From positions 5,068,322 through 5,132,321 of the forward strand of contig NZ_CP036273.1 of assembly GCF_007747215.1 (NCBI RefSeq): 64,000 bases of DNA. The letters run 5' to 3'. The position numbers were made by a program, and so were the translations under genes. The stretch comes from Urbifossiella limnaea. Its GTDB lineage: Bacteria; Planctomycetota; Planctomycetia; Gemmatales; Gemmataceae. Each line of letters starts with the position of its first letter. Within the stretch, counting starts at the first letter, position 1. This document shows positions 1 to 64,000 of this stretch, one piece after another. The notes below the pieces were generated by a model that was not told the origin of the DNA, ran no database searches, and saw only the letters and a program-made list of their open reading frames with translations.

Positions 1-1
1 C

Positions 2-286
2 GCCTCATCGCGGAACGCGCTAGCAGCGCTGGGGGCGCACTGCCGGCGAGAACTGGACGCGGCGCGGACCTACGCGCGGGAGGCGGTCGCGTCCGACCCG
101 AAGGCGGCCGGCTACCGCGAGACTCTGGCCGAGGTGCTGTTCCGCCGCGGCGAGCGGGCCGAAGCGGTGAAGCTGATGGAAGCACTGACGACAGAGTACC
201 CGCGGAGCCGGCTGTACCGCCGGCAGCTGGCACGTTACCGCACCGGCGACCCGGCCGGCGACCTGCCCGATGCGGACGCCGACTGA
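2..286 (+). CDS. TPR-type protein, C-terminal end (partial)
   Basis: This open frame enters from the left edge and stops at 284-286, giving the last 94 residues of a protein. The visible part is helical, Ala/Arg/Glu-rich and has the spacing of tetratricopeptide repeats: a helix pair ending in EAVASDPK, then a second pair with AEVLFRRGERAEAVKLME. This suggests a TPR scaffold at the end of a larger protein, but the catalytic or enzymatic part, if any, lies outside the window. It is followed by a 78-bp gap and yidC on the same strand. Confidence 0.6.
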   Translation, partial: ASSRNALAALGAHCRRELDAARTYAREAVASDPKAAGYRETLAEVLFRRGERAEAVKLMEALTTEYPRSRLYRRQLARYRTGDPAGDLPDADAD

Positions 287-364
287 TCCGACAACAAATC
301 CGCCGGGCGGGCGAATCGCTAGAATGCCCGCGAACGCGCCGCCGCCCGCCTCCCGACCGGACTC

Positions 365-2803
365 ATGCGCCAACACGCTCCCAACATCGCCGTGTTCGTC
401 GTCCTCGCCGCCGCCGCCACAGGGCTGTGGTTGTACGCCGACAAGAACTGGATTCCCAAGCCCGACCCGGCCGCGAAGACCGACGAAAAAGCATCCCCCA
501 GCGGCCCGCCGACGGCCGATGCCGTCACCGCCGTCGCCGGGGCCGGGATCGCAAACGCACCGCCGAAGGTGGCGCCGCCGGCTCCGAAGGCCGAGCCGAA
601 GCCGCCCGCCGAGCCACCCACGCTGATCGCCCTCGGCGGCGACGGGTTCGCCAACCGCGTCGTCCTCACCACCCAGGGGGCCGGCGTCCAGCAGGTGATC
701 CTCCCCGCGTTCGACGAGGCCGACCGCCTCGGCCACGAAGTGAAGGAGGACGGCAAGCCGGTGCCGCTCCACCTCATCCCCGGCGAGCGGCGCGTTCGCG
801 ACGCGAAGCTGAAGACCGACTTCGTCGTCCCGCACCTTCAGCCCGGTCGCGTGACCGACCCCGAGCAGCTGAAGCGACTCGCCGAGCCGTCGTACACGCT
901 GTTCCACTACGCCAGCGCCGACGACAGGTACCCCGACCCGCTCCTCGGCACCGTCAACTGGAAAGTCGTCCCTGAAGAGACGCGGGCGACCGCCGACCAG
1001 CATACGGTCGTGTTCGAGACCACGCTCGGCGAGCCGTTCTTCGTGCGGATCCGCAAGACGTACACACTCACCAGGACGGACTACCACGTCGGCCTCAAGC
1101 TCGAAATCAGCCGCACCGACAGCGGGGGCAAGAAGCCCCGGCCGTTCCGCTACCAGCTGTCCGGCCCGCGCGGGCTGCCGGTCGAGGGCGAGTGGTACAC
1201 CAGCACCACCCGCACCGCACTCGTCGGCTACGACAACCGCGGCCGGCCGCGCCGCCAGTACGAGGACGCGGCCTCCATCAACATCAAGCGCGGCGGCGAG
1301 GCGCTGCACAGCGGCAACGGCGAGAACATGTTCCACTACGCCGCCATCGCTACGCCGTATTTCGCCTCGGGGCTGGCCGTCGACCGCTCGGCCGACCCGA
1401 AGGCCAACCCGTGGGCCTACGTCCGCGCCACCAGCGAGCTGCCGGCGTTCCTCCCGTCGGAGGAGGAGTTGGCCAAGCTCGAGAAGGAGGCGAAGGCCGG
1501 CAACCCGGTCGCGGCCGTGGAGGTGGCCCGCCTCCGTGCCATGATCAACCGCCCGCTCCAGGAACTGGACGAGATCACCATCCGGTGCATGTCCGAGAGC
1601 CTCACACCGGAACCGGGGCAGCCGGTGGTCCACACCTACATCATCTACAACGGCCCGTCCAAGGTCCGGCTGCTGAACCTGCTCGCGAAAGACAACGCCG
1701 TCGATGCGGCGATCGTGGACCGCTACCTGAACGACTTCCAGCTCCGCACCATTACCGACTTCCAGTCGCCGACGGCGTTCGGCACGTTCGCCAACGCCAT
1801 CTACTGGACCGACATCGTCGTCACGTTCACGAACCTGATGCACACCGGACTGTGGGCCATCCACAAGGCCGTCGAGTGGATTCCCGGCGGCAGTTGGGGC
1901 TACAGCATCATCATCCTCACGGTCCTGGTCCGGCTGCTGCTGTTCCTCCCGAGCCGCAAGCAGACGGCGATGAACATGAAGATGGTGGAGGTGCAGAAGC
2001 GGCTGAAGCCGGAACTGGACAAGCTGCACGAGAAGTACAAGGACGACTACCGCACTTACAACCAGGAGAAGACCCGGCTCATGCTGAAGCACGGGATGAA
2101 CCCGTTCTCGGCGATGGGCGGGTGCCTGCTGCTGTTCGCGCAAATGCCGATCTTCATGGGGCTCTACTTTTGCCTCCAGGAGAGCGTGTTCTTCCGCCTC
2201 CAGCCGTTCCTCTGGGTCCAGAATCTCGCTGCACCCGACATGACCGTGTGGTGGACGGAGACGGTGCCGCTGATCTCGGACCCGGAGAATCGCCACGGGA
2301 CGTGGTCTTTCCTGTACCTGGGTCCGTACCTGAATGTGCTGCCGCTGATCGCCGTGGGGCTGATGCTGTACCAGCAGAACAAGATGATGCCGGAGCCGAC
2401 CGACGAGCAAATGGCGGCCCAGCAGCGGATGATGAAGATCATGATGGGGGTGATGGCGCTCTTGTTCTACAAGGTGGCCGCCGGCCTCGCGTTGTACTTC
2501 ATCGTGAGCACCGGCTGGGGCATCATCGAGCGGCAGTTCATCCCCAAGCCGAAGGTGGACATCGACGACGTGGGCGGGGGTGGCGGTGGTGACGGCGGGA
2601 AGGGCGGCCCGCCGACGCCGCCGAAGCCCAAGGGCTTCCTGGGTCGGTTCAAGGCGCGGATTCAGGCGCGGTTGGAGGAGTTGCAGAAGCAGGCGGCGGA
2701 GCAGTCGTCGCGGCAGCACCGCAACGCGCCACCGGGGGGCCGGCCGCAGCCGATCCGCAACCCCGAGCGGCGCGACGGGAAGGACCGCAAGCGGAAGAAG
2801 TAA
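365..2803 (+). CDS. yidC: membrane protein insertase YidC
   Basis: YidC/Oxa1-type insertase that places proteins into the inner membrane, alone or with Sec. The 812 residues run as an N-terminal anchor (AVFVVLAAAATGLWLY), a long periplasmic domain to about residue 470, then the conserved insertase core. The core holds TM2 with its positively charged groove residue (LTVLVRLLLFLP), the cytoplasmic coiled-coil hairpin (KRLKPELDKLHEKYKDDY) and the helix starting NPFSAMGGCLLLFAQMPIF. It is much longer than E. coli YidC (548 aa), because of an insert around FLPSEEELAKLEKEAKAG in the periplasmic domain and a tail of about 85 residues that is Gly-rich and then strongly basic (ending DRKRKK). Such basic tails occur in some YidC/Oxa1 proteins that contact ribosomes; that role here is inference. 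It sits alone, convergent with the next gene across a palindrome. Confidence 0.95.
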   Translation: MRQHAPNIAVFVVLAAAATGLWLYADKNWIPKPDPAAKTDEKASPSGPPTADAVTAVAGAGIANAPPKVAPPAPKAEPKPPAEPPTLIALGGDGFANRVVLTTQGAGVQQVILPAFDEADRLGHEVKEDGKPVPLHLIPGERRVRDAKLKTDFVVPHLQPGRVTDPEQLKRLAEPSYTLFHYASADDRYPDPLLGTVNWKVVPEETRATADQHTVVFETTLGEPFFVRIRKTYTLTRTDYHVGLKLEISRTDSGGKKPRPFRYQLSGPRGLPVEGEWYTSTTRTALVGYDNRGRPRRQYEDAASINIKRGGEALHSGNGENMFHYAAIATPYFASGLAVDRSADPKANPWAYVRATSELPAFLPSEEELAKLEKEAKAGNPVAAVEVARLRAMINRPLQELDEITIRCMSESLTPEPGQPVVHTYIIYNGPSKVRLLNLLAKDNAVDAAIVDRYLNDFQLRTITDFQSPTAFGTFANAIYWTDIVVTFTNLMHTGLWAIHKAVEWIPGGSWGYSIIILTVLVRLLLFLPSRKQTAMNMKMVEVQKRLKPELDKLHEKYKDDYRTYNQEKTRLMLKHGMNPFSAMGGCLLLFAQMPIFMGLYFCLQESVFFRLQPFLWVQNLAAPDMTVWWTETVPLISDPENRHGTWSFLYLGPYLNVLPLIAVGLMLYQQNKMMPEPTDEQMAAQQRMMKIMMGVMALLFYKVAAGLALYFIVSTGWGIIERQFIPKPKVDIDDVGGGGGGDGGKGGPPTPPKPKGFLGRFKARIQARLEELQKQAAEQSSRQHRNAPPGGRPQPIRNPERRDGKDRKRKK

Positions 2804-2817
2804 CACCGGTTTGGTTC

Positions 2818-2860
2818 CGCCGCTCGCGGCGTAGCGCCGCGCGCTACGCCGCGAGCGGCG
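2818..2860. repeat. palindromic repeat, family A copy 1
   Basis: Perfect inverted repeat with 19-bp arms (2818-2836 and 2842-2860) and a 5-nt loop. The arm reads CGCCGCTCGCGGCGTAGCG. Two further copies with the same arms lie at 20489-20533 and 52831-52874. This copy lies between convergent genes (yidC and the minus-strand gene ending at 2864), so it could serve as a bidirectional terminator, although no T-run follows. Confidence 0.85.
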
Positions 2861-2863
2861 AAG

Positions 2864-3313
2864 TCACTCGCTCGCCGCGCCCCACACCTGGACGCCGAAC
2901 CCGTTCAGGTCGATGTCCTCCCCCTTCTCGCCGTCGCTCGGGCCGCCGCGGTCCAGTGAGAGTCGCAAGTAAAGCCAGAAGCTCGATTTCTCGCCCTGCA
3001 TGTCGTACCCGGCGGCGTCCACGTCCGCCTCGAGCAGCCACCGCCAGCTGCGGCGCTCGTCCTTGCCGGCGTCGCTCGCCTCCTCCTGCCAGCCCTTCAG
3101 CACGCGGGACATGTTCTGCACCGCCGCCTTCCACCCCTTCGCGTCCGTGACGTGGAGCCGTAGCTCGTCGGGCGCCTTTTCGAGGGTGGCGTGCGGCACC
3201 GGCTTGAGGGCGTCGAACAGCTTGTGCTCCAGGGTCGAGCACCGCCACGGCGACCACAGGTAGAAGGTGACCCCGGGCGTGTCCATCGCCAGCCCGAACA
3301 ACTCCACACGCAT
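2864..3313 (-). CDS. hypothetical protein, 149 aa
   Basis: I do not recognise a family. The frame could extend upstream, but the ATG at 3313 gives a compact protein and avoids running into the divergent gene at 3395. No signal peptide or membrane segment is visible. The sequence is mixed alpha/beta in character, with aromatic-rich stretches (VTFYLWSPWRCSTLEHKLFDAL, split by a Trp-Cys pair) and an acidic C-terminus, which fits a small soluble cytoplasmic protein. Codon use matches the neighbours, so it is probably expressed. It is divergent from the metallophosphatase with 81 bp between starts, so the two may share a control region. Confidence 0.6.
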   Translation of the reverse strand: MRVELFGLAMDTPGVTFYLWSPWRCSTLEHKLFDALKPVPHATLEKAPDELRLHVTDAKGWKAAVQNMSRVLKGWQEEASDAGKDERRSWRWLLEADVDAAGYDMQGEKSSFWLYLRLSLDRGGPSDGEKGEDIDLNGFGVQVWGAASE

Positions 3314-3394
3314 GGCCGCCTCCGCACCCGGGCCGGTGCCCGTAAGATCGATTCTGGAACTGTACCGGCCGCCGGGTGGGCGGGAAAGGTGCCC

Positions 3395-4225
3395 ATGCTC
3401 CCGACGGCCGTTGCGTACCCAATCTTCGCCGTCGGCGACCTGCACGGCCGGCTCCGCTGGCTCGACAAGCTCCTGGCGAAACTCCGCGCCCACCCGCTCT
3501 GGCCGGACGCGCGCGTCGTGTTCCTCGGTGACCTGGTGGACCGCGGCGACGACGTGAAGGGTGTGGTGTCGCGCGTGCTCGAAGTCCTCGCGGACAAGCC
3601 CGGCAGTGCCTGCGTGATGGGGAACCACGACCGTGCCTTCGTCGGCGCGGCCGGGCTCCTGGACGGCGTGCCGCGGCCGTACTGGGTCAAGCGCTACGGC
3701 CAGGCCTACGATCACGCCGAAACGTTCCGCAGCTACCTCGGCCGTACCCCCGACTACCACAACTTCGCGGAGTGGGAGGCCGACCTCGCTGCCCTCCGCG
3801 GTGCCGTGCCGGACGATCACCGCGTGTTCCTCTCGCACCTGCCGTGGGTCGCGGAGGCGGAAGGGCACGTCTTCTTGCACTGCGGCCTGTCACCGGAGCT
3901 CGACTGCCCCGCGGAGACGCAACTGCACTGCCTCCGGGAGCGCATCTGGGACCGCGCGGTCGTGAATCCGAGACTCGGGACGACGACCGACCGTGAGTTC
4001 CGTCCGGAGTACCCGGTGTGGCTTGGGGCCGACAAGAAGCTGTCGGCGAGCCCGCTGCCGCTGCCGGGCCGGGTGCAGGTGACGGGGCACGTGTTCATCG
4101 ACGCGCCAGACGCGACGGAGGTGCGAATCCGCGTCGACACCAGCGGCGGCGTCCGCGAACCGCTTACGGCGTGTCTGCTACGCGGCCCCGGGGCGATTCC
4201 GGAATTCGTGTTCAGCGACCGGTGA
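3395..4225 (+). CDS. PPP-type metallophosphoesterase
   Basis: A 276-residue calcineurin-like phosphatase. The metal-binding signature runs in order from the N-terminus: GDLHG (about residue 12), GDLVDRGDD (about residue 47), GNHD (about residue 77), a later LSH motif and TGHVF near the C-terminus, which supplies the last metal-binding His. This set is the PPP layout, found in bacterial Ser/Thr protein phosphatases and in symmetrical diadenosine tetraphosphatases; the sequence alone does not decide which. The ATG at 3395 is preceded by a GGGAAAGG-like ribosome site and places the GDLHG motif at the usual distance from the start. It is followed at 75 bp by a CHAD gene on the same strand; the two may be co-transcribed. 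CHAD proteins bind polyphosphate, so a phosphate-related pairing is possible but only an inference. Confidence 0.85.
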   Translation: MLPTAVAYPIFAVGDLHGRLRWLDKLLAKLRAHPLWPDARVVFLGDLVDRGDDVKGVVSRVLEVLADKPGSACVMGNHDRAFVGAAGLLDGVPRPYWVKRYGQAYDHAETFRSYLGRTPDYHNFAEWEADLAALRGAVPDDHRVFLSHLPWVAEAEGHVFLHCGLSPELDCPAETQLHCLRERIWDRAVVNPRLGTTTDREFRPEYPVWLGADKKLSASPLPLPGRVQVTGHVFIDAPDATEVRIRVDTSGGVREPLTACLLRGPGAIPEFVFSDR

Positions 4226-4300
4226 CCAGTGAGCCTCCGACCTTCACACAACCCACACCCGTTCCCCATACGCTAACCCTCACACCACCGGGGGTTAGAG

Positions 4301-5245
4301 ATGGCGGAGGGGAAGTGGATCGGCGGCCTCAGCCCGGACATGCCGGTCGAGGAAGCCGCTCGCGTCGTGATCGCGGCGCGGTTCGAGGTCGTTCGCCAGT
4401 ACCTGCCCCTCGCGGCTGCCCGGCCCTACGAGGACGTCGAGTACGTCCACCAACTCCGCGTCGGCACCCGGCGGGCTGGGGCGGCTCTGCGGGTGTTCGG
4501 CGCCTGCCTGCCGCGGAAGCACCTGCGGGCCGCGAAACAATCGTTGCGCGGCATTCGCCGCGCCGCCGGCGACGCCCGCGACTGGGACGTGTTTCTCCTC
4601 GCCCTCGCCGACGCCCGCGGCACCGGGCCCGACGCGACCTACGACTTCCTCGCCGGCTACGCCCTCGGCGAGCGGGCCGCAGCTCAGACCCGCCTCGTCG
4701 CCGCCGCGGACGACGTGGGGCCGCGCTTCGCCGCGGACGCGGAGAAGTTGCCCAAGCGCGTTCGCTCGCCGCGCGGGGCCGACGCACCCGTCACGTACGG
4801 CGAACTGGCCCGAGCCGAGATGACCACACTATTTGCCGAGTTCAACCGGGAGGTGAGTTCGGACCCGTCCGCGCCGGACGCCCTGCACCAACTCCGCATT
4901 CTGACGAAGCGCGTCCGCTACGCGATGGAGTTGTTCGCCCCGTGCTTCACGGATTCGTTCCGCGCGGAGCTGTACCGTTCGGTCGAGGCCGTGCAAGAGG
5001 CCCTGGGGGACGTTCAGGACGCGGCCGTCGGCCGGGCGCGGCTGGACGACCTGCGCGAGCGACTGACGCTCGTGCTCCCCGCAGACTGGCCGCGATACCA
5101 GCCGGGCGTGGCGGAGTTGCTGCGCGGCCACGACGCCGCCCTAGTCGCAGGTCAGGAGCGGTTCGCCTCTTGGCGCGCCGGCTGGGACGAGTTGTGGCTG
5201 ATGCACCCACCGACGCTACTGTCGGGCGACGACCCGACTTCGTGA
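4301..5245 (+). CDS. CHAD domain-containing protein
   Basis: A 314-residue all-helical protein matching the CHAD family, which binds polyphosphate through conserved His and basic residues. Two halves repeat the same pattern: VHQLRVGTRRAGAALRVF (about residues 48-65) and LHQLRILTKRVRYAMELF (about 194-211), each with the diagnostic HQLR and a following basic helix. No CYTH catalytic domain is fused, so this is a stand-alone CHAD protein. The ATG follows a GGGGGTTAGAG stretch that can serve as ribosome site. It ends only two bases from the stop of the convergent lipoprotein gene. Confidence 0.88.
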   Translation: MAEGKWIGGLSPDMPVEEAARVVIAARFEVVRQYLPLAAARPYEDVEYVHQLRVGTRRAGAALRVFGACLPRKHLRAAKQSLRGIRRAAGDARDWDVFLLALADARGTGPDATYDFLAGYALGERAAAQTRLVAAADDVGPRFAADAEKLPKRVRSPRGADAPVTYGELARAEMTTLFAEFNREVSSDPSAPDALHQLRILTKRVRYAMELFAPCFTDSFRAELYRSVEAVQEALGDVQDAAVGRARLDDLRERLTLVLPADWPRYQPGVAELLRGHDAALVAGQERFASWRAGWDELWLMHPPTLLSGDDPTS

Positions 5246-5247
5246 AC

Positions 5248-5478
5248 CTACCCCTTCACTCCCCCGAGGAACGGGTCAGCCGGCGGCGGCAGTACGTCGT
5301 TCGACGGCGGCGTGATGGGCCTCACGTCTGGTGGCTGAACCGAGGGAATGACGGGCCTTCGATCGGGCTCCCGGTCGACGGTACGAGACGGCCAGACGGC
5401 GTCGAGCGTGCCGGCGATGGGGGCGTTGCTGCACCCGAGCGCGACGAGGAGGACGGCAGCGGGCAGGAGTCGCGTCAT
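5248..5478 (-). CDS. small Pro-rich lipoprotein
   Basis: A 76-residue protein. The start at 5478 was chosen because it gives a clean lipoprotein signal: MTRLLPAAVLLVALGCSNAP, with a basic N-region, a hydrophobic core and a lipobox LGC followed by Ser-Asn. The mature part is short, proline-rich and ends in PFLGGVKG, with no recognisable fold. The function is unknown; small lipoproteins of this kind are common in planctomycetes. The gene is convergent with the CHAD gene, with two bases between the stops. Confidence 0.6.
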   Translation of the reverse strand: MTRLLPAAVLLVALGCSNAPIAGTLDAVWPSRTVDREPDRRPVIPSVQPPDVRPITPPSNDVLPPPADPFLGGVKG

Positions 5479-5688
5479 ACCGGCGGAATAGCCACCCGCC
5501 GACTCGAACTCAAGCCAAGATCTGCACGACCCGGTCGGACGTGTCGGGCTCACGCACTCCCCCTCCGCAAGTCACAAGTGCCGCGACCCGAACGACGGCG
5601 CCCGGCTTGACACGTCTGGGGGCTTCGGGTAACTCGTGCGGACTTTCACAAACTCCGACCGGAACGGATTCCGATCGACCGGGCAGCC

Positions 5689-5694
5689 AGGAGG
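5689..5694 (+). promoter_or_regulatory. ribosome binding site deciding a GTG start
   Basis: AGGAGG, five bases ahead of GTG at 5700. It decides the start of the DegT-family gene, whose frame stays open much further upstream but has no other good ribosome site. Confidence 0.7.
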
Positions 5695-5699
5695 CCAAC

Positions 5700-6848
5700 G
5701 TGACGCCCGCCCCCGTACCGCTTTGCGACATCCAGGCGCAGTACAAAGCGCTTCAACCCCAGATCGACGCGGCCGTGCTGCGCGTGCTCGGCACCGGGCA
5801 GGCGATTCTCGGCCCCGAGGTGGAGGCCTTCGAGAAGGAGGCCGCGGCCAGCACCGGAGCCGCGTTCGCCGTCGGCTGCTCGTCCGGCACCGACGCTCTC
5901 GTCCTGGCCCTACACGCGGTCGGCGTCGGCCCCGGTGACGAAGTCATCGTGCCGCCCTTCACCTTCTTCGCCACGGCGAGCGCGGTCGCGCGGCTGGGGG
6001 CGAAGCCGGTCTTCGCCGACATCGACCCGGTGACGTTCAACCTGGACCCGTCGCAGGTCGCCGCCCGCATTACGGACAAGACGCGGGCGGTGATCCCGGT
6101 GCACCTGTTCGGCCAGTGCTGCGACATGGGGCCGATCCGCCGCGTGGCCGCGGACAACGCCGTGTACGTGGTCGAGGACGCGGCGCAGTCGCAGGGCGCG
6201 GAGTACGGCGGCGTCCAGTGCGGCACCCTGGGCGAGATCGCGGCGTTCAGCTTCTACCCGACCAAGAACCTGGGCGCCGTCGGCGACGCCGGCATGGTGA
6301 CGACGAACAGTCCGGAACTGGCGGCCCGGCTGAAGGCACTGCGGGTCCACGGGTCGGAGGTCAAATACTTCCACAAGTATCTCGGCTACAACATGAGGCT
6401 CGACGCGCTGCAGGCCGCCGTGCTTCGGGTGAAACTGCCGCACGTGCCGGGATGGCTGGCGGCCCGCGAGGCGGCGGCGAAGCGGTACGACGCGATGATC
6501 GAGGCGACGCAGTTGCACGGCTTCCTGCGCCGCCCCGCGGCGCGGCCGGACCGGCGGCACGTGTTCAACCAGTACGTCGTTCGGGTGCCGGCGGCGCACC
6601 GCGATTCGCTCGTGCAGCACCTCAAGGACAGCAAGGTGGGAGTGGAGATTTACTACCCGCTGTCGCTGCACCTGCAGGAGTGCTTCGCGTACCTCGGCTA
6701 CCGGGCCGGCGACTTCCCCGCGGCCGAGGCCGCGACGCGGGAGGTGCTGGCGCTGCCGATGTTCCCGGAGATCACCGAGGCACAGCAAGCCCGGGTGCTG
6801 GACGTGGTTGCGGGTTACCTCCGCGGCCGGCTGCGGACGGCGGCGTAA
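5700..6848 (+). CDS. DegT/DnrJ/EryC1/StrS family aminotransferase
   Basis: A PLP-dependent sugar aminotransferase-like protein of 382 residues. Features in order: CSSGTDALVLAL cofactor phosphate-binding region (about 60-71), VEDAAQSQGA with the Asp that contacts the pyridine nitrogen (about 158-167), and FSFYPTKNLGAVGDAGMV with the Schiff-base Lys near residue 189. These proteins transaminate keto-sugars for lipopolysaccharide, glycan or antibiotic sugar synthesis. No other sugar-nucleotide gene adjoins it, so the exact substrate cannot be read from context. The GTG start is set by a strong AGGAGG site. Transcription probably ends at the two strong hairpins immediately downstream. Confidence 0.9.
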   Translation: MTPAPVPLCDIQAQYKALQPQIDAAVLRVLGTGQAILGPEVEAFEKEAAASTGAAFAVGCSSGTDALVLALHAVGVGPGDEVIVPPFTFFATASAVARLGAKPVFADIDPVTFNLDPSQVAARITDKTRAVIPVHLFGQCCDMGPIRRVAADNAVYVVEDAAQSQGAEYGGVQCGTLGEIAAFSFYPTKNLGAVGDAGMVTTNSPELAARLKALRVHGSEVKYFHKYLGYNMRLDALQAAVLRVKLPHVPGWLAAREAAAKRYDAMIEATQLHGFLRRPAARPDRRHVFNQYVVRVPAAHRDSLVQHLKDSKVGVEIYYPLSLHLQECFAYLGYRAGDFPAAEAATREVLALPMFPEITEAQQARVLDVVAGYLRGRLRTAA

Positions 6849-6860
6849 ACTCTACGCATT

Positions 6861-6909
6861 CGCGCAGCAGAAGGCCCACCCGGAACTCGGGTGGGCCTTC
6901 TGCTGCGCG
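6861..6909. terminator. strong hairpin 1 (GGAACTC core)
   Basis: Perfect 22-bp stem with loop GAACT, starting 12 bp after the aminotransferase stop. It shares the core GGCCCACCCGGAACTCGGG with the hairpins at 6913-6959 and 12281-12313. Confidence 0.75.
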
Positions 6910-6912
6910 AAG

Positions 6913-6959
6913 ACAAAGCAGAAGGCCCACCCGAGTTCCGGGTGGGCCTTCTGCTTTGT
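6913..6959. terminator. strong hairpin 2 (GGAACTC core, inverted)
   Basis: Perfect 21-bp stem with loop AGTTC, the reverse complement of the loop in the neighbouring hairpin. The stem ends in CTTTGT on the plus strand. Lying between convergent genes, the two hairpins together look like one terminator for each strand. Confidence 0.75.
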
Positions 6960-6967
6960 CGGAACAA

Positions 6968-7294
6968 TCAACCCCGCCGCAGTCGCCGCGCCGCCAGCAC
7001 ACCCAGCCCCACGAGCGCCGCCACGCCGCCGGTCGGCTCGGGGACGTGCTCCGGATTCGGAACGGTCCCGGGCGGGCCGCCGGGCGGCGTGCCGGGGGGG
7101 TTCGATTCGCCGCCGGGCGGGAACGTCGGGTCCGCAGTTGGGTTCGGCGGCAGCTTGGCCGCATCGGTCGGCACCAGGCTCCGTGGCCGGGGCACGGCAC
7201 TGCCGGGCCACCCGTCCCAGTAAAAGGCCTGAGCCGGGCCGCCGGCCGCCAGCGCCGCGGCGGCCGCCCAGACGAAGCGCGTCGGAAGTCGCAT
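6968..7294 (-). CDS. secreted PEP-CTERM-like small protein
   Basis: A 108-residue exported protein. It has a signal peptide (MRLPTRFVWAAAAALAAG, cleavage near AQA), a Pro/Gly-rich middle (PPGTPPGGPPGT), then VPEPTGGVAALVGLGVLAA and a final basic cluster RRLRRG. The order VPEP, hydrophobic helix, Arg cluster is the PEP-CTERM sorting layout, recognised by exosortase systems in Gram-negative bacteria; no exosortase lies in this window. The role is unknown, probably a surface or matrix peptide. It is divergent from the BBP7 gene with 199 bp between, where promoters for both should lie. Confidence 0.65.
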   Translation of the reverse strand: MRLPTRFVWAAAAALAAGGPAQAFYWDGWPGSAVPRPRSLVPTDAAKLPPNPTADPTFPPGGESNPPGTPPGGPPGTVPNPEHVPEPTGGVAALVGLGVLAARRLRRG

Positions 7295-7493
7295 GGTGTC
7301 CCTCCGCGTCCGGGAAGCCTCCCCGGACCGCGCCCTCATCCCCGACCCGGCCCGCCGCGTCAACCCCGACCGTACCGGCAAGCGGGGCAAGCTGCGCCGG
7401 TCGTCCGGGTCGAAGCGGTGACAGGAATCGTGCGGGTCGGGCCGCCGCGGATGCCGATGGAAGGGTGACCGCGCTGCGGTGGGAGGAGCGGGT

Positions 7494-9395
7494 ATGATTC
7501 GTTTCCGAGGGAAAGCGCTGGGGCTCGGGCTGGCCCTCGCGGCCGCCCCGCTCGCCGCGCAACAGCCCGCTCTGTTGCCGCCGACCGTCCGCGGCGGTGA
7601 GTGGAGTGCGGGCGCGCCGGCAGACGCCGTCTGGTTCCCGGCGCGCGGTTCTACGCCCGCCTCGAAGCAACCGCCGATGCTTCCGCCGCCGCCCGCGGTC
7701 GCGCCGGTGCCAGCCGTGGTGAAGCCGGTTCAGGCCGAATCCGAGCCGGTCGTTCACGGCCCGCGGACCGCCGCCGCGTCCACCGATCTGGGGCCGCTGC
7801 CGGCCATCCCCGCGCCGCCGGACGTGGTCGCCGCGCCGCAACCGTTCCCGGTTGCGTCCGACCTACCACCGATGCCGCCGATCCCGACCGCAATGCCCAC
7901 CCGGCCGACGGCCCAGCCGCAACCCGCGCCGCCGCCGAAAGCCGTCGAGCCGCTGCCGATCCCGCCCGTACCAAAGACCACTGAGCCGGTGCCGACGCCG
8001 CCGCTGCCGAAGGCCGCAGAGCCGCCGCCGATCCCGCCCGCGAAGACGGCCGAGTCGCTGCCTCCGCCGCGCGCCGCCGTCCCGCCCTCGGACGCGCCCG
8101 TAGCCCGGCCGGCGCCGCCGCCCGAGTTGCCGACCGCGCCGCCGGAACTCCTCGTGCCCAGCGTATACGGCCTCCCCGCGCGGCACACCGCGTTCGGCTC
8201 CGACCCGGTCCGCATCTCGCGCGACTACCCGAGCCTCCACGACCTGTTCCGCCTCCACCACGACCGGACGGCCGACGGGGCCGACGACCCCGCCGCCGCC
8301 CCGGCCGACGACCGCGGCTACGTCCGGCTCGAACTCCTGCTGTGGTGGGTGAACCCGCAGCGCGTCCCGGTGCTGGCCAGCACAAGCACCGCCGGCGGTC
8401 TCGGCTTCATCGGCGAGCCCGGCACCGCGCTGCTCCTCGGGCCGGGCCGCCTCGGCGACGACTTCCGCGCGGGCATGCGCGTCCGCGGCGGGTGGTGGTG
8501 CGACGAGGACGGCCACCTCGGCCTCGACGGCAGCTTCTTCTTCCTCGGCCGCGACTCCGTCAGCACCGCATTCGACTCCGGCACCACGCCCACCATCACC
8601 CGGCCGTTCTTCGCCGCCAACGACGGCGGGTTCGAGTTCGGCGAGCGCGTGGCCCGCCCCGGCTTCTCGCGCGGCAGCCTGGAAGCCGAGGCCACCAGCG
8701 CCCTGTACGGGTTCGACGCCAACATCCGCCACGCCCTCTGCCGCACGTGCGGCTTCCGCGACGAGGTGTTCGTCGGCTACCGCCACCTGGCGCTGAACGA
8801 GTCGCTGACCGTCACCGAGAACATCGTCGCCCTGCCCGGCAACACCGCCGACCCGGCCGGCACGCGGATCGTCGTGCAGGATCAGTTCAAGACCACGAAC
8901 CGGTTCAACGGCGGGCAGCTGGGCTACGCCGCGGAGCGCAACTGGGGCCGCCTCTCGCTCGACGGCCGCGTCTCCGTCGCGCTCGGCAACACGCACCAGA
9001 CCGTCGAGGTGTCCGGCTTCCAGCAGCGGCAGCGGCCGGGCGAAGACGCCGTGTTCTTCCCCAACGGCGGCCTCCTGGCCGCGGGGCCGAACCTCGGCCG
9101 TTTCACCGACGACCGCTTCACCGTCGTCCCGGAATTCACCCTCAACCTCGGCTACTGGCTGACCCCGAGCGTCAAGGCGTACGTCGGCTACAACGCCATG
9201 TACTGGTCGAACGTGGTCCGCCCCGGCGACCAGGTGGACCGCACCATCGACGTGACGTTTATCCCCAACCCGCCGATCAACCCGGCGACTGGGCAGGTGC
9301 CGGCGTTCTCGGGTCTGAACCGGCCGGCGGTGCCGTTCAAGCAGGATCACCTCTGGGTGAACGGCATCCAGTTCGGCGCGGAATGGCGGTGGTGA
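7494..9395 (+). CDS. BBP7-like outer membrane beta-barrel protein
   Basis: A 633-residue protein with a signal peptide (KALGLGLALAAAPLAAQ), a proline-rich linker of about 180 residues, and a C-terminal domain from about residue 260 rich in alternating aromatic strands. That domain contains features typical of the planctomycete BBP7 barrel family: YVRLELLLWWVNPQRVPVL, GLDGSFFFLGRDS, ALYGFDANIRHALCR and a final aromatic strand ending EWRW. It is expected in the outer membrane. The start at 7494 was preferred over one 15 bp upstream because GGAGGAG lies just ahead of it and the signal peptide begins directly. The long Pro-rich segment may span the periplasm or cell-wall space. The molecular role of the family is not established. 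Confidence 0.8.
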   Translation: MIRFRGKALGLGLALAAAPLAAQQPALLPPTVRGGEWSAGAPADAVWFPARGSTPASKQPPMLPPPPAVAPVPAVVKPVQAESEPVVHGPRTAAASTDLGPLPAIPAPPDVVAAPQPFPVASDLPPMPPIPTAMPTRPTAQPQPAPPPKAVEPLPIPPVPKTTEPVPTPPLPKAAEPPPIPPAKTAESLPPPRAAVPPSDAPVARPAPPPELPTAPPELLVPSVYGLPARHTAFGSDPVRISRDYPSLHDLFRLHHDRTADGADDPAAAPADDRGYVRLELLLWWVNPQRVPVLASTSTAGGLGFIGEPGTALLLGPGRLGDDFRAGMRVRGGWWCDEDGHLGLDGSFFFLGRDSVSTAFDSGTTPTITRPFFAANDGGFEFGERVARPGFSRGSLEAEATSALYGFDANIRHALCRTCGFRDEVFVGYRHLALNESLTVTENIVALPGNTADPAGTRIVVQDQFKTTNRFNGGQLGYAAERNWGRLSLDGRVSVALGNTHQTVEVSGFQQRQRPGEDAVFFPNGGLLAAGPNLGRFTDDRFTVVPEFTLNLGYWLTPSVKAYVGYNAMYWSNVVRPGDQVDRTIDVTFIPNPPINPATGQVPAFSGLNRPAVPFKQDHLWVNGIQFGAEWRW

Positions 9396-9412
9396 CGGTC
9401 GGACTGGAATTC

Positions 9413-9470
9413 TTGTTTCCGGCCGAGGGGGGTGGGGTCGCGGCAACATGTCACCGACTCATAAAGAAGT
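9413..9470. repeat. 58-bp dispersed repeat, copy 1
   Basis: This segment matches 28700-28757 at 52 of 58 positions without gaps. The left block TTGTTTCCGGCCGAGGGGGG and the right block AACATGTCACCGACTCATAA are identical in both. It begins 18 bp after the BBP7 stop; the other copy begins 22 bp after the DUF1501 stop. Function unknown; a transcription-end or processing signal is possible. Confidence 0.8.
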
Positions 9471-9654
9471 TCCCGCGAACAAGCCGCGCCGCGAACGTCG
9501 GTCGTAAGTGCAAGTCGCCGCTGTTTTTCTGCGCCCGCCGCATTCGGGTGGACGGATCGGCACGTCGTTCGCCACAATCTCTGGCCGTTGGCGCAAGCCC
9601 ACCCCCGCCCCGCGCCTCCTGTTGCGCCCCCGTCGCACTCCCCGGAGTCACCCC

Positions 9655-12267
9655 ATGCTTCCGCGACCGACCCAGCTCGCCGCCGCGGTCGTTCTCGCCG
9701 GCCTCATCGTCGGCGTCAGCATCAACGCCGCCCCCGCCCAGCCGCCGCAACCCTTGCCCCTGCCAGCCTCCGGGGCCGCCGCCCAGCAGCAACCCGGTCA
9801 GCCTGAGGGCACGGAAGTGCTCGCCCGTGGAGCCGTCCACGAGGCCTATGCCGCGACTGCCGAGCAGGCCATTGCCGGCGAAGTCGTCGCGCAGCCGCCG
9901 CCGGAGCCGATCGAGGAACTGCCGCCGGACCAGAAGCCCGAAGGCGACAACGTCATCTGGATCCCCGGCTACTGGGACTGGGACGAGGAGCGGACGGATT
10001 ACGTCTGGATCAGCGGCTTCTGGCGCGTGCCGCCGCCGGGGCGCGTGTGGGTGCCGGGTAGCTGGCACGTCGTACAGGGCGGCCACCAGTGGGTGAGCGG
10101 CTTCTGGCAGCCCGTCGCGGTGCAGCCGGCCGGCGGCTTCGCGCAGCAGGAAATCGAATACCTGCCGCCGCCGCCGGTGACGCTGGAGTCCGGCCCCGTG
10201 GTGCCGTCGCCGGGCGTGGACTACGTCTACGTGCCGGGCAGCTGGGTGTACCGCGGCCGGTACTTCTGGCGGCCGGGGGTGTGGATCACCCACCGGCCGG
10301 GCTGGGTGTGGGTGCCCGCGCGCTACACGTGGTCGCCGGTCGGCTACGTCTTCGTGGACGGGTACTGGGACTACCCGCTGGCCACGCGCGGCGTGCTGTT
10401 CACGCCGGTGTACTTCCCGCGGCCGCTCCTGGCCCACCGGTTCGTGTACACGCCGAGTTACGTCGTGGCCGAGCCGGTGCTGTTCGGCGCGCTGTTCGTC
10501 CGCAGCGGGTACGGCGGCTACTACTTCGGCGACTATTACGACCGCCGCTACGTCGGCGTCGGCTACCGGCCGTGGTGCGCCCCGGCGGTGGCCACGCAGG
10601 TGAACTTCGCGTTCGGCCGCGGCGGGTACTCCTACGACCCACTCTGGAGCTACTACAGCGTGTCGTACCGGTCGCAGCCGCAGTGGAACGTCGCCGTGGC
10701 GACGACGTTCGTCGGCCGCTACCAGGGGAGCGTTCCGCGGCCGCCGCGGACGCTGGTGCAGCAGAACACGGCCATCCAGCAGATCACCAACACGACGGTG
10801 AACAACGTCACCAACAACATCACGGTCGTGAACAACAACACGACAGTGAACAACAGCTCGCCGGCGCAGCTCGGCGGATTGCGGGTGGCGAACAAGGACG
10901 TGTCGAACGTGGTAATGGTGGCCCCGCTGACGGTAGCCCCGAAGCTCCAGCCGCAGCAGCAGATCCGCCCCATCGCCGCGGAGGTGCGGCAGCAGGAGGC
11001 GAAGGCGGCGCAGGATATCCGCAAGGTGTCGGTGCAGCGCCGCGACGCCGAGACGGCGGCGCTGAAGGCGAACCCCCGGCCGGTAACGCCGAAGATCGAC
11101 CCGAAGTCGCCGAGCCCGACGCCGCAGCCGCAGGTACAGCCGGTGCGGGTGAAGGTGGACGTACCCAAGGCGGCGGTCGCACGGGCGCAGGCCCAGGCGA
11201 ACAACCCGAAGGGCGCCGGCGCCCCGCCGCCACTGCCCATCACGACTCCGAAGCTCGCCCCGACGCCGAAGGTGGACCCGAAGGTCGGCCCGATGCCGAA
11301 GATCGATCCCAAGGTCGGCCCCGTGCCAATGCCGAAGGTCGATCCGAAGCAGCCGTTCGACCCGAAGGTCGATCCTAAGATGCCGAAGATCGACCCCAAG
11401 GTTGACCCGAAATCGCCGAAGGTGGACCCGCTCCCGAAGGGGAAGGGGAAGGTCGACCCGCCGGTCCCGATGCCGCAGCCGGTCCCGATGCCGCAGCCCA
11501 AGGTCGACCCAAAGGGGGTAGACCCGCTCCCGAAGGGGAAGGGGAAGATCGACCCGCCGGTCCCGATGCCGCAGCCCAAGGTCGACCCGAAGTTGCCGAC
11601 ACCGGTCCCGATGCCCAAGGTGGACCCGAAGCTGCCGCCGTCGGTGCCGCAGCCGAAGGTCGAGCCGAAGGTTCCCACACCGGTCCCGATGCCGAAGGTC
11701 GAGCCGAAGCTGCCGCCGGTTCAGCCGAAGCTGCCGCCGGTCACGCAGCCCCCGGTTCAGCCGAAGCTGCCGCCGGTCACGCAACCGCCGCCGCAGCCGA
11801 AGCTCCCGCCGGTCACGCAGCCGCCGCCGCAGCCGAAGCTGCCGCCGGTCACGCAGCCTCAACCGCAGCCGAAGCTGCCGCCGGTCACGCAGCCTCAACC
11901 GCAGCCGAAGCTGCCGCCGGTCACGCAACCGCCGCCGCCACGGCCCACCCCGCCGGTGACCCAGCCGACGCAGCCGAAGCGACCACCGGTCACGCAACCG
12001 CCGCCGCCACGGCCCACCCCGCCGGTGACGCAGCCTCAACCGCAGCCGAAGCTGCCGCCGGTGACGCAACCGCCGCCGCCACGGCTCACCCCGCCGGTGA
12101 CCCAGCCGACGCAGCCGAAGCGACCGCCGGTGACGCAACCGCCGCCGGTCCAGCCGCCGCCCCCGCCGGTCGCGCAGCCGCCCCGCCCGACCCCGCCGGT
12201 CGCGCAGCCGCCGCGGCCGAAACCGCCGACGCAGCCGACGCCCAAGGGAAAGCGGGAGCGGGAGTGA
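9655..12267 (+). CDS. secreted YXWGXW-repeat protein with Pro-rich tail
   Basis: An 870-residue exported protein. Start at 9655 gives a signal peptide (AAAVVLAGLIVGVSINAAPAQ). Residues about 100-260 carry repeated Tyr/Trp-rich units such as YWDWDEERTDYVWISGFW, RVWVPGSWHVVQGGHQWV and VYVPGSWVYRGRYFW, the YXWGXW-type repeat known from secreted planctomycete and proteobacterial proteins. A second region is Tyr/Gly-rich (GYGGYYFGDYYDRRY), followed by an Asn-rich stretch. The last third is pure low complexity: KVDPK units, then QPKLPPVTQP units to the end. The protein is likely a structural surface or cell-wall component; no enzymatic motif is visible. It ends at a strong hairpin. Confidence 0.75.
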   Translation: MLPRPTQLAAAVVLAGLIVGVSINAAPAQPPQPLPLPASGAAAQQQPGQPEGTEVLARGAVHEAYAATAEQAIAGEVVAQPPPEPIEELPPDQKPEGDNVIWIPGYWDWDEERTDYVWISGFWRVPPPGRVWVPGSWHVVQGGHQWVSGFWQPVAVQPAGGFAQQEIEYLPPPPVTLESGPVVPSPGVDYVYVPGSWVYRGRYFWRPGVWITHRPGWVWVPARYTWSPVGYVFVDGYWDYPLATRGVLFTPVYFPRPLLAHRFVYTPSYVVAEPVLFGALFVRSGYGGYYFGDYYDRRYVGVGYRPWCAPAVATQVNFAFGRGGYSYDPLWSYYSVSYRSQPQWNVAVATTFVGRYQGSVPRPPRTLVQQNTAIQQITNTTVNNVTNNITVVNNNTTVNNSSPAQLGGLRVANKDVSNVVMVAPLTVAPKLQPQQQIRPIAAEVRQQEAKAAQDIRKVSVQRRDAETAALKANPRPVTPKIDPKSPSPTPQPQVQPVRVKVDVPKAAVARAQAQANNPKGAGAPPPLPITTPKLAPTPKVDPKVGPMPKIDPKVGPVPMPKVDPKQPFDPKVDPKMPKIDPKVDPKSPKVDPLPKGKGKVDPPVPMPQPVPMPQPKVDPKGVDPLPKGKGKIDPPVPMPQPKVDPKLPTPVPMPKVDPKLPPSVPQPKVEPKVPTPVPMPKVEPKLPPVQPKLPPVTQPPVQPKLPPVTQPPPQPKLPPVTQPPPQPKLPPVTQPQPQPKLPPVTQPQPQPKLPPVTQPPPPRPTPPVTQPTQPKRPPVTQPPPPRPTPPVTQPQPQPKLPPVTQPPPPRLTPPVTQPTQPKRPPVTQPPPVQPPPPPVAQPPRPTPPVAQPPRPKPPTQPTPKGKRERE
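11270..12245 (+). repeat. coding tandem repeats (KVDPK and QPKLPPVTQP)
   Basis: The 3' third of the gene is built from short degenerate units: first about 12-21 nt units encoding KVDPK or MPKVDPK, then from about 11715 units of about 27-33 nt encoding QPKLPPVTQP variants, several identical at DNA level. Such arrays are prone to slippage and length variation between strains. Confidence 0.75.
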
Positions 12268-12280
12268 GTCGCTGAAAAGC

Positions 12281-12313
12281 ACGCGGCCCACCCGGAACTC
12301 GGGTGGGCCGCGT
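12281..12313. terminator. hairpin with GGAACTC core
   Basis: Perfect 14-bp stem with loop GAACT, 13 bp after the stop of the YXWGXW gene. Same core as the two hairpins at 6861-6959, in the same orientation as the first. Likely transcription terminator. Confidence 0.7.
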
Positions 12314-12371
12314 CGTAGGTGGCTCACGCTCTCGAGCGGTTTCTGGGTCACATCGATCGTGGTTCGCCCCC

Positions 12372-12566
12372 TCACCCGGCGTGCTCCGCCCGGTACGCTA
12401 GAAACTCGCGGATCATCCCGCGAAGGGCGGCAATCAGTTCCTCGTGGTCGTCGCGGGGCAGACACATGTCGAGGGTGCCGGCGACCTCGCGGAACACGAG
12501 CCCGACCCAGTCGAGGCTGTTCCACCCGTCGGCCCGCACGACGAGCCACTCGCGGAAGCCGGCCAG
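12372..12566 (-). pseudogene. remnant of an unidentified gene (about 64 codons)
   Basis: A minus-strand frame with normal high-GC3 codon use reads as a plausible soluble protein end (EWLVVRADGWNSLDWVGLVF, later REFLAYRAEHAG, stop at 12372-12374). The frame is open back to about 12660 but has no ATG, GTG or TTG in a suitable place; only CTG at 12566 could start it. Its upstream side runs into the large palindrome at 12624-12693. The simplest reading is a gene whose 5' part was lost when the palindrome arrived or through deletion. It lies downstream of dxs on the same strand. Family not recognised. Confidence 0.4.
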
Positions 12567-12623
12567 TGGCTCCCGGCCCGCGCCGTGGCGGTGCCATCGG
12601 CGGCTCCGACGACCTGTAAAGCC

Positions 12624-12693
12624 GGCGAGCCGTCCGCCGTCAGGCGGCGGGTGACGATCGCGTCACCCGCCGCCTGACGGCGGACGGCTCGCC
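12624..12693. repeat. long perfect palindrome, 33-bp stem
   Basis: Arms 12624-12656 and 12661-12693 are perfectly complementary with the 4-nt loop ATCG. It begins about 20 bp after the dxs stop in the direction of dxs transcription, so it would form a very stable RNA hairpin. The same architecture (very long perfect stem, 4-nt loop) recurs at 60507-60572 with a different sequence. Confidence 0.85.
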
Positions 12694-12712
12694 AGTCGAC
12701 AACTCGCCTCGT

Positions 12713-14614
12713 TTAGACCGGCCGCAGCGCCTCGCGGTGCTTCCGCACCGCGTCGGCCAGCCCGTCCGCGTTCAGGCCCAGCGTCGCCAGCAGCTCGCCG
12801 CGGTCGCCGTGCTCGATGAACCGGTCCGGGATGCCGCAACGGACCACGTTGCGGGCGTCCAGCCCCGCCGCGTTCGCCGCCTCCAGCACCGCCGAGCCGA
12901 ACCCGCCCTCGATCGTGCCTTCCTCCACCGTCACCACCACCGGTAGCGTCTCGACCGCCCGCAGGATCGTCTCGCGGTCCAGCGGCTTCACGAACCGGGC
13001 GTTGACGACGCCGACGTGGAGCCCCTCCTCCCGCAGCTTCGCCGCCGCCGCCACGCACGTCGAGAGGAGCGTGCCGAACGCCACGAAGCAGCCGTCCTCG
13101 CCCCAGTCGATCACCTCGGCCTTGCCCAGCTCGATCGGCGCGGCCTCGCCCGACCGCTCCACCCGGTCGATGTTCGTCTTCGGGTAGCGCATCCCGATCG
13201 GTCCGGGGTGGCCGAGCGCGAAGTTCAGCATCGGCACGGCGTCGGCCTCGTCGCCGGGGGCCATCGCCGTCATGTTCGGGAACAGCCGCATGTACGGCAC
13301 GTCGAACGTGCCGTGGTGCGTCGGGCCCTCCGGGCCGGTGAGGCCGGCGCGGTCCATGGCGAACACGACCGGCAGGTTCTGGAGGCACACCTCCTGGAAG
13401 ATCTGGTCGAAGCTCCGCTGCAGGAACGTGCTGTAAATGTCCACCACCGGCTTCATCCCGGCCTTGGCCATCCCCGCGGCGAAGGCCACGGCGTGGCTCT
13501 CGCAGATGCCCACGTCGAAGAAGCGGTCGGGGAAATCGGTCCGCACCTGTTCGAGCTTGTTCCCCTGGCACATCGCCGCGGTGAGGACCGCGACCTTCGG
13601 GTCGGCCGCCATCGCGGCGTGGATGCCGGCGCTGATGAGGTCCGTGTACGCCTTGGCGCTGCTCTTGCGGAACGACTTGATGGTGCCGTTCGGCCCCATC
13701 TCCTCGAACACCGGCGGCGTGTGGTACGTCACCGGGTCGGCCGCCGCCTCGGGGATGCCGTGCCCCTTGTTGGTGAACACGTGGAGGAGGATCGGCCCCT
13801 TCTGCCCCTTCAGGTCGCGGAGAATCTTCCGCAGCCCCGGCAGGTCGTGGCCGTCCACCGGGCCGAAGTAGCGGAAGCCCATCTCCTCGAACAGCATGCC
13901 GTCCTTGAAGAAGGCCTTCAGCCCGTCGCGCACCTGCTCCAGCGCCGAGTGGGCCATCTCGCCAAGAACGGGGATGTTGCCGAGGACGCGGTTGATCTGC
14001 CGCTTGCCGCCCTGGTACAGGCCGGTGATGCGGCACTGGTCGAGGTACTGGCCGAGGCCGCCGGTGCGGGGGCAGATGCTCATCTTGTTGTCGTTCAGAA
14101 CGACCAGCAAGTCCTGGTTCAGGCCGCCGATGTTGTTGAGCGCCTCGAACACGATGCCGCTCGGCAGCGCCCCGTCGCCGATGACGGCGACGGCCTTGCG
14201 GTCGCCGTTCCCCATGAGGTCGTCGGCGGCCTTCAGGCCGGAGACGGTGGAGACGCTGCACCCGGCGTGGCCGGTCATGAACAGGTCGTAGGGCGACTCG
14301 CCGGGGTGCGGGAAGCCCATCAGCCCGCCGCGGGTGCGGATGGTGTGGAACCGGTCGTAGCGGCCCGTCACCAGCTTGTGCGGGTAGACCTGGTGGCCGG
14401 TGTCCCAGATGAGGCGGTCCTTCGAGAAGTCGAAGGTCATGTGGAGCGCCAGCGTCAACTCGACGACGCCGAGGTTGCTGGCGAAGTGGGCCGGGCGGGT
14501 GGTGAGCACCCGGACGAGTTCCTCGCGGATCTCGCGGGTAAGCTGCTGCAGCTGCTCGTCCGAGAGCTTGTGCAGGTCGGCCGGGCCGGTGATCGTGGGC
14601 AGCAGGGCAGACAT
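12713..14614 (-). CDS. dxs: 1-deoxy-D-xylulose-5-phosphate synthase
   Basis: A 633-residue enzyme that condenses pyruvate and glyceraldehyde 3-phosphate to DXP, the first step of the MEP route to isoprenoids; TPP- and Mg-dependent. N-terminal features: TGHQVYPHKLVTGR, GHAGCSVSTVSGLKAA and the TPP-binding stretch GDGALPSGIVFEALNNIGG followed by NDNKMSI. The central transketolase-like domain has ICESHAVAFAAGMAKAG and DRAGLTGPEGPTHHGTFDV, both characteristic of DXS. Length is normal for the family. It is the last gene of a minus-strand run, 12 bp after the polyprenyl synthase gene, so both MEP-pathway entry and prenyl chain building are made from one transcript. Confidence 0.96.
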   Translation of the reverse strand: MSALLPTITGPADLHKLSDEQLQQLTREIREELVRVLTTRPAHFASNLGVVELTLALHMTFDFSKDRLIWDTGHQVYPHKLVTGRYDRFHTIRTRGGLMGFPHPGESPYDLFMTGHAGCSVSTVSGLKAADDLMGNGDRKAVAVIGDGALPSGIVFEALNNIGGLNQDLLVVLNDNKMSICPRTGGLGQYLDQCRITGLYQGGKRQINRVLGNIPVLGEMAHSALEQVRDGLKAFFKDGMLFEEMGFRYFGPVDGHDLPGLRKILRDLKGQKGPILLHVFTNKGHGIPEAAADPVTYHTPPVFEEMGPNGTIKSFRKSSAKAYTDLISAGIHAAMAADPKVAVLTAAMCQGNKLEQVRTDFPDRFFDVGICESHAVAFAAGMAKAGMKPVVDIYSTFLQRSFDQIFQEVCLQNLPVVFAMDRAGLTGPEGPTHHGTFDVPYMRLFPNMTAMAPGDEADAVPMLNFALGHPGPIGMRYPKTNIDRVERSGEAAPIELGKAEVIDWGEDGCFVAFGTLLSTCVAAAAKLREEGLHVGVVNARFVKPLDRETILRAVETLPVVVTVEEGTIEGGFGSAVLEAANAAGLDARNVVRCGIPDRFIEHGDRGELLATLGLNADGLADAVRKHREALRPV

Positions 14615-14626
14615 CGTATCCCCCGG

Positions 14627-15535
14627 TTAGCGATCGCGTTGCACGACGTACCGCGCCAGCCGGGCGAGCGGTGCGCTCCCGAGCCGGGCTGCGGCGTGTT
14701 CGGCGTCCTGCACCAGTTCGGCCGCCCGCGCCCGACTCTCGGCGAGGCCGAGGAGCCCGGGGTAGGTCAGCTTGCCGCGGGCGGCGTCCTTGTTCACCCG
14801 CTTGCCCGTCTTCTCGGCCGTGCTCTCCACGTCGAGCAGGTCGTCCGTCACCTGGAACGCCAGCCCGAAGGCGGCGGCATAGTCGTCGGCCGCGGCCAGG
14901 GCGGCGGGGTCGGCCCCGCTCTCGCCCTGCGCCGCGTGAACGCCGAGCCGCAGCGCCGCGCGGAACAGCGCGCCCGTCTTGCGGCGGTGGATCGCCTCCA
15001 GCGCCTCGACCGTGTTCACCGCGCCGCCGGACTCGATCCGCCCTTCCGCCGCCAGGTCGAGCACCTGCCCGCCGACCATCCCGACCGCACCGCCGCCGGC
15101 GGCGAGTTCCACACAGCTAACCGCGGCCGTGCGCGGCGGGCAACCTGCGGCGACCACCTCGAACGACAGCGTTAGCAGCGCGTCGCCGGCCAGGATCGCC
15201 AGCGCCTCGCCGTAAACTTTGTGGCACGTCGGCAGGCCGCGCCGCAGGTCGTCGTCGTCCATCGCCGGCAGGTCGTCGTGGACGAGCGAGTAGGTGTGGA
15301 CCATCTCGACCGCACACGCCGCCGGGAGGGCTTGTTCGGGCGTGCCGCCGCACGCCTCGCAGGCGAGGAGGGCGAGGAGCGGGCGGAGCCGCTTGCCGGG
15401 GGCGAGTAGGGAGTAGCCCATCGCCGCCGACAACGCGGTGGGGGCGTCCGACGTGTACCGGGCGAGGGTGAGTCGCAACGCGGCCTCGACGGCGTCCTGC
15501 CGATCTTTCAGGTCAGCCCACAACTCCCCGCCCAC
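14627..15535 (-). CDS. ispA: polyprenyl (farnesyl/geranylgeranyl) diphosphate synthase
   Basis: A trans-isoprenyl diphosphate synthase of 302 residues. Both Asp-rich motifs are intact: the first in VHDDLPAMDDDDLRRG and the second in FQVTDDLLDVEST. GKRLRPLLALLACEACG is the usual early substrate-binding segment. Product length (C15 versus C20) cannot be fixed by eye, so the symbol is provisional. The frame is open to a TTG at 15586, but the GTG at 15535 is preferred: it follows a GGAAGG site and matches the usual N-terminal length. It lies between xseB (75 bp upstream) and dxs (12 bp downstream) on one strand. Confidence 0.92.
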   Translation of the reverse strand: MGGELWADLKDRQDAVEAALRLTLARYTSDAPTALSAAMGYSLLAPGKRLRPLLALLACEACGGTPEQALPAACAVEMVHTYSLVHDDLPAMDDDDLRRGLPTCHKVYGEALAILAGDALLTLSFEVVAAGCPPRTAAVSCVELAAGGGAVGMVGGQVLDLAAEGRIESGGAVNTVEALEAIHRRKTGALFRAALRLGVHAAQGESGADPAALAAADDYAAAFGLAFQVTDDLLDVESTAEKTGKRVNKDAARGKLTYPGLLGLAESRARAAELVQDAEHAAARLGSAPLARLARYVVQRDR

Positions 15536-15610
15536 GGCCGATCCTTCCGGGCGCCCCCGCGGGGGCAGTTGGAAAAAGTATAGCAACCCGCCGAGGATTC
15601 GACCCCGACG

Positions 15611-15925
15611 TCAGCCGTCTATTCCCGGCAACTTTGCACCACGAAGCGGTTTACCGAGCGAAGCCGTGGCCGCGGCGAGGGTCGCGACGTGCTCGAACAG
15701 CCGGAGGTCGGGGCTGCCGTCGGCGGCGGTGCCGTTCAGGAGGCGGACGCGCTGCTCGGCGTCCTTCAGCTTGCCGTAGCAGAGCCGCAGCAGGGCGACG
15801 CCGCGCTCGTACCGGGCGAGGGCGTCGTCGAGGGTGGTGGTGCCGTCCTCCAGCTCGCGGAGGATGCGGTCGAGTTCGGCCAGCGCCTGCTCGAAGCGGA
15901 CGGGCTCGGCGTCACTCGGAGTCAT
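15611..15925 (-). CDS. xseB: exodeoxyribonuclease VII small subunit
   Basis: A 104-residue helical protein with the XseB pattern FEQALAELDRILRELEDG, TLDDALARYERGVALLRLC and a helix that packs on XseA. The C-terminal 35 residues beyond the helical core are longer than in the typical protein of about 80 residues and look disordered. XseB binds XseA to form exonuclease VII, which degrades single-stranded DNA from both ends. Its start lies inside the end of xseA (14-bp overlap), so the two subunits are translationally coupled. Confidence 0.9.
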   Translation of the reverse strand: MTPSDAEPVRFEQALAELDRILRELEDGTTTLDDALARYERGVALLRLCYGKLKDAEQRVRLLNGTAADGSPDLRLFEHVATLAAATASLGKPLRGAKLPGIDG

Positions 15926-17180
15926 CGGCGCCTGTTGGGTTCGGGGTTCCGTGGACCGCCGCCTCGACCGCGACGCTGCGGATTTCGCCGCCCGCCACGC
16001 GCGTCAGCAGGATGTCGCCGGGGCGCACGGCGGCGGGGTCGGTGACGACGGTCCCGGCCGTCGTCCGCGTCAGGCTGTAGCCGCGCTTCAGGATGTTCAG
16101 CGGGCTCAGCCCGTCGAGCTGCGCCGCGGCCGCGGCCAGCTTCTCGGCGGCGCCCGTCACCCGCGCGCGGGCGGCGCGGTGGAGGCGCGCCGCGGTGTCG
16201 TCGAGCCGCTGTTCCAGGTCGTTGACGCGCTGCAGCGGGCGGCGGAAGGCGGGGCGCGACGCGACGGCGTCGAGCCGGTCGCGGGCCACTTCCAGCCGGC
16301 GGGCCATCGCCTCGCCGAGGCGGGCGGCGCGGTCGTCCACGTCGGCGAGGAGTTCGAGCCGGTGCGGCGTCAGGGCCACGATCGCGGCCGTCGGCGTCTC
16401 GGCCCGGTGATCGGCGACCAGGTCGGCGACGGTCACGTCGGTCTCGTGCCCGATCGCCGACACGACCGGCACGACCGACTGGAAGACGGCGTCGGCGACG
16501 GCCTCCTCGTTGAACGCCGCCAGGTCTTCGGAGCTGCCGCCGCCGCGGCCGATGACCACGGCACACAACGGCAGCTTGCCCGAAGCGTGGAGGCGGTTCA
16601 GCTCGCGAAGCGCGACGGCCACCTCCTCCGCGGCGCCGGTCCCCTGCACGCGGCTGGGGCGGACGATCACGTCGGCGCGCGGCCAGCGCTGGGCGAGCAG
16701 TTCGAGCATGTCGCGGATCGCGGCCCCGGTGGCGCTGGCGATCAGCGCCACACGCTTGGGGTACTTCGGCAGCGGCTTCTTGCGGCGCGGGTCGAAGTAC
16801 CCGCGGGCGAGGAGTTTTTCCTTGAGTTGTCGCAGAGCCAGTTCGGCGGCACCGACGCCCTTCGGCTGCAATTCCTCGATCTGGAGTTGCACGTCGCCGC
16901 GCTGGTCGAACACGCTGAGGCGGCCGCGGGCGAGCACCTCCATGCCGTTGCGCGGCTCGAACTTCATCCGCAGGTTCACGCCGCGGAACAGGACGGCCCG
17001 CAGGTTGGCGGCCTCGTCTTTGAGCGTGAAGTACATGTGGCCGGACGCGGCCTTCGTAAAGCTGACGACCTCGCCGGCGACCCACACGGCGGCGAACTTC
17101 GCCTCGACCGTTCCGCGCAGCCGGGCGACGAGCGCGGACACGCTCATCACCTCGCGGTCGGTCGGCGGGGCCGCGGTCAT
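15912..17180 (-). CDS. xseA: exodeoxyribonuclease VII large subunit
   Basis: A 422-residue catalytic subunit of exonuclease VII. The N-terminal OB-fold region is clear (VSALVARLRGTVEAKFAAVW, VAGEVVSFTKAASGHMYFTL). The catalytic domain follows with RVALIASATGAAIRDML, VVIGRGGGSSEDLAAFNEE and SAIGHETDVTVADLVADHRA, all well kept in the family. A coiled-coil region and a short C-terminal SPLNILKRGYSLT segment complete it. Length is normal. The first four bases of its start overlap the stop of the upstream glycosyltransferase gene, and its end overlaps xseB. Confidence 0.95.
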   Translation of the reverse strand: MTAAPPTDREVMSVSALVARLRGTVEAKFAAVWVAGEVVSFTKAASGHMYFTLKDEAANLRAVLFRGVNLRMKFEPRNGMEVLARGRLSVFDQRGDVQLQIEELQPKGVGAAELALRQLKEKLLARGYFDPRRKKPLPKYPKRVALIASATGAAIRDMLELLAQRWPRADVIVRPSRVQGTGAAEEVAVALRELNRLHASGKLPLCAVVIGRGGGSSEDLAAFNEEAVADAVFQSVVPVVSAIGHETDVTVADLVADHRAETPTAAIVALTPHRLELLADVDDRAARLGEAMARRLEVARDRLDAVASRPAFRRPLQRVNDLEQRLDDTAARLHRAARARVTGAAEKLAAAAAQLDGLSPLNILKRGYSLTRTTAGTVVTDPAAVRPGDILLTRVAGGEIRSVAVEAAVHGTPNPTGADDSE

Positions 17181-18646
17181 GGGGGCAGCACTCGGGCCAG
17201 GATCAACGGGTCACCCTGCTGATCATACATCCACCGGACAAGCTCACCAGTCCGGTTGGCCTCCCACTCGCGCCACTCGGCCTCGATCAGGGCCACGTGG
17301 GCACCCTGGGGAAGCTGTGCGGGCGAGCTCAGCTTGCGGCTGGGGCGCCCGTAGTAGAACAGGACGCCCTCGTCCTTCAGCTTGAGCAGATACAGCGGCT
17401 CGCCAGCGGGGACGTACTCGCGGAGGGCGGCGGCGGTGGCTTCGGCGTCGCGGCCGGCGGTGCGGCGGGGGACGACGACCTCGACGAACACGACCTTCGC
17501 GGCGAGCCACAGCGCGAGGAAGGCGGCGAGGAGCACAGCCGGCGAGCGGCCGGCGTGAGCCGGCTGTTGTCGAGCGTCATCGACGCGCTCAGAAACAGCC
17601 CGCTCACGCCGGCCGCTCGCCGAGCGAGCGCACCACCAGTCGAGCAGCCCCATCACACCGAGCCCCATCAGTGCCGGGCTCACCGGCAGCGCGTAGCGGA
17701 CGTTGTGGTTCGGCACCAGCGCCCAGAACAGGAGGTTCGGCCACGCCCAGCAGTGGAGGAAGGCCAGCAGCAGCCGGCCGCGGTCGTCCCAGCGGGCGGC
17801 GAACCCGCGCCGCAGCGTCCGCAGCGCGAACAGCGACAGCGGCAGGTGCGCCGCCCACACCAGCAGCGGGTACGTCAGCACCTCCGACCACGGGTAGCCC
17901 TTCGCGGCCGACTTCGGGGCGAAGCGGTAGGCGGCCTCCTTCCGCACGGTGTCGGCGAGCGCGTCCCAGCCGACCTGCTGCGTCACGAGTGCTGCCCACC
18001 CGGCCACGACTGCGACCGCGACGAGGGTAGCAGCGAGGAACGGCCAGCCGACGAGGAGCTGCAGTTGCCTGCGCCACGCGAGAATCGGCACGGCGGTGAG
18101 GGCGAAGAACGCCGGAGCGGTCCACTTCGTCAGGGTGCCGGCAGCGACGCACAGGAGCGACGCGGCCAGGAAGCCCGGGGACGGCCGCTCGCCGGCTTCG
18201 AGTGCCCGGTGAAACAGAATGAGTGCCGCGGTCACCCAGCCGACCAACGTCATGTCGATCTCGGCGCTCGGCGCCTTGTCGAGCCAGAGGATCGAGCATG
18301 GGACGAGGAGCCCCGCGAGCAACCCGGCCCGGTCGCCGAGCACGCGGCGGAACAGCCCCGCCATCAGCAACACGCTCACCGTTGCAGCGATGGCCGAAGG
18401 CAATCGTGCCGTCACCTCGGTGACGCGGCCGGTGGGGAGCGACGCGAGGCCGATGGCGGCGTAGTGGCCGGGCGGCTTCGTAAGGAACGGCTCGCCGTGG
18501 AGGACGGGGTACACCCAGTGCCCGCGGAGGCACTCGGCGCCGATGATGGCGCGGAGCGATTCGGTGCGGTACAGCGGCCCGGCACCGAGGCCGTAGAGGA
18601 ACAGCGCCGCACACCACCCCACCAGGAGGACCGGGGCGAGCGACAA
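17177..18646 (-). CDS. GT39/ArnT-like membrane glycosyltransferase
   Basis: A 489-residue polytopic membrane protein of the dolichyl-phosphate-mannose/ArnT-like group, which moves a sugar from a polyprenyl-phosphate donor to a lipid or protein outside the membrane. YRTESLRAIIGAECL in the first loop carries the acidic residue typical of the family, followed by about eleven hydrophobic segments; KAPSAEIDMTLVGW is another family-like loop. The only usable start seen is TTG at 18646, so the N-terminus is uncertain. A stretch of about 28 residues (ARSASGRRERAVSE onward, to HAGRSP) is encoded by a DNA palindrome (17540-17622) and looks inserted. Its position ahead of xseA and the prenyl genes fits a lipid-linked sugar role. 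Confidence 0.75.
   Translation of the reverse strand: MSLAPVLLVGWCAALFLYGLGAGPLYRTESLRAIIGAECLRGHWVYPVLHGEPFLTKPPGHYAAIGLASLPTGRVTEVTARLPSAIAATVSVLLMAGLFRRVLGDRAGLLAGLLVPCSILWLDKAPSAEIDMTLVGWVTAALILFHRALEAGERPSPGFLAASLLCVAAGTLTKWTAPAFFALTAVPILAWRRQLQLLVGWPFLAATLVAVAVVAGWAALVTQQVGWDALADTVRKEAAYRFAPKSAAKGYPWSEVLTYPLLVWAAHLPLSLFALRTLRRGFAARWDDRGRLLLAFLHCWAWPNLLFWALVPNHNVRYALPVSPALMGLGVMGLLDWWCARSASGRRERAVSERVDDARQQPAHAGRSPAVLLAAFLALWLAAKVVFVEVVVPRRTAGRDAEATAAALREYVPAGEPLYLLKLKDEGVLFYYGRPSRKLSSPAQLPQGAHVALIEAEWREWEANRTGELVRWMYDQQGDPLILARVLPP
17540..17622. repeat. palindromic element inside the GT39 coding region
   Basis: Arms of 29 bp (17540-17568 and 17594-17622) match at 28 of 29 positions around a 25-nt loop. 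The arm begins CGGCGAGCGGCCGGCGTGAG. The element lies in frame within the glycosyltransferase gene, in a loop between membrane segments, and leaves the frame open. This looks like a small palindromic insertion that was tolerated. Confidence 0.75.
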
Positions 18647-18755
18647 CTGCGGCAGCGCGAGCCGGCCGGCGAAGCGGGGCGTGACGCGGATGAGGCAGCC
18701 TCCGTGCTACGAGCGACAGGCGGTGTGTGAGCGGTCGCTACTGTTCGAATCAATC

Positions 18756-19238
18756 CTAGTAGTCGTGCCACACACTCCGGCGGAAGTCGTACTCCCACTC
18801 TCGCGGCGAGATGAACGAATCCTGTTCCAATTCCAGCCACGGGCCGCGCGAGGCGGGCTCCGATCCGTAGCGGACGTTGAAGCTGAGAAGCGTCTGGTTT
18901 GGAGCGATGCCGGCCTCCTCTAGCGACACCGGGTAGCGGCCGTGTGCGGTGCGAAACGCCTCGACTGCCAGGACCAGTCGTTCGCGCTCGGCAGCGAGGA
19001 CGGATTCTCGATACGCGGAGTACCCACGAAAGCAGCCGACCACCGCGACGGCACAGAGAACGTAGCGACCGCGGCGAGAAGTCACCAGCCATGTGAGGAT
19101 GGCGAGAGCCGCGAACGTGAGTGCGCGGAGAAGGTAGTGGGTGACCGCGACGAGTCGCTCAACTCGTTCACGCGCCGTCGTTCTTGGGCCGACGGGTCGA
19201 GGCGGTCGCGGGTGGACCTGGAAGACGGCGGCAATCAT
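18756..19238 (-). CDS. small membrane protein of unknown function
   Basis: A 160-residue protein. A basic N-terminus is followed by one or two membrane segments (LLRALTFAALAILTWLV and YVLCAVAVVGCF, about residues 38-70). The C-terminal 90 residues are soluble, with AFRTAHGRYPVSLEEAGI, a motif much like that after the N-terminal helix of prepilin-like or general-secretion pseudopilins, where a HGRYP turn is common. Whether it is an actual pilin-like protein is uncertain, since no G/A-FTLxE cleavage site is present. It lies upstream of the glycosyltransferase gene on the same strand with a 109-bp gap. Confidence 0.6.
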   Translation of the reverse strand: MIAAVFQVHPRPPRPVGPRTTARERVERLVAVTHYLLRALTFAALAILTWLVTSRRGRYVLCAVAVVGCFRGYSAYRESVLAAERERLVLAVEAFRTAHGRYPVSLEEAGIAPNQTLLSFNVRYGSEPASRGPWLELEQDSFISPREWEYDFRRSVWHDY

Positions 19239-19318
19239 CTCCGGCCCTCCGTGGCCGAGTGCGACAGAGCTAACACCTCATCACGACTCGTCGCGGGTCG
19301 GGGGTCACGGCGACTCGC

Positions 19319-20419
19319 TCACAGCAGTTCCAGAGGGTATCCGAACGTCTCCGCCACGGCCGCGTTCGTCACCTTCCCCGCGCGGACGCTCACGCCCGCG
19401 GCCAAACCGAGGTTGTCGTGCGCGGCGCGGTCGGCGCCCTTGTTCGCCAGTTGCAGCGCGAACGGGAACGTCGCGTTGGTGAGGGCGTAGGTGCTGGTGC
19501 GGCCCACGGCGCCGGGCATGTTCGTCACGCAGTAGTGGACGATGTCGTCCACCATGTACGTCGGTTTCGCGTGCGTCGTCGGGCGGCTCGTCTCGAAGCA
19601 GCCGCCCTGGTCGATGGCCACGTCGATCACCACCGCCCGCGGCGGCATCCGCTTCAAATCCTCGCGGCGGACCAGGTGCGGCGCCTTCGCCCCGGGGATC
19701 AGCACCGCCCCGATCACCAGATCGGCCCACGGCAGGACTTCCAGCAGGTTGTGACGGTTCGAGAACAGCGTCGTCACGTTCCGCGGCATCACGTCGTCGA
19801 GGTAGCGGAGGCGGTCGAGGTTCACGTCGAGGAGGAAGACATTCGCCCCGAGCCCGGCCGCGACGCGGGCCGCGTTCGCGCCGACCACGCCGCCGCCGAG
19901 CACCACCACCGTCGCGGGGGCGACGCCGGGTACGCCGGCGAGGAGAATGCCGCGGCCCTCGAAGGGGCGTTCCAGAAACTTCGCGCCTTCCTGGATGCTC
20001 ATGCGGCCGGCGACCTCGCTCATCGGCGTCAGCAGCGGCAGACCGCCCTTCGCGTCGCGGATCGTCTCGTAGGCCACGGCGGTGACGCCAGACGCCATGA
20101 CGGCGCGGGTCAGCTTCTCGTCGGCGGCGAAGTGGAAGTAGGTGAACAGCGTCTGCCCGGGGCGCATCAGCGGCCACTCGTCCGGCAGCGGCTCCTTCAC
20201 CTTGATGATGAGGTTGGCGCGGCCCCACACGTCGGCCGTGGCGGGCACGATCTCGGCGCCGGCGGCGGCGTACTGCTCGTCGCTGATGCCGCTGCCGTCG
20301 CCGGCGTGTGTTTGAACCAGCACGCGGTGGCCGGCGCGGCTCAGTTCCTCGGCGCCGTTGGGCGTCAGCGACACGCGGTACTCGTCCGCCTTCACCTCGC
20401 GGGGCACGCCGACGATCAT
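19319..20419 (-). CDS. ald: alanine dehydrogenase
   Basis: A 366-residue NAD-dependent enzyme interconverting L-alanine and pyruvate plus ammonia. Hallmarks in order: MIVGVPREVKADEYRVSLTP, the catalytic Lys region LIIKVKEPLPDEW, FTYFHFAADEKLT with the catalytic His, the Rossmann motif VVVLGGGVVGANAARVA, and VIDVAIDQGGCFETSRPTTH with the catalytic Asp. Length is that of a standard Ald. It stands alone in the minus direction; a family-A palindrome separates it from the oxidoreductase gene upstream. Confidence 0.95.
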   Translation of the reverse strand: MIVGVPREVKADEYRVSLTPNGAEELSRAGHRVLVQTHAGDGSGISDEQYAAAGAEIVPATADVWGRANLIIKVKEPLPDEWPLMRPGQTLFTYFHFAADEKLTRAVMASGVTAVAYETIRDAKGGLPLLTPMSEVAGRMSIQEGAKFLERPFEGRGILLAGVPGVAPATVVVLGGGVVGANAARVAAGLGANVFLLDVNLDRLRYLDDVMPRNVTTLFSNRHNLLEVLPWADLVIGAVLIPGAKAPHLVRREDLKRMPPRAVVIDVAIDQGGCFETSRPTTHAKPTYMVDDIVHYCVTNMPGAVGRTSTYALTNATFPFALQLANKGADRAAHDNLGLAAGVSVRAGKVTNAAVAETFGYPLELL

Positions 20420-20488
20420 GCGATTCCTCCAGGGCGAGATTGTGGGGGCGGGAGAGGTGGCGAATCAAGGGCAACCGGCTCGGGGCTT

Positions 20489-20533
20489 CGCCGCTTGCGG
20501 CGTAGCGATTCCACCGCTACGCCGCGAGCGGCG
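20489..20533. repeat. palindromic repeat, family A copy 2
   Basis: Arms 20489-20507 and 20515-20533 pair over 19 bp with one mismatch and a 7-nt loop. Arms match those at 2818 and 52831. The preceding bases GGCTCGGGGCTTCG are nearly identical to the flank of the copy at 52831, so the repeated unit extends beyond the hairpin on one side. It lies just past the stop of the gene at 20537. Confidence 0.85.
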
Positions 20534-20536
20534 GAA

Positions 20537-21940
20537 CTACTTCCGCCCGAGTTGCTGGACTTCCTTCCACACGTCGCCGTAGGCGTCCTTGTCGAACGGC
20601 GGGCAGCCGGTCGGGTACTGGCCGAGCGGGTGGTCCTTCGCCCGCATCAGCGCCGTGCAGTAGCTGAACGTCCGGCACACGCGCTTGCGGTCGAGCCGGC
20701 CGTGGTCGCGGAGCTGCCGCACCCAGTCTGGCTGCGCCAGACTCGCGCGGCCGACGCCGACCAGGCTGATGCGGCCGTCACGGACGTTCGCCGCACCCGC
20801 CTGCGGCAGAAACTCCTGGAGGTAGCTGTAGCCCGTGCCCACGACCGCCAACCCCGGGTTCGCGGCCTGGATGGCGCCGGCGATCTTGAAGTGCCGATCG
20901 ACGCCGAGGAGCGGGTGCTCGGGCGACTCGTACCCGTCCGGCGGCGGGTACTCGAACGGCCGGCCGAAGTGCGGCTGCGCGTACGGGTTCCCCAGGGCGA
21001 TGTTCACCAGCGACACGCCGAGCTGCCGCATCTCCTGCACCCAGCGGATCGGCTCCGTCAGGTCCGGCGTCAGCGGCGAATCGGGGTTCAGCCCCCAGCC
21101 GTTGACGACGGGCGTGGCGAAGGCGTCCGGCTCGCCGTCGCCGCTATCCGCCTTGTGGAACGGGACGCCGTCGAAGCCGTTCATCCGCGTGGCGATCACG
21201 ACGTGCGCCGGCACCGCGGCCTTGATCGCCTGAATGATCTCGCGCGCCAACCGGGTGCGGTTCTCGAAGCTGCCGCCGTAGGGGCCGGGGCGGTTGCGGG
21301 CGCCGAGCAACTCGCTCAGCAGGTAGCGGTGACACTGCTTCACGTCGAGGAAGTCGAACCCGACCGCGACCGCCAGCTTCGCCGCGGCCACGTAGTCGTC
21401 CACGAGTCGCTTCAGGTCGTCGTCGGTGAGCAGCGGCGTGTCGGCGGCCACCTTGTAACGGCCGACGAGCAGCGGGTCGTGGGTGGCGATGAGCGGGCGG
21501 CGGTAGCTGTAGCGGCCGGAGTGCGTCAGTTGCAGGCCGAACAGCAGGTCGGCGTCGTCGCCGTTCGCGGCCCGGTGGGCGGCCCGGTGGGCGGCGACCA
21601 TCCTGGCGAAGGCGTCGCGGGTGTGGTCGGCGAGCCAGATCTGCCGCGGGTTCATGCGGCCGTCGTCGGTGACGGCGCACGCCTCGCCCCAGATCACCTT
21701 CGCCCCGCCGTCGCCGAAGCGGACGTAGCGGCGGAACGTGAGTTCGCCGGGCCCGCCGTCGGGCTCGCCGTCGCAGCCTTCCATGGGGTGGATGCACCAG
21801 CGGTTCCCGGCCGTGCGCGGGCCGATCGACAGCGGCGCGGCTAGCGGCGCGAGGTCGTCGGAGAAGCGCAGGTCGGTGCCGAGGCGGGCGTTCTCGGCGA
21901 CCAGTTCGGCGACCGACTTGTACTTGAAGAACCGGGCCAT
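20537..21940 (-). CDS. OYE-like NADH:flavin oxidoreductase
   Basis: A 467-residue TIM-barrel flavoprotein of the old yellow enzyme / 2,4-dienoyl-CoA reductase group. FMN-binding features seen are GNRWCIHPMEGCDGEPDG near the N-terminus, FGLQLTHSGRYSYR (barrel strand with the substrate-facing His), FDFLDVKQCHRYLLSELLG, and AVVGTGYSYLQEFLP followed by VGVGRASLAQPDW. It is longer than classic OYE proteins (about 360-400 aa) but lacks the extra FAD/NAD domain of dienoyl-CoA reductases, because the frame ends at about residue 467 with YCTALMRAKDHPLGQYPTGC. The natural substrate is unknown. It is transcribed after the MFS gene with a 51-bp gap, so a transporter-oxidoreductase pair is possible. Confidence 0.85.
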   Translation of the reverse strand: MARFFKYKSVAELVAENARLGTDLRFSDDLAPLAAPLSIGPRTAGNRWCIHPMEGCDGEPDGGPGELTFRRYVRFGDGGAKVIWGEACAVTDDGRMNPRQIWLADHTRDAFARMVAAHRAAHRAANGDDADLLFGLQLTHSGRYSYRRPLIATHDPLLVGRYKVAADTPLLTDDDLKRLVDDYVAAAKLAVAVGFDFLDVKQCHRYLLSELLGARNRPGPYGGSFENRTRLAREIIQAIKAAVPAHVVIATRMNGFDGVPFHKADSGDGEPDAFATPVVNGWGLNPDSPLTPDLTEPIRWVQEMRQLGVSLVNIALGNPYAQPHFGRPFEYPPPDGYESPEHPLLGVDRHFKIAGAIQAANPGLAVVGTGYSYLQEFLPQAGAANVRDGRISLVGVGRASLAQPDWVRQLRDHGRLDRKRVCRTFSYCTALMRAKDHPLGQYPTGCPPFDKDAYGDVWKEVQQLGRK

Positions 21941-21991
21941 GCCGCACCGGGGGCAGGAGGCGGGAGACAGGGAACAGAATACGGGTCGCGG

Positions 21992-23380
21992 TCACCGACT
22001 CGTGGGGTCGATGTCGTCCGCGTCCGGGCTCGCGTCCTCCATCTGCGGGTCACGGGCCGGGGGCGGGTAGAAGAGGAGCGCGAACGCCAGCACGACGGCG
22101 GTGCACACCACGAGCGGGAACAGCCAGACGGCGTGCCAGTCGATCGCGCTGCCGACGCGGTAGCGGTCCACGACGGCGGCGGCGAAGGCGTTCCCCGCCC
22201 ACACGCCGACGCCGCCGGAGACGAACGTGATGATCCCCTGCGCGCTCGCCCGCAGGTGCGGCGGCGCCTCGCGGTCCAGGTACGTCGAGGCGACCAGCAG
22301 GAAGAACGTGTAGCCCATCCCGTGCATCGGCACGCCGACCGCCACGACCGCCGGCGTCCACCCGGCCGCCATCACCCAGCCGCGCAGGGCGTAGCCGCCG
22401 AGCCCGACCAGCATCAGCCCCTTCATCCGGTCGCGCGGCCGGAGCAGCGGCAGGCAGAACATGCAGCCCACCTCGATCACCTGGGCCACCGTCATCATCT
22501 GGACGGGGTTCGGCACGCCGTGGTCGGTCAGGTAGCGGTGGCCGTACACGACGTAGAACTGGTTCATCGCCGTGGTCACGAACGCCACCAGCACGAACAC
22601 CACGAACGACCGGTCGCGGAACAGCACCAGCGCCCGCAGCCCGAACAGGTCGGCGACACTCCGCCCGCCCCCGAGCGGCGGCGTCCGCGGCAGCGTGAAG
22701 GCGTACGCGCCGACGAGCGCCGACCCGGCCGCGGCCAGGTACAGCACGTCGGACGACACCGCCCGGAAGAACTGGCCCACGGCGAGGCCCGCGAGAATCC
22801 AGCCGACGGTCCCGTACAGGCGGACGCCGGCGAACTGGTGGCTCGGGTCGGCGAGGTTGCGCAGGCCGATGACCGTGGTCAGCGTCATCGCCAGCTGCAT
22901 GAACACGCAGTACGTGAGCATCAGCCCGAACAGCGGGCCGAAGGTGACGGCCGCGGCGCGGCGCACGTCGGCGTCGTCGTTCACGCGGTCGAGTTGCTCG
23001 GGCGTCGGCGCCGGACCTTCGCGGGCGGCGGCGGCCTGGTACGCGGCGGCGGCCTTCGGGGCGTTCTCGTCGCACCACGTCGCCGCGGCGAACAGCAGCC
23101 CCGCGCACACGAGGCTGGACACGCCCAGCACGAGTTCCGCGCGGAACAGCCGGTCGGTGAGCAGGCCGATGACGAGCGGGGCGAGCATGCCGCCGAACGC
23201 GAACGACGAGTACAGCCAGCCGACTTCCTGCGTGGTGAAGTTGAGGCCGCCGCGGGGCGGGGCGGACATCAGGTACGTGGACAGGGTGGGCACCCACGCC
23301 CCGAGGCCGAAGTAGAACAGCAGCATCATCGCCGCCAGCCGGGCCGGCACCGCCCGCCCGCCCGCCGTGTGGTCGACCAC
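21992..23380 (-). CDS. MFS transporter, nucleoside-symporter-like
   Basis: A 462-residue major facilitator protein with about twelve membrane segments. It begins VPARLAAMMLLFYFGLGAWVPTLSTYL and has a first-half loop FAFGGMLAPLVIGLLTDRLF with the MFS GxxxDR-like motif. The pattern resembles the nucleoside:H+ symporter (NupG/XapB) group, where N-terminal tandem aromatic residues and FxGxxP-like loops occur, and planctomycetes carry many such members. A soluble insert (CDENAPKAAAAYQAAAAREG to about DDADVRRAAA) lies between early helices. The GTG start at 23380 is used; an ATG at the MMLLFYF position is possible. Substrate not determinable. Confidence 0.82.
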   Translation of the reverse strand: MVDHTAGGRAVPARLAAMMLLFYFGLGAWVPTLSTYLMSAPPRGGLNFTTQEVGWLYSSFAFGGMLAPLVIGLLTDRLFRAELVLGVSSLVCAGLLFAAATWCDENAPKAAAAYQAAAAREGPAPTPEQLDRVNDDADVRRAAAVTFGPLFGLMLTYCVFMQLAMTLTTVIGLRNLADPSHQFAGVRLYGTVGWILAGLAVGQFFRAVSSDVLYLAAAGSALVGAYAFTLPRTPPLGGGRSVADLFGLRALVLFRDRSFVVFVLVAFVTTAMNQFYVVYGHRYLTDHGVPNPVQMMTVAQVIEVGCMFCLPLLRPRDRMKGLMLVGLGGYALRGWVMAAGWTPAVVAVGVPMHGMGYTFFLLVASTYLDREAPPHLRASAQGIITFVSGGVGVWAGNAFAAAVVDRYRVGSAIDWHAVWLFPLVVCTAVVLAFALLFYPPPARDPQMEDASPDADDIDPTSR

Positions 23381-23496
23381 CGCCCGCCCCTTCCCTGGTT
23401 GTGCCCGCCGCCCGGGGGCTCCCGTCCCTCCCCCGCGTTCGTGTTCTACGGTTGACGTGCCGCCCCGTCCCGCACCACGAACCCGGCCCGACCGCC

Positions 23497-24093
23497 ATGG
23501 CCATTATCGTCGGCCTCGTCGTCCTCGCGTGCTGCGTCGTGCTGTTCTGGCTCGCGCTCCGCATCGGCGCGGCGATCCTGCGCACGGCGGTGCGGCTGAC
23601 CAACGCGTGCCTCGGCGGCCGCGACCTGGAGGAGAACGACTACCGCCACCGCGCCTCGGCCTACGAGGCGATTCCGCGGCCGAAGTCGCTCGGCGGCATC
23701 CGCATCCCGGTCCCCGGCGTGGGGTACGCCATCCTCGTCAACATCGCCAGTGCCGCCGTCGGCTGTGCGTGCTCGTGGGCGGCGCTCGCCGTCGGCGGCG
23801 TGGCCCTCGGCCTCGCCGTGCCGGAGCCGACCGCGTCGCTCGACCCGGCCGCGGCGACGGCCCTGCTCGGCGTGCTCGCGGTCGCCCAGCTCGCGAACGT
23901 CTTCGGGGCGGTCGTGGTGCTGAAGTTCGCCCTGCCGACCACGATCGTCCGGGCGGTCGTGGTCGTGATCTGGCAGTTCGTACTCTGCGTGGTCCCGGTC
24001 GTACTGCTCGGCGCGGCGATGGTCATGCTCGGGGCGACGAGCGGCCCGGTGTCGGTGCCAACACTGCCGGGCCAGGGCGGGTGGGTGAGGTGA
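23497..24093 (+). CDS. membrane protein of unknown function
   Basis: A 198-residue integral membrane protein. The start at 23497 gives an N-terminal helix (MAIIVGLVVLACCVVLFWLALR), then a soluble stretch (ACLGGRDLEENDYRHRASAY), then three hydrophobic segments (ILVNIASAAVGCACSWAALA, ATALLGVLAVAQLANVFGAV, AVVVVIWQFVLCVVPVVLLG). No family recognised. It is divergent from the MFS gene (116 bp apart) and convergent with the secreted-protein gene ending at 24141. Confidence 0.65.
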   Translation: MAIIVGLVVLACCVVLFWLALRIGAAILRTAVRLTNACLGGRDLEENDYRHRASAYEAIPRPKSLGGIRIPVPGVGYAILVNIASAAVGCACSWAALAVGGVALGLAVPEPTASLDPAAATALLGVLAVAQLANVFGAVVVLKFALPTTIVRAVVVVIWQFVLCVVPVVLLGAAMVMLGATSGPVSVPTLPGQGGWVR

Positions 24094-24140
24094 TCGCGAC
24101 CGCTGGCGCACCGGTCGTGCGCCGCGGTGACCCGGTACCT

Positions 24141-25820
24141 TTAGTTCTTCGGCGGCGGGGGCGGGTCCACGGCCTCAAAGGTCGAATGCGCCCGCGCCCC
24201 GAAGAAGCCGATCACCGACCGGAGGCTCAGCCGGCCGGTCACCTTCAGATCGTTGCCCCCCGTGACCGCCAGCGAAACGATCGTGATCGGCCGGTCCTCG
24301 CTGCCGAACAGCTTGCTCACGTCCTCGATCTCCCGCGGAGGCGCCTCGCCCTTCGTCATGAACTTGATCCACCGGGCCGGGTTCAGCACGACCGTGAGCA
24401 CCGGCGCCTCGGCCGGGGGCGCGGCGAGGAGCGCCTTGAGCGCGGCGACCGCGTCCGGCCCCACGGCGCCGTAGGCGGCCTTCGGCGCGAACGCCAGCGC
24501 GACCTTCGCGTCCGGCCCGCCGAGCGCCTTCTCCGGGCCGCCGAGGAAGCCGCCCTCGCCCGCCAGCTTGCCAAGCTCGATGACATGGATCGCCACCCCG
24601 CCGACCTTCTCGGCGTTCCACTTCACCACCCGCTGGAAGTCCGGCGGCGCCTCCGCGTCGATGGCCGCTTTCACCGCCTTCTCCAGGGCCTTGGTGTCCT
24701 CGAACGCCACGCCCAGCACGCCGGTGAAGTGCCCGTCCTTGTTCGGCCCGCGGAACGACCCGGCCACGTCGAACTCGCCGGTGGCCACCGTCCGCTTGGC
24801 CCCCTTGAGCGCCTCCTGGAGGAGGTCGCCGGTCGGCCCGCCGAAGCCGCCCGTGGCCTTCAGCGCGGCGTCGAGCCCCGCCGTGCCGGCGTCGCGGAGC
24901 TCCTTGTTGAAGAACGGGAGGCGGGTGACGAAGCCGACGGCCGTGTCCTTCGTCAGTACGCCGGCGAAGCGGTTCGTGGTCGCCTTCCGCTCCGCGAGCA
25001 GCTTGGCCAGGTCCGAGCCCGGCCGCGGTAACACGGTGAACTCAACCCCCAGTTCGGCGGCGGGGGCGTCGAGGGTGAATCGGGCCGTCGCCTCCGTGGC
25101 CCCCTCGCTCAACTTCAGCCACCGCTCGCCGAGCGCCAGCCCCTCCAGCAGCCCCTTCTCGACCGGCGACATGAGTTCGGGCGGGAACGGCAGCATCCCG
25201 GCGGCCTTCTTGCCGCGGTCGATGTATTCCCTTGCCTGCGTGCGGAGTTCCTTCGGCAGCCGGTCGAAGTAGACCCGCGTGGCCAGCAGCGACTGCTCGG
25301 CCGGGTCGAGGAGCTTGGCCGTCGGCACGAGCTGGTCCGCGGCCAGAACCGTCGCCGGGCCGTTCCCCTTGCCCCCGGCGGCGAGGTACGCGTACCCCTC
25401 GGCGAACCGAAGGCCGATCGAGACGCCGGGGTCGGGCGCCGGCACCGTGTACATCCCGCCGGCGGCCTTCTCCGGGGCCGCGCCCGTCAGCCGCTCGAAG
25501 AAGTCGAGGAACGCCTTCTCCTCGGTCACCGGCACGACCAACACGCCGACAGCCTTGGCGGGGTCGGCCGGGAGGTGGACGTAACCGAGGACCGGCCGGC
25601 CCAGGTCGAGCCCGGAGAAGCCCTTGTCACCGAGCTTGGCCTTGATGGCGTCGTTGATCGACCCGACGGCCTTCTCGTCGACGAGCTTCGCCACGACGGC
25701 GCGGGCGTCGCCGAGGATGCGGCCGACGGGCTGCGTCTGGAACGTGATCGCGGGGTCGGCGGCGGCCGCGGGGCCGGCGGCGACCAGGGCGAGGAGCGGT
25801 GCGAGGAGCCTGAGCCGCAT
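24141..25820 (-). CDS. secreted protein, paralogue of the one at 52886
   Basis: A 559-residue exported protein with signal peptide MRLRLLAPLLALVAAGPAAA. The body is alpha/beta without membrane segments. It matches the protein at 52886-54502 in architecture and in many local stretches: an N-terminal region with LGYVHLPADPAKAVGVLVVP and FLDFFERLTGAAPEK, a central LIDRGKK-like helix, and a C-terminal part with repeated AVEFTVxxxPGS-type segments. The pattern recalls DUF3352-type secreted proteins. Role unknown; presumably periplasmic or cell-surface. No operon partner is adjacent. Confidence 0.7.
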   Translation of the reverse strand: MRLRLLAPLLALVAAGPAAAADPAITFQTQPVGRILGDARAVVAKLVDEKAVGSINDAIKAKLGDKGFSGLDLGRPVLGYVHLPADPAKAVGVLVVPVTEEKAFLDFFERLTGAAPEKAAGGMYTVPAPDPGVSIGLRFAEGYAYLAAGGKGNGPATVLAADQLVPTAKLLDPAEQSLLATRVYFDRLPKELRTQAREYIDRGKKAAGMLPFPPELMSPVEKGLLEGLALGERWLKLSEGATEATARFTLDAPAAELGVEFTVLPRPGSDLAKLLAERKATTNRFAGVLTKDTAVGFVTRLPFFNKELRDAGTAGLDAALKATGGFGGPTGDLLQEALKGAKRTVATGEFDVAGSFRGPNKDGHFTGVLGVAFEDTKALEKAVKAAIDAEAPPDFQRVVKWNAEKVGGVAIHVIELGKLAGEGGFLGGPEKALGGPDAKVALAFAPKAAYGAVGPDAVAALKALLAAPPAEAPVLTVVLNPARWIKFMTKGEAPPREIEDVSKLFGSEDRPITIVSLAVTGGNDLKVTGRLSLRSVIGFFGARAHSTFEAVDPPPPPKN

Positions 25821-25949
25821 GGCGGTGCCTCCGGGGCGGTCGTGAGTCCGACCGTCAGGATACGGGCGGCGTCGGATTCCGGCGCACCCGGGCGGCGGAG
25901 GAGGTATGCTTCGGGCGGGGATCGCCCCGACACCTGACCAGCCGCCGCG

Positions 25950-27176
25950 ATGGAGCTGACCCGCCTCGCGTTCACCGTCCAGGCGCTCGCCGCCCCGCCG
26001 GTCGCGCTCCTCGTGGTGCTACTGGCGCGGGCTGTGCCGCGCCCGTTCCTCCGCCACTGGGCCGTCGGCTGGGTCGCCCTCGCCGCGGCGCTGCTGAGCC
26101 TGCGGGCGGCCTTCCTCCTGCCGCGCGGGTTGCTCCCCGCCGGGCTCGTCACCAGCGTCTACTACTGCCTCGAATACCTGTTCGGCTACCTGGTGTGGGT
26201 CGGCTGCCGCGAACTGGTCGGCCGCCCCGGCCCGCGCTGGCCCGACGCCTGGGTGCTCGGCCCGGCGATGGCGTTTGGCCTCGTCGCCCCGTGGGTCGCC
26301 GACCACGTCAGCGACGTGTTCCCGTTCCACGCCCCGATGTTCGGCAGCTTCTTCCTGTTGGCCCTGGCCGCCACCCGCGGCTACACGCCGACCGGGCCGC
26401 GGACGCGCTTCGGCATCCACGTCGTGCGTCTGTGCCTGCTGCTGCTCGGCGGGCTGTTCGTCCACTACGGGCCGGTCAGCTACCACACGCTGAGACTCGG
26501 CGGCGCCCCGCCCGAGTACATGCTCCTCAGCCCGATGTACGACACCCTCGCCGAGGTCGGGCTGGCGTTCGGCATGGCCCTCGTCGCCGTCGAACAGGTC
26601 CGCGACGAGTTGGACGCGGCCAACCACCGCCTCGCCGACATGAACCTGCGGTTGGAGGAGTCGAACAACCGGCTCGAAGCCGCGTCCGACCAGTTGGAGG
26701 TGGCCGCGCGGACGGACGCGTTGACCGGGCTGCTGAACCGCCGGGCACTGGACGCGCTCCTGGCCGCGCGACAGGGCACGTCGTTCGCCGGGGCCGTCGC
26801 CGTGGTGGACCTGAACTCGCTGAAGCACCTGAACGACACCTACGGCCACGAGGCCGGCGACGCGGCCATCAAGCTGGTGGCGCGGGCGCTGCGGGCGCAC
26901 TTCCGCATCTCCGACCCCGTCTTCCGCACCGGCGGCGACGAGTACCTGGCGCTGGCCGAGGGCGGCCGCGCCGCCGACCTCGCCGACCGCCTCGCCGCTG
27001 TGGACGCGGCCATCCGCGGCGTGCGGTTACCGGGCCTGCCCGCGCCGGTCGATCTGGTGGTGGCGTGGGGGCTGGCCGACTTCGGATCGCCGGCCGAGTT
27101 CCCCGCCGCACAGGCCCGCGCCGACCAGGCGATGTACGCGGAGAAGGCCCGGCGCAAGGCCGCGGCGCGCGCCTGA
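25950..27176 (+). CDS. membrane-bound diguanylate cyclase (GGDEF)
   Basis: A 408-residue protein expected to make cyclic di-GMP from two GTP. About seven hydrophobic segments cover residues 1-210 and form a putative membrane sensor. A short coiled coil (DAANHRLADMNLRLEESNNR) joins it to a GGDEF domain from about 255 (TDALTGLLNRRALDALL). The active-site motif is GGDEY at 328-332, an accepted variant. The product-inhibition I-site RxxD is present five residues ahead, as RISD at 319-322, so the enzyme should be active and feedback controlled. No EAL domain. It stands 38 bp ahead of a DUF1501 gene. Confidence 0.92.
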   Translation: MELTRLAFTVQALAAPPVALLVVLLARAVPRPFLRHWAVGWVALAAALLSLRAAFLLPRGLLPAGLVTSVYYCLEYLFGYLVWVGCRELVGRPGPRWPDAWVLGPAMAFGLVAPWVADHVSDVFPFHAPMFGSFFLLALAATRGYTPTGPRTRFGIHVVRLCLLLLGGLFVHYGPVSYHTLRLGGAPPEYMLLSPMYDTLAEVGLAFGMALVAVEQVRDELDAANHRLADMNLRLEESNNRLEAASDQLEVAARTDALTGLLNRRALDALLAARQGTSFAGAVAVVDLNSLKHLNDTYGHEAGDAAIKLVARALRAHFRISDPVFRTGGDEYLALAEGGRAADLADRLAAVDAAIRGVRLPGLPAPVDLVVAWGLADFGSPAEFPAAQARADQAMYAEKARRKAAARA

Positions 27177-27214
27177 CGCTGGACACCCCTGCCCCGAACC
27201 GTCATCATCGGGGT

Positions 27215-28678
27215 ATGCACACCACCCGGCGCGAATTCCTGTGGCAGTCCGGCGGCGGACTCGGCGGCGTCGCCCTCGCCGCGATGCTCGGCCGCGACCA
27301 ACTCCTCGCGCAACCCGCCGCTCGCCGCCCGGACGGCGGGCTGCACCACGCCCCGAAGGCGAAGCGCGTCGTCCAGCTGTTCATGGCCGGCGGCGCCAGC
27401 CACGTCGATCTCTTCGACTACAAGCCCGAGTTGATCCGCCGCCACGGCCAGCCGTCGGACTTCGGCGAGCGCGTCGAGGCGTTCCAGAACGGCCTCGGCC
27501 CGTGGCTCAAGCCGCTGTGGGACTTCAAGCCCTACGGCCAGTCCGGCCGCATGCTCTCCGACACCGTCGCGCCGCTCGGCGCCGTCGCGGACGAGCTGGC
27601 GTTCGTCCACAACGTCGTCGGCAAGACGGGCGTCCACAGCCAGGGGACGCTTCTTCAAACCACCGGTTTCAACCGCCCCGGCTTCCCCGGCATGGGCTGC
27701 TGGGTGAGTTTTGGCCTCGGCTCCGCGAACGACAACCTGCCGACGTTCGTGGTACTGCCCGACCACCGCGGCCTCGCCTCGAACGGCACCAAGAACTGGG
27801 ACAGCGCCTTCCTCCCCGCCCAGCACCAGGGCACGTCCATCTACCCCGGCTCGCCGACGCCCATCGACGACCTCTTCCCCGACGCCCGCGCCCGCTACCT
27901 GACGCCGGCCGCAGACCGCGCCGCCGGCGACGTGCTGGCCCATCTCAACCGCGCCCACGCCGCCGCCCGCCCCGGCGACGAGCGGCTCGACGCCCGCATC
28001 CGCAGCTACGAACTGGCCGCCCGGATGCAGCTGGCCGCCCCCGAGGCGCTCGACCTGACGCGCGAACCCGCCGGCGTGCTGAAGCTGTACGGCCTCGACC
28101 ACGGCCGCACCGCCTTCGACCGCGACATCAACGCCGTCGAGGAGACGGACTACTTCGCCCGCAAGTGCCTGGTCGCCCGCCGGCTGCTGGAGCGCGGCGT
28201 GCGGTTCGTGCAGGTGTGGAGCGGCAACGACAACGGCTTCCCGCGGCGGAACTGGGACAGCCACGAGGACGTGCTGCGCGACCACGGCCCGCTGGCCCTC
28301 GGCATGGCCCGCGGCGCCGCCGCCCTGATCGCCGACCTGAAGCGAACGGGCCTGCTCGACGACACGATCGTGCTGTGGACGACGGAGTTCGGCCGGATGC
28401 CGAGTTCGCAGGGCGGCAAGGGGCGCGACCACAACCCGTACTGCTTCACGAACTGGCTGTGCGGCGGCGGCATCAAGGGCGGCGCGACGGTCGGCCCGAG
28501 CGACGAGTTCGGCTACAAGCCGGCCGTCCGCCGCAGCCCGACGGAAGTGTACGACGTCCACGCCACGGTGCTACACCTGCTGGGCATAGACCACACGAAA
28601 CTGACGGTCCGGCACAACGGCATCGACCGCCGCCTGACCGACGTCCACGGCCATGTCATCGAGGGGCTGCTGCGGTAG
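27215..28678 (+). CDS. DUF1501 domain protein, Tat-exported
   Basis: A 487-residue member of the DUF1501 family, common in planctomycetes and related to the alkaline phosphatase/sulfatase-like superfamily. The N-terminus is a twin-arginine signal (TRREFLWQSGGGLGGVALAA). The family pattern is seen in VVQLFMAGGASHVDLFDYKP, ALAGVHNVVGKTGVHSQGT-like stretch near residue 130, DDTIVLWTTEFGRMPSSQGG and GRDHNPYCFTNWLCGGGIKG, which hold the conserved metal-site-like residues. Usually such genes are paired with a DUF1549/DUF1553 cytochrome-like gene; here none is adjacent. The function of the family is not established. Confidence 0.85.
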   Translation: MHTTRREFLWQSGGGLGGVALAAMLGRDQLLAQPAARRPDGGLHHAPKAKRVVQLFMAGGASHVDLFDYKPELIRRHGQPSDFGERVEAFQNGLGPWLKPLWDFKPYGQSGRMLSDTVAPLGAVADELAFVHNVVGKTGVHSQGTLLQTTGFNRPGFPGMGCWVSFGLGSANDNLPTFVVLPDHRGLASNGTKNWDSAFLPAQHQGTSIYPGSPTPIDDLFPDARARYLTPAADRAAGDVLAHLNRAHAAARPGDERLDARIRSYELAARMQLAAPEALDLTREPAGVLKLYGLDHGRTAFDRDINAVEETDYFARKCLVARRLLERGVRFVQVWSGNDNGFPRRNWDSHEDVLRDHGPLALGMARGAAALIADLKRTGLLDDTIVLWTTEFGRMPSSQGGKGRDHNPYCFTNWLCGGGIKGGATVGPSDEFGYKPAVRRSPTEVYDVHATVLHLLGIDHTKLTVRHNGIDRRLTDVHGHVIEGLLR

Positions 28679-28699
28679 GCATCGCTCGGGCGTGGATCA

Positions 28700-28757
28700 T
28701 TGTTTCCGGCCGAGGGGGGTCGATTCCCGGAAACATGTCACCGACTCATAAAAAAGT
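28700..28757. repeat. 58-bp dispersed repeat, copy 2
   Basis: Matches 9413-9470 at 52 of 58 positions. In this copy TGTTTCCGG (28701-28709) pairs with CCGGAAACA (28728-28736), giving a 9-bp stem; the pairing is weaker in copy 1. Lies 22 bp after the DUF1501 stop. Confidence 0.8.
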
Positions 28758-29144
28758 CCGTTCGGGCGAGCCGTGACCTGCCTTCGGTCCGGAACCCGTT
28801 TCCCTCTCACGGGTAGTGCCGTCGGGCCGACGGAGGGCGTTCTGCTCCACCCTCTGGTACGCGGCCGGCCGGCTGCTCAAAAAGGGGAAACCGTCAGCCT
28901 CCTCGACCGCGCCACCAGGTCCGCTAGCGGCAGCGCACTCGGCGGGCGGTCGGACGCCTCCCGTGAGCGAGAGTGCCAGCTCCGGGTGCTGACACACAAC
29001 CTCATGCTCCTTGCGGCTCACGGGTAGATGGTTTCATCAGAGCATGGAACTCACTCAACCGCCGGGGACTGCTCCCCCGGCGCGGCCGAATGAAAATCAC
29101 CCCGTCCGCGACCAACGGGATGCGGCACCTCGCCGGCCCGACCG
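28758..29144. other. gene-free stretch, possible transposase remnant
   Basis: No gene with convincing length or codon pattern is seen here. On the plus strand a frame closing at 29025-29027 ends with QLRVLTHNLMLLAAHG, a sequence that recalls the C-terminal end of some DDE transposases. It may be a decayed insertion-sequence remnant of about 80 bases; no inverted-repeat ends were found around it. The rest of the stretch holds no clear signal. Confidence 0.25.
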
Positions 29145-29738
29145 CTACTCGCCCTTCTTGCCGTACTTGACGAGTTCGATCGTCGTCTCGGCGACGACCT
29201 CGCCCTTGACCCGGGTCGTGCGGATCCGCTTGGCGATCGACCCGGGGACCTCGTCGGACAGCCACACCTTGAACTCGACCTCGTCCCCGCCCTTCCCCTT
29301 GATCGTCCCGGTCAGGTACTTCACCTTGTGCTCCTTCCCGCCGACCTTCACCGTCGCGTCCACGGCCTTGGCCCCGGTCTCCTGGATCAGCTCCTCCAGC
29401 ACGTCCTTGCTCATCTTCGCGGGGTAGATGTGCTTGGTCGGGGCGGTCTCGACGAACCCGAACACCTCGCCCTCGGTCACGACCGTGCTCACCACGGCCT
29501 TCTCCGGCGTGAACGACACGAGCTTGTGGACGATCACCTTCACCTCGTCCCCGCCCGTCTCCCCGCCGGCGGCCGGGCCGGTCAGCTTGGTCGTCTCCTT
29601 GAGGGTGACCGAGTCGCCCACCTTCGACTTGCCCCAGAACTTGTAGAACGGGTTGTCGGCCATCTCCTGGGCGGGCATCAGCGACGCGCCAAAGACGACG
29701 GCGGCGGCAACCAGGGGGACGCGGAGGAACGCGGTCAT
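29145..29738 (-). CDS. secreted protein of unknown function
   Basis: A 197-residue exported protein with signal peptide (FLRVPLVAAAVVFGASLMPAQ). The mature part is a beta-rich soluble domain beginning NPFYKFWGKSKVGDSVTLKE, containing repeats of charged strands (VKVIVHKLVSFTPEKAVVST, DATVKVGGKEHKVKYLTGTI) and ending in a basic tail. WGKSKVGDSVTLKE resembles a motif common in secreted planctomycete proteins of unknown role. It is divergent from the RiPP precursor gene, with 215 bp between. Confidence 0.65.
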   Translation of the reverse strand: MTAFLRVPLVAAAVVFGASLMPAQEMADNPFYKFWGKSKVGDSVTLKETTKLTGPAAGGETGGDEVKVIVHKLVSFTPEKAVVSTVVTEGEVFGFVETAPTKHIYPAKMSKDVLEELIQETGAKAVDATVKVGGKEHKVKYLTGTIKGKGGDEVEFKVWLSDEVPGSIAKRIRTTRVKGEVVAETTIELVKYGKKGE

Positions 29739-29831
29739 GGGGGAACTCCTGGGGTTGGGGACGGGCGGCGGAGACGCTTACAGTCGAACTGTCGGTGTGG
29801 CGGGGCCGAAATGCAACAACGAAACTGCCCG

Positions 29832-29860
29832 AACGCGGGAATTTCATCGCGACCCGCGTT
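29832..29860. promoter_or_regulatory. hairpin upstream of the RiPP operon
   Basis: AACGCGGG and CCCGCGTT form an 8-bp inverted repeat around a 13-nt spacer, 94 bp ahead of the precursor start. It could be an operator or an mRNA leader hairpin; the following bases TCTCGAATTATTCTC are locally AT-rich for this genome. The assignment is tentative. Confidence 0.25.
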
Positions 29861-29953
29861 TCTCGAATTATTCTCGGCTGCGTCGTTGACGACCGCCGCA
29901 GCCGGCGGGTACGCTCTCCACTACCGACCCACCCCCACGCCGGAGCCGACACC

Positions 29954-30304
29954 ATGGCACCCTCCGACCGCCGCCGGTTCCTCAAGGACATGCTCGGCAC
30001 GCTGGCCGGGGCCGCCGGCACCGTGGTCCTCGCCTCCACCGCGACCGGGCAGGAAGCCGCGACCCCGCCCGCGGCGCCGGCCGACGACATCCAGGACCGG
30101 GCCGACCGGATCGCCGGCGCGGCCGGGGCGACCGAGGAAGAAGTTTCGGTGCAGGCGTTCGTCAACGGCGCGTTCCGCAACGCCGTCGGCGGCGGGTTCC
30201 GCAACGGCGGGTTCGCGAACGGGTTCGGCGGCGGGTTCCGCAACGGCTCCTTCCGCAACGGGGTCAGCGGCGGGTTCCGCAACGGCGCCTTCCGCAACTG
30301 GTGA
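29954..30304 (+). CDS. Tat-signal RiPP precursor with eight FxN motifs (GrrA-like)
   Basis: A 116-residue precursor peptide. The N-terminus is a twin-arginine signal (SDRRRFLKDMLGTLAGAAG, matching RRxFLK, with a cleavage-like ASTATGQ). The middle (about 35-67) is an acidic, Ala-rich leader. The C-terminal core is a Gly-rich repeat with eight Phe-x-Asn motifs: F69, F74, F82, F87, F95, F100, F108 and F113 are each followed by x-Asn, most as FRN. Gly-rich cores with aromatic-x-Asn units next to a radical SAM/SPASM enzyme are the pattern of GrrA-type and related triceptide precursors, where the enzyme links the aromatic ring to the Asn beta-carbon as a cyclophane. The start at 29954 gives the Tat signal directly. 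The gene next to it encodes the likely maturase. Confidence 0.78.
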   Translation: MAPSDRRRFLKDMLGTLAGAAGTVVLASTATGQEAATPPAAPADDIQDRADRIAGAAGATEEEVSVQAFVNGAFRNAVGGGFRNGGFANGFGGGFRNGSFRNGVSGGFRNGAFRNW

Positions 30305-30321
30305 GCCGGGGCCCCGCCCCC

Positions 30322-30326
30322 GGAGG
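30322..30326 (+). promoter_or_regulatory. ribosome binding site of the radical SAM gene
   Basis: GGAGG, seven bases before ATG at 30334. It decides between that ATG and a GTG at 30301 that would overlap the precursor stop. Confidence 0.6.
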
Positions 30327-30333
30327 CCGCGCC

Positions 30334-31506
30334 ATGTCCGACACCCAACCGCCGGCCGCCCGCGGCGGCGCGGGGCCGCTCGAACTCCTCGTCGTCCAGC
30401 CCACCCCGTTCTGCAACCTCGACTGCTCGTACTGCTACCTGCCCGACCGCGCCGACACCCGGCGCATGTCGCTCGACACCCTGGACCAGGCGTTCCGCTG
30501 GGTCGCGGCCAGCGGGCTGGTCCGCGAGCCCTTCGCCCTCCTGTGGCACGCCGGCGAGCCGCTCGTCGCCCCGATCGCGTGGTACGAGGCGGCCGCCGAC
30601 CTGCTCCGCCGCCGCGGCCCGGACTGGGAGGTGACGCAGGCGGTCCAGACGAACGCCACGCTGATCACCGCGGAGTGGTGCGACTACTTCCGCCGCTACG
30701 GGATCGACGTCGGCGTGAGCATCGACGGGCCGGCGTTCCTCCACGACCGCCACCGCCGCACCCGCCGGGGCGGCGGCACCCTCGACCGGGTGCTGGCCGG
30801 GGTCCGCCTGCTGCGGGAGCACGAGGTCCCGTTCAAGGTCATCACCGTGCTCACCGCCGCCGCGCTCGACTACCCGGACGAGCTGTTCGACTTCTACCGG
30901 GCGCACGGCGTGCGGTCGGTCGGGTTCAACCCGGAGGAGGTGGAGGGGCCGAACACCACGTCGTCGCTCCAGGCGGAGGGGACGGAGCCGCGGTTCCGGC
31001 GGTTCCTGGCCCGGTTCGTCGACCTGGCGCGGGCCGCCGATCCGCCGATCGAGGTCCGCGAGTTCGAGCTGTCGGCCGCCGCCATCCTCCACGCCCGCCG
31101 CGCCGGGCCGCCCCGCCGTACGCAGGAGAACCGGCCGTTCGGCGTCGTCAACGTGGACTGCGCCGGCAACTTCAGCACCTTCTCCCCGGAGCTGCTCGGG
31201 CTCGACAGCCCGCGTTACGGGGCGTTCGCCCTGGGGAACGTGGCGACCGACCCGCTCGACGCCGTGCTGGCGTCGCCGCGGTTCGCGCGGATGGAGGCGG
31301 AGGTCGCCGCCGGGGTGGCGATGTGCCGGGCGGAGTGCCGCTACTTCCCGTTCTGCGGGGGCGGGCCGCCGGGGAACAAGCACTTCGAGGCCGGCACCTT
31401 CGCCGCCACCGAGACGCTGTTCTGCCGGCTGCACGTGAAGGCCTGCCTGGACGTGACGGCGGACCGGATGGAACGCCACCCGCCGGCCGAGCGGGCGGCG
31501 CCATGA
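30334..31506 (+). CDS. radical SAM/SPASM peptide maturase (GrrM-like)
   Basis: A 390-residue radical SAM enzyme. The cluster motif is C27-x3-C31-x2-C34 in QPTPFCNLDCSYCYLP; the SAM-fold continues with LLWHAGEPLV and QTNATLIT, SIDGPAFLHDRHRRTRRGGG and FKVITVLTAAA. The C-terminus has a SPASM-type Cys set: NVDCAGNFSTFSPELLG, then MCRAECRYFPFCGGGPPGNK and later LFCRLHVKACLDV, for extra iron-sulfur clusters. This layout is that of RiPP maturases of the GrrM and related cyclophane-forming group. It is preceded by the FxN precursor and its stop overlaps the next gene by four bases, so the three form one operon. It should act in the cytoplasm, before Tat export of the folded product; that is inference. 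Confidence 0.85.
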   Translation: MSDTQPPAARGGAGPLELLVVQPTPFCNLDCSYCYLPDRADTRRMSLDTLDQAFRWVAASGLVREPFALLWHAGEPLVAPIAWYEAAADLLRRRGPDWEVTQAVQTNATLITAEWCDYFRRYGIDVGVSIDGPAFLHDRHRRTRRGGGTLDRVLAGVRLLREHEVPFKVITVLTAAALDYPDELFDFYRAHGVRSVGFNPEEVEGPNTTSSLQAEGTEPRFRRFLARFVDLARAADPPIEVREFELSAAAILHARRAGPPRRTQENRPFGVVNVDCAGNFSTFSPELLGLDSPRYGAFALGNVATDPLDAVLASPRFARMEAEVAAGVAMCRAECRYFPFCGGGPPGNKHFEAGTFAATETLFCRLHVKACLDVTADRMERHPPAERAAP

Positions 31507-32351
31507 CCCTCCTCCCCGGCTGCCGCGTCGCGGTCGCGGCGCGGTTCCACCTCGCCGCCGACTGGCCCGCCCGGCTCACGCTCGGGGCCGGGACCGACGA
31601 GGCCGACGGCCGGTTCTTCCCCCGCGGGCCGTGGCGTGCCCCGACGGCTCAGGAACTCGCGCTGCTGGTCGCGGCGGACGCGCCCGGCCGCTCCCTCCCG
31701 CTGCTCGGGGAGCCGGACCCGCCCCCGGCCGACGCCCCCGACACGCCAGACACGCTCGGCCTGTTTCAACTCCCGGACCATTTGCGGGAGGCGTGGTGGG
31801 ACCTGCTCGACGCGGCCGCCGGGGACGGCGGCGGGGTGCGCGGGTTCGACGGCTTCGCCGCGCGGGTGGGTGAGTTCCTGGGCTTCAAGCGGCTGGGACT
31901 CCCCGCCGCCGCGGGGATGGAGGCGATCGTGACCGCGGCCGGGGAGCGGTCGATCCGCCGCGACCCCGACACTGGCCGGCCGTCGGGCCTGGGCCCGACG
32001 GTGGCGGCGTGGGCCGCCTGGCCACCGAACGCCGGGCGCTCGCCGCCGCGCCTCTGGGGCGTCGTCAACCTCGGGGACGAACCCTCCGGCGTGGTCCTGG
32101 TCAACCTCTCGCTGCCGGACCTCGCAGCCGCCCTCGCGTCGAGGGAACCCGACGCGCCCCCGGCGACGGTCGGCGAGTTGGTCGCGCGGTTCCTGCGAGC
32201 GTTCCCGGACTACCCGCCCGTCCGCGTCGCCCTCGGCTCGGGCGAGGGTTGCCGCGTCCCACCGGGCGGGCTGGTCCTCGACGGCGACCCGACCGGGAAG
32301 CGGGACCCCGACATGCTGCTGCTTATTTCCGACCCCCGGGTCGGGGACTGA
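31503..32351 (+). CDS. unknown RiPP-locus protein, 282 aa
   Basis: I do not recognise a family. The ATG overlaps the stop of the radical SAM gene (ATGA), so it is translationally coupled and likely part of the same pathway. The protein is soluble, without signal or membrane segment. It has an N-terminal domain (VAVAARFHLAADWPARLTLG, then a Pro-rich patch) and a C-terminal domain starting about residue 170 with LWGVVNLGDEPSGVVLVNLS and ending VRVALGSGEGCRVPPGGLVL, then a DGDPTGK-RDPDMLLLI run. That last part has a cupin-like rhythm of short strands and Gly/Pro turns, so a modifying or binding role is possible. This is the unexplained member of the locus. Confidence 0.6.
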   Translation: MTLLPGCRVAVAARFHLAADWPARLTLGAGTDEADGRFFPRGPWRAPTAQELALLVAADAPGRSLPLLGEPDPPPADAPDTPDTLGLFQLPDHLREAWWDLLDAAAGDGGGVRGFDGFAARVGEFLGFKRLGLPAAAGMEAIVTAAGERSIRRDPDTGRPSGLGPTVAAWAAWPPNAGRSPPRLWGVVNLGDEPSGVVLVNLSLPDLAAALASREPDAPPATVGELVARFLRAFPDYPPVRVALGSGEGCRVPPGGLVLDGDPTGKRDPDMLLLISDPRVGD

Positions 32352-32396
32352 AAACCCTTAACAGACCATGGCCCCCGGTCTCGTGCAGATTCCTCC

Positions 32397-32795
32397 GTGG
32401 CCGAGGCGCGGTCAACCGCGGTCCGCGTGGCCGACATCACCGACGGGGCCAGCAACACCCTCGCCGCCGGCGAGCGGCCGCCGAGCCCGGACATGTGGGT
32501 CGGGTGGTGGTACGCCGGCTACGGCGTGGACTTCAGCGGCACCGCCGACACGGTGCTCGGCGTGCGCGAGCGGGCCAGCCCCGACTACCCGCAGATGCCC
32601 GACTGCGGCCCGGGGTCCACGTCGTTCCGGCCTGGCGCCCTAACCTCGTGGTGCGACGTGATGCACTACTGGAGTACGCATCCGGGCGGCGGCAACTTCC
32701 TGTTCGCCGACGGGGCCGTGCGCTTCCTGCCGTACTCGGCGGCGGAGGTGATGCCGGCGCTCGCCGCCCGCGAGGCGGCGGGGCCGCCGGAGTAG
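32397..32795 (+). pseudogene. truncated DUF1559 prepilin-like gene (C-terminal half)
   Basis: The frame encodes 132 residues that match only the end of DUF1559 proteins: VRVADITDGASNTLAAGE, YPQMPDCGPGSTSFRP and the closing H-x9-DG motif in THPGGGNFLFADGAVRFLPY. The complete family (see 62896) starts with a prepilin signal [16 protein letters not shown], absent here; the upstream 45 bp do not restore it, and only a GTG is available as start. It is therefore a 5'-deleted copy, left directly behind the RiPP operon. Expression is unlikely. Confidence 0.75.
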
Positions 32796-32802
32796 CCTCA
32801 CG

Positions 32803-33831
32803 TCACTTCTGGTAGATCGGCAGGTAGTGCGTCGGCACGCTGAGGACGAGCACGGCGATGGCCGTCTGGTACACCGGGCCGTACGCCGCCTCGCGGCGGC
32901 TGTCGTACCACTCGCCGCTCGGCCGCTGGCTCCCGAGCAGCTGCGTCCGCATCCGGTTGTAGTACGCCTCCCACTGCTCGCCGCCGATCTGGTTCAGGGC
33001 GTGCGCCGCGTAGTACTCGCCGTACCAGTAGTGCTGCCGGTCCTCGCCCGTCCGCTCCATGTACTCCACCGCCTTCTTGATCTCGTCGGCGTCGAAGTCG
33101 CCGCTGAGTTGCAGCACGCACACGCCGGCCGCCGTGCGGGCGTAGCCGGGGCCGCTGCTGAACGGCTGGTAGCGGTAGCCGCCGGTGCGGCGGTCGTAGC
33201 AGCGGTTGATGTACCGCACCGCCTCGGCGATGGTGCGGTCCGGGACGTGGATGCCGCCGTCCTTCGCCCCGCGGAGGGCCATCACCTGCATGATCGTCAC
33301 CGAGATGTCGGCGCCGGTCGGGGCCGGGTCGTACCGCCACCCGCCCTCGTGGTTCTGCGTCCGCACGATCAGGTCGATGGCCTTCTTCAGCGTCTTGCGG
33401 ACGTCCTCGTCGCCGGTCATGCCGTACACCTGCGACAGCGCGAGCGCGGCCATGCCGTGGCAGTACATGTTGCCGCCGCGGGGGCCGACGACGTAGCCGT
33501 CGTCGCGGGTGCAGGCGAGGAGGTAGCGCACGCCGCGGGCGACCTCGGGGCCGTACTCGCCCTGGTTCGGCAGGTGGCCGTTGGCCATGAACGACAGCAG
33601 GGCGAAGCTGGTGATGGCGGTGTTGCCCCACGAGCCGTCGGCGGCCTGCTGGTCCTTCAGCCAGCGGAGCGACTTGGCGACGGCCTTCTTGGTGGCGTCG
33701 TCCATCTTGACCCGGTCCTTGACCGGGGCGGCGCGGGGCGCCTCGGCCGGCGGCTGGGCGGCGACGGGAGCCGTGGGGGTGTACGTCAGCAGCAGGGCGA
33801 CGGCGGCCGGAAGGAGGTAGAGGCGGCGCAT
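32803..33831 (-). CDS. secreted prenyltransferase/squalene-cyclase-repeat protein
   Basis: A 342-residue protein with signal peptide (LYLLPAAVALLLTYTPTAPVA) followed by an alpha-alpha barrel made of repeats related to squalene-hopene cyclase and prenyltransferase beta units. Repeat cores are seen as LRWLKDQQAADGSWGNTAIT, TQNHEGGWRYDPAPTGADIS and RPSGEWYDSRREAAYGPVYQTAI. The cyclase DxDD catalytic motif is not seen, so it is unlikely to be a cyclase; members of this secreted group are common in planctomycetes and have no known activity. It follows the coiled-coil gene on the same strand after a tandem-repeat region. The end of the gene is 7 bp from the DUF1559 fragment. Confidence 0.8.
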   Translation of the reverse strand: MRRLYLLPAAVALLLTYTPTAPVAAQPPAEAPRAAPVKDRVKMDDATKKAVAKSLRWLKDQQAADGSWGNTAITSFALLSFMANGHLPNQGEYGPEVARGVRYLLACTRDDGYVVGPRGGNMYCHGMAALALSQVYGMTGDEDVRKTLKKAIDLIVRTQNHEGGWRYDPAPTGADISVTIMQVMALRGAKDGGIHVPDRTIAEAVRYINRCYDRRTGGYRYQPFSSGPGYARTAAGVCVLQLSGDFDADEIKKAVEYMERTGEDRQHYWYGEYYAAHALNQIGGEQWEAYYNRMRTQLLGSQRPSGEWYDSRREAAYGPVYQTAIAVLVLSVPTHYLPIYQK

Positions 33832-33841
33832 GACTTCACCT

Positions 33842-33932
33842 TTGAAGGGGTGAAGGGGTGAAGGGGTGAGGGGGTGACGAAGCGGCCGGTCGGCTCACCC
33901 CTCCACCCCTTCACCCCTTCACCCCTTCACCG
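33842..33932. repeat. GGGGTGA tandem repeats in inverted arrangement
   Basis: Left half has four direct copies of a GGGGTGA-type unit (33843-33877); right half (about 33894-33932) has the complementary CCCCTTCA units. The whole forms a long imperfect stem around AAGCGGCCGGTCGG. Lies between two minus-strand genes, so it could end the upstream transcript or attenuate the next. Confidence 0.75.
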
Positions 33933-33935
33933 GGA

Positions 33936-36900
33936 CTAAGGGCGGGTCGGCACCGGTGTGGGGGCCGGGGCGGTGGGACGGTTGTTCTTCACGTTGATGT
34001 TGTACTGCCGGATCAGCTCGCGGAACTCGGCGGGGAACTGGGCCTCGCCGGCCTGCTGGACGCTGTCGCGCTCCCGCTTGCGGAGGTGGATGAACGCCCC
34101 GTCGCCACTCTGGGCGGTGCCACCCGAGGCCTTGTTGCGGAGCTTCTCGTCGCCGTCCTTGTCGCCCTCGGAGACGCCGGCGTTCTGCGGCTCGCCCTTG
34201 CCCGGCTCCTTGCCCGGCTGCATCCCGGGTTGCATGCCCATCCCCATGCCCATCCCCTTCGCCATGCCCATGCCGGGCTGCATCCCCATGCCCATACCGG
34301 GCTGCATCCCCATGCCCATGCCGGGCTGCATGCCGGCCGTCGCCATCGGCATCTGACCGGGTTGCGTGCCCATCATGCCGTTGGCCATCGCCGCGGCGTT
34401 GAGGGCGTTGAGCGCCTGTTGCAGGGCGTCGGCGGCGGCCATCTGGTTCATGCCGGCCTGCATCGGCTGGCCCATGCCGAGCTTCTCGCCGGCCATACCG
34501 AGCTGCTCGCCGGCCATGCCGATCTGCCCCTGCACCGACATGGGGGCCTGGGCCTGGGCCTGGGCCAGTGCCGCCTGCGCGGCCTGGTTCGCCATCTGCG
34601 ACTGCTGCAGCGCCTTGGTGGCGTCGATTAGCTTCTCCTGCGTCTTCGCGATCTCGCCGGGCGAAGGCATGCCGCTCGGCATCATGCCACCGGGCATTCC
34701 GCCCATCGGCATGCCGTCCTTGGGCATTCCACCCATCGGCATGCCGTCCTTCGGCTGGCCGTCTTTGGGCTGGCCGTCCTTCGGCTGGCCGTCTTTGGGC
34801 TGGCCGTCCTTCGGCATACCCTCCATCGGCATGCCGGCCATCGGCTGGCCGTCCTTCGGCATCGCCTGGGCGGCCTGTTTGAGTGCGTCGAGCGCCTTCT
34901 GCTGGTTCTCGAGGGCTCCCATGAGGTCGCCCTTGTCGAGCGCCTTGGCGGCGTCGTTGGCGGCCTTGGCGGCATCGCTCTGCTTCGCGTCGGCGGCCTG
35001 CTTGGCGACCTGCTTCTGCAGGTCGGCGAGGTTCGGCGGCATCGGCATCGCGTCCTGCGGCATGCCGTTCATCGGCGGCATGTTCCCCTTGTCGGCCGTG
35101 GGCTGCATCCCCGCCATCGGCTGCGGCGGGAGCGCCTTCGCGGCCTCGTTCGCGGCCTCGGCGGCCTTGTTGGCGTTCTCCAGCGCCTTGGCGAGGTTCT
35201 GGGCGGCGGCCATCGGGTCCGTGTTGTTCGGCATCAGCGCGGCCTGGTCGTTGGCCTCCATGCCGCGCTTGTCGGCGAGGGCCATGTCCACGGCCTTGGC
35301 GGCCTCGGCAAGCTTCATCGCGGCGTCGGCGGCCTTTTCGGCGCCGGCCTTCGGGTCGTTCTTCGCCAGGTCCTTCTTGGCGCCCTCCTGCTTCATGCCG
35401 GCCTCGTCCACCTTCTTGGCGGCCTCGGGGGCGGCGTCCTTGAGCTTCTCGCCGACCTCCTTCGTGGGCGGCTGGAGCATCGCCTGCTCGTCGGCGAGCT
35501 TGCCCGTGTCCGGCATCTTGGCCCCGTCGGGCGGCATCTTCGGATCACCCGCCTTCGGGTCGCCCATCTTCGGGTCGCCCATCTTCGGGTCGCCCATCTT
35601 CGGGTCACCCGCCTTCGGGTCACCCGCCTTCGGGTCACCCGCCTTCGGGTCGGGCATCCCGGCCATCGGGTCGCCCTTCTTCGGCTCGGCCTTGTCGGCG
35701 GCCTGCTTGGCGTCATTGGCGAGTTGCTTCTCTGCGGCAGCCAGCTTCTCCAGGTCGCGCTTGGCGTCCTCCAGCTTGGCGATGTCGTCGCGCCGCTGCT
35801 CGATCGCCGCGGCCTGCTTGTCGAGCGCCGCCTTGGCCATCTCCAGGTTGCGAATCGCGTCCTTCTGGTCCGGCTGGGCCTCGGCCGGGTTCTTCATGTC
35901 GAGGTCGGCCTTGGCCTCCTTCGTGGCGGCGGCGGCCATGTCGAGTGCCTGCTTGGCCTCCGTGTTGGGCGGCAGCGGCGTGTTCTTCAGGGCGTCGGCC
36001 TTCTTCGTCACGTCGGCCTGCTTGGCGGTCGCCTCGGGAAGCTTCGCGTTCTGCTTCTCGGCCTCCTTCGTGGCGGCCTGCGCCTCCTTCTGCTCCTGGA
36101 TCAGCTTCTCGATCTGCTCGCTGGCGGTCTTCACGGCGGCGAGCGGGTCGCGCTTGGCGAGCTCGGCGGCGGCGATGCGGCGGTCGAGTTCCTCGCGGGC
36201 GTTCCGGAGCGCGTCGACGGCCTTCTCCTGGGCCTCCTTGGCCGGGTCGGCCTTCTGCGCCCGCAGCTTGTCCTCGGCCTGCCACTGGTTCTCCTCGGCC
36301 TGCTTCCGCAGCCCCTCGGCCACCTCGGGGGCGACCTGTTCGGTCTGCCGGCGGGCGTCGCGGGCGGTCAGCGTGGCGCGGGCCTGCGCGGCGGCCAGGG
36401 CCTGCGCCTTGTCCTGCCGGGCGTCGGGGGTGTTGGCCCGGCGGTCGTCCGGGTCGGCCTTCTTCGCCGTGTCCTCGTTCAGCTTCTCCTGCTCCTTCAG
36501 GGCGGCGTCCACCTTGTCGCGGGCGGCGCGGAGCGGGTCGGTCGGCGGCTGCCGCAGCGCGGCGGCCAGGTCCTTCAGCTCGTTGGCGTGCTTCCGCTCG
36601 CGCTCGGCCGCCTCGCTCGTGGCGTCCTGCTTGAGGATGCGGGTGGTGAACGTCATCTCGGAGCCGAGCTTGGCGCCGCGGGCCTTCACGTCGGCCTTGT
36701 CGGCCCGCTCCTTCTCGGCGGGCGTCATGCTCGGGAGGAGCTTGTCGATCTGGCGGAACACTTCCGCGACCTCGGCCCCGAGCTGGGCCTGCTTGTCGGC
36801 CACGTCGTCGCGGTCCACGGCGAGCTCGCGGGGGGTGCGGCCGGGGCGCCGGGCCACGAGGTTGCTCTGCGTGTCCTTGTACACGTCGAGTTGCTCGGAG

Positions 36901-37340
36901 GCGGCGCGGTCGAGCCGGGCGGCGGCCTCGTTCAGGTTGCGGATCAGTTCGAGCCGCACGAGCATGCCGCGGAGCTGGGCCACCACCTCGCGGTGCTTGT
37001 CGTACGCCCGCACCTGCTCGGCCGACGCCTTCTCCTGGTCCGGGGCGGCGACGGCCGCTTCGAGGTGGGCGATGATGGCCTGGATCTCGGTCTGGCTGAG
37101 CCCCTTCAAGGAGTCGGCCACGTCCTCGATCATCTTCCGCTCGGCGGACGGCGACAGCCGCTGGTAGATCATGGCGTCGATGGTGGACGACGCCCGGCGG
37201 GAGGCGTCGGCGACGCGGGCCTGCACCTTCTTCTGCTCGTCGCGCTGCTTCGCGGCGTCGTTCCCCTTCGAGGCGAGGCCGACGACGAGGGTGAGCAGGA
37301 GGGCCGCGACCGGGAGTTGCAACCAGCGACCGGCGGGCAT
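33936..37340 (-). CDS. giant coiled-coil, Lys/Ala/Met-rich exported protein
   Basis: An 1134-residue protein with an N-terminal signal anchor (LQLPVAALLLTLVVGLASKG), then about 1000 residues of long charged helices typical of coiled coils (KQRDEQKKVQARVADASRRA, DAIRNLEMAKAALDKQAAAI). The middle has tandem GDPKM/GDPKA units (35536-35650). The C-terminal half is Met/Pro/Gly-rich with MPKDGQPKDGQ units (34744-34815) and MGMGMQPGMG stretches. The end (RQYNINVKNNRPTAPAPTPV) is again Pro-rich. No enzyme motif. It is probably a structural or scaffold protein of the cell envelope. Composition makes exact homology calls unreliable. It precedes a cyclase-repeat gene on the same strand. Confidence 0.7.
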   Translation of the reverse strand: MPAGRWLQLPVAALLLTLVVGLASKGNDAAKQRDEQKKVQARVADASRRASSTIDAMIYQRLSPSAERKMIEDVADSLKGLSQTEIQAIIAHLEAAVAAPDQEKASAEQVRAYDKHREVVAQLRGMLVRLELIRNLNEAAARLDRAASEQLDVYKDTQSNLVARRPGRTPRELAVDRDDVADKQAQLGAEVAEVFRQIDKLLPSMTPAEKERADKADVKARGAKLGSEMTFTTRILKQDATSEAAERERKHANELKDLAAALRQPPTDPLRAARDKVDAALKEQEKLNEDTAKKADPDDRRANTPDARQDKAQALAAAQARATLTARDARRQTEQVAPEVAEGLRKQAEENQWQAEDKLRAQKADPAKEAQEKAVDALRNAREELDRRIAAAELAKRDPLAAVKTASEQIEKLIQEQKEAQAATKEAEKQNAKLPEATAKQADVTKKADALKNTPLPPNTEAKQALDMAAAATKEAKADLDMKNPAEAQPDQKDAIRNLEMAKAALDKQAAAIEQRRDDIAKLEDAKRDLEKLAAAEKQLANDAKQAADKAEPKKGDPMAGMPDPKAGDPKAGDPKAGDPKMGDPKMGDPKMGDPKAGDPKMPPDGAKMPDTGKLADEQAMLQPPTKEVGEKLKDAAPEAAKKVDEAGMKQEGAKKDLAKNDPKAGAEKAADAAMKLAEAAKAVDMALADKRGMEANDQAALMPNNTDPMAAAQNLAKALENANKAAEAANEAAKALPPQPMAGMQPTADKGNMPPMNGMPQDAMPMPPNLADLQKQVAKQAADAKQSDAAKAANDAAKALDKGDLMGALENQQKALDALKQAAQAMPKDGQPMAGMPMEGMPKDGQPKDGQPKDGQPKDGQPKDGMPMGGMPKDGMPMGGMPGGMMPSGMPSPGEIAKTQEKLIDATKALQQSQMANQAAQAALAQAQAQAPMSVQGQIGMAGEQLGMAGEKLGMGQPMQAGMNQMAAADALQQALNALNAAAMANGMMGTQPGQMPMATAGMQPGMGMGMQPGMGMGMQPGMGMAKGMGMGMGMQPGMQPGKEPGKGEPQNAGVSEGDKDGDEKLRNKASGGTAQSGDGAFIHLRKRERDSVQQAGEAQFPAEFRELIRQYNINVKNNRPTAPAPTPVPTRP
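34744..34815 (-). repeat. 15-nt coding tandem repeat (QPKDG)
   Basis: Nearly five copies of a 15-nt unit, encoding QPKDG on the minus strand, inside the coiled-coil gene. Adjacent units alternate CCGTCCTTCGG and CCGTCTTTGGG, which suggests duplication of a 30-nt pair. Confidence 0.8.
35536..35650 (-). repeat. 15-nt coding tandem repeat (GDPKM/GDPKA)
   Basis: About seven to eight copies of a 15-nt unit read as GDPKM or GDPKA, most identical at DNA level, in the same gene. Length variation between strains is expected. Confidence 0.8.
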
Positions 37341-37560
37341 GTGAAGCCTCCGAGGCGACGGGCGTGGCCGCGGGGAGGCGCGACCGGGTGGGTTCTACCA
37401 GTATTCGACCGACGGCCGGGGATTGCAACCGGAAACTGCCGGTTGCGCAGACGGCCGTTACAGGGCGTTACAGTGGTCGCCCGCGACCGGCCGACAGGCA
37501 CCACGGCGCGGCGTGCGGTAGCATCAACCCCGACGGGCAAGAAACGGACCGGAGCCGCAC

Positions 37561-37947
37561 ATGGCCGCGACGACGACGCAGGAACCCCGGACGGGGACGA
37601 TTCGGCCTGGCCTGCCAGCCTCGTTCAAGCGGGAGGGGACGGTGTACGCCATCGCCTTCGCCATGGACGTGGAGTTGCTGCGGACGCATTACGGCGACCC
37701 CTACAACAACGCGTACCTGGAAATCCGCCGCGTGCTGGAGCGGCACGGATTCCAGTGGCAGCAGGGGAGCGTGTACTTCGGCTCGCCGACGGTCACGGCG
37801 GCGACCGTGATGGTCGCGGTGATCGACTTGACGACCACGCTGCCTTGGTTGGCGTCGGCGGTGCGCGACATCCGGATGCTGCGGATCGAGGAGCTGAACG
37901 ACCTGATGCCGGTCGTTCAGCGCGTCGCCGGGCTAACTGACGAGTGA
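37561..37947 (+). CDS. vapD: VapD-family protein with altered metal residue
   Basis: A 128-residue VapD homologue. VapD is a Cas2-like ribonuclease fold found in toxin-antitoxin-type loci and pathogens. The family core begins at about residue 27 and is well kept: TVYAIAFAMDVELLRTHYG, YNNAYLEIRRVLERHGF, QQGSVYFGSPTVTA and SAVRDIRMLRIEELND. An N-terminal extension of about 26 residues precedes it. Typical VapD has an Asp in YAIAFDL on the first strand, the position equivalent to the Cas2 metal ligand; here it is Ala (residue 34), with an Asp two residues later at 36. Either the site is shifted or nuclease activity is lost. No partner antitoxin gene is adjacent; it stands alone between divergent and convergent genes. 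Confidence 0.85.
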   Translation: MAATTTQEPRTGTIRPGLPASFKREGTVYAIAFAMDVELLRTHYGDPYNNAYLEIRRVLERHGFQWQQGSVYFGSPTVTAATVMVAVIDLTTTLPWLASAVRDIRMLRIEELNDLMPVVQRVAGLTDE

Positions 37948-37960
37948 GGCGCATCGCGCC

Positions 37961-39853
37961 TCACGGCTTCACAACCCGCAGCGTCACGCCGCTCGGCATC
38001 GCCGCCGAGCGGTACACCCGCTGCGTCGCCGGCTTGAAGGCGTCCTCGCCGCAGCTGTAGATGTCGCAGAACGTCTGCGGGTTGCGGTCGAACAGCGGGA
38101 ACCAGCTGCTCTGCACCTGTACCATGATGCGGTGCCCGCTGCGGAAGCAGTGCCCCACGTCCGGCATCGAGAACCGAATCACCGCCGGCTTCCCCGGCTC
38201 GAACGGCTCCGGCTTCGACAGGCTGTTGCGGTACTTCCCGCGGAACGGCTCGCCGCGCACCAGCTGCTGGTAGCCGCCCATCTTTACGCCCGTCGGGTTC
38301 GGGTCGGGGTCCGGAAAATCGTCCGGGTACACGTCGATCACCTTGATGACGAAGTCGGAGTCGGTGCCCGTGGTGCTGACGTGGAGCTCCACCTCGATCG
38401 GGCCGGCCACGCACACGTCCGCGGGGAGCACCGGCGTCTGATAGACGAGCACGTCCGGCCGGCGGGACGCGAACCGCTGGTCGGCGGTGAAGTAGTCGTT
38501 CTCCATGCGCGGCGACGTCTTCTCCGTGTACGGCACCGGCCGCCGCGGGTCGCTCACGTACTCGTCGAACCCGCCCTCCCCCGTCGGCCGGGCCGTCGTC
38601 AGGGCGCCGTTCGGGGCGAATGAGAACGTCACCTTCGTGGCGTCGGCCGGGGGCCAGGTGTCCCAGCGGCGCCAGCGGTTGGTACCGGTCTCGAACGCCA
38701 GCGCCGCCTTCGGCAGGTCGGCCGCCGGGCCGCCGCGGAGGTGCTGCTCGAAGAACGGCAGCTCCACCTTCTCGCGGTACCACGCCGAGGTCTTAGCGCG
38801 GAACTTCACCGCCCCGAGCGCGTCGCCGTCGTTGGACGCCCAGCCGCCGTGCGTCCACGGGCCGACCACGAGCACGTTCTGCGGGGACTTCGGGCTGGTC
38901 GCCGCCACGCGGTTGTAGCAGTTGAACGTGCCGGCGATGTCCTCGGCGTCGTACCACCCGCCGACGGTCATCACCGCCGGTTTGATGTCCTTGATGTGCG
39001 GGCGGAGGTTGCGGGCGGCGCAGTAGTCGTCGTAGTCGCCGTGCGCCTTCTGGTCCTGCCAGAACGGGTCGATCGTCGGCAGCACCTTGTCGAGGTTCCG
39101 CAGCGGCCCCATGTCGAGGAAGTACTTGTACCCGTCGGGCGTGCCGTAGTCGGGGTCGCGGGTGTCCCTGAGGCCGTACATCTTGGGGTTCAGCTTGGGG
39201 AACATGCCGAAGAAGCGGAAGTTGTGCGCGAGCACGAACGCCCCGTTGTGCCGGCAGTCGTCGCCGTCGAAGAAGTCGAGGACGGGCGCCTGCGGGCTCA
39301 CGGCCTTGAGCGCCGGGTGGGCGTCGATCATGCCGCAGGCCGCGTAGAAGCCGGGGTACGAGATGCCGGCCATGCCGACGTTGCCGTTGTGGCCCGGCAG
39401 GTTCTTGGTGAGCCACTCGATGGTGTCGTAGGCGTCGGTGCTCTCGTCCACGTCGGCGGGCGTCGGCTTCTTCGCCTTGTGCGGCGTGCCGTGGACGAAC
39501 GTCCCCTCGGACTTCATCCGCCCGCGCACGTCCTGGTGGACGAAGATGTACCCGGCCCGCCAGAAGTGCGGCGACGGGGAGAGCCGCGTCGGCATCTGGT
39601 CGGGGCCGTACGGGCCGACGCCGTAGGGCGTCCGCGTGAACAGGACGGGGTACGTCTTCGACGTGTCCTTCGGGACGTAGGCGACGGTGAAGAGCTTGGC
39701 CCCGTCGCGGACCGGGACGCGGTACTCGAATTTCGTGTAGTTCGAGCGGACGTAGTCGAGGTCGTCCGCCGGGGTGGTGAAGGCGGTCTGGGCGTAGGCG
39801 GCGGCCGACAGGCCGACGAGAAGGGCGAATCCGAGCAGGCAGCGGCGCGGCAT
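37961..39853 (-). CDS. CocE/NonD-family secreted hydrolase (S15-like)
   Basis: A 630-residue alpha/beta hydrolase of the CocE/X-Pro dipeptidyl-peptidase (S15) group. Start at 39853 gives the signal peptide MPRRCLLGFALLVGLSAAAYA. The nucleophile motif is GISYPG with Ser165. The Asp is in TVGGWYDAEDIAGTFNCY and the His in VVGPWTHGGW. The C-terminal jelly-roll domain typical of the family follows (VSTTGTDSDFVIKVIDVYPD, GHRIMVQVQSSWFPLFDRNP). Members cleave acyl or proline-linked peptide bonds; the substrate is unknown. It is convergent with the VapD gene (13 bp between), and its start is near the ssrA terminator. Confidence 0.9.
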   Translation of the reverse strand: MPRRCLLGFALLVGLSAAAYAQTAFTTPADDLDYVRSNYTKFEYRVPVRDGAKLFTVAYVPKDTSKTYPVLFTRTPYGVGPYGPDQMPTRLSPSPHFWRAGYIFVHQDVRGRMKSEGTFVHGTPHKAKKPTPADVDESTDAYDTIEWLTKNLPGHNGNVGMAGISYPGFYAACGMIDAHPALKAVSPQAPVLDFFDGDDCRHNGAFVLAHNFRFFGMFPKLNPKMYGLRDTRDPDYGTPDGYKYFLDMGPLRNLDKVLPTIDPFWQDQKAHGDYDDYCAARNLRPHIKDIKPAVMTVGGWYDAEDIAGTFNCYNRVAATSPKSPQNVLVVGPWTHGGWASNDGDALGAVKFRAKTSAWYREKVELPFFEQHLRGGPAADLPKAALAFETGTNRWRRWDTWPPADATKVTFSFAPNGALTTARPTGEGGFDEYVSDPRRPVPYTEKTSPRMENDYFTADQRFASRRPDVLVYQTPVLPADVCVAGPIEVELHVSTTGTDSDFVIKVIDVYPDDFPDPDPNPTGVKMGGYQQLVRGEPFRGKYRNSLSKPEPFEPGKPAVIRFSMPDVGHCFRSGHRIMVQVQSSWFPLFDRNPQTFCDIYSCGEDAFKPATQRVYRSAAMPSGVTLRVVKP

Positions 39854-39915
39854 CGGCGGGGCTCCGGGGGCGGGGAGGCACGCCGATTGTCGGGTACGAG
39901 GAGGTGTGAGGGCAA

Positions 39916-39950
39916 CGAGAAAGCCCGGGGACCGCGGCCCCCGGGCTTCG
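39916..39950 (-). terminator. ssrA terminator hairpin
   Basis: Inverted repeat AGCCCGGGG (39922-39930) with CCCCGGGCT (39939-39947). On the minus strand the stem is followed by TTTCTCGTT, a T-rich run. It sits 11 bases beyond the tmRNA 3' end, as expected for an intrinsic terminator of that gene. Confidence 0.7.
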
Positions 39951-39960
39951 GGTTGTCGAG

Positions 39961-40359
39961 TGGAGGCGCCGGGAATTGAACCCGGGTCCCGTGGCACTTT
40001 CGTGCCGGCATCTACGTGTGTAGCCCGCCTATGCCTGGAGCCTGTCCCGAGGGCTTGCCCCGTGTTCGCCTTTCGCGACCCCAGCGGGCAGGGTTCGCGG
40101 TCGGCTATCGGCCAGAGTTTTTAGCGGGGGTGGCCGCCGAATCGAGCCGGTCGCCCGGCCCTCGAACCCCCACGAGCCTGACTTGCGTCCGACTCGGTTC
40201 CTTTCAGGCGAAGGAACCGATACGGCCTGCGGGTCTTACGCCGCGAGGGAGAACTGCGGTTCAGCAGTTAAAGTTCGATCAGTTTTTTACGTGGCCTACT
40301 GATCAACCACGACACGCCACCGGACACGTCCGATACCCGGTCGATACCAGATCGCCCCC
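39961..40359 (-). ncRNA. ssrA: tmRNA (transfer-messenger RNA)
   Basis: A tmRNA that releases stalled ribosomes by trans-translation. The 5' end GGGGGCG (40353-40359) pairs with CGCCTCC at the 3' end, with one G-U pair, to form the 7-bp acceptor stem. The 3' T-arm is a 5-bp stem CCGGG/CCCGG with a TTCAATT loop. A single A discriminator follows the acceptor; CCA is not encoded and must be added. The tag frame lies at 40236-40265. Total length is 399 nt, within the normal range. Boundaries come from the stem pairing. The tRNA-like ends are clear; the pseudoknots were not traced in full. Confidence 0.93.
40236..40265 (-). other. tmRNA tag frame AEPQFSLAA
   Basis: On the tmRNA strand GCT GAA CCG CAG then TTC TCC CTC GCG GCG TAA reads A-E-P-Q-F-S-L-A-A followed by stop. 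It is preceded by an A/T-rich stretch containing GAACTTTAACT. The Leu-Ala-Ala end is the usual ClpXP-type degradation signal. The resume codon GCT is inferred from the position and the Ala start common to tags. Confidence 0.8.
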
Positions 40360-40439
40360 GAATACCGCCACACCCTTCGATGCGGCACCCGCAGTATACG
40401 GTTCACCGCGGCGGAAAGAAATCCGAATAGAACACCGCC

Positions 40440-41006
40440 ATGTCCGCCACCTTGATCCTGCTCGTCGGCCCGCGCGGCTCCGGCAAGTCCACCGTCGGCC
40501 CCGAACTGGCCCGGCGCCTCGGCTGGGCCTTCGCCGACGCCGACGAGTTGGTCGAGAGCACCGCCGGCATGTCGATCGCGGCCATCTTCGCCGCCGAGGG
40601 CGAGGCCGGGTTCCGCGACCGCGAGGCGGCGGCGCTCGAGTCGCTGTGTGCGCTGCCGAACCGCGTCGTCGCCACCGGCGGCGGGGCGGTGCTGCGCGAG
40701 TCCAACCGCGCGCTGTTGAAGCGGTCCGGGTTCGTGGTGTGGCTGACCGTGACGCCGGAGGTGGCGTTCGAGCGGATGACGGCCGACCCCACGACCGCAG
40801 CCCGGCGCCCGAACCTGACGGCGGCCGGCGGGCTCGGTGAACTGCGGGAGCTCATCGCGTCCCGCGAGCCGCTTTACCGGGCGGTGGCCGATTTCACCTG
40901 CGACACGGGCGGCGCGTCGCCGGACGCCGCCGCCGCCGCTATCCTCACGGCATGGACCAACTTCCGCTCTACGTCTGGTCCGGCGCCGCGCTCGTCCTCG
41001 GGCTGA
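40440..41006 (+). CDS. aroK: shikimate kinase
   Basis: A 188-residue kinase phosphorylating shikimate at the 3-hydroxyl in aromatic amino-acid synthesis. Walker A: LLVGPRGSGKSTVG (about residues 7-20). The shikimate-binding DxD is in FADADELVES. The GGGAV substrate-binding loop is at VVATGGGAVLRES. The lid Arg is in MTADPTTAARRPNLT. The C-terminus is longer than in typical proteins of about 170 aa because the frame runs 55 nt into the next gene before its stop. The tail (FRSTSGPAPRSSSG) looks unconserved, so the overlap may simply reflect a late stop. It is first in a run with prepilin peptidase and hisH; the gap from tmRNA (80 bp) holds both promoters. Confidence 0.92.
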   Translation: MSATLILLVGPRGSGKSTVGPELARRLGWAFADADELVESTAGMSIAAIFAAEGEAGFRDREAAALESLCALPNRVVATGGGAVLRESNRALLKRSGFVVWLTVTPEVAFERMTADPTTAARRPNLTAAGGLGELRELIASREPLYRAVADFTCDTGGASPDAAAAAILTAWTNFRSTSGPAPRSSSG

Positions 41007-42088
41007 TGGTCGGGTCGTTCCTGAACGTGCTGGTGGCCCGCCTTCCCTTCGAAAAGAGCATCATCTGGCCCGGCTCGCGCTGCTTCAGCTGCTACCGCCC
41101 CGTCCGAATCTTCGACAACCTCCCGATCATCGGCTACCTCGTGCTCCGCGGCCGCTGCCGGTTCTGCGGGGCGACGTTCTCGTCGCGCTACCTGTGGGTC
41201 GAGGTCGGCACCGGGCTGGCGTTCCTGGCGCTGTTCCTGGCGGAGGTGGTGTTCAACTGGTTCAACTTCCCCGGGTTCGGCTTCGACCCGCTGCGGGCGA
41301 CGATGCCGGCGTGGCCGGCGGTGGCGCTGTTCTGCTACCACGCGACGCTGCTGTCACTCCTGATCGCCGCGGCGGTGGTGGACGCCGAGCACCGCGTCAT
41401 CCCGCCGCTGATCCCGTTCACCGGGCTGGTGGTCGGCGTGGCCGGGGCGGCGCTCATCGGCTGGCCGTGGCCGCACCCCGCGGGCGCGGCGGCGGCCGTC
41501 GGCGGGCCGAAGGCGATGCCGTGGATGCTGGTGCTCGACGCGGGTCCGGTGCCGATCGGGGCGCAGCCGTGGCCCGCGGTCGGCCCGCCGCCGGCGTGGG
41601 CCGCGGCCGGGTCGTGGAAGCTCGGCCTGCTGAACTCGCTGGTCGGGGCGCTGGCCGGGTCGCTGGTGGTGCGCGTCGTGAAGCGGCTGTTCGAGACCGG
41701 CTTCGGCCGGGAGGCGCTGGGGCTCGGGGACGCCGACCTGCTGATGATGGCCGGGGCGTTCCTCGGCTGGCAGCCGGTGGTGCTGTCGCTGTTCGTGGGG
41801 GCGTTCGCGGCACTGCTGGTCTTCAAGCTGCCGACGCTGCTCCTGGCCGCCGTCCGGGGCACCGGCGTGGACCGCGAGTTGCCGTTCGGCCCCGGCCTGG
41901 CCGTCGGCGTGGTGGTGACGTGGTTCGGGTGGCCGTGGTTGGCGCCGCGGGTGCAGCCGGTGCTGTTCGACCTGCAATCCATGCTGTTGATCGTGGGCGT
42001 GATCGGCGTCGGGATGCTGGCGTCGGGCCTGCTCCTGCGGCGCAAGGCCGAGCCGGCCCCGCCCGAGCCGCAGCCGGTGGGGAAGTAA
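40952..42088 (+). CDS. pilD: prepilin peptidase (type IV, A24)
   Basis: A 378-residue integral membrane aspartyl protease that cleaves prepilin signals and N-methylates the new end. The N-terminal zinc-type Cys pairs are C44-x2-C47 and C69-x2-C72 in SRCFSCYRP and GRCRFCGAT. Catalytic Asp residues: D144 in AAAVVDAEHRVIPP and D260 in GLGDADLLMMAGAFLGW. A soluble insert of about 45 residues (WPWPHPAGAAAAVGGPKAMP to WAAAGSWK) separates them, larger than in E. coli-type enzymes. Substrates in this organism would include DUF1559 prepilin-like proteins such as the one at 62896. Overlaps aroK by 55 bp and hisH by one base. Confidence 0.93.
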   Translation: MDQLPLYVWSGAALVLGLMVGSFLNVLVARLPFEKSIIWPGSRCFSCYRPVRIFDNLPIIGYLVLRGRCRFCGATFSSRYLWVEVGTGLAFLALFLAEVVFNWFNFPGFGFDPLRATMPAWPAVALFCYHATLLSLLIAAAVVDAEHRVIPPLIPFTGLVVGVAGAALIGWPWPHPAGAAAAVGGPKAMPWMLVLDAGPVPIGAQPWPAVGPPPAWAAAGSWKLGLLNSLVGALAGSLVVRVVKRLFETGFGREALGLGDADLLMMAGAFLGWQPVVLSLFVGAFAALLVFKLPTLLLAAVRGTGVDRELPFGPGLAVGVVVTWFGWPWLAPRVQPVLFDLQSMLLIVGVIGVGMLASGLLLRRKAEPAPPEPQPVGK

Positions 42089-42705
42089 TGGCCGCCGACG
42101 TCGTGATCGTCGATTACGGGATGGCGAACCTGCGGAGCGTCCAGAAGGCGTTCGAGCGGGTCGGCGCCGCCGCGGAAGTCACGCCCGACCCGGACCGCGT
42201 CGCGGCGGCGCGGAAGGTGGTGCTGCCCGGAGTGGGGGCGTTCCGCGACGCCATCGCCCGGCTCCGCGAGACCGGCCTCGCCGAGGTGCTGTCCGACCAC
42301 GTCCGCGCCGACCGGCCGTTCCTCGGCATCTGCCTGGGCTACGAGCTGCTGTTCAGCCGCAGTTTCGAGGACGGCGTGTTCCCGGGCCTGGACCTGTTCC
42401 CCGGCGACGTGGTGCGGTTCCCCGAGGTGCGCGGCCTGAAGGTGCCGCACATGGGGTGGAACACGCTTCGGCCCACGCGGCCCGGGTGCCCGCTGCTGGC
42501 GGGGCTGCCGGCGGACCCGGCGGTGTACTTCGTCCACTCGTACTACCCGGTGCCGGCCGACCCGACGCTGACCGCGGCCGAGACCGACTACCCGACCCCG
42601 TTCGCGTCGGCGGTGTGGCGCGGCAACGTGTTCGGCACGCAATTCCACCCGGAGAAGAGCCAGGACGTGGGGCTCGCGATGCTGCGGAACTTCGCCCGGC
42701 TGTAA
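42088..42705 (+). CDS. hisH: imidazole glycerol phosphate synthase, glutaminase subunit
   Basis: A 205-residue class I glutamine amidotransferase that feeds ammonia to HisF in histidine synthesis. Triad: Cys in FLGICLGYELLF (about residue 79), His and Glu in GTQFHPEKSQDVGL near the C-terminus. IVDYGMANLRSVQKAFERVG is the standard HisH opening. The ATG overlaps the prepilin peptidase stop by one base (TAATG). HisF is not in the window. It is convergent with the kinase gene (11 bp between stops). Confidence 0.95.
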   Translation: MAADVVIVDYGMANLRSVQKAFERVGAAAEVTPDPDRVAAARKVVLPGVGAFRDAIARLRETGLAEVLSDHVRADRPFLGICLGYELLFSRSFEDGVFPGLDLFPGDVVRFPEVRGLKVPHMGWNTLRPTRPGCPLLAGLPADPAVYFVHSYYPVPADPTLTAAETDYPTPFASAVWRGNVFGTQFHPEKSQDVGLAMLRNFARL

Positions 42706-42716
42706 CGCCTCCGCAC

Positions 42717-45113
42717 CTACTTCCCCAGCGGTACCAGCACCACGCGGCCGCCGTCGAGCGCCGCGGCGAGCACCCGCCCGCTCGTCGAGAACGCCAGTGC
42801 CTTCACGCCACCGGGCAGCGCCAGTTCACCCGTAATCTTCCCCGTCGCCGCCGCGAACACGACCAGCTTCCCGCTACCGGTACCGACCGCGACGACCGCC
42901 TCGTCCGCGGACACCGCCACTGCCGTCGCCCGCGGCCTCGTCGGTGGTTGAAAGAACCACTGCCTTCGTTCCAGCGGCAGTTCGTAGCGCAGGTCGGAGC
43001 GGTCGGCCCCCGGCAGGTGTCGGCCGGGAACCGGTTCGATCCCGGCGAGGTACAGCCGCCCCGACTCCGGCGCGACGGCCCCGAGCGGCGGGCCGGGTAC
43101 GTCCGTCATCGGCTCGATCGTCCGCACGGCCCCGCCGGCGAACGGCACGACCCGGACGGTGTCGCCGAAGGCGACGCACGCGGACCCGTCGGCGACGACG
43201 AGCACCTCGCGGACGCCGTCGGCGGGCACGGCCAGCCGGCTGGTGACGCGCCCGGCGGCGAGATCGACGCGGCACAGGTCGCCGTCCTGAGGCACGACGA
43301 CGGCGGTTTTGCCGTCCGGCGCCACGGCGGCGGTTCGCGCCCGGGTGTCGGGCAGGTCGATGACGCGCACCGCGCCGGCGGCCCACGCCACGAGCCGACC
43401 GGCGCCGTCGGCCGCGACCGCGACGCGGCCGTCCGGGGCGAGCGCGGCCGCGTGGTCCGACACCTCCGCGGCCGGGAACCGACCGGTCGGCGTCAGTTCC
43501 GGCAGCGTCAACTCCTCGGGCGCCCGGCCGGCGCGGGCGACGACGAGCCGCGAGTCGTCGCCCGCGAACGCCAGCGCGCCCACGGCCCGGCCGGTGGCGG
43601 TCGCCGCGACGAACGGCGCCCCCTTCGCTTGTAACTTGTCCGTCGGCGCCGGCAGCTTCCGCAGCAGCCCGGCGGCCGCGACCGCGATCGGGGTCGCCGG
43701 GTGCCTCGCGCGGAAGTCGATGACGCGGCGGCGGACGGCGTCACGGTCCTCGGCCGACGCGACCGCGGCGCGCAGGTCGCGCAACTCCTCGGCGGGCGTC
43801 GGCGGCGGCGGCGGGCGCTCGACGGGCGGCGACGGCTGCCGCCGGAGCACGCCGGTGCCGACCAGTACGCCAAGCCCGAGCGTGACCGCGGCCGCCGGGA
43901 GCACCCAGCCCCACCGCGTCGGCCGCGAGATCCGCCGCGGTTGCACCCGCGCCTTGGCCTGCGACTCGGCCTCGTCCACGAGCTGCTCGAACTCCGACTG
44001 CCACGCCTCCGCCGGCAGCACGTCGGACGGCTCGACCGGCCCCGCCGCCTGCGCCGCGGCCGGCGCGACCACTTCCGCCCGCGCCCCGGCCCGCAGCGCC
44101 AGCAGCGCCTCGGCCACGGCCGCGGGCGTCGGGTAGCGGTCGTCCGGGTCCTTCGCCATCAGCTTCGTCACCAGCGCGGCCAGCGGCGGCGGGGCGGGGC
44201 CGCCCGGCGTCACCACCGGCGGCACCGGCAGACTCGCGTGCGCCATCAGCTTCTCGACCGCGGACCCGGCATACGGCGGGCGGCCGCTCAGGAGGAAGAA
44301 CAGCGTCGCCCCGAGGCCGTACAGGTCGGCGCGGATGTCCGCCCCGTGCGGGTTGCGGGCCTGCTCCGGCGGCATGAAATCCGGCGTGCCGAGCATCACC
44401 CCGTCGGTCGTCAGCAGCCCGCCGGCCATCGAGGCCGCGGCGTCCCCGGCCCGGACGCCGGACAGGCCGAGGTCCATCAACTTGACCACCCGGGTGGCCC
44501 GCTCGCGCATCAGGTTCGAGGGCTTGATGTCGCGGTGGACGAGGCCGCGCTCGTGGACGTACTGAAGCGCCTGGCACGCCTGGTACGCCACGAGGCAGGC
44601 GTCGGCCGGGGTGAGCGGGCCGCCGTGGATCACGGTGCTCGCCAGGTCTTGCCCGTCGATGTACTCGGTGGCGAGGTACAGCCGCCCGCCGGCCTCGCCG
44701 GCGTCGAGGGCGCGGACGACGTGCGGGTGTTCGAGGCTGGCGGTGAGGCGGATTTCGCGGGCGAACCGGCGGACGATGTTGCGCGACGACAGCCGGTCGG
44801 ATCGGATGACCTTAACCGCGTCGATACGGCCGAGGCGGACGTGGCGGGCCATGTAGACGCGGCCCATGCCGCCCTCGCCGAGCAGGTCGAGGAGCAGGTA
44901 CGGGCCGACGACGAGGGTGTCCGCCTTGCCGGCGAGAAGGGCGTCGGCCTGGAACTTCGTGGCCCAGCCCTTCTCGACGAGCCGCCCGACGACCCGCTCG
45001 GGCGGGTGGCGGCCGCGACCGGCCGCGTCCTCGACGCGGCGGAGCTGCGACGCGCTGAGGAGCGGGACCCGCTTCAGCGCCGCGAGGATGGTGTCCGCGG
45101 TGGGGGCCGGCAT
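42717..45113 (-). CDS. Ser/Thr protein kinase with propeller-like C-terminus
   Basis: A 798-residue transmembrane kinase of the planctomycete type. The start at 45113 begins MPAPTADTILAALKRVPLLS, a short N-terminal helical domain (to about 65) found ahead of many planctomycete kinases. Kinase domain, about 70-335: LLGEGGMGRVYMARH (P-loop), Lys101 in DAVKVIRSD, HRD in LVHRDIKPSNLM (Asp195), DLGLSG replacing DFG, and MPPEQAR as the APE-like end. After a linker, WGWVLPAAAVTLGLGVLVGT is the single membrane helix (about 425-450). The C-terminal 330 residues are repeated beta-strand units (GALAFAGDDSRLVVARAG, ALAPDGRVAVAADGAGRLVA, RVLAAALDGGRVVLVPLG) like a WD40-type propeller, expected outside the membrane as a sensor. 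Ligand and targets unknown. Confidence 0.9.
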   Translation of the reverse strand: MPAPTADTILAALKRVPLLSASQLRRVEDAAGRGRHPPERVVGRLVEKGWATKFQADALLAGKADTLVVGPYLLLDLLGEGGMGRVYMARHVRLGRIDAVKVIRSDRLSSRNIVRRFAREIRLTASLEHPHVVRALDAGEAGGRLYLATEYIDGQDLASTVIHGGPLTPADACLVAYQACQALQYVHERGLVHRDIKPSNLMRERATRVVKLMDLGLSGVRAGDAAASMAGGLLTTDGVMLGTPDFMPPEQARNPHGADIRADLYGLGATLFFLLSGRPPYAGSAVEKLMAHASLPVPPVVTPGGPAPPPLAALVTKLMAKDPDDRYPTPAAVAEALLALRAGARAEVVAPAAAQAAGPVEPSDVLPAEAWQSEFEQLVDEAESQAKARVQPRRISRPTRWGWVLPAAAVTLGLGVLVGTGVLRRQPSPPVERPPPPPTPAEELRDLRAAVASAEDRDAVRRRVIDFRARHPATPIAVAAAGLLRKLPAPTDKLQAKGAPFVAATATGRAVGALAFAGDDSRLVVARAGRAPEELTLPELTPTGRFPAAEVSDHAAALAPDGRVAVAADGAGRLVAWAAGAVRVIDLPDTRARTAAVAPDGKTAVVVPQDGDLCRVDLAAGRVTSRLAVPADGVREVLVVADGSACVAFGDTVRVVPFAGGAVRTIEPMTDVPGPPLGAVAPESGRLYLAGIEPVPGRHLPGADRSDLRYELPLERRQWFFQPPTRPRATAVAVSADEAVVAVGTGSGKLVVFAAATGKITGELALPGGVKALAFSTSGRVLAAALDGGRVVLVPLGK

Positions 45114-45210
45114 GTACGGTCCGGGTCGCGGGACGGGCCTATCCCCTAAGAATAGCTCACGGGCGGGCTGAAAGCCTAGCCGCAACCGCGGGTAGTTCGT
45201 GTGAGGGCCG

Positions 45211-46500
45211 ATGCGAATCGCGTTCGTCACCGCCGGCGCCGCGGGCATGTTCTGCGGCAGCTGCATGAGGGACAACACCCTCGTGGCCGCGTTGCGCCGC
45301 CGCGGCCACGACGCCCTGCTAATCCCCACTTACACGCCGATCCGCACCGACGAGGCGGACGTGAGCCAGGGCCGCGTCTTCTTCGGCGGCATCAACGTCT
45401 ACCTGCAAGAGAAGTCGTGGCTGTTCCGCCACACGCCGTGGCTCACCGACCGCCTGCTCGACGTGCCGCGGCTCCTGCGCTGGGTGTCGCGGTTCGCCGG
45501 CCGGGTGAAGTACAGTGAGCTCGGCGGCCTCGCCGTCTCGATGCTGCGGGGCGAGCACGGCCACCAGCGCAAGGAAGTCGAGAAGCTGGTCGCGTGGCTC
45601 GAAGCCGAGGTGAAGCCGGACGTGATCCTGTTCACGAACGCGCTCCTGTCCGGCGTCATCCCGCCGCTGCGCAAGCGGCTCGGCGTGCCGATCTGGGTGA
45701 CGCTTCAGGGCGACGACATCTTTCTGGACGCGCTTCCCGAGAAGGACCGGGCCGCCTGCGTGGACCTCATCCGCGCGAACACCGCCGACGTGGCCGGCTT
45801 CCTGAGCACGAGCCGGTTCTACGCCGACCACATGAGCGCGTACCTGGGCGTGCCGCGGGAAATGGTCCGGGTGGTGTACCCCGGCATCACGCTGGAGGGC
45901 CACGGCGGCGAGCGGCCGCCCCGCCGCGACGGCCGTCTGACGGTCGGCTACTTCGCCCGCGTCTGCCCCGAGAAGGGGTTCCACCACGCCGTCGAGGGGT
46001 TCGTCACGCTGATGAAGGGGGCCGACGCCCCGGACGCGGTCCTGCGGGCGTCCGGGTGGCTCGGGGAGAACGACAAGCCGTTCTTCCGCGAGCAGGTGGC
46101 GAAGCTCGCGGCCGCGGGGCTGGCCGAGCGCTTCGAGTACGTGGAGAGCCCGACGCACGAGGCGAAGGTGGAGTTCCTCCGCGCCGCGGACGTGCTGTGC
46201 GTGCCGACGACGTACCGCGAGCCGAAGGGGCTGTACGTGTTGGAGGCGTGGGCGAACGGGCTCCCGGTGGTGCTGCCGGAACACGGCACCTTCCCGGAAC
46301 TGCTGGCCGACGGCGGCGGCCTGCTCGTGCCCCCGGGCGACCCCACGGCGCTGGCCGCGGCGCTGCGGCGGGCGCTGGCAGATCACGACTGGCGCGACGC
46401 CGCCGGCCGGGCCGGCGCCGCGGCGGTCCGCGAGCGGTTCACGGCCGACGTGATGGCGCGGGAAACCGAACTCGTTCTGCAGCAGGCCGCGGTAAGATGA
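45211..46500 (+). CDS. GT4-family glycosyltransferase
   Basis: A 429-residue GT-B glycosyltransferase. FVTAGAAGMFCGSCMRDNTL is an N-terminal substrate region seen in a subgroup of GT4 enzymes. The donor-binding domain has VGYFARVCPEKGFHHAVEGF, then the nucleotide-sugar motif in PTTYREPKGLYVLEAWANGL with the E-x7-E pair, and EHGTFPELLADGGGLLVPPG. Acceptor unknown. It leads a run with the thioesterase gene (at 46548), a prenyltransferase-repeat gene and an ABC exporter; these may build or move a lipid or glycan, but that is inference. Divergent from the kinase gene with 97 bp between. Confidence 0.9.
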   Translation: MRIAFVTAGAAGMFCGSCMRDNTLVAALRRRGHDALLIPTYTPIRTDEADVSQGRVFFGGINVYLQEKSWLFRHTPWLTDRLLDVPRLLRWVSRFAGRVKYSELGGLAVSMLRGEHGHQRKEVEKLVAWLEAEVKPDVILFTNALLSGVIPPLRKRLGVPIWVTLQGDDIFLDALPEKDRAACVDLIRANTADVAGFLSTSRFYADHMSAYLGVPREMVRVVYPGITLEGHGGERPPRRDGRLTVGYFARVCPEKGFHHAVEGFVTLMKGADAPDAVLRASGWLGENDKPFFREQVAKLAAAGLAERFEYVESPTHEAKVEFLRAADVLCVPTTYREPKGLYVLEAWANGLPVVLPEHGTFPELLADGGGLLVPPGDPTALAAALRRALADHDWRDAAGRAGAAAVRERFTADVMARETELVLQQAAVR

Positions 46501-46547
46501 CCCCGGCGACGAACTCGAAACACCGAACTCGGAACTCGAAACTGCGC

Positions 46548-46961
46548 ATGTTCACCACCACCCGCCGCGTCGAGTTCGGCGACACCGACATGGCCGGGAT
46601 CATGCACTTCTCCCAGTTCTTCCGCTTCATGGAGGTCGCGGAGACGGACTTCCTCCGCGCCCGCGGGCTGAGCGTGAGCTGGCGCCGCGACGGCGTGAAG
46701 TGGGGCTTCCCCCGCGTCTCCGCGGCGTGCGACTTCAAGACCCCCGCCCGCTTCGAAGACGTGCTGACCATCGCCGTGACGGTCGAGAAGATCGGTACCA
46801 AGTCGGTCAGCTACCGCCACGACATCACGAACCAGCACGGGGCCGCGGTCGCCGTCGGCCGCATCACGTCCGTGTTCTGCCGGTCGCTCGGGCCCGATCA
46901 CATCGAGAGTGTGGACATCCCGCCGGACGTGCGCGCAAAGCTGGAAGGCCCGGCGGCATGA
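46548..46961 (+). CDS. YbgC/4HBT-type acyl-CoA thioesterase
   Basis: A 137-residue hotdog-fold thioesterase. FTTTRRVEFGDTDMAGIMHF carries the 4HBT pattern with Asp-x-Asp and the following His, and SQFFRFMEVAETDFLRARGL is the usual second segment. An alternative ATG at 46497 overlaps the previous stop, but it would add residues (NSKHRTRNSKLR) encoded by a small GAACTCGAAAC repeat, so the later ATG is preferred. Hydrolyses short or aromatic acyl-CoA; substrate unknown. The ATG of the next gene overlaps its stop by four bases. Confidence 0.85.
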   Translation: MFTTTRRVEFGDTDMAGIMHFSQFFRFMEVAETDFLRARGLSVSWRRDGVKWGFPRVSAACDFKTPARFEDVLTIAVTVEKIGTKSVSYRHDITNQHGAAVAVGRITSVFCRSLGPDHIESVDIPPDVRAKLEGPAA

Positions 46962-47896
46962 CCGAGCCGTACCTCACCCGCTTGACGACGCGCCTGCTCG
47001 ACGGCGTCGAACGCCTCCCGGCCGATGTCCGGGAGCGGACCGCGGCTTACGTCCTTCGCCAACAGTTGCCCGACGGCGGCTGGCCCGGCCGCGAGGGCGG
47101 GTCGGACGTGTACTACACCGGCTTCGCCCTCCGCTCGCTGGCCGTGCTGCAAGCCCTCGACCCCGTCGTTTGCACGAACGCCGCCGGCTTCCTGCGCACG
47201 CGCATGGGCGGGTCCGGCAGCGTGATCGACCTGTTCTCGCTGGTCGTGTGCGGCTACCTGGTGCCGCTCGGGGGCGGGCCGGACGTGCTGGGCGAAGCGC
47301 CGCCCGACTGGCGCGAGCGCGTTGCCGCGGTGCTGGAAACGCACCGTTCGCCCGACGGCGGCTACGGCAAGACGCCCGCGGCGCCGCACGGCAGCACGTA
47401 CACCAGCTTCCTAGTCGTGCTCTGTCAGCAGTTGCTCGGAGTCCCCGCGCCGGAACCGGCGCGCCTGGCGGCGTTCGTCCGCGGCCGGCGGCGCGACGAC
47501 GGCGGGTACGTGGAAATCGGCGCGATGAAGCGGAGCGGCACGAACCCGACCGCGGCCGGCGTCGGCGTGTTGCAGGTGCTCGACGCCCTCACCGACGACG
47601 CCCGCGCCGCCGTCGCCGACTTCCTGGCCGCGCTGCCGGCCGCGTTCGAGGGCGGGCTCCGCGCCAACGACCGCATCCCGGCCGCCGATTTGCTCTCCAC
47701 CTTCACCGGCGGCTGGACGCTCGACCAGCTCGGCCGCGCCGACAAGCTCGACTGGCCCGGCGTGCGCGACTTCGCGCTGGCGTGCGAGGCGGCGGCGGGC
47801 GGGTTCCGCGGCGGGTTGTGGGACGACCGGACCGACGTGGAATACACCTTCTACGGCCTCGGCACGCTCGCCCTGGCCGCCCTCCACACGGACTGA
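46958..47896 (+). CDS. prenyltransferase-beta-like repeat protein
   Basis: A 312-residue cytoplasmic alpha-alpha barrel protein of the prenyltransferase/squalene oxidase repeat group. Repeats: YVLRQQLPDGGWPGREGGSD, VLETHRSPDGGYGKTPAAPH, FVRGRRRDDGGYVEIGAMKR and ACEAAAGGFRGGLWDDRTDV, each with the DGG turn. It resembles the beta subunit of geranylgeranyl transferases, which have no clear bacterial role. No signal peptide, unlike the related secreted gene at 32803. It is translationally coupled to the thioesterase gene and ends 7 bp before the ABC transporter ATPase start. Confidence 0.8.
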   Translation: MTEPYLTRLTTRLLDGVERLPADVRERTAAYVLRQQLPDGGWPGREGGSDVYYTGFALRSLAVLQALDPVVCTNAAGFLRTRMGGSGSVIDLFSLVVCGYLVPLGGGPDVLGEAPPDWRERVAAVLETHRSPDGGYGKTPAAPHGSTYTSFLVVLCQQLLGVPAPEPARLAAFVRGRRRDDGGYVEIGAMKRSGTNPTAAGVGVLQVLDALTDDARAAVADFLAALPAAFEGGLRANDRIPAADLLSTFTGGWTLDQLGRADKLDWPGVRDFALACEAAAGGFRGGLWDDRTDVEYTFYGLGTLALAALHTD

Positions 47897-47903
47897 CGCC
47901 GCG

Positions 47904-48572
47904 ATGTCACTGGCCGTCCGCGACCTGTCGAAGGATTACCCCACGCGGTCCGGGCCGCTCCCGATCCTCCGCGGCGTGAACCTCGCTCTGGCCCGCGGCG
48001 AGTCGCTCGCCGTGATGGGGCCGTCCGGCTCCGGCAAGAGCACGCTGCTCCACATCCTCGGCACGCTCGACCGGCCCACCGCGGGGAGCGTCACGCTCGA
48101 CGGCACCGACCCGTTCACGCTGCCGGAGGCGGAGCTGGCCGCGTTCCGCAACCGGCGCATCGGCTTCGTGTTCCAGGACCACCACCTCTTGCCGCAGTGC
48201 AGCGTGCTGGAGAACGTGCTGATCCCGACGCTCGTCAGCCGCGACACCGACCCGAAGGAAACGGAGGCGTACGCCCGGCAGTTGCTGGAGCGCGTCGGCC
48301 TCGTGGGCCGGCTCGACCACCGGCCTGCCGAGCTGTCTGGCGGCGAGCGGCAGCGCGTGGCGGTGGCGCGGGCGCTGGTGCTGAAACCGCTGCTGCTGCT
48401 GGCCGACGAGCCGACGGGGAACCTCGACCGCGCCACCGCCGGGGCCGTCGGCGAGCTGCTGCTGGAGCTGCACCGGCAGGAGAACACCGTGCTGGTGGTG
48501 GTGACGCACAGCCCGGAGCTGGCGAAGCTGTTCCCCCGCCGGGCGGAGATGACCGACGGGGCGCTGATTTAA
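47904..48572 (+). CDS. ABC transporter ATP-binding protein (LolD/MacB type)
   Basis: A 222-residue ATPase. Walker A is MGPSGSGKSTLLH, the Q-loop segment is FVFQDHHLLPQCSVLENVLI, the signature is ELSGGERQRVAVARAL, and Walker B is LLLADEPTGNLD. These match the LolD/MacB/FtsE class, whose ATPases pair with FtsX-like permeases. Its partner permease starts two bases after its stop. The pair would export or extract envelope lipids, lipoproteins or a similar cargo; the actual cargo is unknown. Confidence 0.95.
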   Translation: MSLAVRDLSKDYPTRSGPLPILRGVNLALARGESLAVMGPSGSGKSTLLHILGTLDRPTAGSVTLDGTDPFTLPEAELAAFRNRRIGFVFQDHHLLPQCSVLENVLIPTLVSRDTDPKETEAYARQLLERVGLVGRLDHRPAELSGGERQRVAVARALVLKPLLLLADEPTGNLDRATAGAVGELLLELHRQENTVLVVVTHSPELAKLFPRRAEMTDGALI

Positions 48573-48573
48573 C

Positions 48574-51500
48574 ATGCTCACCCTGCCGCGCCTCGTCGCC
48601 CGCAACCTGCGCTTCCACTGGCGCGGCAACGTCGCCGTGCTGCTCGGCGTCGCCGTCGGGTCGGCGGTGCTTACCGGCGCGCTGCTCGTCGGCGACTCGC
48701 TCCGCGGCAGCCTCCGCGCCAAGGCCGAGCGCCAGCTCGCCGGCGTGCAGGCGGCGGCGTTCTTCCCGCGGCCCGTCCGCGCCGCCGTCTCCCCGGCCGA
48801 GGCCGCCCCCGCGCTCGTGTTGCCGGGGTCGTTGCAACTCGGCGACGACGGCTACCTCGGCCGCGTCACAGTGTACGGCGTCGACCGAAGCTTCGGCCGC
48901 GGCGTGTTCGCCGCCGTGGACTGGAACGCGACCTTCAAGCGCGGCACCGCCCCCGTCGTGCTGCCGCACCGCGTCGCCGACCGGCTCGGGGCGAAGGTCG
49001 GCGACCGCATTACGATCGGCGTGCAGCGCTTCTCCGACCTGCCGCGCGCGTCGTCGCTGGCGAAGCGCGGGGCCGACGACGTGGCCGCCGCCGATGGCTA
49101 CGTAGTCGCTGCCGTGCTGCCGCCCGAGGCGCAGGCCGGCGACTTCAGCCTGTCGCCGACGCCGGCCGCGCCGCTGAACGTGTTCGTCCCCATCGCCGCC
49201 CTCTCGGACCAGGCCCGCGACGAGACAGACCGCTCGGCCGCGCCCCTCGCCACCGCCCTGTTCGGGTGGGGCAGAGCCGACACCCTTACCGACGCGCTGA
49301 AGGCGAACCTGACGCCCGCCGACCACGGCGTCCGCCTGCGGGTGTCGCGGAAGGAGCGATACCTCAGCGTCGAGTCGGACCAGCTCGTACTGCCGGCGGC
49401 GCAGGTGGACGCGACCCGCGCGGCCGCCGCCGACCTGAAGCGGCGCGCCGAGCCGACCGTGGTGTACGTCGCCGACACGCTCGCCGGCGGCGGCAAGGAG
49501 TTGCCGTACCCCGTGGTCGCGGGGCTGAACGCCTCGGCCGCGGCGCCACTGGGGCCCTTCCTGCCAAAGGGCGTCGCCGAGTTGAAGGACGACGAGGTGG
49601 TGCTGCCGGAGTGGCCCGAGAACCCATTCCGCGGCCTCGCCCCGGGCACGCCGCTGACGCTGACGTACTACCACCCCGACATCGAGGGCGAAGGCAAGGT
49701 GCTGACCGCGGCGCTGACGTTCCGCGGGTTCATCCCGCTGGCCGGGGCCGCGAACGACCGCGACCTGACGCCGGCCGTCCGCGGCGTGACCGACGAGCGG
49801 GCCAACCTCTTCGACTGGGACCGCCCGCCGATGCTGCCGAAGGCCCGCATCCGCGAGCGGGTGCCGGACAACGGCCCGCGCGCGAAGTTCTGGAACGCCT
49901 ACCGCGCCACGCCGATGGCCTACGTCAACCTCGCCACCGCGGAGCGCCTCTTCGCCGGCCGCTTCGGCACGGTCACGTCGGTCCGCGTCGCCCCGGCTGA
50001 GGGCGAGACGGCTGAGCAACTGGCCGACCGGTTCGGCCCCGCGCTGCTGACACGCCTCGACCCCGCGGCGTCCGGCATGGCGTTCCAGCCGGTGCGGGAC
50101 CGGTTGTTGGCCGCGAGCCGCGGCGGCACCGACTTCGGCGGGCTATTCCTGGGTTTTAGCTTCTTTCTGATCGCGGCGGCGCTGATGCTCGTGGGCCTGC
50201 TGTTCCGCCTGTCGCTGGACCGGCGGGCGAAGGAGATCGGCCTGCTGCTCGCGGCCGGGTTCGCGGTGAAGCACGTCCGCCGGCTCGTCCTCGCGGAGGG
50301 CTTGTTGCTCGCGGTCGTCGGCGCGGCCGTCGGGCTCGGCGCGGCCGTGGCGTACAACCGGCTGCTGCTCGCGCTCCTCATTCGACTGTGGCCCGACCCC
50401 GAGGTCGGCACCTTCCTCGAACCGCACGCCGCCCCGCTGAGCTTCGGCGTGGGCTTCGGGCTGACCGTGCTGATGGCCGTCGGCGCGTTGTGGCTGAGTG
50501 TGCGAGGCCTCGTCCGCGTCGCGCCGCCGGCGCTGCTCCGCGGCGAAACCACCGTCGCGGTCGCCGGCCCTCCGAAGCCGCCACGCCTCGCTCGCTGGCT
50601 GCTGCTCGGCGTGCCGGTCGGCGTCGTCCTCATCGCGGCGGGCTCGTGGGTCGGCAACCCGGACTACCGGGCGATGACGTTCTTCGGCGGCGGCGGGCTG
50701 CTGCTCACGGCGGCGCTCGCGGGAGTGTGGTTGTGGATGAAGCGCACCCGACACGCCGAGGTGAACGGCCGCGGGCTGGCGGCACTGGCGCGACTCGGCA
50801 GCCGCAACGCCGCACGCAACCCGGGCCGGTCACTGCTGACGGCGGCGCTGCTGGCCGCGGCCGCGTTCCTGCTCGTCGCCGTCGAGAGCTTCCGCCGCGA
50901 CACCGGTAAAGACTTCGCCGCGGTCGGCGGCGGCAGCGGCGGGTTCAACCTCCTCGCCGAAGTCGACGTGCCGGTCTACGACCCCGTCCGCGCGCCGGGG
51001 GCGGAGGTGGTGCCGCTGCGGCTCAAGGGCGGCGACGACGCCAGCTGCATGAACCTGTACCAGGCGACGCGGCCGCGGGTGCTCGGCGTCCCGGAGTCGC
51101 TCGTCACCCGCGGCGGGTTCCACTTCTACCAGACGGAAGCGGACACGCCCGAGGAGCGCGACAACCCCTGGCTGCTGCTGAACCGCACGTACCCCGACGG
51201 CTCGGTGCCGGTGTTCGCGGAGAACAACACGGCCGTGTGGATGCTGCACGTCATGGTCGGCGGGACCGTCACGCTGCCGGACGACGCCGGGAACGACGTG
51301 AAGCTGCGCCTCGTCGGCACGCTCACCGACAGCCCGTTCCAGAGCGAGCTGCTGATGGCCGACGGGCGCTTCCTGAAGCTGTTCCCGCAGCAGGACGGCA
51401 GCCGCGTGTTTCTCGTTCACGCCGACGCGGAGCGCGACGCCACCCGCGCCTTACAAGCCGCGCTTCGCCCGAACGGCGTCGTGGTCACGCCGACGCGCGA

Positions 51501-51909
51501 GAAGGTGGCGGCGTACCAGGCCGTGGTCGGGGCGTACCTGTCCACGTTCCAGTTGCTCGGCGGCTTCGGGCTGCTCCTCGGCGTGCTCGGGCTCGCCGTC
51601 GTACTGCTCCGCGGCGTGTGGGAGCGCGTCGGCGAACTGGCGCTGCTGCGGGCCGTCGGCTACCGGCCGCGGGCGTTGCAGGTGCTGGTGCTGTCGGAGA
51701 ACGCCTTCCTGCTGCTGCTCGGGCTCGCGGCCGGCGTGCTGGCGGCGCTGGCGTCGGTGGCGCCGCACGTCGCCGGCGGGGCGAGCGTGCCGTGGGGCCG
51801 GCTGGCGCTGATGCTCGGCGGCGTGCTCGTGGCCGGATTCTCCGTGGCGGCGGCCGCGACGGCGGGTATCCTGCGGGTGCCGGTCGTCCCCGCCCTCCGT
51901 CGGGAGTGA
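48574..51909 (+). CDS. FtsX-like ABC transporter permease, large
   Basis: An 1111-residue permease. N-terminal membrane helix around residues 15-35 (NVAVLLGVAVGSAVLTGALLV), a very large periplasmic domain to about 520, three helices (SFFLIAAALMLVGLLFRLSL; GLLLAVVGAAVGLGAAVAYN; VGFGLTVLMAVGALWLSVRG), a further pair near 680-720, a second periplasmic domain and a C-terminal group of three helices (LLGGFGLLLGVLGLAVVLLR). This is the duplicated FtsX layout seen in LolCE-type and larger permeases, here in one polypeptide. Works with the ATPase immediately upstream. The C-terminus is followed by an oxidoreductase gene at 3 bp. Confidence 0.9.
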   Translation: MLTLPRLVARNLRFHWRGNVAVLLGVAVGSAVLTGALLVGDSLRGSLRAKAERQLAGVQAAAFFPRPVRAAVSPAEAAPALVLPGSLQLGDDGYLGRVTVYGVDRSFGRGVFAAVDWNATFKRGTAPVVLPHRVADRLGAKVGDRITIGVQRFSDLPRASSLAKRGADDVAAADGYVVAAVLPPEAQAGDFSLSPTPAAPLNVFVPIAALSDQARDETDRSAAPLATALFGWGRADTLTDALKANLTPADHGVRLRVSRKERYLSVESDQLVLPAAQVDATRAAAADLKRRAEPTVVYVADTLAGGGKELPYPVVAGLNASAAAPLGPFLPKGVAELKDDEVVLPEWPENPFRGLAPGTPLTLTYYHPDIEGEGKVLTAALTFRGFIPLAGAANDRDLTPAVRGVTDERANLFDWDRPPMLPKARIRERVPDNGPRAKFWNAYRATPMAYVNLATAERLFAGRFGTVTSVRVAPAEGETAEQLADRFGPALLTRLDPAASGMAFQPVRDRLLAASRGGTDFGGLFLGFSFFLIAAALMLVGLLFRLSLDRRAKEIGLLLAAGFAVKHVRRLVLAEGLLLAVVGAAVGLGAAVAYNRLLLALLIRLWPDPEVGTFLEPHAAPLSFGVGFGLTVLMAVGALWLSVRGLVRVAPPALLRGETTVAVAGPPKPPRLARWLLLGVPVGVVLIAAGSWVGNPDYRAMTFFGGGGLLLTAALAGVWLWMKRTRHAEVNGRGLAALARLGSRNAARNPGRSLLTAALLAAAAFLLVAVESFRRDTGKDFAAVGGGSGGFNLLAEVDVPVYDPVRAPGAEVVPLRLKGGDDASCMNLYQATRPRVLGVPESLVTRGGFHFYQTEADTPEERDNPWLLLNRTYPDGSVPVFAENNTAVWMLHVMVGGTVTLPDDAGNDVKLRLVGTLTDSPFQSELLMADGRFLKLFPQQDGSRVFLVHADAERDATRALQAALRPNGVVVTPTREKVAAYQAVVGAYLSTFQLLGGFGLLLGVLGLAVVLLRGVWERVGELALLRAVGYRPRALQVLVLSENAFLLLLGLAAGVLAALASVAPHVAGGASVPWGRLALMLGGVLVAGFSVAAAATAGILRVPVVPALRRE

Positions 51910-51912
51910 GCC

Positions 51913-52815
51913 ATGATCCGCCTCGGTATCCTCGACTTCGACACGTCGCACTGCACCGCCTTCACCCAGCGGCTCCACCACGTCGGCGTGGACCGCGAGC
52001 AGTTCGTCGAGGGGGCGCGAATCGTCGTCGGCTGCCCCGGCGAGTCGGTCCTGTCGCCGGAGCGGATCGCCGGCTTCACCGCCGAGATGCGGAAGTACGA
52101 GGTGCCGCTCGTGGAGCGGCCGACCGACATGATCGGCCGCGTGGACGCGATGCTCATTGAGAGCGTGGACGGCACCGTTCACCTCGCCCGCGCCCGGCCG
52201 TTCCTGGAGCGCGGCATCCCGTGCTTCGTGGACAAGCCGTTCGCCTGCTCGGCCGCCGACGCCCGCGCCCTCATCGACCTGGCGGCGCGGCACAAGACGT
52301 TCGTGTTCTCGTCGTCGTCGCTGCGGTACGCCCCGGAGGTGGTGGAGTACGTCGGCAACGCGGCGAAGGGCCGGCTGCTGGGGTGCGACGTGTACTGCCC
52401 GGCGCCGCTGTCACCCATCCCGGCCCGGAACGCGGGGCTGTACCACTACGGCATTCACGGCGCGGAAATCCTCTACACCCTGATGGGGCCGGGCTGCCGC
52501 CGCGTGACCTGCACGAGCGACGCCGGCGTGGACGTGGTGACGGGCCACTGGGGCGACGGCCGCGTGGCGACGCTCCGCGGCATCCGCACCGGCAAGGCCG
52601 ACTACGGGTTCGTCGGCTTCGCCGAGAAGACGGTACAGAGCGTGACCGTGGGGACGCGGTTCATCTACCGCGAGCTGCTGAAGAAGATCGTGGAGGCGTT
52701 CGAGAAGAAGACGCCGGCCGTGGACCCGGCGGTGACGCTCGAAATCATGGCGTTCATCGAGGCGGCGAACAAGAGCGGCGCGAACCACGGCGCCGCGGAG
52801 GCGGTGCGGACGTGA
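51913..52815 (+). CDS. Gfo/Idh/MocA-family-like oxidoreductase
   Basis: A 300-residue protein resembling the GFO/IDH/MocA family. FVDKPFACSAADARALIDLA corresponds to the family E-K-P segment (here D-K-P), with the catalytic-site Lys; AGLYHYGIHGAEILYTLMGP matches the later dinucleotide-domain region with the conserved H-x-x-E. The usual Gly-rich NAD(P) motif at the N-terminus is changed (RLGILDFDTSHCTAFTQRLH), so cofactor binding is not assured. It is shorter than typical members (about 340-400 aa). It is 3 bp after the permease and may be carried by the same transcript; the pathway is unknown. A family-A palindrome follows. Confidence 0.75.
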   Translation: MIRLGILDFDTSHCTAFTQRLHHVGVDREQFVEGARIVVGCPGESVLSPERIAGFTAEMRKYEVPLVERPTDMIGRVDAMLIESVDGTVHLARARPFLERGIPCFVDKPFACSAADARALIDLAARHKTFVFSSSSLRYAPEVVEYVGNAAKGRLLGCDVYCPAPLSPIPARNAGLYHYGIHGAEILYTLMGPGCRRVTCTSDAGVDVVTGHWGDGRVATLRGIRTGKADYGFVGFAEKTVQSVTVGTRFIYRELLKKIVEAFEKKTPAVDPAVTLEIMAFIEAANKSGANHGAAEAVRT

Positions 52816-52830
52816 CTGGGCTCGGGGTTT

Positions 52831-52874
52831 CGCCGCTCGCGGCGTAGCGGGCGCCCGCTACGCCGCGAGCGGCG
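52831..52874. repeat. palindromic repeat, family A copy 3
   Basis: Arms 52831-52849 and 52856-52874 pair perfectly over 19 bp with a 6-nt loop (GGCGCC). The 5' flank GGCTCGGGGTTT matches the flank of copy 2. Located between convergent gene ends (52815 and 52886). Confidence 0.85.
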
Positions 52875-52885
52875 ACTCGACCCCA

Positions 52886-54502
52886 TCACTTCTTGTTGAA
52901 CGCGTCCACCGCCCGGCCGAACTTCACCGCCCCACCCTGCACCGTGAGGCGGGCCGTCAGCGCCGCGCCGCCCTCGACCGTGATCGTCACGCCGTCGCGG
53001 CCGGCCGGCCCCTTCTCGCCGAAGGCATCCCGGACCAGCGCCTTCAGCTCGTCCGGCCGAAGGTTGTCGCCGAACAGCGGCATCGCCCGCGCCAGGGCCG
53101 CCGTCGAGGTCGCCACCGGCACCGCCACCGGCGCCGCCTTCAGGCCGGCCTTCAACGCCTTACCGTCCGGCTCGATCCCCACCGCGAACACGTCGTCGGA
53201 CGTGGCCAGCCAGATCGTCTTGGTGCCGAACACGCGGTCGTACCCGGCGTCCACCTGGCCGAGCTCGACCTTGTGGAGGCTGAACGCCCCCACCTTCTCC
53301 ACGTCGAACGTGAACGACACCACGTCGTTGGGCACGAACCCGGCGAACTCCTTCGCCAGCTTCACGATCTCGCCGCCCTCCTTCACCGCGAGCGCCCCCA
53401 GCAGGGCGTGCTTCCCCTTGGCGTCGGGGCCGGTGATCGTCACCGCGGCGTCCAGCGCCGCGGCCTTGGCGGTCGGCAGGAGCGCCTCCAGCACGCGCTC
53501 CGCGGCCCCGCGGTCGCCGGCCTGCGCGGCGGCGTCCTCGAACACCGCCTTCAGCACCGGCTCGAGCTGCTTCCGCAGGTCGTCAGTCAGCGCGAGCTTG
53601 CCGGTCGCCGAGACGACGGGGGCGCTCGCCTTCACGATCGCGGCGGGGAGGCTCTTCTTGCCGGCGAGCCCGGCGATCGTCTTCGCCAGCCCCGTGCCGG
53701 GCTTCGCGTCGAAGTTGAGCACGGCCGACACTTCGTCCTTCTTCTCGTCCACGAAGATGCGGAGGGACAGTTCCTTCCCCTCGTCCACGATCGACTTGAC
53801 CGACCCGGCGGCGGTGTCGAGGAGGAACCCCTCGATCTTCAGTTCGGCGGGCCGCTTGCCGCCGGCGCCCTCCCGCTGCTTCTCCTTGATCTGGTGCTCG
53901 AACTGGCCGGTCACCAGGTCGCGCAGGTCGGCCGGGACGCGGTCGATGCGGGCCACGACCGACGCCACCGACTTGTCGGCCGCGTCGAAGTACGTCTTCG
54001 GGTTGACGCGGAGCTTGGCGTCGAGGTGCTTGGGGTCGCGGGCGGCGAACAGATAGCCGTCGGCGAACGTGAAGTACGCCTCGTTCAGGATCGGCACGAA
54101 TACTTTCTGTACGCCCTTCCCCTCGTCGATCGGCTCGACGCCGAGGCGGTCCTTGAGTTCCTTCAGGAACTGGCCGCGGTCCGCGATCGGGAGCATCACC
54201 ACGGCGGGGCTGTTCCCCAGGTCGGCGGTGAGGACGCCGTAGGCGCCGATCGGCCGGGCCGGGTCGATGCCGAGGACGCCCTTCCCCTCCGTGGACACGA
54301 GCTTGATCAGGTCGCGGACCTGGGTGACGCCGTTCTCCTGGTCGAACAGGCCGCCGACGTACTCGGCCTTGTCGAGCAGGTCGTTCACCGACCGGAAGCG
54401 AATTTCGACGGTCGGCTCGACGGCCTTCACCGGCTGGGCCGATGCCGTGCCCGGGAGTAACCCGGCGACCGCGACCGCCGCCGCCCAACACCACGTCCGC
54501 AT
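52886..54502 (-). CDS. secreted protein, paralogue of the one at 24141
   Basis: A 538-residue exported protein with signal peptide (WCWAAAVAVAGLLPGTASAQ). Shared features with the 24141 protein: a ready start after signal cleavage with a beta-strand entry, an early LDKAEYVGGLFDQENGV helix region, GAYGVLTADLGNSPAVVMLP as the counterpart of the LGYVHLP segment, FLKELKDRLGVEPIDEG, and FTFADGYLFAARDPKHLD as the counterpart of FAEGYAYLAAGGKG. Both resemble DUF3352-type proteins; role unknown. It is divergent from argH (98 bp between starts). Confidence 0.7.
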   Translation of the reverse strand: MRTWCWAAAVAVAGLLPGTASAQPVKAVEPTVEIRFRSVNDLLDKAEYVGGLFDQENGVTQVRDLIKLVSTEGKGVLGIDPARPIGAYGVLTADLGNSPAVVMLPIADRGQFLKELKDRLGVEPIDEGKGVQKVFVPILNEAYFTFADGYLFAARDPKHLDAKLRVNPKTYFDAADKSVASVVARIDRVPADLRDLVTGQFEHQIKEKQREGAGGKRPAELKIEGFLLDTAAGSVKSIVDEGKELSLRIFVDEKKDEVSAVLNFDAKPGTGLAKTIAGLAGKKSLPAAIVKASAPVVSATGKLALTDDLRKQLEPVLKAVFEDAAAQAGDRGAAERVLEALLPTAKAAALDAAVTITGPDAKGKHALLGALAVKEGGEIVKLAKEFAGFVPNDVVSFTFDVEKVGAFSLHKVELGQVDAGYDRVFGTKTIWLATSDDVFAVGIEPDGKALKAGLKAAPVAVPVATSTAALARAMPLFGDNLRPDELKALVRDAFGEKGPAGRDGVTITVEGGAALTARLTVQGGAVKFGRAVDAFNKK

Positions 54503-54600
54503 AGCCGTCTCCGTTCCGGGAATGGGGGAACGGGTGGTATACCCGGCCGGCCGGCGTGGGGTGTCAATAAAACGGTCGGGGTCATCACACGGGGCGTGGC

Positions 54601-55980
<1,380 letters not shown>

Positions 55981-55993
55981 CTGCGCTGTGACA

Positions 55994-56153
55994 CCGCGGA
56001 CGCCGCCCAGGGTTTCACCCTGGGCTACTCTCCGACGCCCTCCGGGCTGAATCCCCATCACGTCACTCGTGCCACGAACACACCACAAGCGGTCAGAGCC
56101 CCGGAGGGGCGTCGGCGCGTAGCCCAGGGTGAAACCCTGGGCGGCGTCCGCGG
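55994..56153. repeat. 160-bp MITE-like palindromic element
   Basis: Perfect 35-bp terminal inverted repeats (55994-56028 and 56119-56153), each holding an internal hairpin GCCCAGGGTTTCACCCTGGG. The inner flanks also pair imperfectly (CCGACGCCCTCCGGG against its complement near 56100-56115), leaving about 45 unpaired bases. It has no coding capacity. It lies between argH and lysA on the same strand, so it is an insertion-like element rather than a simple terminator. Confidence 0.8.
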
Positions 56154-56202
56154 CGCGCCGATAAGCTAACCCCATCACAACACCCACCTGGAAACGGCAT
56201 TC

Positions 56203-57492
56203 ATGGACCACTTCGCCTACCGCGACCGCACCCTGCTCTGCGAGGACGTGCCCGTCCCCGAGCTGGCCGAGAAGTACGGCACGCCGCTGTACGTCTACAG
56301 CGAAGCGGCCCTGCTCGCGCGGCTCACCGAGGTGCAGACCGCCTTCAAGGCCGCCGACCCGATCATCGCCTACAGCGTGAAGTCGAACGGCAACCTCAGC
56401 ATCTGCCGGCTCATGGCCCAGCACGGCAGCGGCTTCGACGTGACCTCCGGCGGCGAGCTCCACCGCGCCCTCACGGCCGGCGGCTCGGGGAAGAAGATCG
56501 TCTACGCCGGCGTCGGCAAGTCGGACGCCGAGATGCGCGACGGGCTCGCCAAGGGCGTCTTCCTGTTCAACGTCGAGAGCGAGGCCGAGCTGCACGCCCT
56601 CGGCGCCGTCGCGCAGAGCCTGGGGGTGAAGGCGCCGGTGGCGCTGCGGGTTAATCCCGATCTGCCGCCCAAGACGCACGCCAAGACCGACACGTCCGTC
56701 AAGGGCGTCAAGTTCGGCCTCGACATCGAGACCGTCGTGGACGTGGCCCGGTCCGTCGTCGGCCACCCCGGGCTGGCGATCGTCGGCGTCCACATGCACC
56801 TCGGCTCGCCGATCCTCAGCGCCGAGCCGTACCGCCAGGGGGCCGCGAAGGCGGTGCAGTTGGTGAAGGCGTTCCGCGAGATGGGGCACGACATCCGCTT
56901 CCTCAACATGGGCGGCGGCTTCGGGATCAGCTACCGGAAGCAGGAAGCGCTTCCCGCCGCGGCTTTCGCCGAGGTCATCCTCCCCGCGGTGAAGGAGACC
57001 GGCTGCCAGCTCGTTCTCGAACCGGGGCGGTTCATCGTCGGCAACTCGGGCATCCTGGTCAGCCGCGTCGTGTTCACCAAGGAAACGGGCGGCAAGCGCT
57101 ACGTCATCCAGGACGCGGCGATGAACGACCTCATCCGCCCGACGCTGTACGACTCGTTCCACCGCGTCTGGCCGGTGACGCCGGCCGCGGACGTGCCGAC
57201 CTGGCCCGAGGACTGCGAAGCTGCCATCCCGAACACGCAGCCCGTGGACGTGGTCGGGCCGGTGTGCGAGAGCGGCGACTTCCTGGCAAAGGGGCGGCAC
57301 CTGCCGGCGCTTTCCCGCGGCGACCTGCTGGCGACGTTCAGCGCCGGCGCGTACGGGATGGCGATGGCCAGCAACTACAACAGCCGGCTCCGGGCGGCCG
57401 AGGTTCTCGTTACAGGCCGCACACACCGACTGATCCGCCGCCGCGAGACGTTCGCCGACCTCACCGCGTGCGAAGACGATTGCCTCCGGTGA
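56203..57492 (+). CDS. lysA: diaminopimelate decarboxylase
   Basis: A 429-residue PLP enzyme making lysine from meso-diaminopimelate. PLP Lys60 in IIAYSVKSNGNLS. Further hallmarks: FDVTSGGELHRAL, HMHLGSPILSAEPY, FLNMGGGFGISYRKQ, LEPGRFIVGNSGILV and the substrate-contact motif VCESGDFLAKGRHLP. Length normal. The ATG lies 50 bp after the palindromic element; argH and lysA may be read through it. Confidence 0.96.
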   Translation: MDHFAYRDRTLLCEDVPVPELAEKYGTPLYVYSEAALLARLTEVQTAFKAADPIIAYSVKSNGNLSICRLMAQHGSGFDVTSGGELHRALTAGGSGKKIVYAGVGKSDAEMRDGLAKGVFLFNVESEAELHALGAVAQSLGVKAPVALRVNPDLPPKTHAKTDTSVKGVKFGLDIETVVDVARSVVGHPGLAIVGVHMHLGSPILSAEPYRQGAAKAVQLVKAFREMGHDIRFLNMGGGFGISYRKQEALPAAAFAEVILPAVKETGCQLVLEPGRFIVGNSGILVSRVVFTKETGGKRYVIQDAAMNDLIRPTLYDSFHRVWPVTPAADVPTWPEDCEAAIPNTQPVDVVGPVCESGDFLAKGRHLPALSRGDLLATFSAGAYGMAMASNYNSRLRAAEVLVTGRTHRLIRRRETFADLTACEDDCLR

Positions 57493-57627
57493 TGCGCGGC
57501 GTCACAATCGGAGGGTGTCCGGCTCTCGCGCCGGCGTTGCGCCTATTCCGCGCCCGGAGGAACCCCCGGTGACTGCCGCATCGTTCGTCGGAGCGCTCGT
57601 CGCCGCACGCCGGGCCGCCGGGGGTGG

Positions 57628-60498
57628 GTGCTGGCCGGCCTCGCCGCCGCGGCCGTGGTCCTCGCCGCCGGCAGCCCCCTCCCCGCCCAGCAGGAGGCGA
57701 AGGGGCAGGCCACGCCGCCCGAGGAGCTGTTCCGCGACATGCGCGGCCTCATCCGCGAGGGGAAGTTCGACCTCGCCGCCGCGTACCTGCGGGCGTTCGT
57801 CGGGAGCGAGCCGACCGACCCGCTACTGCTGAAGATCGAGAAGGACTACGGCACCACCGTCTTCCAGGACCTGCGGACGATCCGCCGCTGGTCCGACGAC
57901 CCCAAGACCGACACGCAGGCCCGCGCCGACGTGGAGGCCGTCATCGCCAAGGCCCGCGCCGCGGTGACGAAGCAGCTCGAAACTCCCGAGCGCGTCAACA
58001 AGTACATTCGCAACCTCGGCGAGACCGAGGAGGAGCGCCTGTTCGCGGAGCTGGAGCTGAAGCGGACCGGCGACTACGCCGTGCCGTTCATGGTGGACGC
58101 CCTCCGCCGCAACAGCACGCCCAAGCTCACCCGCGGCATCCTCGCCGCCATCGCGAAGCAGGACGCCCACACGATGGGCGGCTGGCTCGCCGCGCTCGAC
58201 GGCCTCCCGCCCGAGTTCCAGTACGCCGTCCTCGCGGCGATCGCCACCCGGCCCGACGTGCTGGAGTTGACGAAGGCGGCGCAGACGGACTTCACCCCGC
58301 GGCTGTGGTACGCCTACGGCAAGGCCGACACCCTGCCCGGCCTGCGCGAGTACGCCAAGGCGGCGCTCGACCGGCTGTACCGCGACGTGGAGCGGCGCGA
58401 CGCCGCGGCCGAGCTGGTGGGCCTCGCCCGGCCGTTCGCCAACCACAAGGCGAACTACGGCGGCGCCATGAACCCCGGCACCGGCGCCCCGGCCACCGTG
58501 GCCGTGTGGCAGTGGGACGCGAAGGACGAGAGGCTCGTGAAGCAACCGGCCGTGCCCGTACCGCAGGCCGACGAGTACTTCGGCCTCCGCTACGCCCGTT
58601 GGGCGCTGGACGTGCGGCCCGACTACGAGGCCGCCCAGGCGCTCGTGCTGACGCTCGCCGCCGAGACGGCGATGGAGCGCGGCAAGTTCGGCGACCTCGC
58701 CCGCACCGACCCGACGGTCTACCGGCTGCTCGCCGACGCACCCGCGAACGTGCTCAACGACCTGCTCGACCGCGCGTTCGCCGAGAACCGCTCGGCCCTG
58801 GTGCTGGCCCTGGTGCAGGTGCTCGGCGACCGGGCCGACCGCGCCGCGGCGACGAGCACCCCCAACCGCCCGTCGCGGCTCGAGCGCGCCCTCGACTACC
58901 CGAACCCGCGGGTGCAGTTCGCCGCGGCCAACGCCCTGCTGCGGTCGCCGGTGCCGATCGACGGCCGGGTCCGCGGCCGCGTCCTCGACGTGCTGAAGCG
59001 CGCCGCGGCGGTCGACCCCGGCGTGCCGAGCGGGGCGAAGGGGCAGGCGCTCCTCGCCGACCCCGACCGCAAGCGCGCCGACGACACGGCCGCGCTGCTG
59101 CGGCAGATCGGCTACGACGTGGAGGTGTACGGCACCGGCCGCGACATGCTCCGCCGCATCGCCCGCGCCAGCGACTTCGACCTCGTCGTGATCGACCGGC
59201 ACGTGCCGAACCCGGAGCTGCGAGACCTCGTCGGCCACCTCCGCGCCGACAGCAACGCCGCCCGCCGGCCCGTGCTCGTGGTCGCGTCCGCCGACCAGCC
59301 CATCCCCCCAAGCATCGAGCAACTGGCCCTGCGGTTCGCGCTGCTGATCGCCGCCACCGAGACGGCCCCGGTCGGGATGCCCGACCCGTACGTGGCGGAC
59401 ATCCGCCGAACGCCCGAGACGGACGCCTCGGAGCGGAAGCAGATCCAGGACCGCCGCGACGCGGTGTTCGCCACGGTGCAAAAGGCGCGGGCGGACCGGC
59501 TGGCGCGGGTGCTGGAGACCAGCGGCATCGAGCTGTCGCCGAACCAGAAGTTCCAGGTGAAGCTGCGGATCGACCAGCTGACGTGGGCGGTGCTGGCGGC
59601 CGAGTTCCCGCTGTCGAAGGCGTCGGCCCCGGGCGCGTACCAGACCTACGAGACGCTGTTCAAGCAGATTGCCGTTCAGCCGGCGGTGCCCGAGTACACG
59701 CGGCGGTTGGGGCAGGACCACCTGCTGACGCTGCTGACCCGGTTCGCGGAGGACGTGGCCGCTTCCCCGGTGGCCCAGGCGCGGTTCGAGGCGTTCCGCT
59801 CGCGCGTGGACCCGGAGGCGCTGGGGCTGGTGGTGCGCCAGCCGCGCGACTTCCCCGCGGAGGCGCGGACGACGCGGCTGGTGGGCCACTACCCGGGCGT
59901 GAAGGTGATTCCCGAGCCGCACTCGAAGACGTGGTTCGAGCAGGACGTGAACGCGGCGTTCCAGGACCCCGCCGACCGCCCGCGCGACCCGGCCGAGAAG
60001 CGCGCGACGGCCCGGCTGGCGGTGCAGTGGCTGGCCCGCATGGCGACCGGCGAGGTGCCCGGCTTCGACGCGAAGCTGGCGTCGAACGAGCTGCTGGCGG
60101 CGCTGCGGACGGACGAGCTGGCCGACCCGGCGATCGACGGCGTCGCCCGCCTCCCGACGGCCGAGGCGCAGGCGGGTTTGGTGAGCCTGGCGGTGACGCC
60201 GATGCGGCCGCTGCCGCTGCGGGCGCGGGCGGCGGACGCCGCGGTTCGGCACGTCCAGGCGCACGGCAAGCTGACGCCCGACGCCCTGACGACGACGGTG
60301 GCGCAACAGTCCGGCACCGAGGCGGACGCCGACCTGCGCGGCCGGCTTATGGTGCTGCGGGGGCTGCTGGCGCCGAGCCCGTCGGGCTTCGTGACGGGGT
60401 TGCGGAGCTACAACCCGCCGCTGGTCCCGCCCCCGGCCGCCGCCGCGCCGATGACGCCGCCGGCGACGACTCCGCCCGAGGAGCCGAAGAAGGACTGA
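57628..60498 (+). CDS. large secreted repeat protein with receiver-like domain
   Basis: A 956-residue protein of unknown role. The hydrophobic start (LAGLAAAAVVLAAGSPLPAQ) looks like a signal peptide; the GTG at 57628 is the first usable start, though residues ahead of it in frame are basic (RRSARRRTPGRRGW) and would suit a longer n-region. Residues about 100-440 look like helical HEAT/TPR-type repeats (AELELKRTGDYAVPFMVDAL, LAAIAKQDAHTMGGWLAALD). Residues about 470-585 resemble a response-regulator receiver fold: ALLADPDRKRADDTAALLRQ for the acidic pocket, DFDLVVIDRHVPN with Asp523 in the phospho-acceptor position, and PVLVVASADQ for the Ser strand; the conserved Lys is not seen. The rest is helical, ending in a Pro-rich tail. 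A receiver fold on an exported protein is unusual. Confidence 0.65.
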   Translation: MLAGLAAAAVVLAAGSPLPAQQEAKGQATPPEELFRDMRGLIREGKFDLAAAYLRAFVGSEPTDPLLLKIEKDYGTTVFQDLRTIRRWSDDPKTDTQARADVEAVIAKARAAVTKQLETPERVNKYIRNLGETEEERLFAELELKRTGDYAVPFMVDALRRNSTPKLTRGILAAIAKQDAHTMGGWLAALDGLPPEFQYAVLAAIATRPDVLELTKAAQTDFTPRLWYAYGKADTLPGLREYAKAALDRLYRDVERRDAAAELVGLARPFANHKANYGGAMNPGTGAPATVAVWQWDAKDERLVKQPAVPVPQADEYFGLRYARWALDVRPDYEAAQALVLTLAAETAMERGKFGDLARTDPTVYRLLADAPANVLNDLLDRAFAENRSALVLALVQVLGDRADRAAATSTPNRPSRLERALDYPNPRVQFAAANALLRSPVPIDGRVRGRVLDVLKRAAAVDPGVPSGAKGQALLADPDRKRADDTAALLRQIGYDVEVYGTGRDMLRRIARASDFDLVVIDRHVPNPELRDLVGHLRADSNAARRPVLVVASADQPIPPSIEQLALRFALLIAATETAPVGMPDPYVADIRRTPETDASERKQIQDRRDAVFATVQKARADRLARVLETSGIELSPNQKFQVKLRIDQLTWAVLAAEFPLSKASAPGAYQTYETLFKQIAVQPAVPEYTRRLGQDHLLTLLTRFAEDVAASPVAQARFEAFRSRVDPEALGLVVRQPRDFPAEARTTRLVGHYPGVKVIPEPHSKTWFEQDVNAAFQDPADRPRDPAEKRATARLAVQWLARMATGEVPGFDAKLASNELLAALRTDELADPAIDGVARLPTAEAQAGLVSLAVTPMRPLPLRARAADAAVRHVQAHGKLTPDALTTTVAQQSGTEADADLRGRLMVLRGLLAPSPSGFVTGLRSYNPPLVPPPAAAAPMTPPATTPPEEPKKD

Positions 60499-60506
60499 CT
60501 CCGCTA

Positions 60507-60572
60507 GCCGGCGGGTGCCGGGTCGGGAGCCGCAGGCGATTGCCTGCGGCTCCCGACCCGGCACCCGCCGGC
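60507..60572. repeat. long perfect palindrome, 31-bp stem
   Basis: Arms 60507-60537 and 60542-60572 match perfectly with the 4-nt loop GATT. Sits 8 bp after the large gene, upstream of the next gene on the same strand. Same architecture as 12624-12693 but unrelated sequence. Likely a strong terminator or REP-like palindrome. Confidence 0.85.
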
Positions 60573-60591
60573 GTCATTTCCAGGCGACGTG

Positions 60592-61074
60592 ATGGCCGAC
60601 ACGCTGGCCGACCTGTTCGACCACTGCGGCGACACGGACTTCTGCGACCGCGTGTTCGTCCGCATCTGCGAGGTTCACGGCAACGGGGCCGACGTCTCCC
60701 GGCTGACCGAGGAAGAACGGACCGTGTCCCTCGTGTGGGGCTCGCTCGGTGTCATCGGCAACGGCGGCTTCCGCTACCTGTTCGAGGGAAGCGTCCGCGG
60801 CGACCCGAACTACGCCCTCACCCGGCGGGCGTTCGAGGCGATCGGATGCCCGGAAGCGGCCGAGGCATTTCGTGAGGCGCTGTCGGCGTTTCCGGACTGC
60901 GTCCCGCCAGTGAACCAGGCCAAGCGAGAGCGGGCGTACCTACATCACTTCCCGGGGATGGGGACTTCACCCGACCGGGCCTTCTACGCGGCTCAAGACG
61001 ATATCCCCAAACGGCTGGCGAACTGGCTGCGCTCGCGCAACCGACCGCACCCGCACCTGGCAAAGCCGGAGTAA
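60592..61074 (+). CDS. DMP19/DUF4375-like protein
   Basis: A 160-residue soluble protein. It has the pattern of the DMP19-type family: an early helix pair, WGSLGVIGNGGFRYLFEGS as the conserved Gly-rich segment with the following GDPNYALTRRAFEAIG, and then EAFREALSAFP. No signal peptide. Members are found as orphans and are described as DNA-mimic or regulatory proteins in some bacteria; a role here cannot be assigned. A GTG at 60589 would add one residue; the ATG is preferred. It is 94 bp after the large repeat protein gene. Confidence 0.7.
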   Translation: MADTLADLFDHCGDTDFCDRVFVRICEVHGNGADVSRLTEEERTVSLVWGSLGVIGNGGFRYLFEGSVRGDPNYALTRRAFEAIGCPEAAEAFREALSAFPDCVPPVNQAKRERAYLHHFPGMGTSPDRAFYAAQDDIPKRLANWLRSRNRPHPHLAKPE

Positions 61075-61386
61075 CCGTGCGAGGGGTGGACTGGAACCGA
61101 CGCCACGTCCGCTGAGTTGGCCGGAACCGGCACCGCCTTTCAGTACGCAACTTCTTTCACCACAACGCATTCGAGTGCATTGCGTCGCCTCGTTTCGATC
61201 CAACAAACTTTTGTGGCATTGACTCAATGCGTGCCTCGACCCCCCGGGGGGTCGGTGGCACACAATCGCCGCGGTCGCTCCGACGGCGACTCCGGGGACG
61301 AAGTGCGAGCAAGCGCGCAAGTCGGGTGAGGTATCCCGTTCCAGCGGCGAACCCCGGCGGGACGGTCCGGGACACCGGAGCCAGCC
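61075..61386. other. non-coding stretch with an 18-bp palindrome
   Basis: No gene seen. GC content is lower than average in the middle (61140-61230). A perfect 18-bp palindrome CGACCCCCCGGGGGGTCG lies at 61237-61254, 150 bp ahead of the next start; its role is unknown. Promoter elements of the next gene are likely here but none is clear. Confidence 0.5.
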
Positions 61387-62163
61387 ATGAGCCGCACCTA
61401 CGACTCCGCCGCCCAGCCGACCCTCGCGGACCTCACGACCGCCTTCCTGGCCACCCGCTCAGACGCCGCCGCGGCGGCAGTCGAGCCGGTCGGAAGCGAA
61501 GTGGAGCCCCACGAGGTCACGGCCGGGTTCCGGATCGAACCCCGGACCGCCTGGGCCGACGCCACCGCCACCCTTCCCGCCAGCCCGGCCGCGACGCCGA
61601 CCGAGTGGGCGACGCTCGTGTCGCTACCGGTCGCAGCCTACGCCGTGCCGATGGCCGCGGGGAATTTTCCGCAGCGCGTCCGCGACGTGGCCCCGCTGCT
61701 GGGCCGCTTCGACGCCGCCGCCCTCCGCCCGTCGGCGGCCGGCACCCCCGCCCCGGGCCTCAGCGGCCTGCGGACGTGGGTCGTGCGCGAGGCGAAAAAG
61801 CGGACCGCCGCCGCGGCGCTGGTGGCCGCGGGGGTCGCGCGGGCGGCCGGCGAGCTGGACTGGGCGGCGGAGTTGCTGGCCGACGCCGAGGCGCTGTGTA
61901 CCGGCGACGACCGCGGCCGGTGGGAGAACGAGCGGGCGGCACTGGCGTGGCACCGCGGCGACGCGGCCGACGCCCTGGCCCGCTGGGAGGCACTGCCCGA
62001 CGCCCCGGCCGTGCGCTTCAACCGCGGCATGGCACTTTTGTTCCTGGGCCGCGCGGCCGAGGCGAAGGGCGTGCTGACGGCCGCGATTTCGGCCCTGCCC
62101 GAAGGGAGTGGCTGGCGCGACCTGGCCGAGTTGTACCGCACACTGGCCGAGATTCACGGGTAA
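61387..62163 (+). CDS. hypothetical protein with TPR-like C-terminus
   Basis: A 258-residue soluble protein. The N-terminal half (about 1-120) is Ala/Pro-rich without clear domain, possibly flexible. The C-terminal part forms helical pairs typical of TPR units: ALVAAGVARAAGELDWAAEL, AALAWHRGDAADALARWEAL and MALLFLGRAAEAKGVLTAAI. The TPR part should mediate protein contacts. No partners can be named. Confidence 0.6.
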   Translation: MSRTYDSAAQPTLADLTTAFLATRSDAAAAAVEPVGSEVEPHEVTAGFRIEPRTAWADATATLPASPAATPTEWATLVSLPVAAYAVPMAAGNFPQRVRDVAPLLGRFDAAALRPSAAGTPAPGLSGLRTWVVREAKKRTAAAALVAAGVARAAGELDWAAELLADAEALCTGDDRGRWENERAALAWHRGDAADALARWEALPDAPAVRFNRGMALLFLGRAAEAKGVLTAAISALPEGSGWRDLAELYRTLAEIHG

Positions 62164-62193
62164 TTCCAACAATCGTCCCCGGGGCAACTCCCG

Positions 62194-62207
62194 CCCGTTG
62201 CAACGGG
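62194..62207. terminator. short GC palindrome
   Basis: CCCGTTGCAACGGG, a perfect 14-bp palindrome 31 bp after the previous stop, followed by TGGGCGTTGTGG. Possibly a weak terminator. Confidence 0.35.
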
Positions 62208-62271
62208 TGGGCGTTGTGGTAGATTGTCAGGCAGCCGACACTGCAACCGCTCTCCCCGGGCTGCCGTTCCG

Positions 62272-62853
62272 ATGCGTGCCCCCTTCACGCCCGCGCTCGT
62301 GCTCCTCGTCGCCGCCGGGTGCGGCGGCGGGTCGAGCCCGTCGATCTCCGTCCCCACCTACAACCCGGACGGCGCCGCGCAGGACGCCCTCAAGCAATTC
62401 GACAAGAACGGCGACGGTGCCATCGACGGCCCCGAGCTGGACGCCGTCCCCGGCCTGAAGGCGGCCTTCGGCGGCAAGAAGGTCACGGCCGACGCCCTCA
62501 AGACCCGAATTGAATCGTACCGCGCCGGCAACGTCGGGGCGCTCGGCTACCGCGTCAAAGTCACGCGCAACGGAGCCCCACTGGCGGGCGCGACGGTCAC
62601 GTTCACGCCCGAGCCGTTCCTCAGTTCACTCCGCGAGGCGACCGCAACCACCGACTCGGGCGGCGAGGCGAGCAACTTCACGTTCGGCGGCGACACCGTC
62701 CCCGGGCTGCCGCCCGGGATGTACCGCGTGTCCGTGTCCAAGTCCGGCGAGACCATCCCGGCGGCGTTCTCCACGCAGACGACCGTCGGGTGCGAGGTGA
62801 GCGGCGGCCGCGGCGGCTCCGGCTCCCTCGACGTCAACATCCCCGGCCGCTAG
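62272..62853 (+). CDS. EF-hand lipoprotein with transthyretin-like domain
   Basis: A 193-residue lipoprotein. Start at 62272 gives PALVLLVAAGCGGGSS, with a lipobox Cys. One canonical EF-hand loop is present: DKNGDGAIDGPEL (about residues 41-53), suggesting calcium binding. The C-terminal half is a beta-sandwich of the carboxypeptidase-regulatory/transthyretin-like type: YRVKVTRNGAPLAGATVTFT and PPGMYRVSVSKSGETIPAAF. In planctomycetes such proteins are commonly encoded next to DUF1559 genes, as here. Function unknown. Confidence 0.75.
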   Translation: MRAPFTPALVLLVAAGCGGGSSPSISVPTYNPDGAAQDALKQFDKNGDGAIDGPELDAVPGLKAAFGGKKVTADALKTRIESYRAGNVGALGYRVKVTRNGAPLAGATVTFTPEPFLSSLREATATTDSGGEASNFTFGGDTVPGLPPGMYRVSVSKSGETIPAAFSTQTTVGCEVSGGRGGSGSLDVNIPGR

Positions 62854-62895
62854 CCGGGGTGGCTTCATTCCGTTCGTCCGCCCGTGGAGGTCGTC

Positions 62896-63834
62896 ATGCA
62901 TTCCTCGGTCCCGCGGCCCCGCCGCGCGTTCACACTCATCGAACTGCTCGTCGTCATCGCCATCATCGCCATCCTCATCGGCCTCCTGCTGCCGGCGGTG
63001 CAGAAGGTGCGGGAGGCGGCCAGCCGGGCGAAGTGCCAGAACAACCTCAAACAGGTTGGCATCGCCATGCACAACTGCCACGACGTGAACGGGTACTTCC
63101 CGTCGGGCGGGTGGGGCTGGAACTGGGTCGGCGAGCCGGGCCGCGGGTCCGGCAAGGACCAGCCGGGCGGGTGGGTGTACAGCATCCTGCCGTACGCCGA
63201 GCAGGGGGCGCTGGCCCAACTGCAAGGGGCGGCCGGGTTCAGCACGCGGAACCAGACGTCGCTGTCGATCTTCAGCTGCCCGAGCCGCCGCGCCGCGGCC
63301 CCGTACCCGAACTACTACAACTACGGCTACTACAACCCCGGCAACTCCATCCTGCCGACGTTCGGCCGCACCGACTACGCGGCGTGCGTGTCGGGCAACT
63401 CGAACGCGAACGAGATCGACGGCGGGCCGAGCACCCTCGCCGCGGGCGACGCGATGGCCCCCGCCGGGTGGGACGGCATCTTCGGCCGCAAGAGCCAGAC
63501 CCGCATCGCCGACATCCTGACCGGCACCAGCAACCAGTGCATGGTCGCCGAGAAGTACCTGAATCCGAACAACTACGTGACCGGCACCGACGGCGGCGAC
63601 AACGAGTGCATGTACACCGGGCTGAACAACGACGTGTACCGCACCACGTACAACCCGCCGCTCCAGGACCGCCAGGGGCTCGGCGACACCCTGCGGTTCG
63701 GCAGCGCCCACATCGGCGGGCTGAACGTCGCCCTCGGCGACGGGTCGGTCCGCACGATCCGCTACAGCGTGGACGGCGCCATGTGGCGACAGTTCGGCAA
63801 CATGCGCAGCACCACGCCGATCAACCTGAACTGA
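62896..63834 (+). CDS. DUF1559 prepilin-like protein
   Basis: A 312-residue member of the DUF1559 family, large in planctomycetes. The N-terminus is a type IV prepilin signal ([20 protein letters not shown]) followed by [20 protein letters not shown], and the end carries an H-x9-DG motif in [20 protein letters not shown]. The prepilin peptidase at 40952 is a candidate processing enzyme. RBS-like GTGGAGG lies ahead of the ATG at 62896. It follows the EF-hand lipoprotein by 42 bp and may be co-expressed. A truncated copy of the family lies at 32397. Confidence 0.92.
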
Positions 63835-63848
63835 GTGACGTGCGGCCG

Positions 63849-63875
63849 ACGCCCACCCGTAGTAAGGGTGGGCGT
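63849..63875. terminator. terminator hairpin after DUF1559
   Basis: 10-bp stem ACGCCCACCC/GGGTGGGCGT with 7-nt loop, followed by TCTCGTT, 14 bp after the stop. Placed between convergent genes, it can serve both. Confidence 0.75.
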
Positions 63876-63884
63876 TCTCGTTGG

Positions 63885-64000
63885 TCAGCCGGCCACGGCC
63901 TTGTAGACCGCGAACCCCAGCGCCAGCACGCCGAACACCAGCCAGACCACGCCCATCGCCTTGGCCTGCCCGCCCTCCAGGTCCGGCCCCTTCTTGGTCA
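63885..64000 (-). CDS. small membrane protein, C-terminal end (partial)
   Basis: The minus-strand frame leaves through the right edge. The visible end reads TKKGPDLEGGQAKAMGVVWL, then VFGVLALGFAVYKAVAG and stop at 63885-63887. It contains one membrane helix close to the C-terminus. The rest of the gene lies outside the window; no family assigned. Confidence 0.5.
   Translation of the reverse strand, partial: TKKGPDLEGGQAKAMGVVWLVFGVLALGFAVYKAVAG

Follow-up and report, generated by a model that had tools for sequence, protein, structure and literature searches.

A predicted GrrM/OscB-type cyclophane operon in the Gemmataceae with a twin-arginine leader and a MicC-like third gene lacking the iron triad

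An operon of three plus-strand genes in Urbifossiella limnaea, encoding proteins of 116, 390 and 282 aa, very probably produces, as judged from its sequence, a secreted peptide rigidified by as many as eight small rings. The genes occupy positions 29954-32351 of the window, by which we mean the whole 64,000-nucleotide stretch of contig NZ_CP036273.1 that was analyzed. We consider it likely that the locus is a GRRM/OscB-type triceptide operon, that its cross-linked peptide is exported by the Tat pathway, and that its third protein is a partner acting without oxygenase chemistry. The core chemistry is of an already known kind, the enzyme family being known from cyanobacteria; new in the Gemmataceae form are the leader and a pseudo-oxygenase gene in the position occupied at some other grrM loci by an intact MicC-like gene. 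A limited literature search found no paper on planctomycete cyclophanes, on MicC or on peptide systems named GrrM/GrrA, which is weak evidence of novelty.

Gene layout, maturase and precursor

The features of the locus are as follows.

29886-29915, plus strand: candidate promoter TTGACG-N18-TACGCT, read from the alignment with the G020 genome; weak, with 8 of 12 consensus bases, and absent from the scan calls
29954-30304, plus strand: GrrA-type precursor, 116 aa, with eight F-x-N motifs (open reading frame, TIGR04260, homologue alignment)
29966-30046, plus strand: twin arginine (RRRFLK) and hydrophobic stretch, a probable Tat signal (sequence; conserved in four homologues)
30155-30301, plus strand: core peptide, Gly-rich, with eight F-x-N motifs (six FRN) and a C-terminal Trp (motif count)
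30334-31506, plus strand: GrrM/OscB radical SAM/SPASM maturase, predicted to form cyclophanes, 390 aa (TIGR04261, 443.7 bits; Radical_SAM, PF04055)
31503-32351, plus strand: MicC-type 2OG/Fe(II) oxygenase homologue without the HxD...H triad (putative pseudo-oxygenase), 282 aa (profile comparisons and alignment)

All three frames look coding because their third-position GC is 0.93-0.98 and their homologues are conserved in other genera. A promoter-like TTGACG-N18-TACGAT occurs at the matching place in the alignment with G020, the nearest relative; a promoter and terminator scan of the operon region called neither. Directly downstream of the operon, at 32397-32795 (plus strand), lies a C-terminal DUF1559 fragment (PF07596 positions 155-264 of 268) that retains the H-X9-DG motif, lacks the N-terminal part and is probably a truncated remnant. 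On the minus strand, 32803-33831 encodes 342 aa with squalene-hopene cyclase-like repeats scoring under every full-length enzyme cut-off, and 33936-37340 encodes 1134 aa that include GDPKxGDPK and GMPKDGQPKDG repeats of low complexity and a long charged region, probably a coiled coil.

The maturase matched the full GrrM/OscB model TIGR04261 (positions 1-363) at 443.7 bits against a cut-off of 310, and Pfam Radical_SAM was also above its cut-off. The multiple-cyclophane AmcA/AmcB system provided the second-best model (AmcB, NF041718, 313.5 bits), yet its cut-off of 425 was not reached. Scores were far lower with the three-residue cyclophane formers XncB/XyeB, MscB/FxsB and YhhB, which carry out the same type of reaction (PMC11002830): 111 bits for FxsB (cut-off 370), 125 for YhhB (445) and 65 for XyeB (450). 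Further GRRM-system models gave no match among the six proteins scanned. The cysteines C27-x3-C31-x2-C34 and C331-x3-C335-x5-C341...C364 are invariant in six aligned GrrM proteins, although the Pfam SPASM model itself stayed below threshold (14.0 versus 21.5 bits).

The earlier note had described a radical SAM/SPASM enzyme with these motif cysteines, a precursor with eight Phe-x-Asn motifs in a Gly-rich core and a third, overlapping gene in one compact operon, and each part was confirmed, the grrM stop and the third-gene start overlapping as ATGA. The precursor passed the GrrA/OscA1 model TIGR04260 narrowly, at 33.2 bits against a cut-off of 31; the precursors of the G030 and G051 genomes were not detected by this model. 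Weak sub-threshold matches to it were also seen in three Gemmataceae genomes without GrrM (G055, G047 and G041; loci L052-L054). The motifs of the window precursor are FVN69, FRN74, FRN82, FAN87, FRN95, FRN100, FRN108 and FRN113, six of the eight being FRN, and they take up all but one (F91) of the nine phenylalanines in the 49-residue core. Shuffling this core 200,000 times never produced eight F-x-N motifs, the maximum being seven.

OscB (IPR026357) is reported to join Phe C4 to the Asn C-beta between residues i and i+2, and likewise Trp C7 to the C-beta of Asn or Asp (review PMC11002830). The first of these reactions takes place on F-x-N-type motifs and supports the cyclophane reading of the window locus. 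The locus resembles the GrrA/GrrM (OscA/OscB) system in passing both family cut-offs, in its Gly-rich core with repeated Aro-x-Asn and in its short operon; it differs in its planctomycete host, Arg-rich FRN motifs, twin-arginine leader and degenerate MicC-type third gene. Were the radical SAM enzyme instead of the sulfatase-maturase kind and the Gly-rich protein a structural repeat protein, the locus would make no RiPP. The sulfatase maturase model TIGR03942 does match the enzyme at 151 bits, though far below its cut-off of 349, and the GrrM model is ahead by almost 300 bits. F-x-N precursors moreover adjoin grrM at all four Gemmataceae loci and Aro-x-N precursors occur at other loci of the phylum; a non-RiPP locus is extremely unlikely.

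Relatives and the twin-arginine leader

GrrM was found above cut-off in four of 95 Gemmataceae genomes, in three of 392 genomes sampled from the phylum (the window's genome counted in) and in none of five congeners of the window's organism. The other Gemmataceae enzymes are 78% (G020), 67% (G030) and 63% (G051) identical to that of the window, and upstream of each gene lies a precursor that combines a twin-arginine leader with an F-x-N core. The whole three-gene operon is present in G020 and G030, and precursor and grrM in G051. The GrrM-like, cyclophane-type RiPP locus proposed in the earlier note is thus supported by the two family cut-offs, the reported OscB chemistry and this recurrence of the gene pair. 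Elsewhere in the phylum, two loci (G138 and G158) have W-x-N-type precursors with ordinary signal-like N-termini. In the GrrM tree the four Gemmataceae proteins lie on one side of a branch with a support of 74/95, which is not strong. Because its occurrence is rare and patchy, horizontal spread or repeated loss of the system is suggested. In Phaeobacter piscinae (L045, 4980-7182) grrM sits on conjugative plasmids together with a W-x-N precursor and an uncharacterized, secreted-looking 220-aa protein, and it has the same position on three P. inhibens plasmids. Two IMG/VR loci filed as viral (L029 and L030) hold a GrrM-like gene, 43% identical, among neighbors that look bacterial.

The leaders of the four Gemmataceae precursors read DRRRFLKDML, DRRRFLKGIL, NRRQLLQNLL and NRRELLKGIL, each followed by a hydrophobic stretch, and share the motif [DN]RRx[FL]L. 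Start codons agree at the four loci (Met, a few residues, twin arginine), the spacing between Met and the twin arginine being identical. TatC is encoded in all four genomes. The sequence features of a Tat substrate, an RRxFLK-type motif, a hydrophobic stretch and a Tat translocase in the genome, are all present for the window precursor and suggest that the cross-linked peptide is exported by Tat, a route that would fit a folded, cross-linked product. Alternatively, the RR motif may function in recognition of the leader. The sole literature match for Tat together with RiPPs was unrelated.

The third gene as a MicC-type homologue without iron ligands

The third gene had no match in Pfam or NCBIfam. 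A profile of its three members retrieved one PDB entry, 9vkm (E 5e-6), which is MicC, an alpha-ketoglutarate-dependent non-heme iron oxygenase. When the Gemmataceae set was compared by hhalign with three intact MicC-like proteins, the probability was 98.2 (E 3.6e-14), and an intact MicC-like profile searched against whole genomes recovered the genes of the window (9.6e-8) and of G020 (5.6e-9). The homology to MicC and to the MicC-like genes of Nostoc and Streptomyces covers the C-terminal half in HMMER and columns 33-278 in hhalign. The fold was inferred from sequence profiles because the AlphaFold model, built from only three sequences, came out at pLDDT 36. On the evidence of these profiles the third gene is distantly homologous to the MicC-type 2OG/Fe(II) oxygenases.

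A genome-contig scan with the single third protein found no match, and one with the third-protein alignment returned only two loci, both already known. The MicC-like search of viral contigs, phages and the phylum found no convincing relative besides the window's own gene; a match in G370 was rejected since it was only partial and outside the triad region. Intact MicC-like genes occur beside grrM in two plasmids. In Nostoc sp. TCL26-01 (L043) a possible precursor is followed by grrM and a hypothetical protein that matches MicC at E 1.3e-28, and in Streptomyces sp. ADI95-16 (L044) a hypothetical protein placed in the MicC-like set by alignment precedes grrM. The Streptomyces genes (604564-617661) lie among those for a LanC-like protein, a lantibiotic dehydratase and a thiopeptide-type biosynthesis protein, possibly as a mixed RiPP cluster. 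No annotated grrM adjoins the MicC-like genes of Methylocystis parvus (L046) and Streptomyces NBC_01454 (L049); the former, on a plasmid (12960-25400), is surrounded by genes for TonB receptors and an iron ABC transporter and by a nitrogenase-component-1-like gene.

The usual facial triad of such oxygenases is HxD...H. An H-x-D and a later H within HDG are present in all four of these intact relatives, and the triad is absent from all four Gemmataceae proteins. At the distal histidine, where the alignment is gap-free, N-I-I-H-D-G (Nostoc, MicC) is replaced by G-L-V-L-D-G in the window protein and by G-L-I-L-D-G, G-M-I-L-A-G and G-V-P-L-I-G in the others. The proximal motif G-L-H-L-D-S-W corresponds to G-L-G-P-T-V-A-A-W, G-L-G-S-T-I-A-P-W, G-L-R-C-S-V-A-P-W and a deletion, the segment being entirely missing from the G051 protein. 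The alignment has a 2-residue gap here; no HxD occurs anywhere in the region on any alignment. The triad columns read T/A/L, T/A/L, S/A/L and deletion/L, with no histidine at them in the other three Gemmataceae proteins. The only two histidines of the window protein are at positions 16 and 93, and its final 189 residues contain none, which excludes canonical Fe(II) binding independently of any alignment. Unlike MicC and the intact Nostoc and Streptomyces proteins, the Gemmataceae proteins lack both the proximal HxD and the distal His and are therefore unable to coordinate Fe(II) in the usual manner. From these alignments the third protein is of the oxygenase lineage, a degenerate "pseudo-oxygenase," and it is highly likely not to be a canonical iron oxygenase.

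Retention and possible role of the third protein

Among the 95 Gemmataceae genomes, the third gene and GrrM occur in the same four; the remaining 91 yielded no copy of comparable length. The chance of this co-occurrence would be 1 in 3.2 million if genomes were independent, a figure overstated by shared ancestry. Its start overlaps the grrM stop in three genomes; in G051 it is shorter and on a different contig. Because the gene tracks GrrM, overlaps the grrM stop and is more conserved at the first and second codon positions than at the third (0.73 versus 0.44 between the window and G020), a function without iron-oxygenase chemistry is argued. Given the loss of the iron ligands from a gene still kept with grrM, action without oxygenase chemistry appears most likely.

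A functionless, decaying remnant of a MicC oxygenase would explain the missing triad and the shorter, unlinked G051 copy. Its frames are nevertheless full-length in three genera, where the proteins are 46-58% identical and share about 90 invariant positions, which, with the codon-position bias, the preserved start-stop overlap and its retention only alongside grrM, makes decay improbable. It is unlikely that the protein is still an enzyme, metal-free or using other ligands (e.g., H16, H93 and acidic residues), that makes a second modification on the cyclophane peptide. H16 and H93 are conserved without exception in the four Gemmataceae homologues and the intact relatives adjoining grrM are oxygenase-like, but these histidines lie outside the HxD...H columns, in which no ligand is left, and the proximal segment is gone in G051. 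Little credence is given to immunity or self-protection against the finished peptide: the gene co-occurs and is apparently co-transcribed with precursor and maturase, whereas its homology points to a RiPP-associated oxygenase type instead of any known family of immunity proteins, inspection by eye showed neither a membrane segment nor a signal, and nothing indicates that the peptide is toxic.

A peptide- or GrrM-binding role is the simplest, since the precursor would presumably already have been bound by a tailoring enzyme acting in this pathway, and we tentatively favor a partner that holds the precursor or GrrM. GrrM would bind the precursor in the cytoplasm and, by SAM radical chemistry, link the ring of each Phe to the Asn C-beta at position i+2, with the loss of 2 H per motif, giving up to eight rings and a mass change of up to -16.1 Da. 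The stiffened peptide would then be exported from the cytoplasm through the Tat system. The third protein, a presumed descendant of a MicC-type oxygenase minus its iron ligands, may have arisen, as a possibility we put forward with reserve, when a tailoring enzyme of an ancestral GrrM and MicC pathway turned into a dedicated accessory subunit that binds the substrate or couples it to export, the folded cyclophane peptide leaving by Tat.

Taken together, these results extend the OscB/GrrM triceptide class to the Gemmataceae with an eight-motif precursor, and offer RiPP chemists a compact three-gene system for expression. If true, the presence of a Tat-type leader on the precursor of a cyclophane RiPP would connect cross-linking in the cytoplasm with the export of a folded peptide. 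The pseudo-oxygenase, if true, would show a tailoring enzyme recycled as an accessory subunit, which can be compared with the intact Nostoc and Streptomyces genes.
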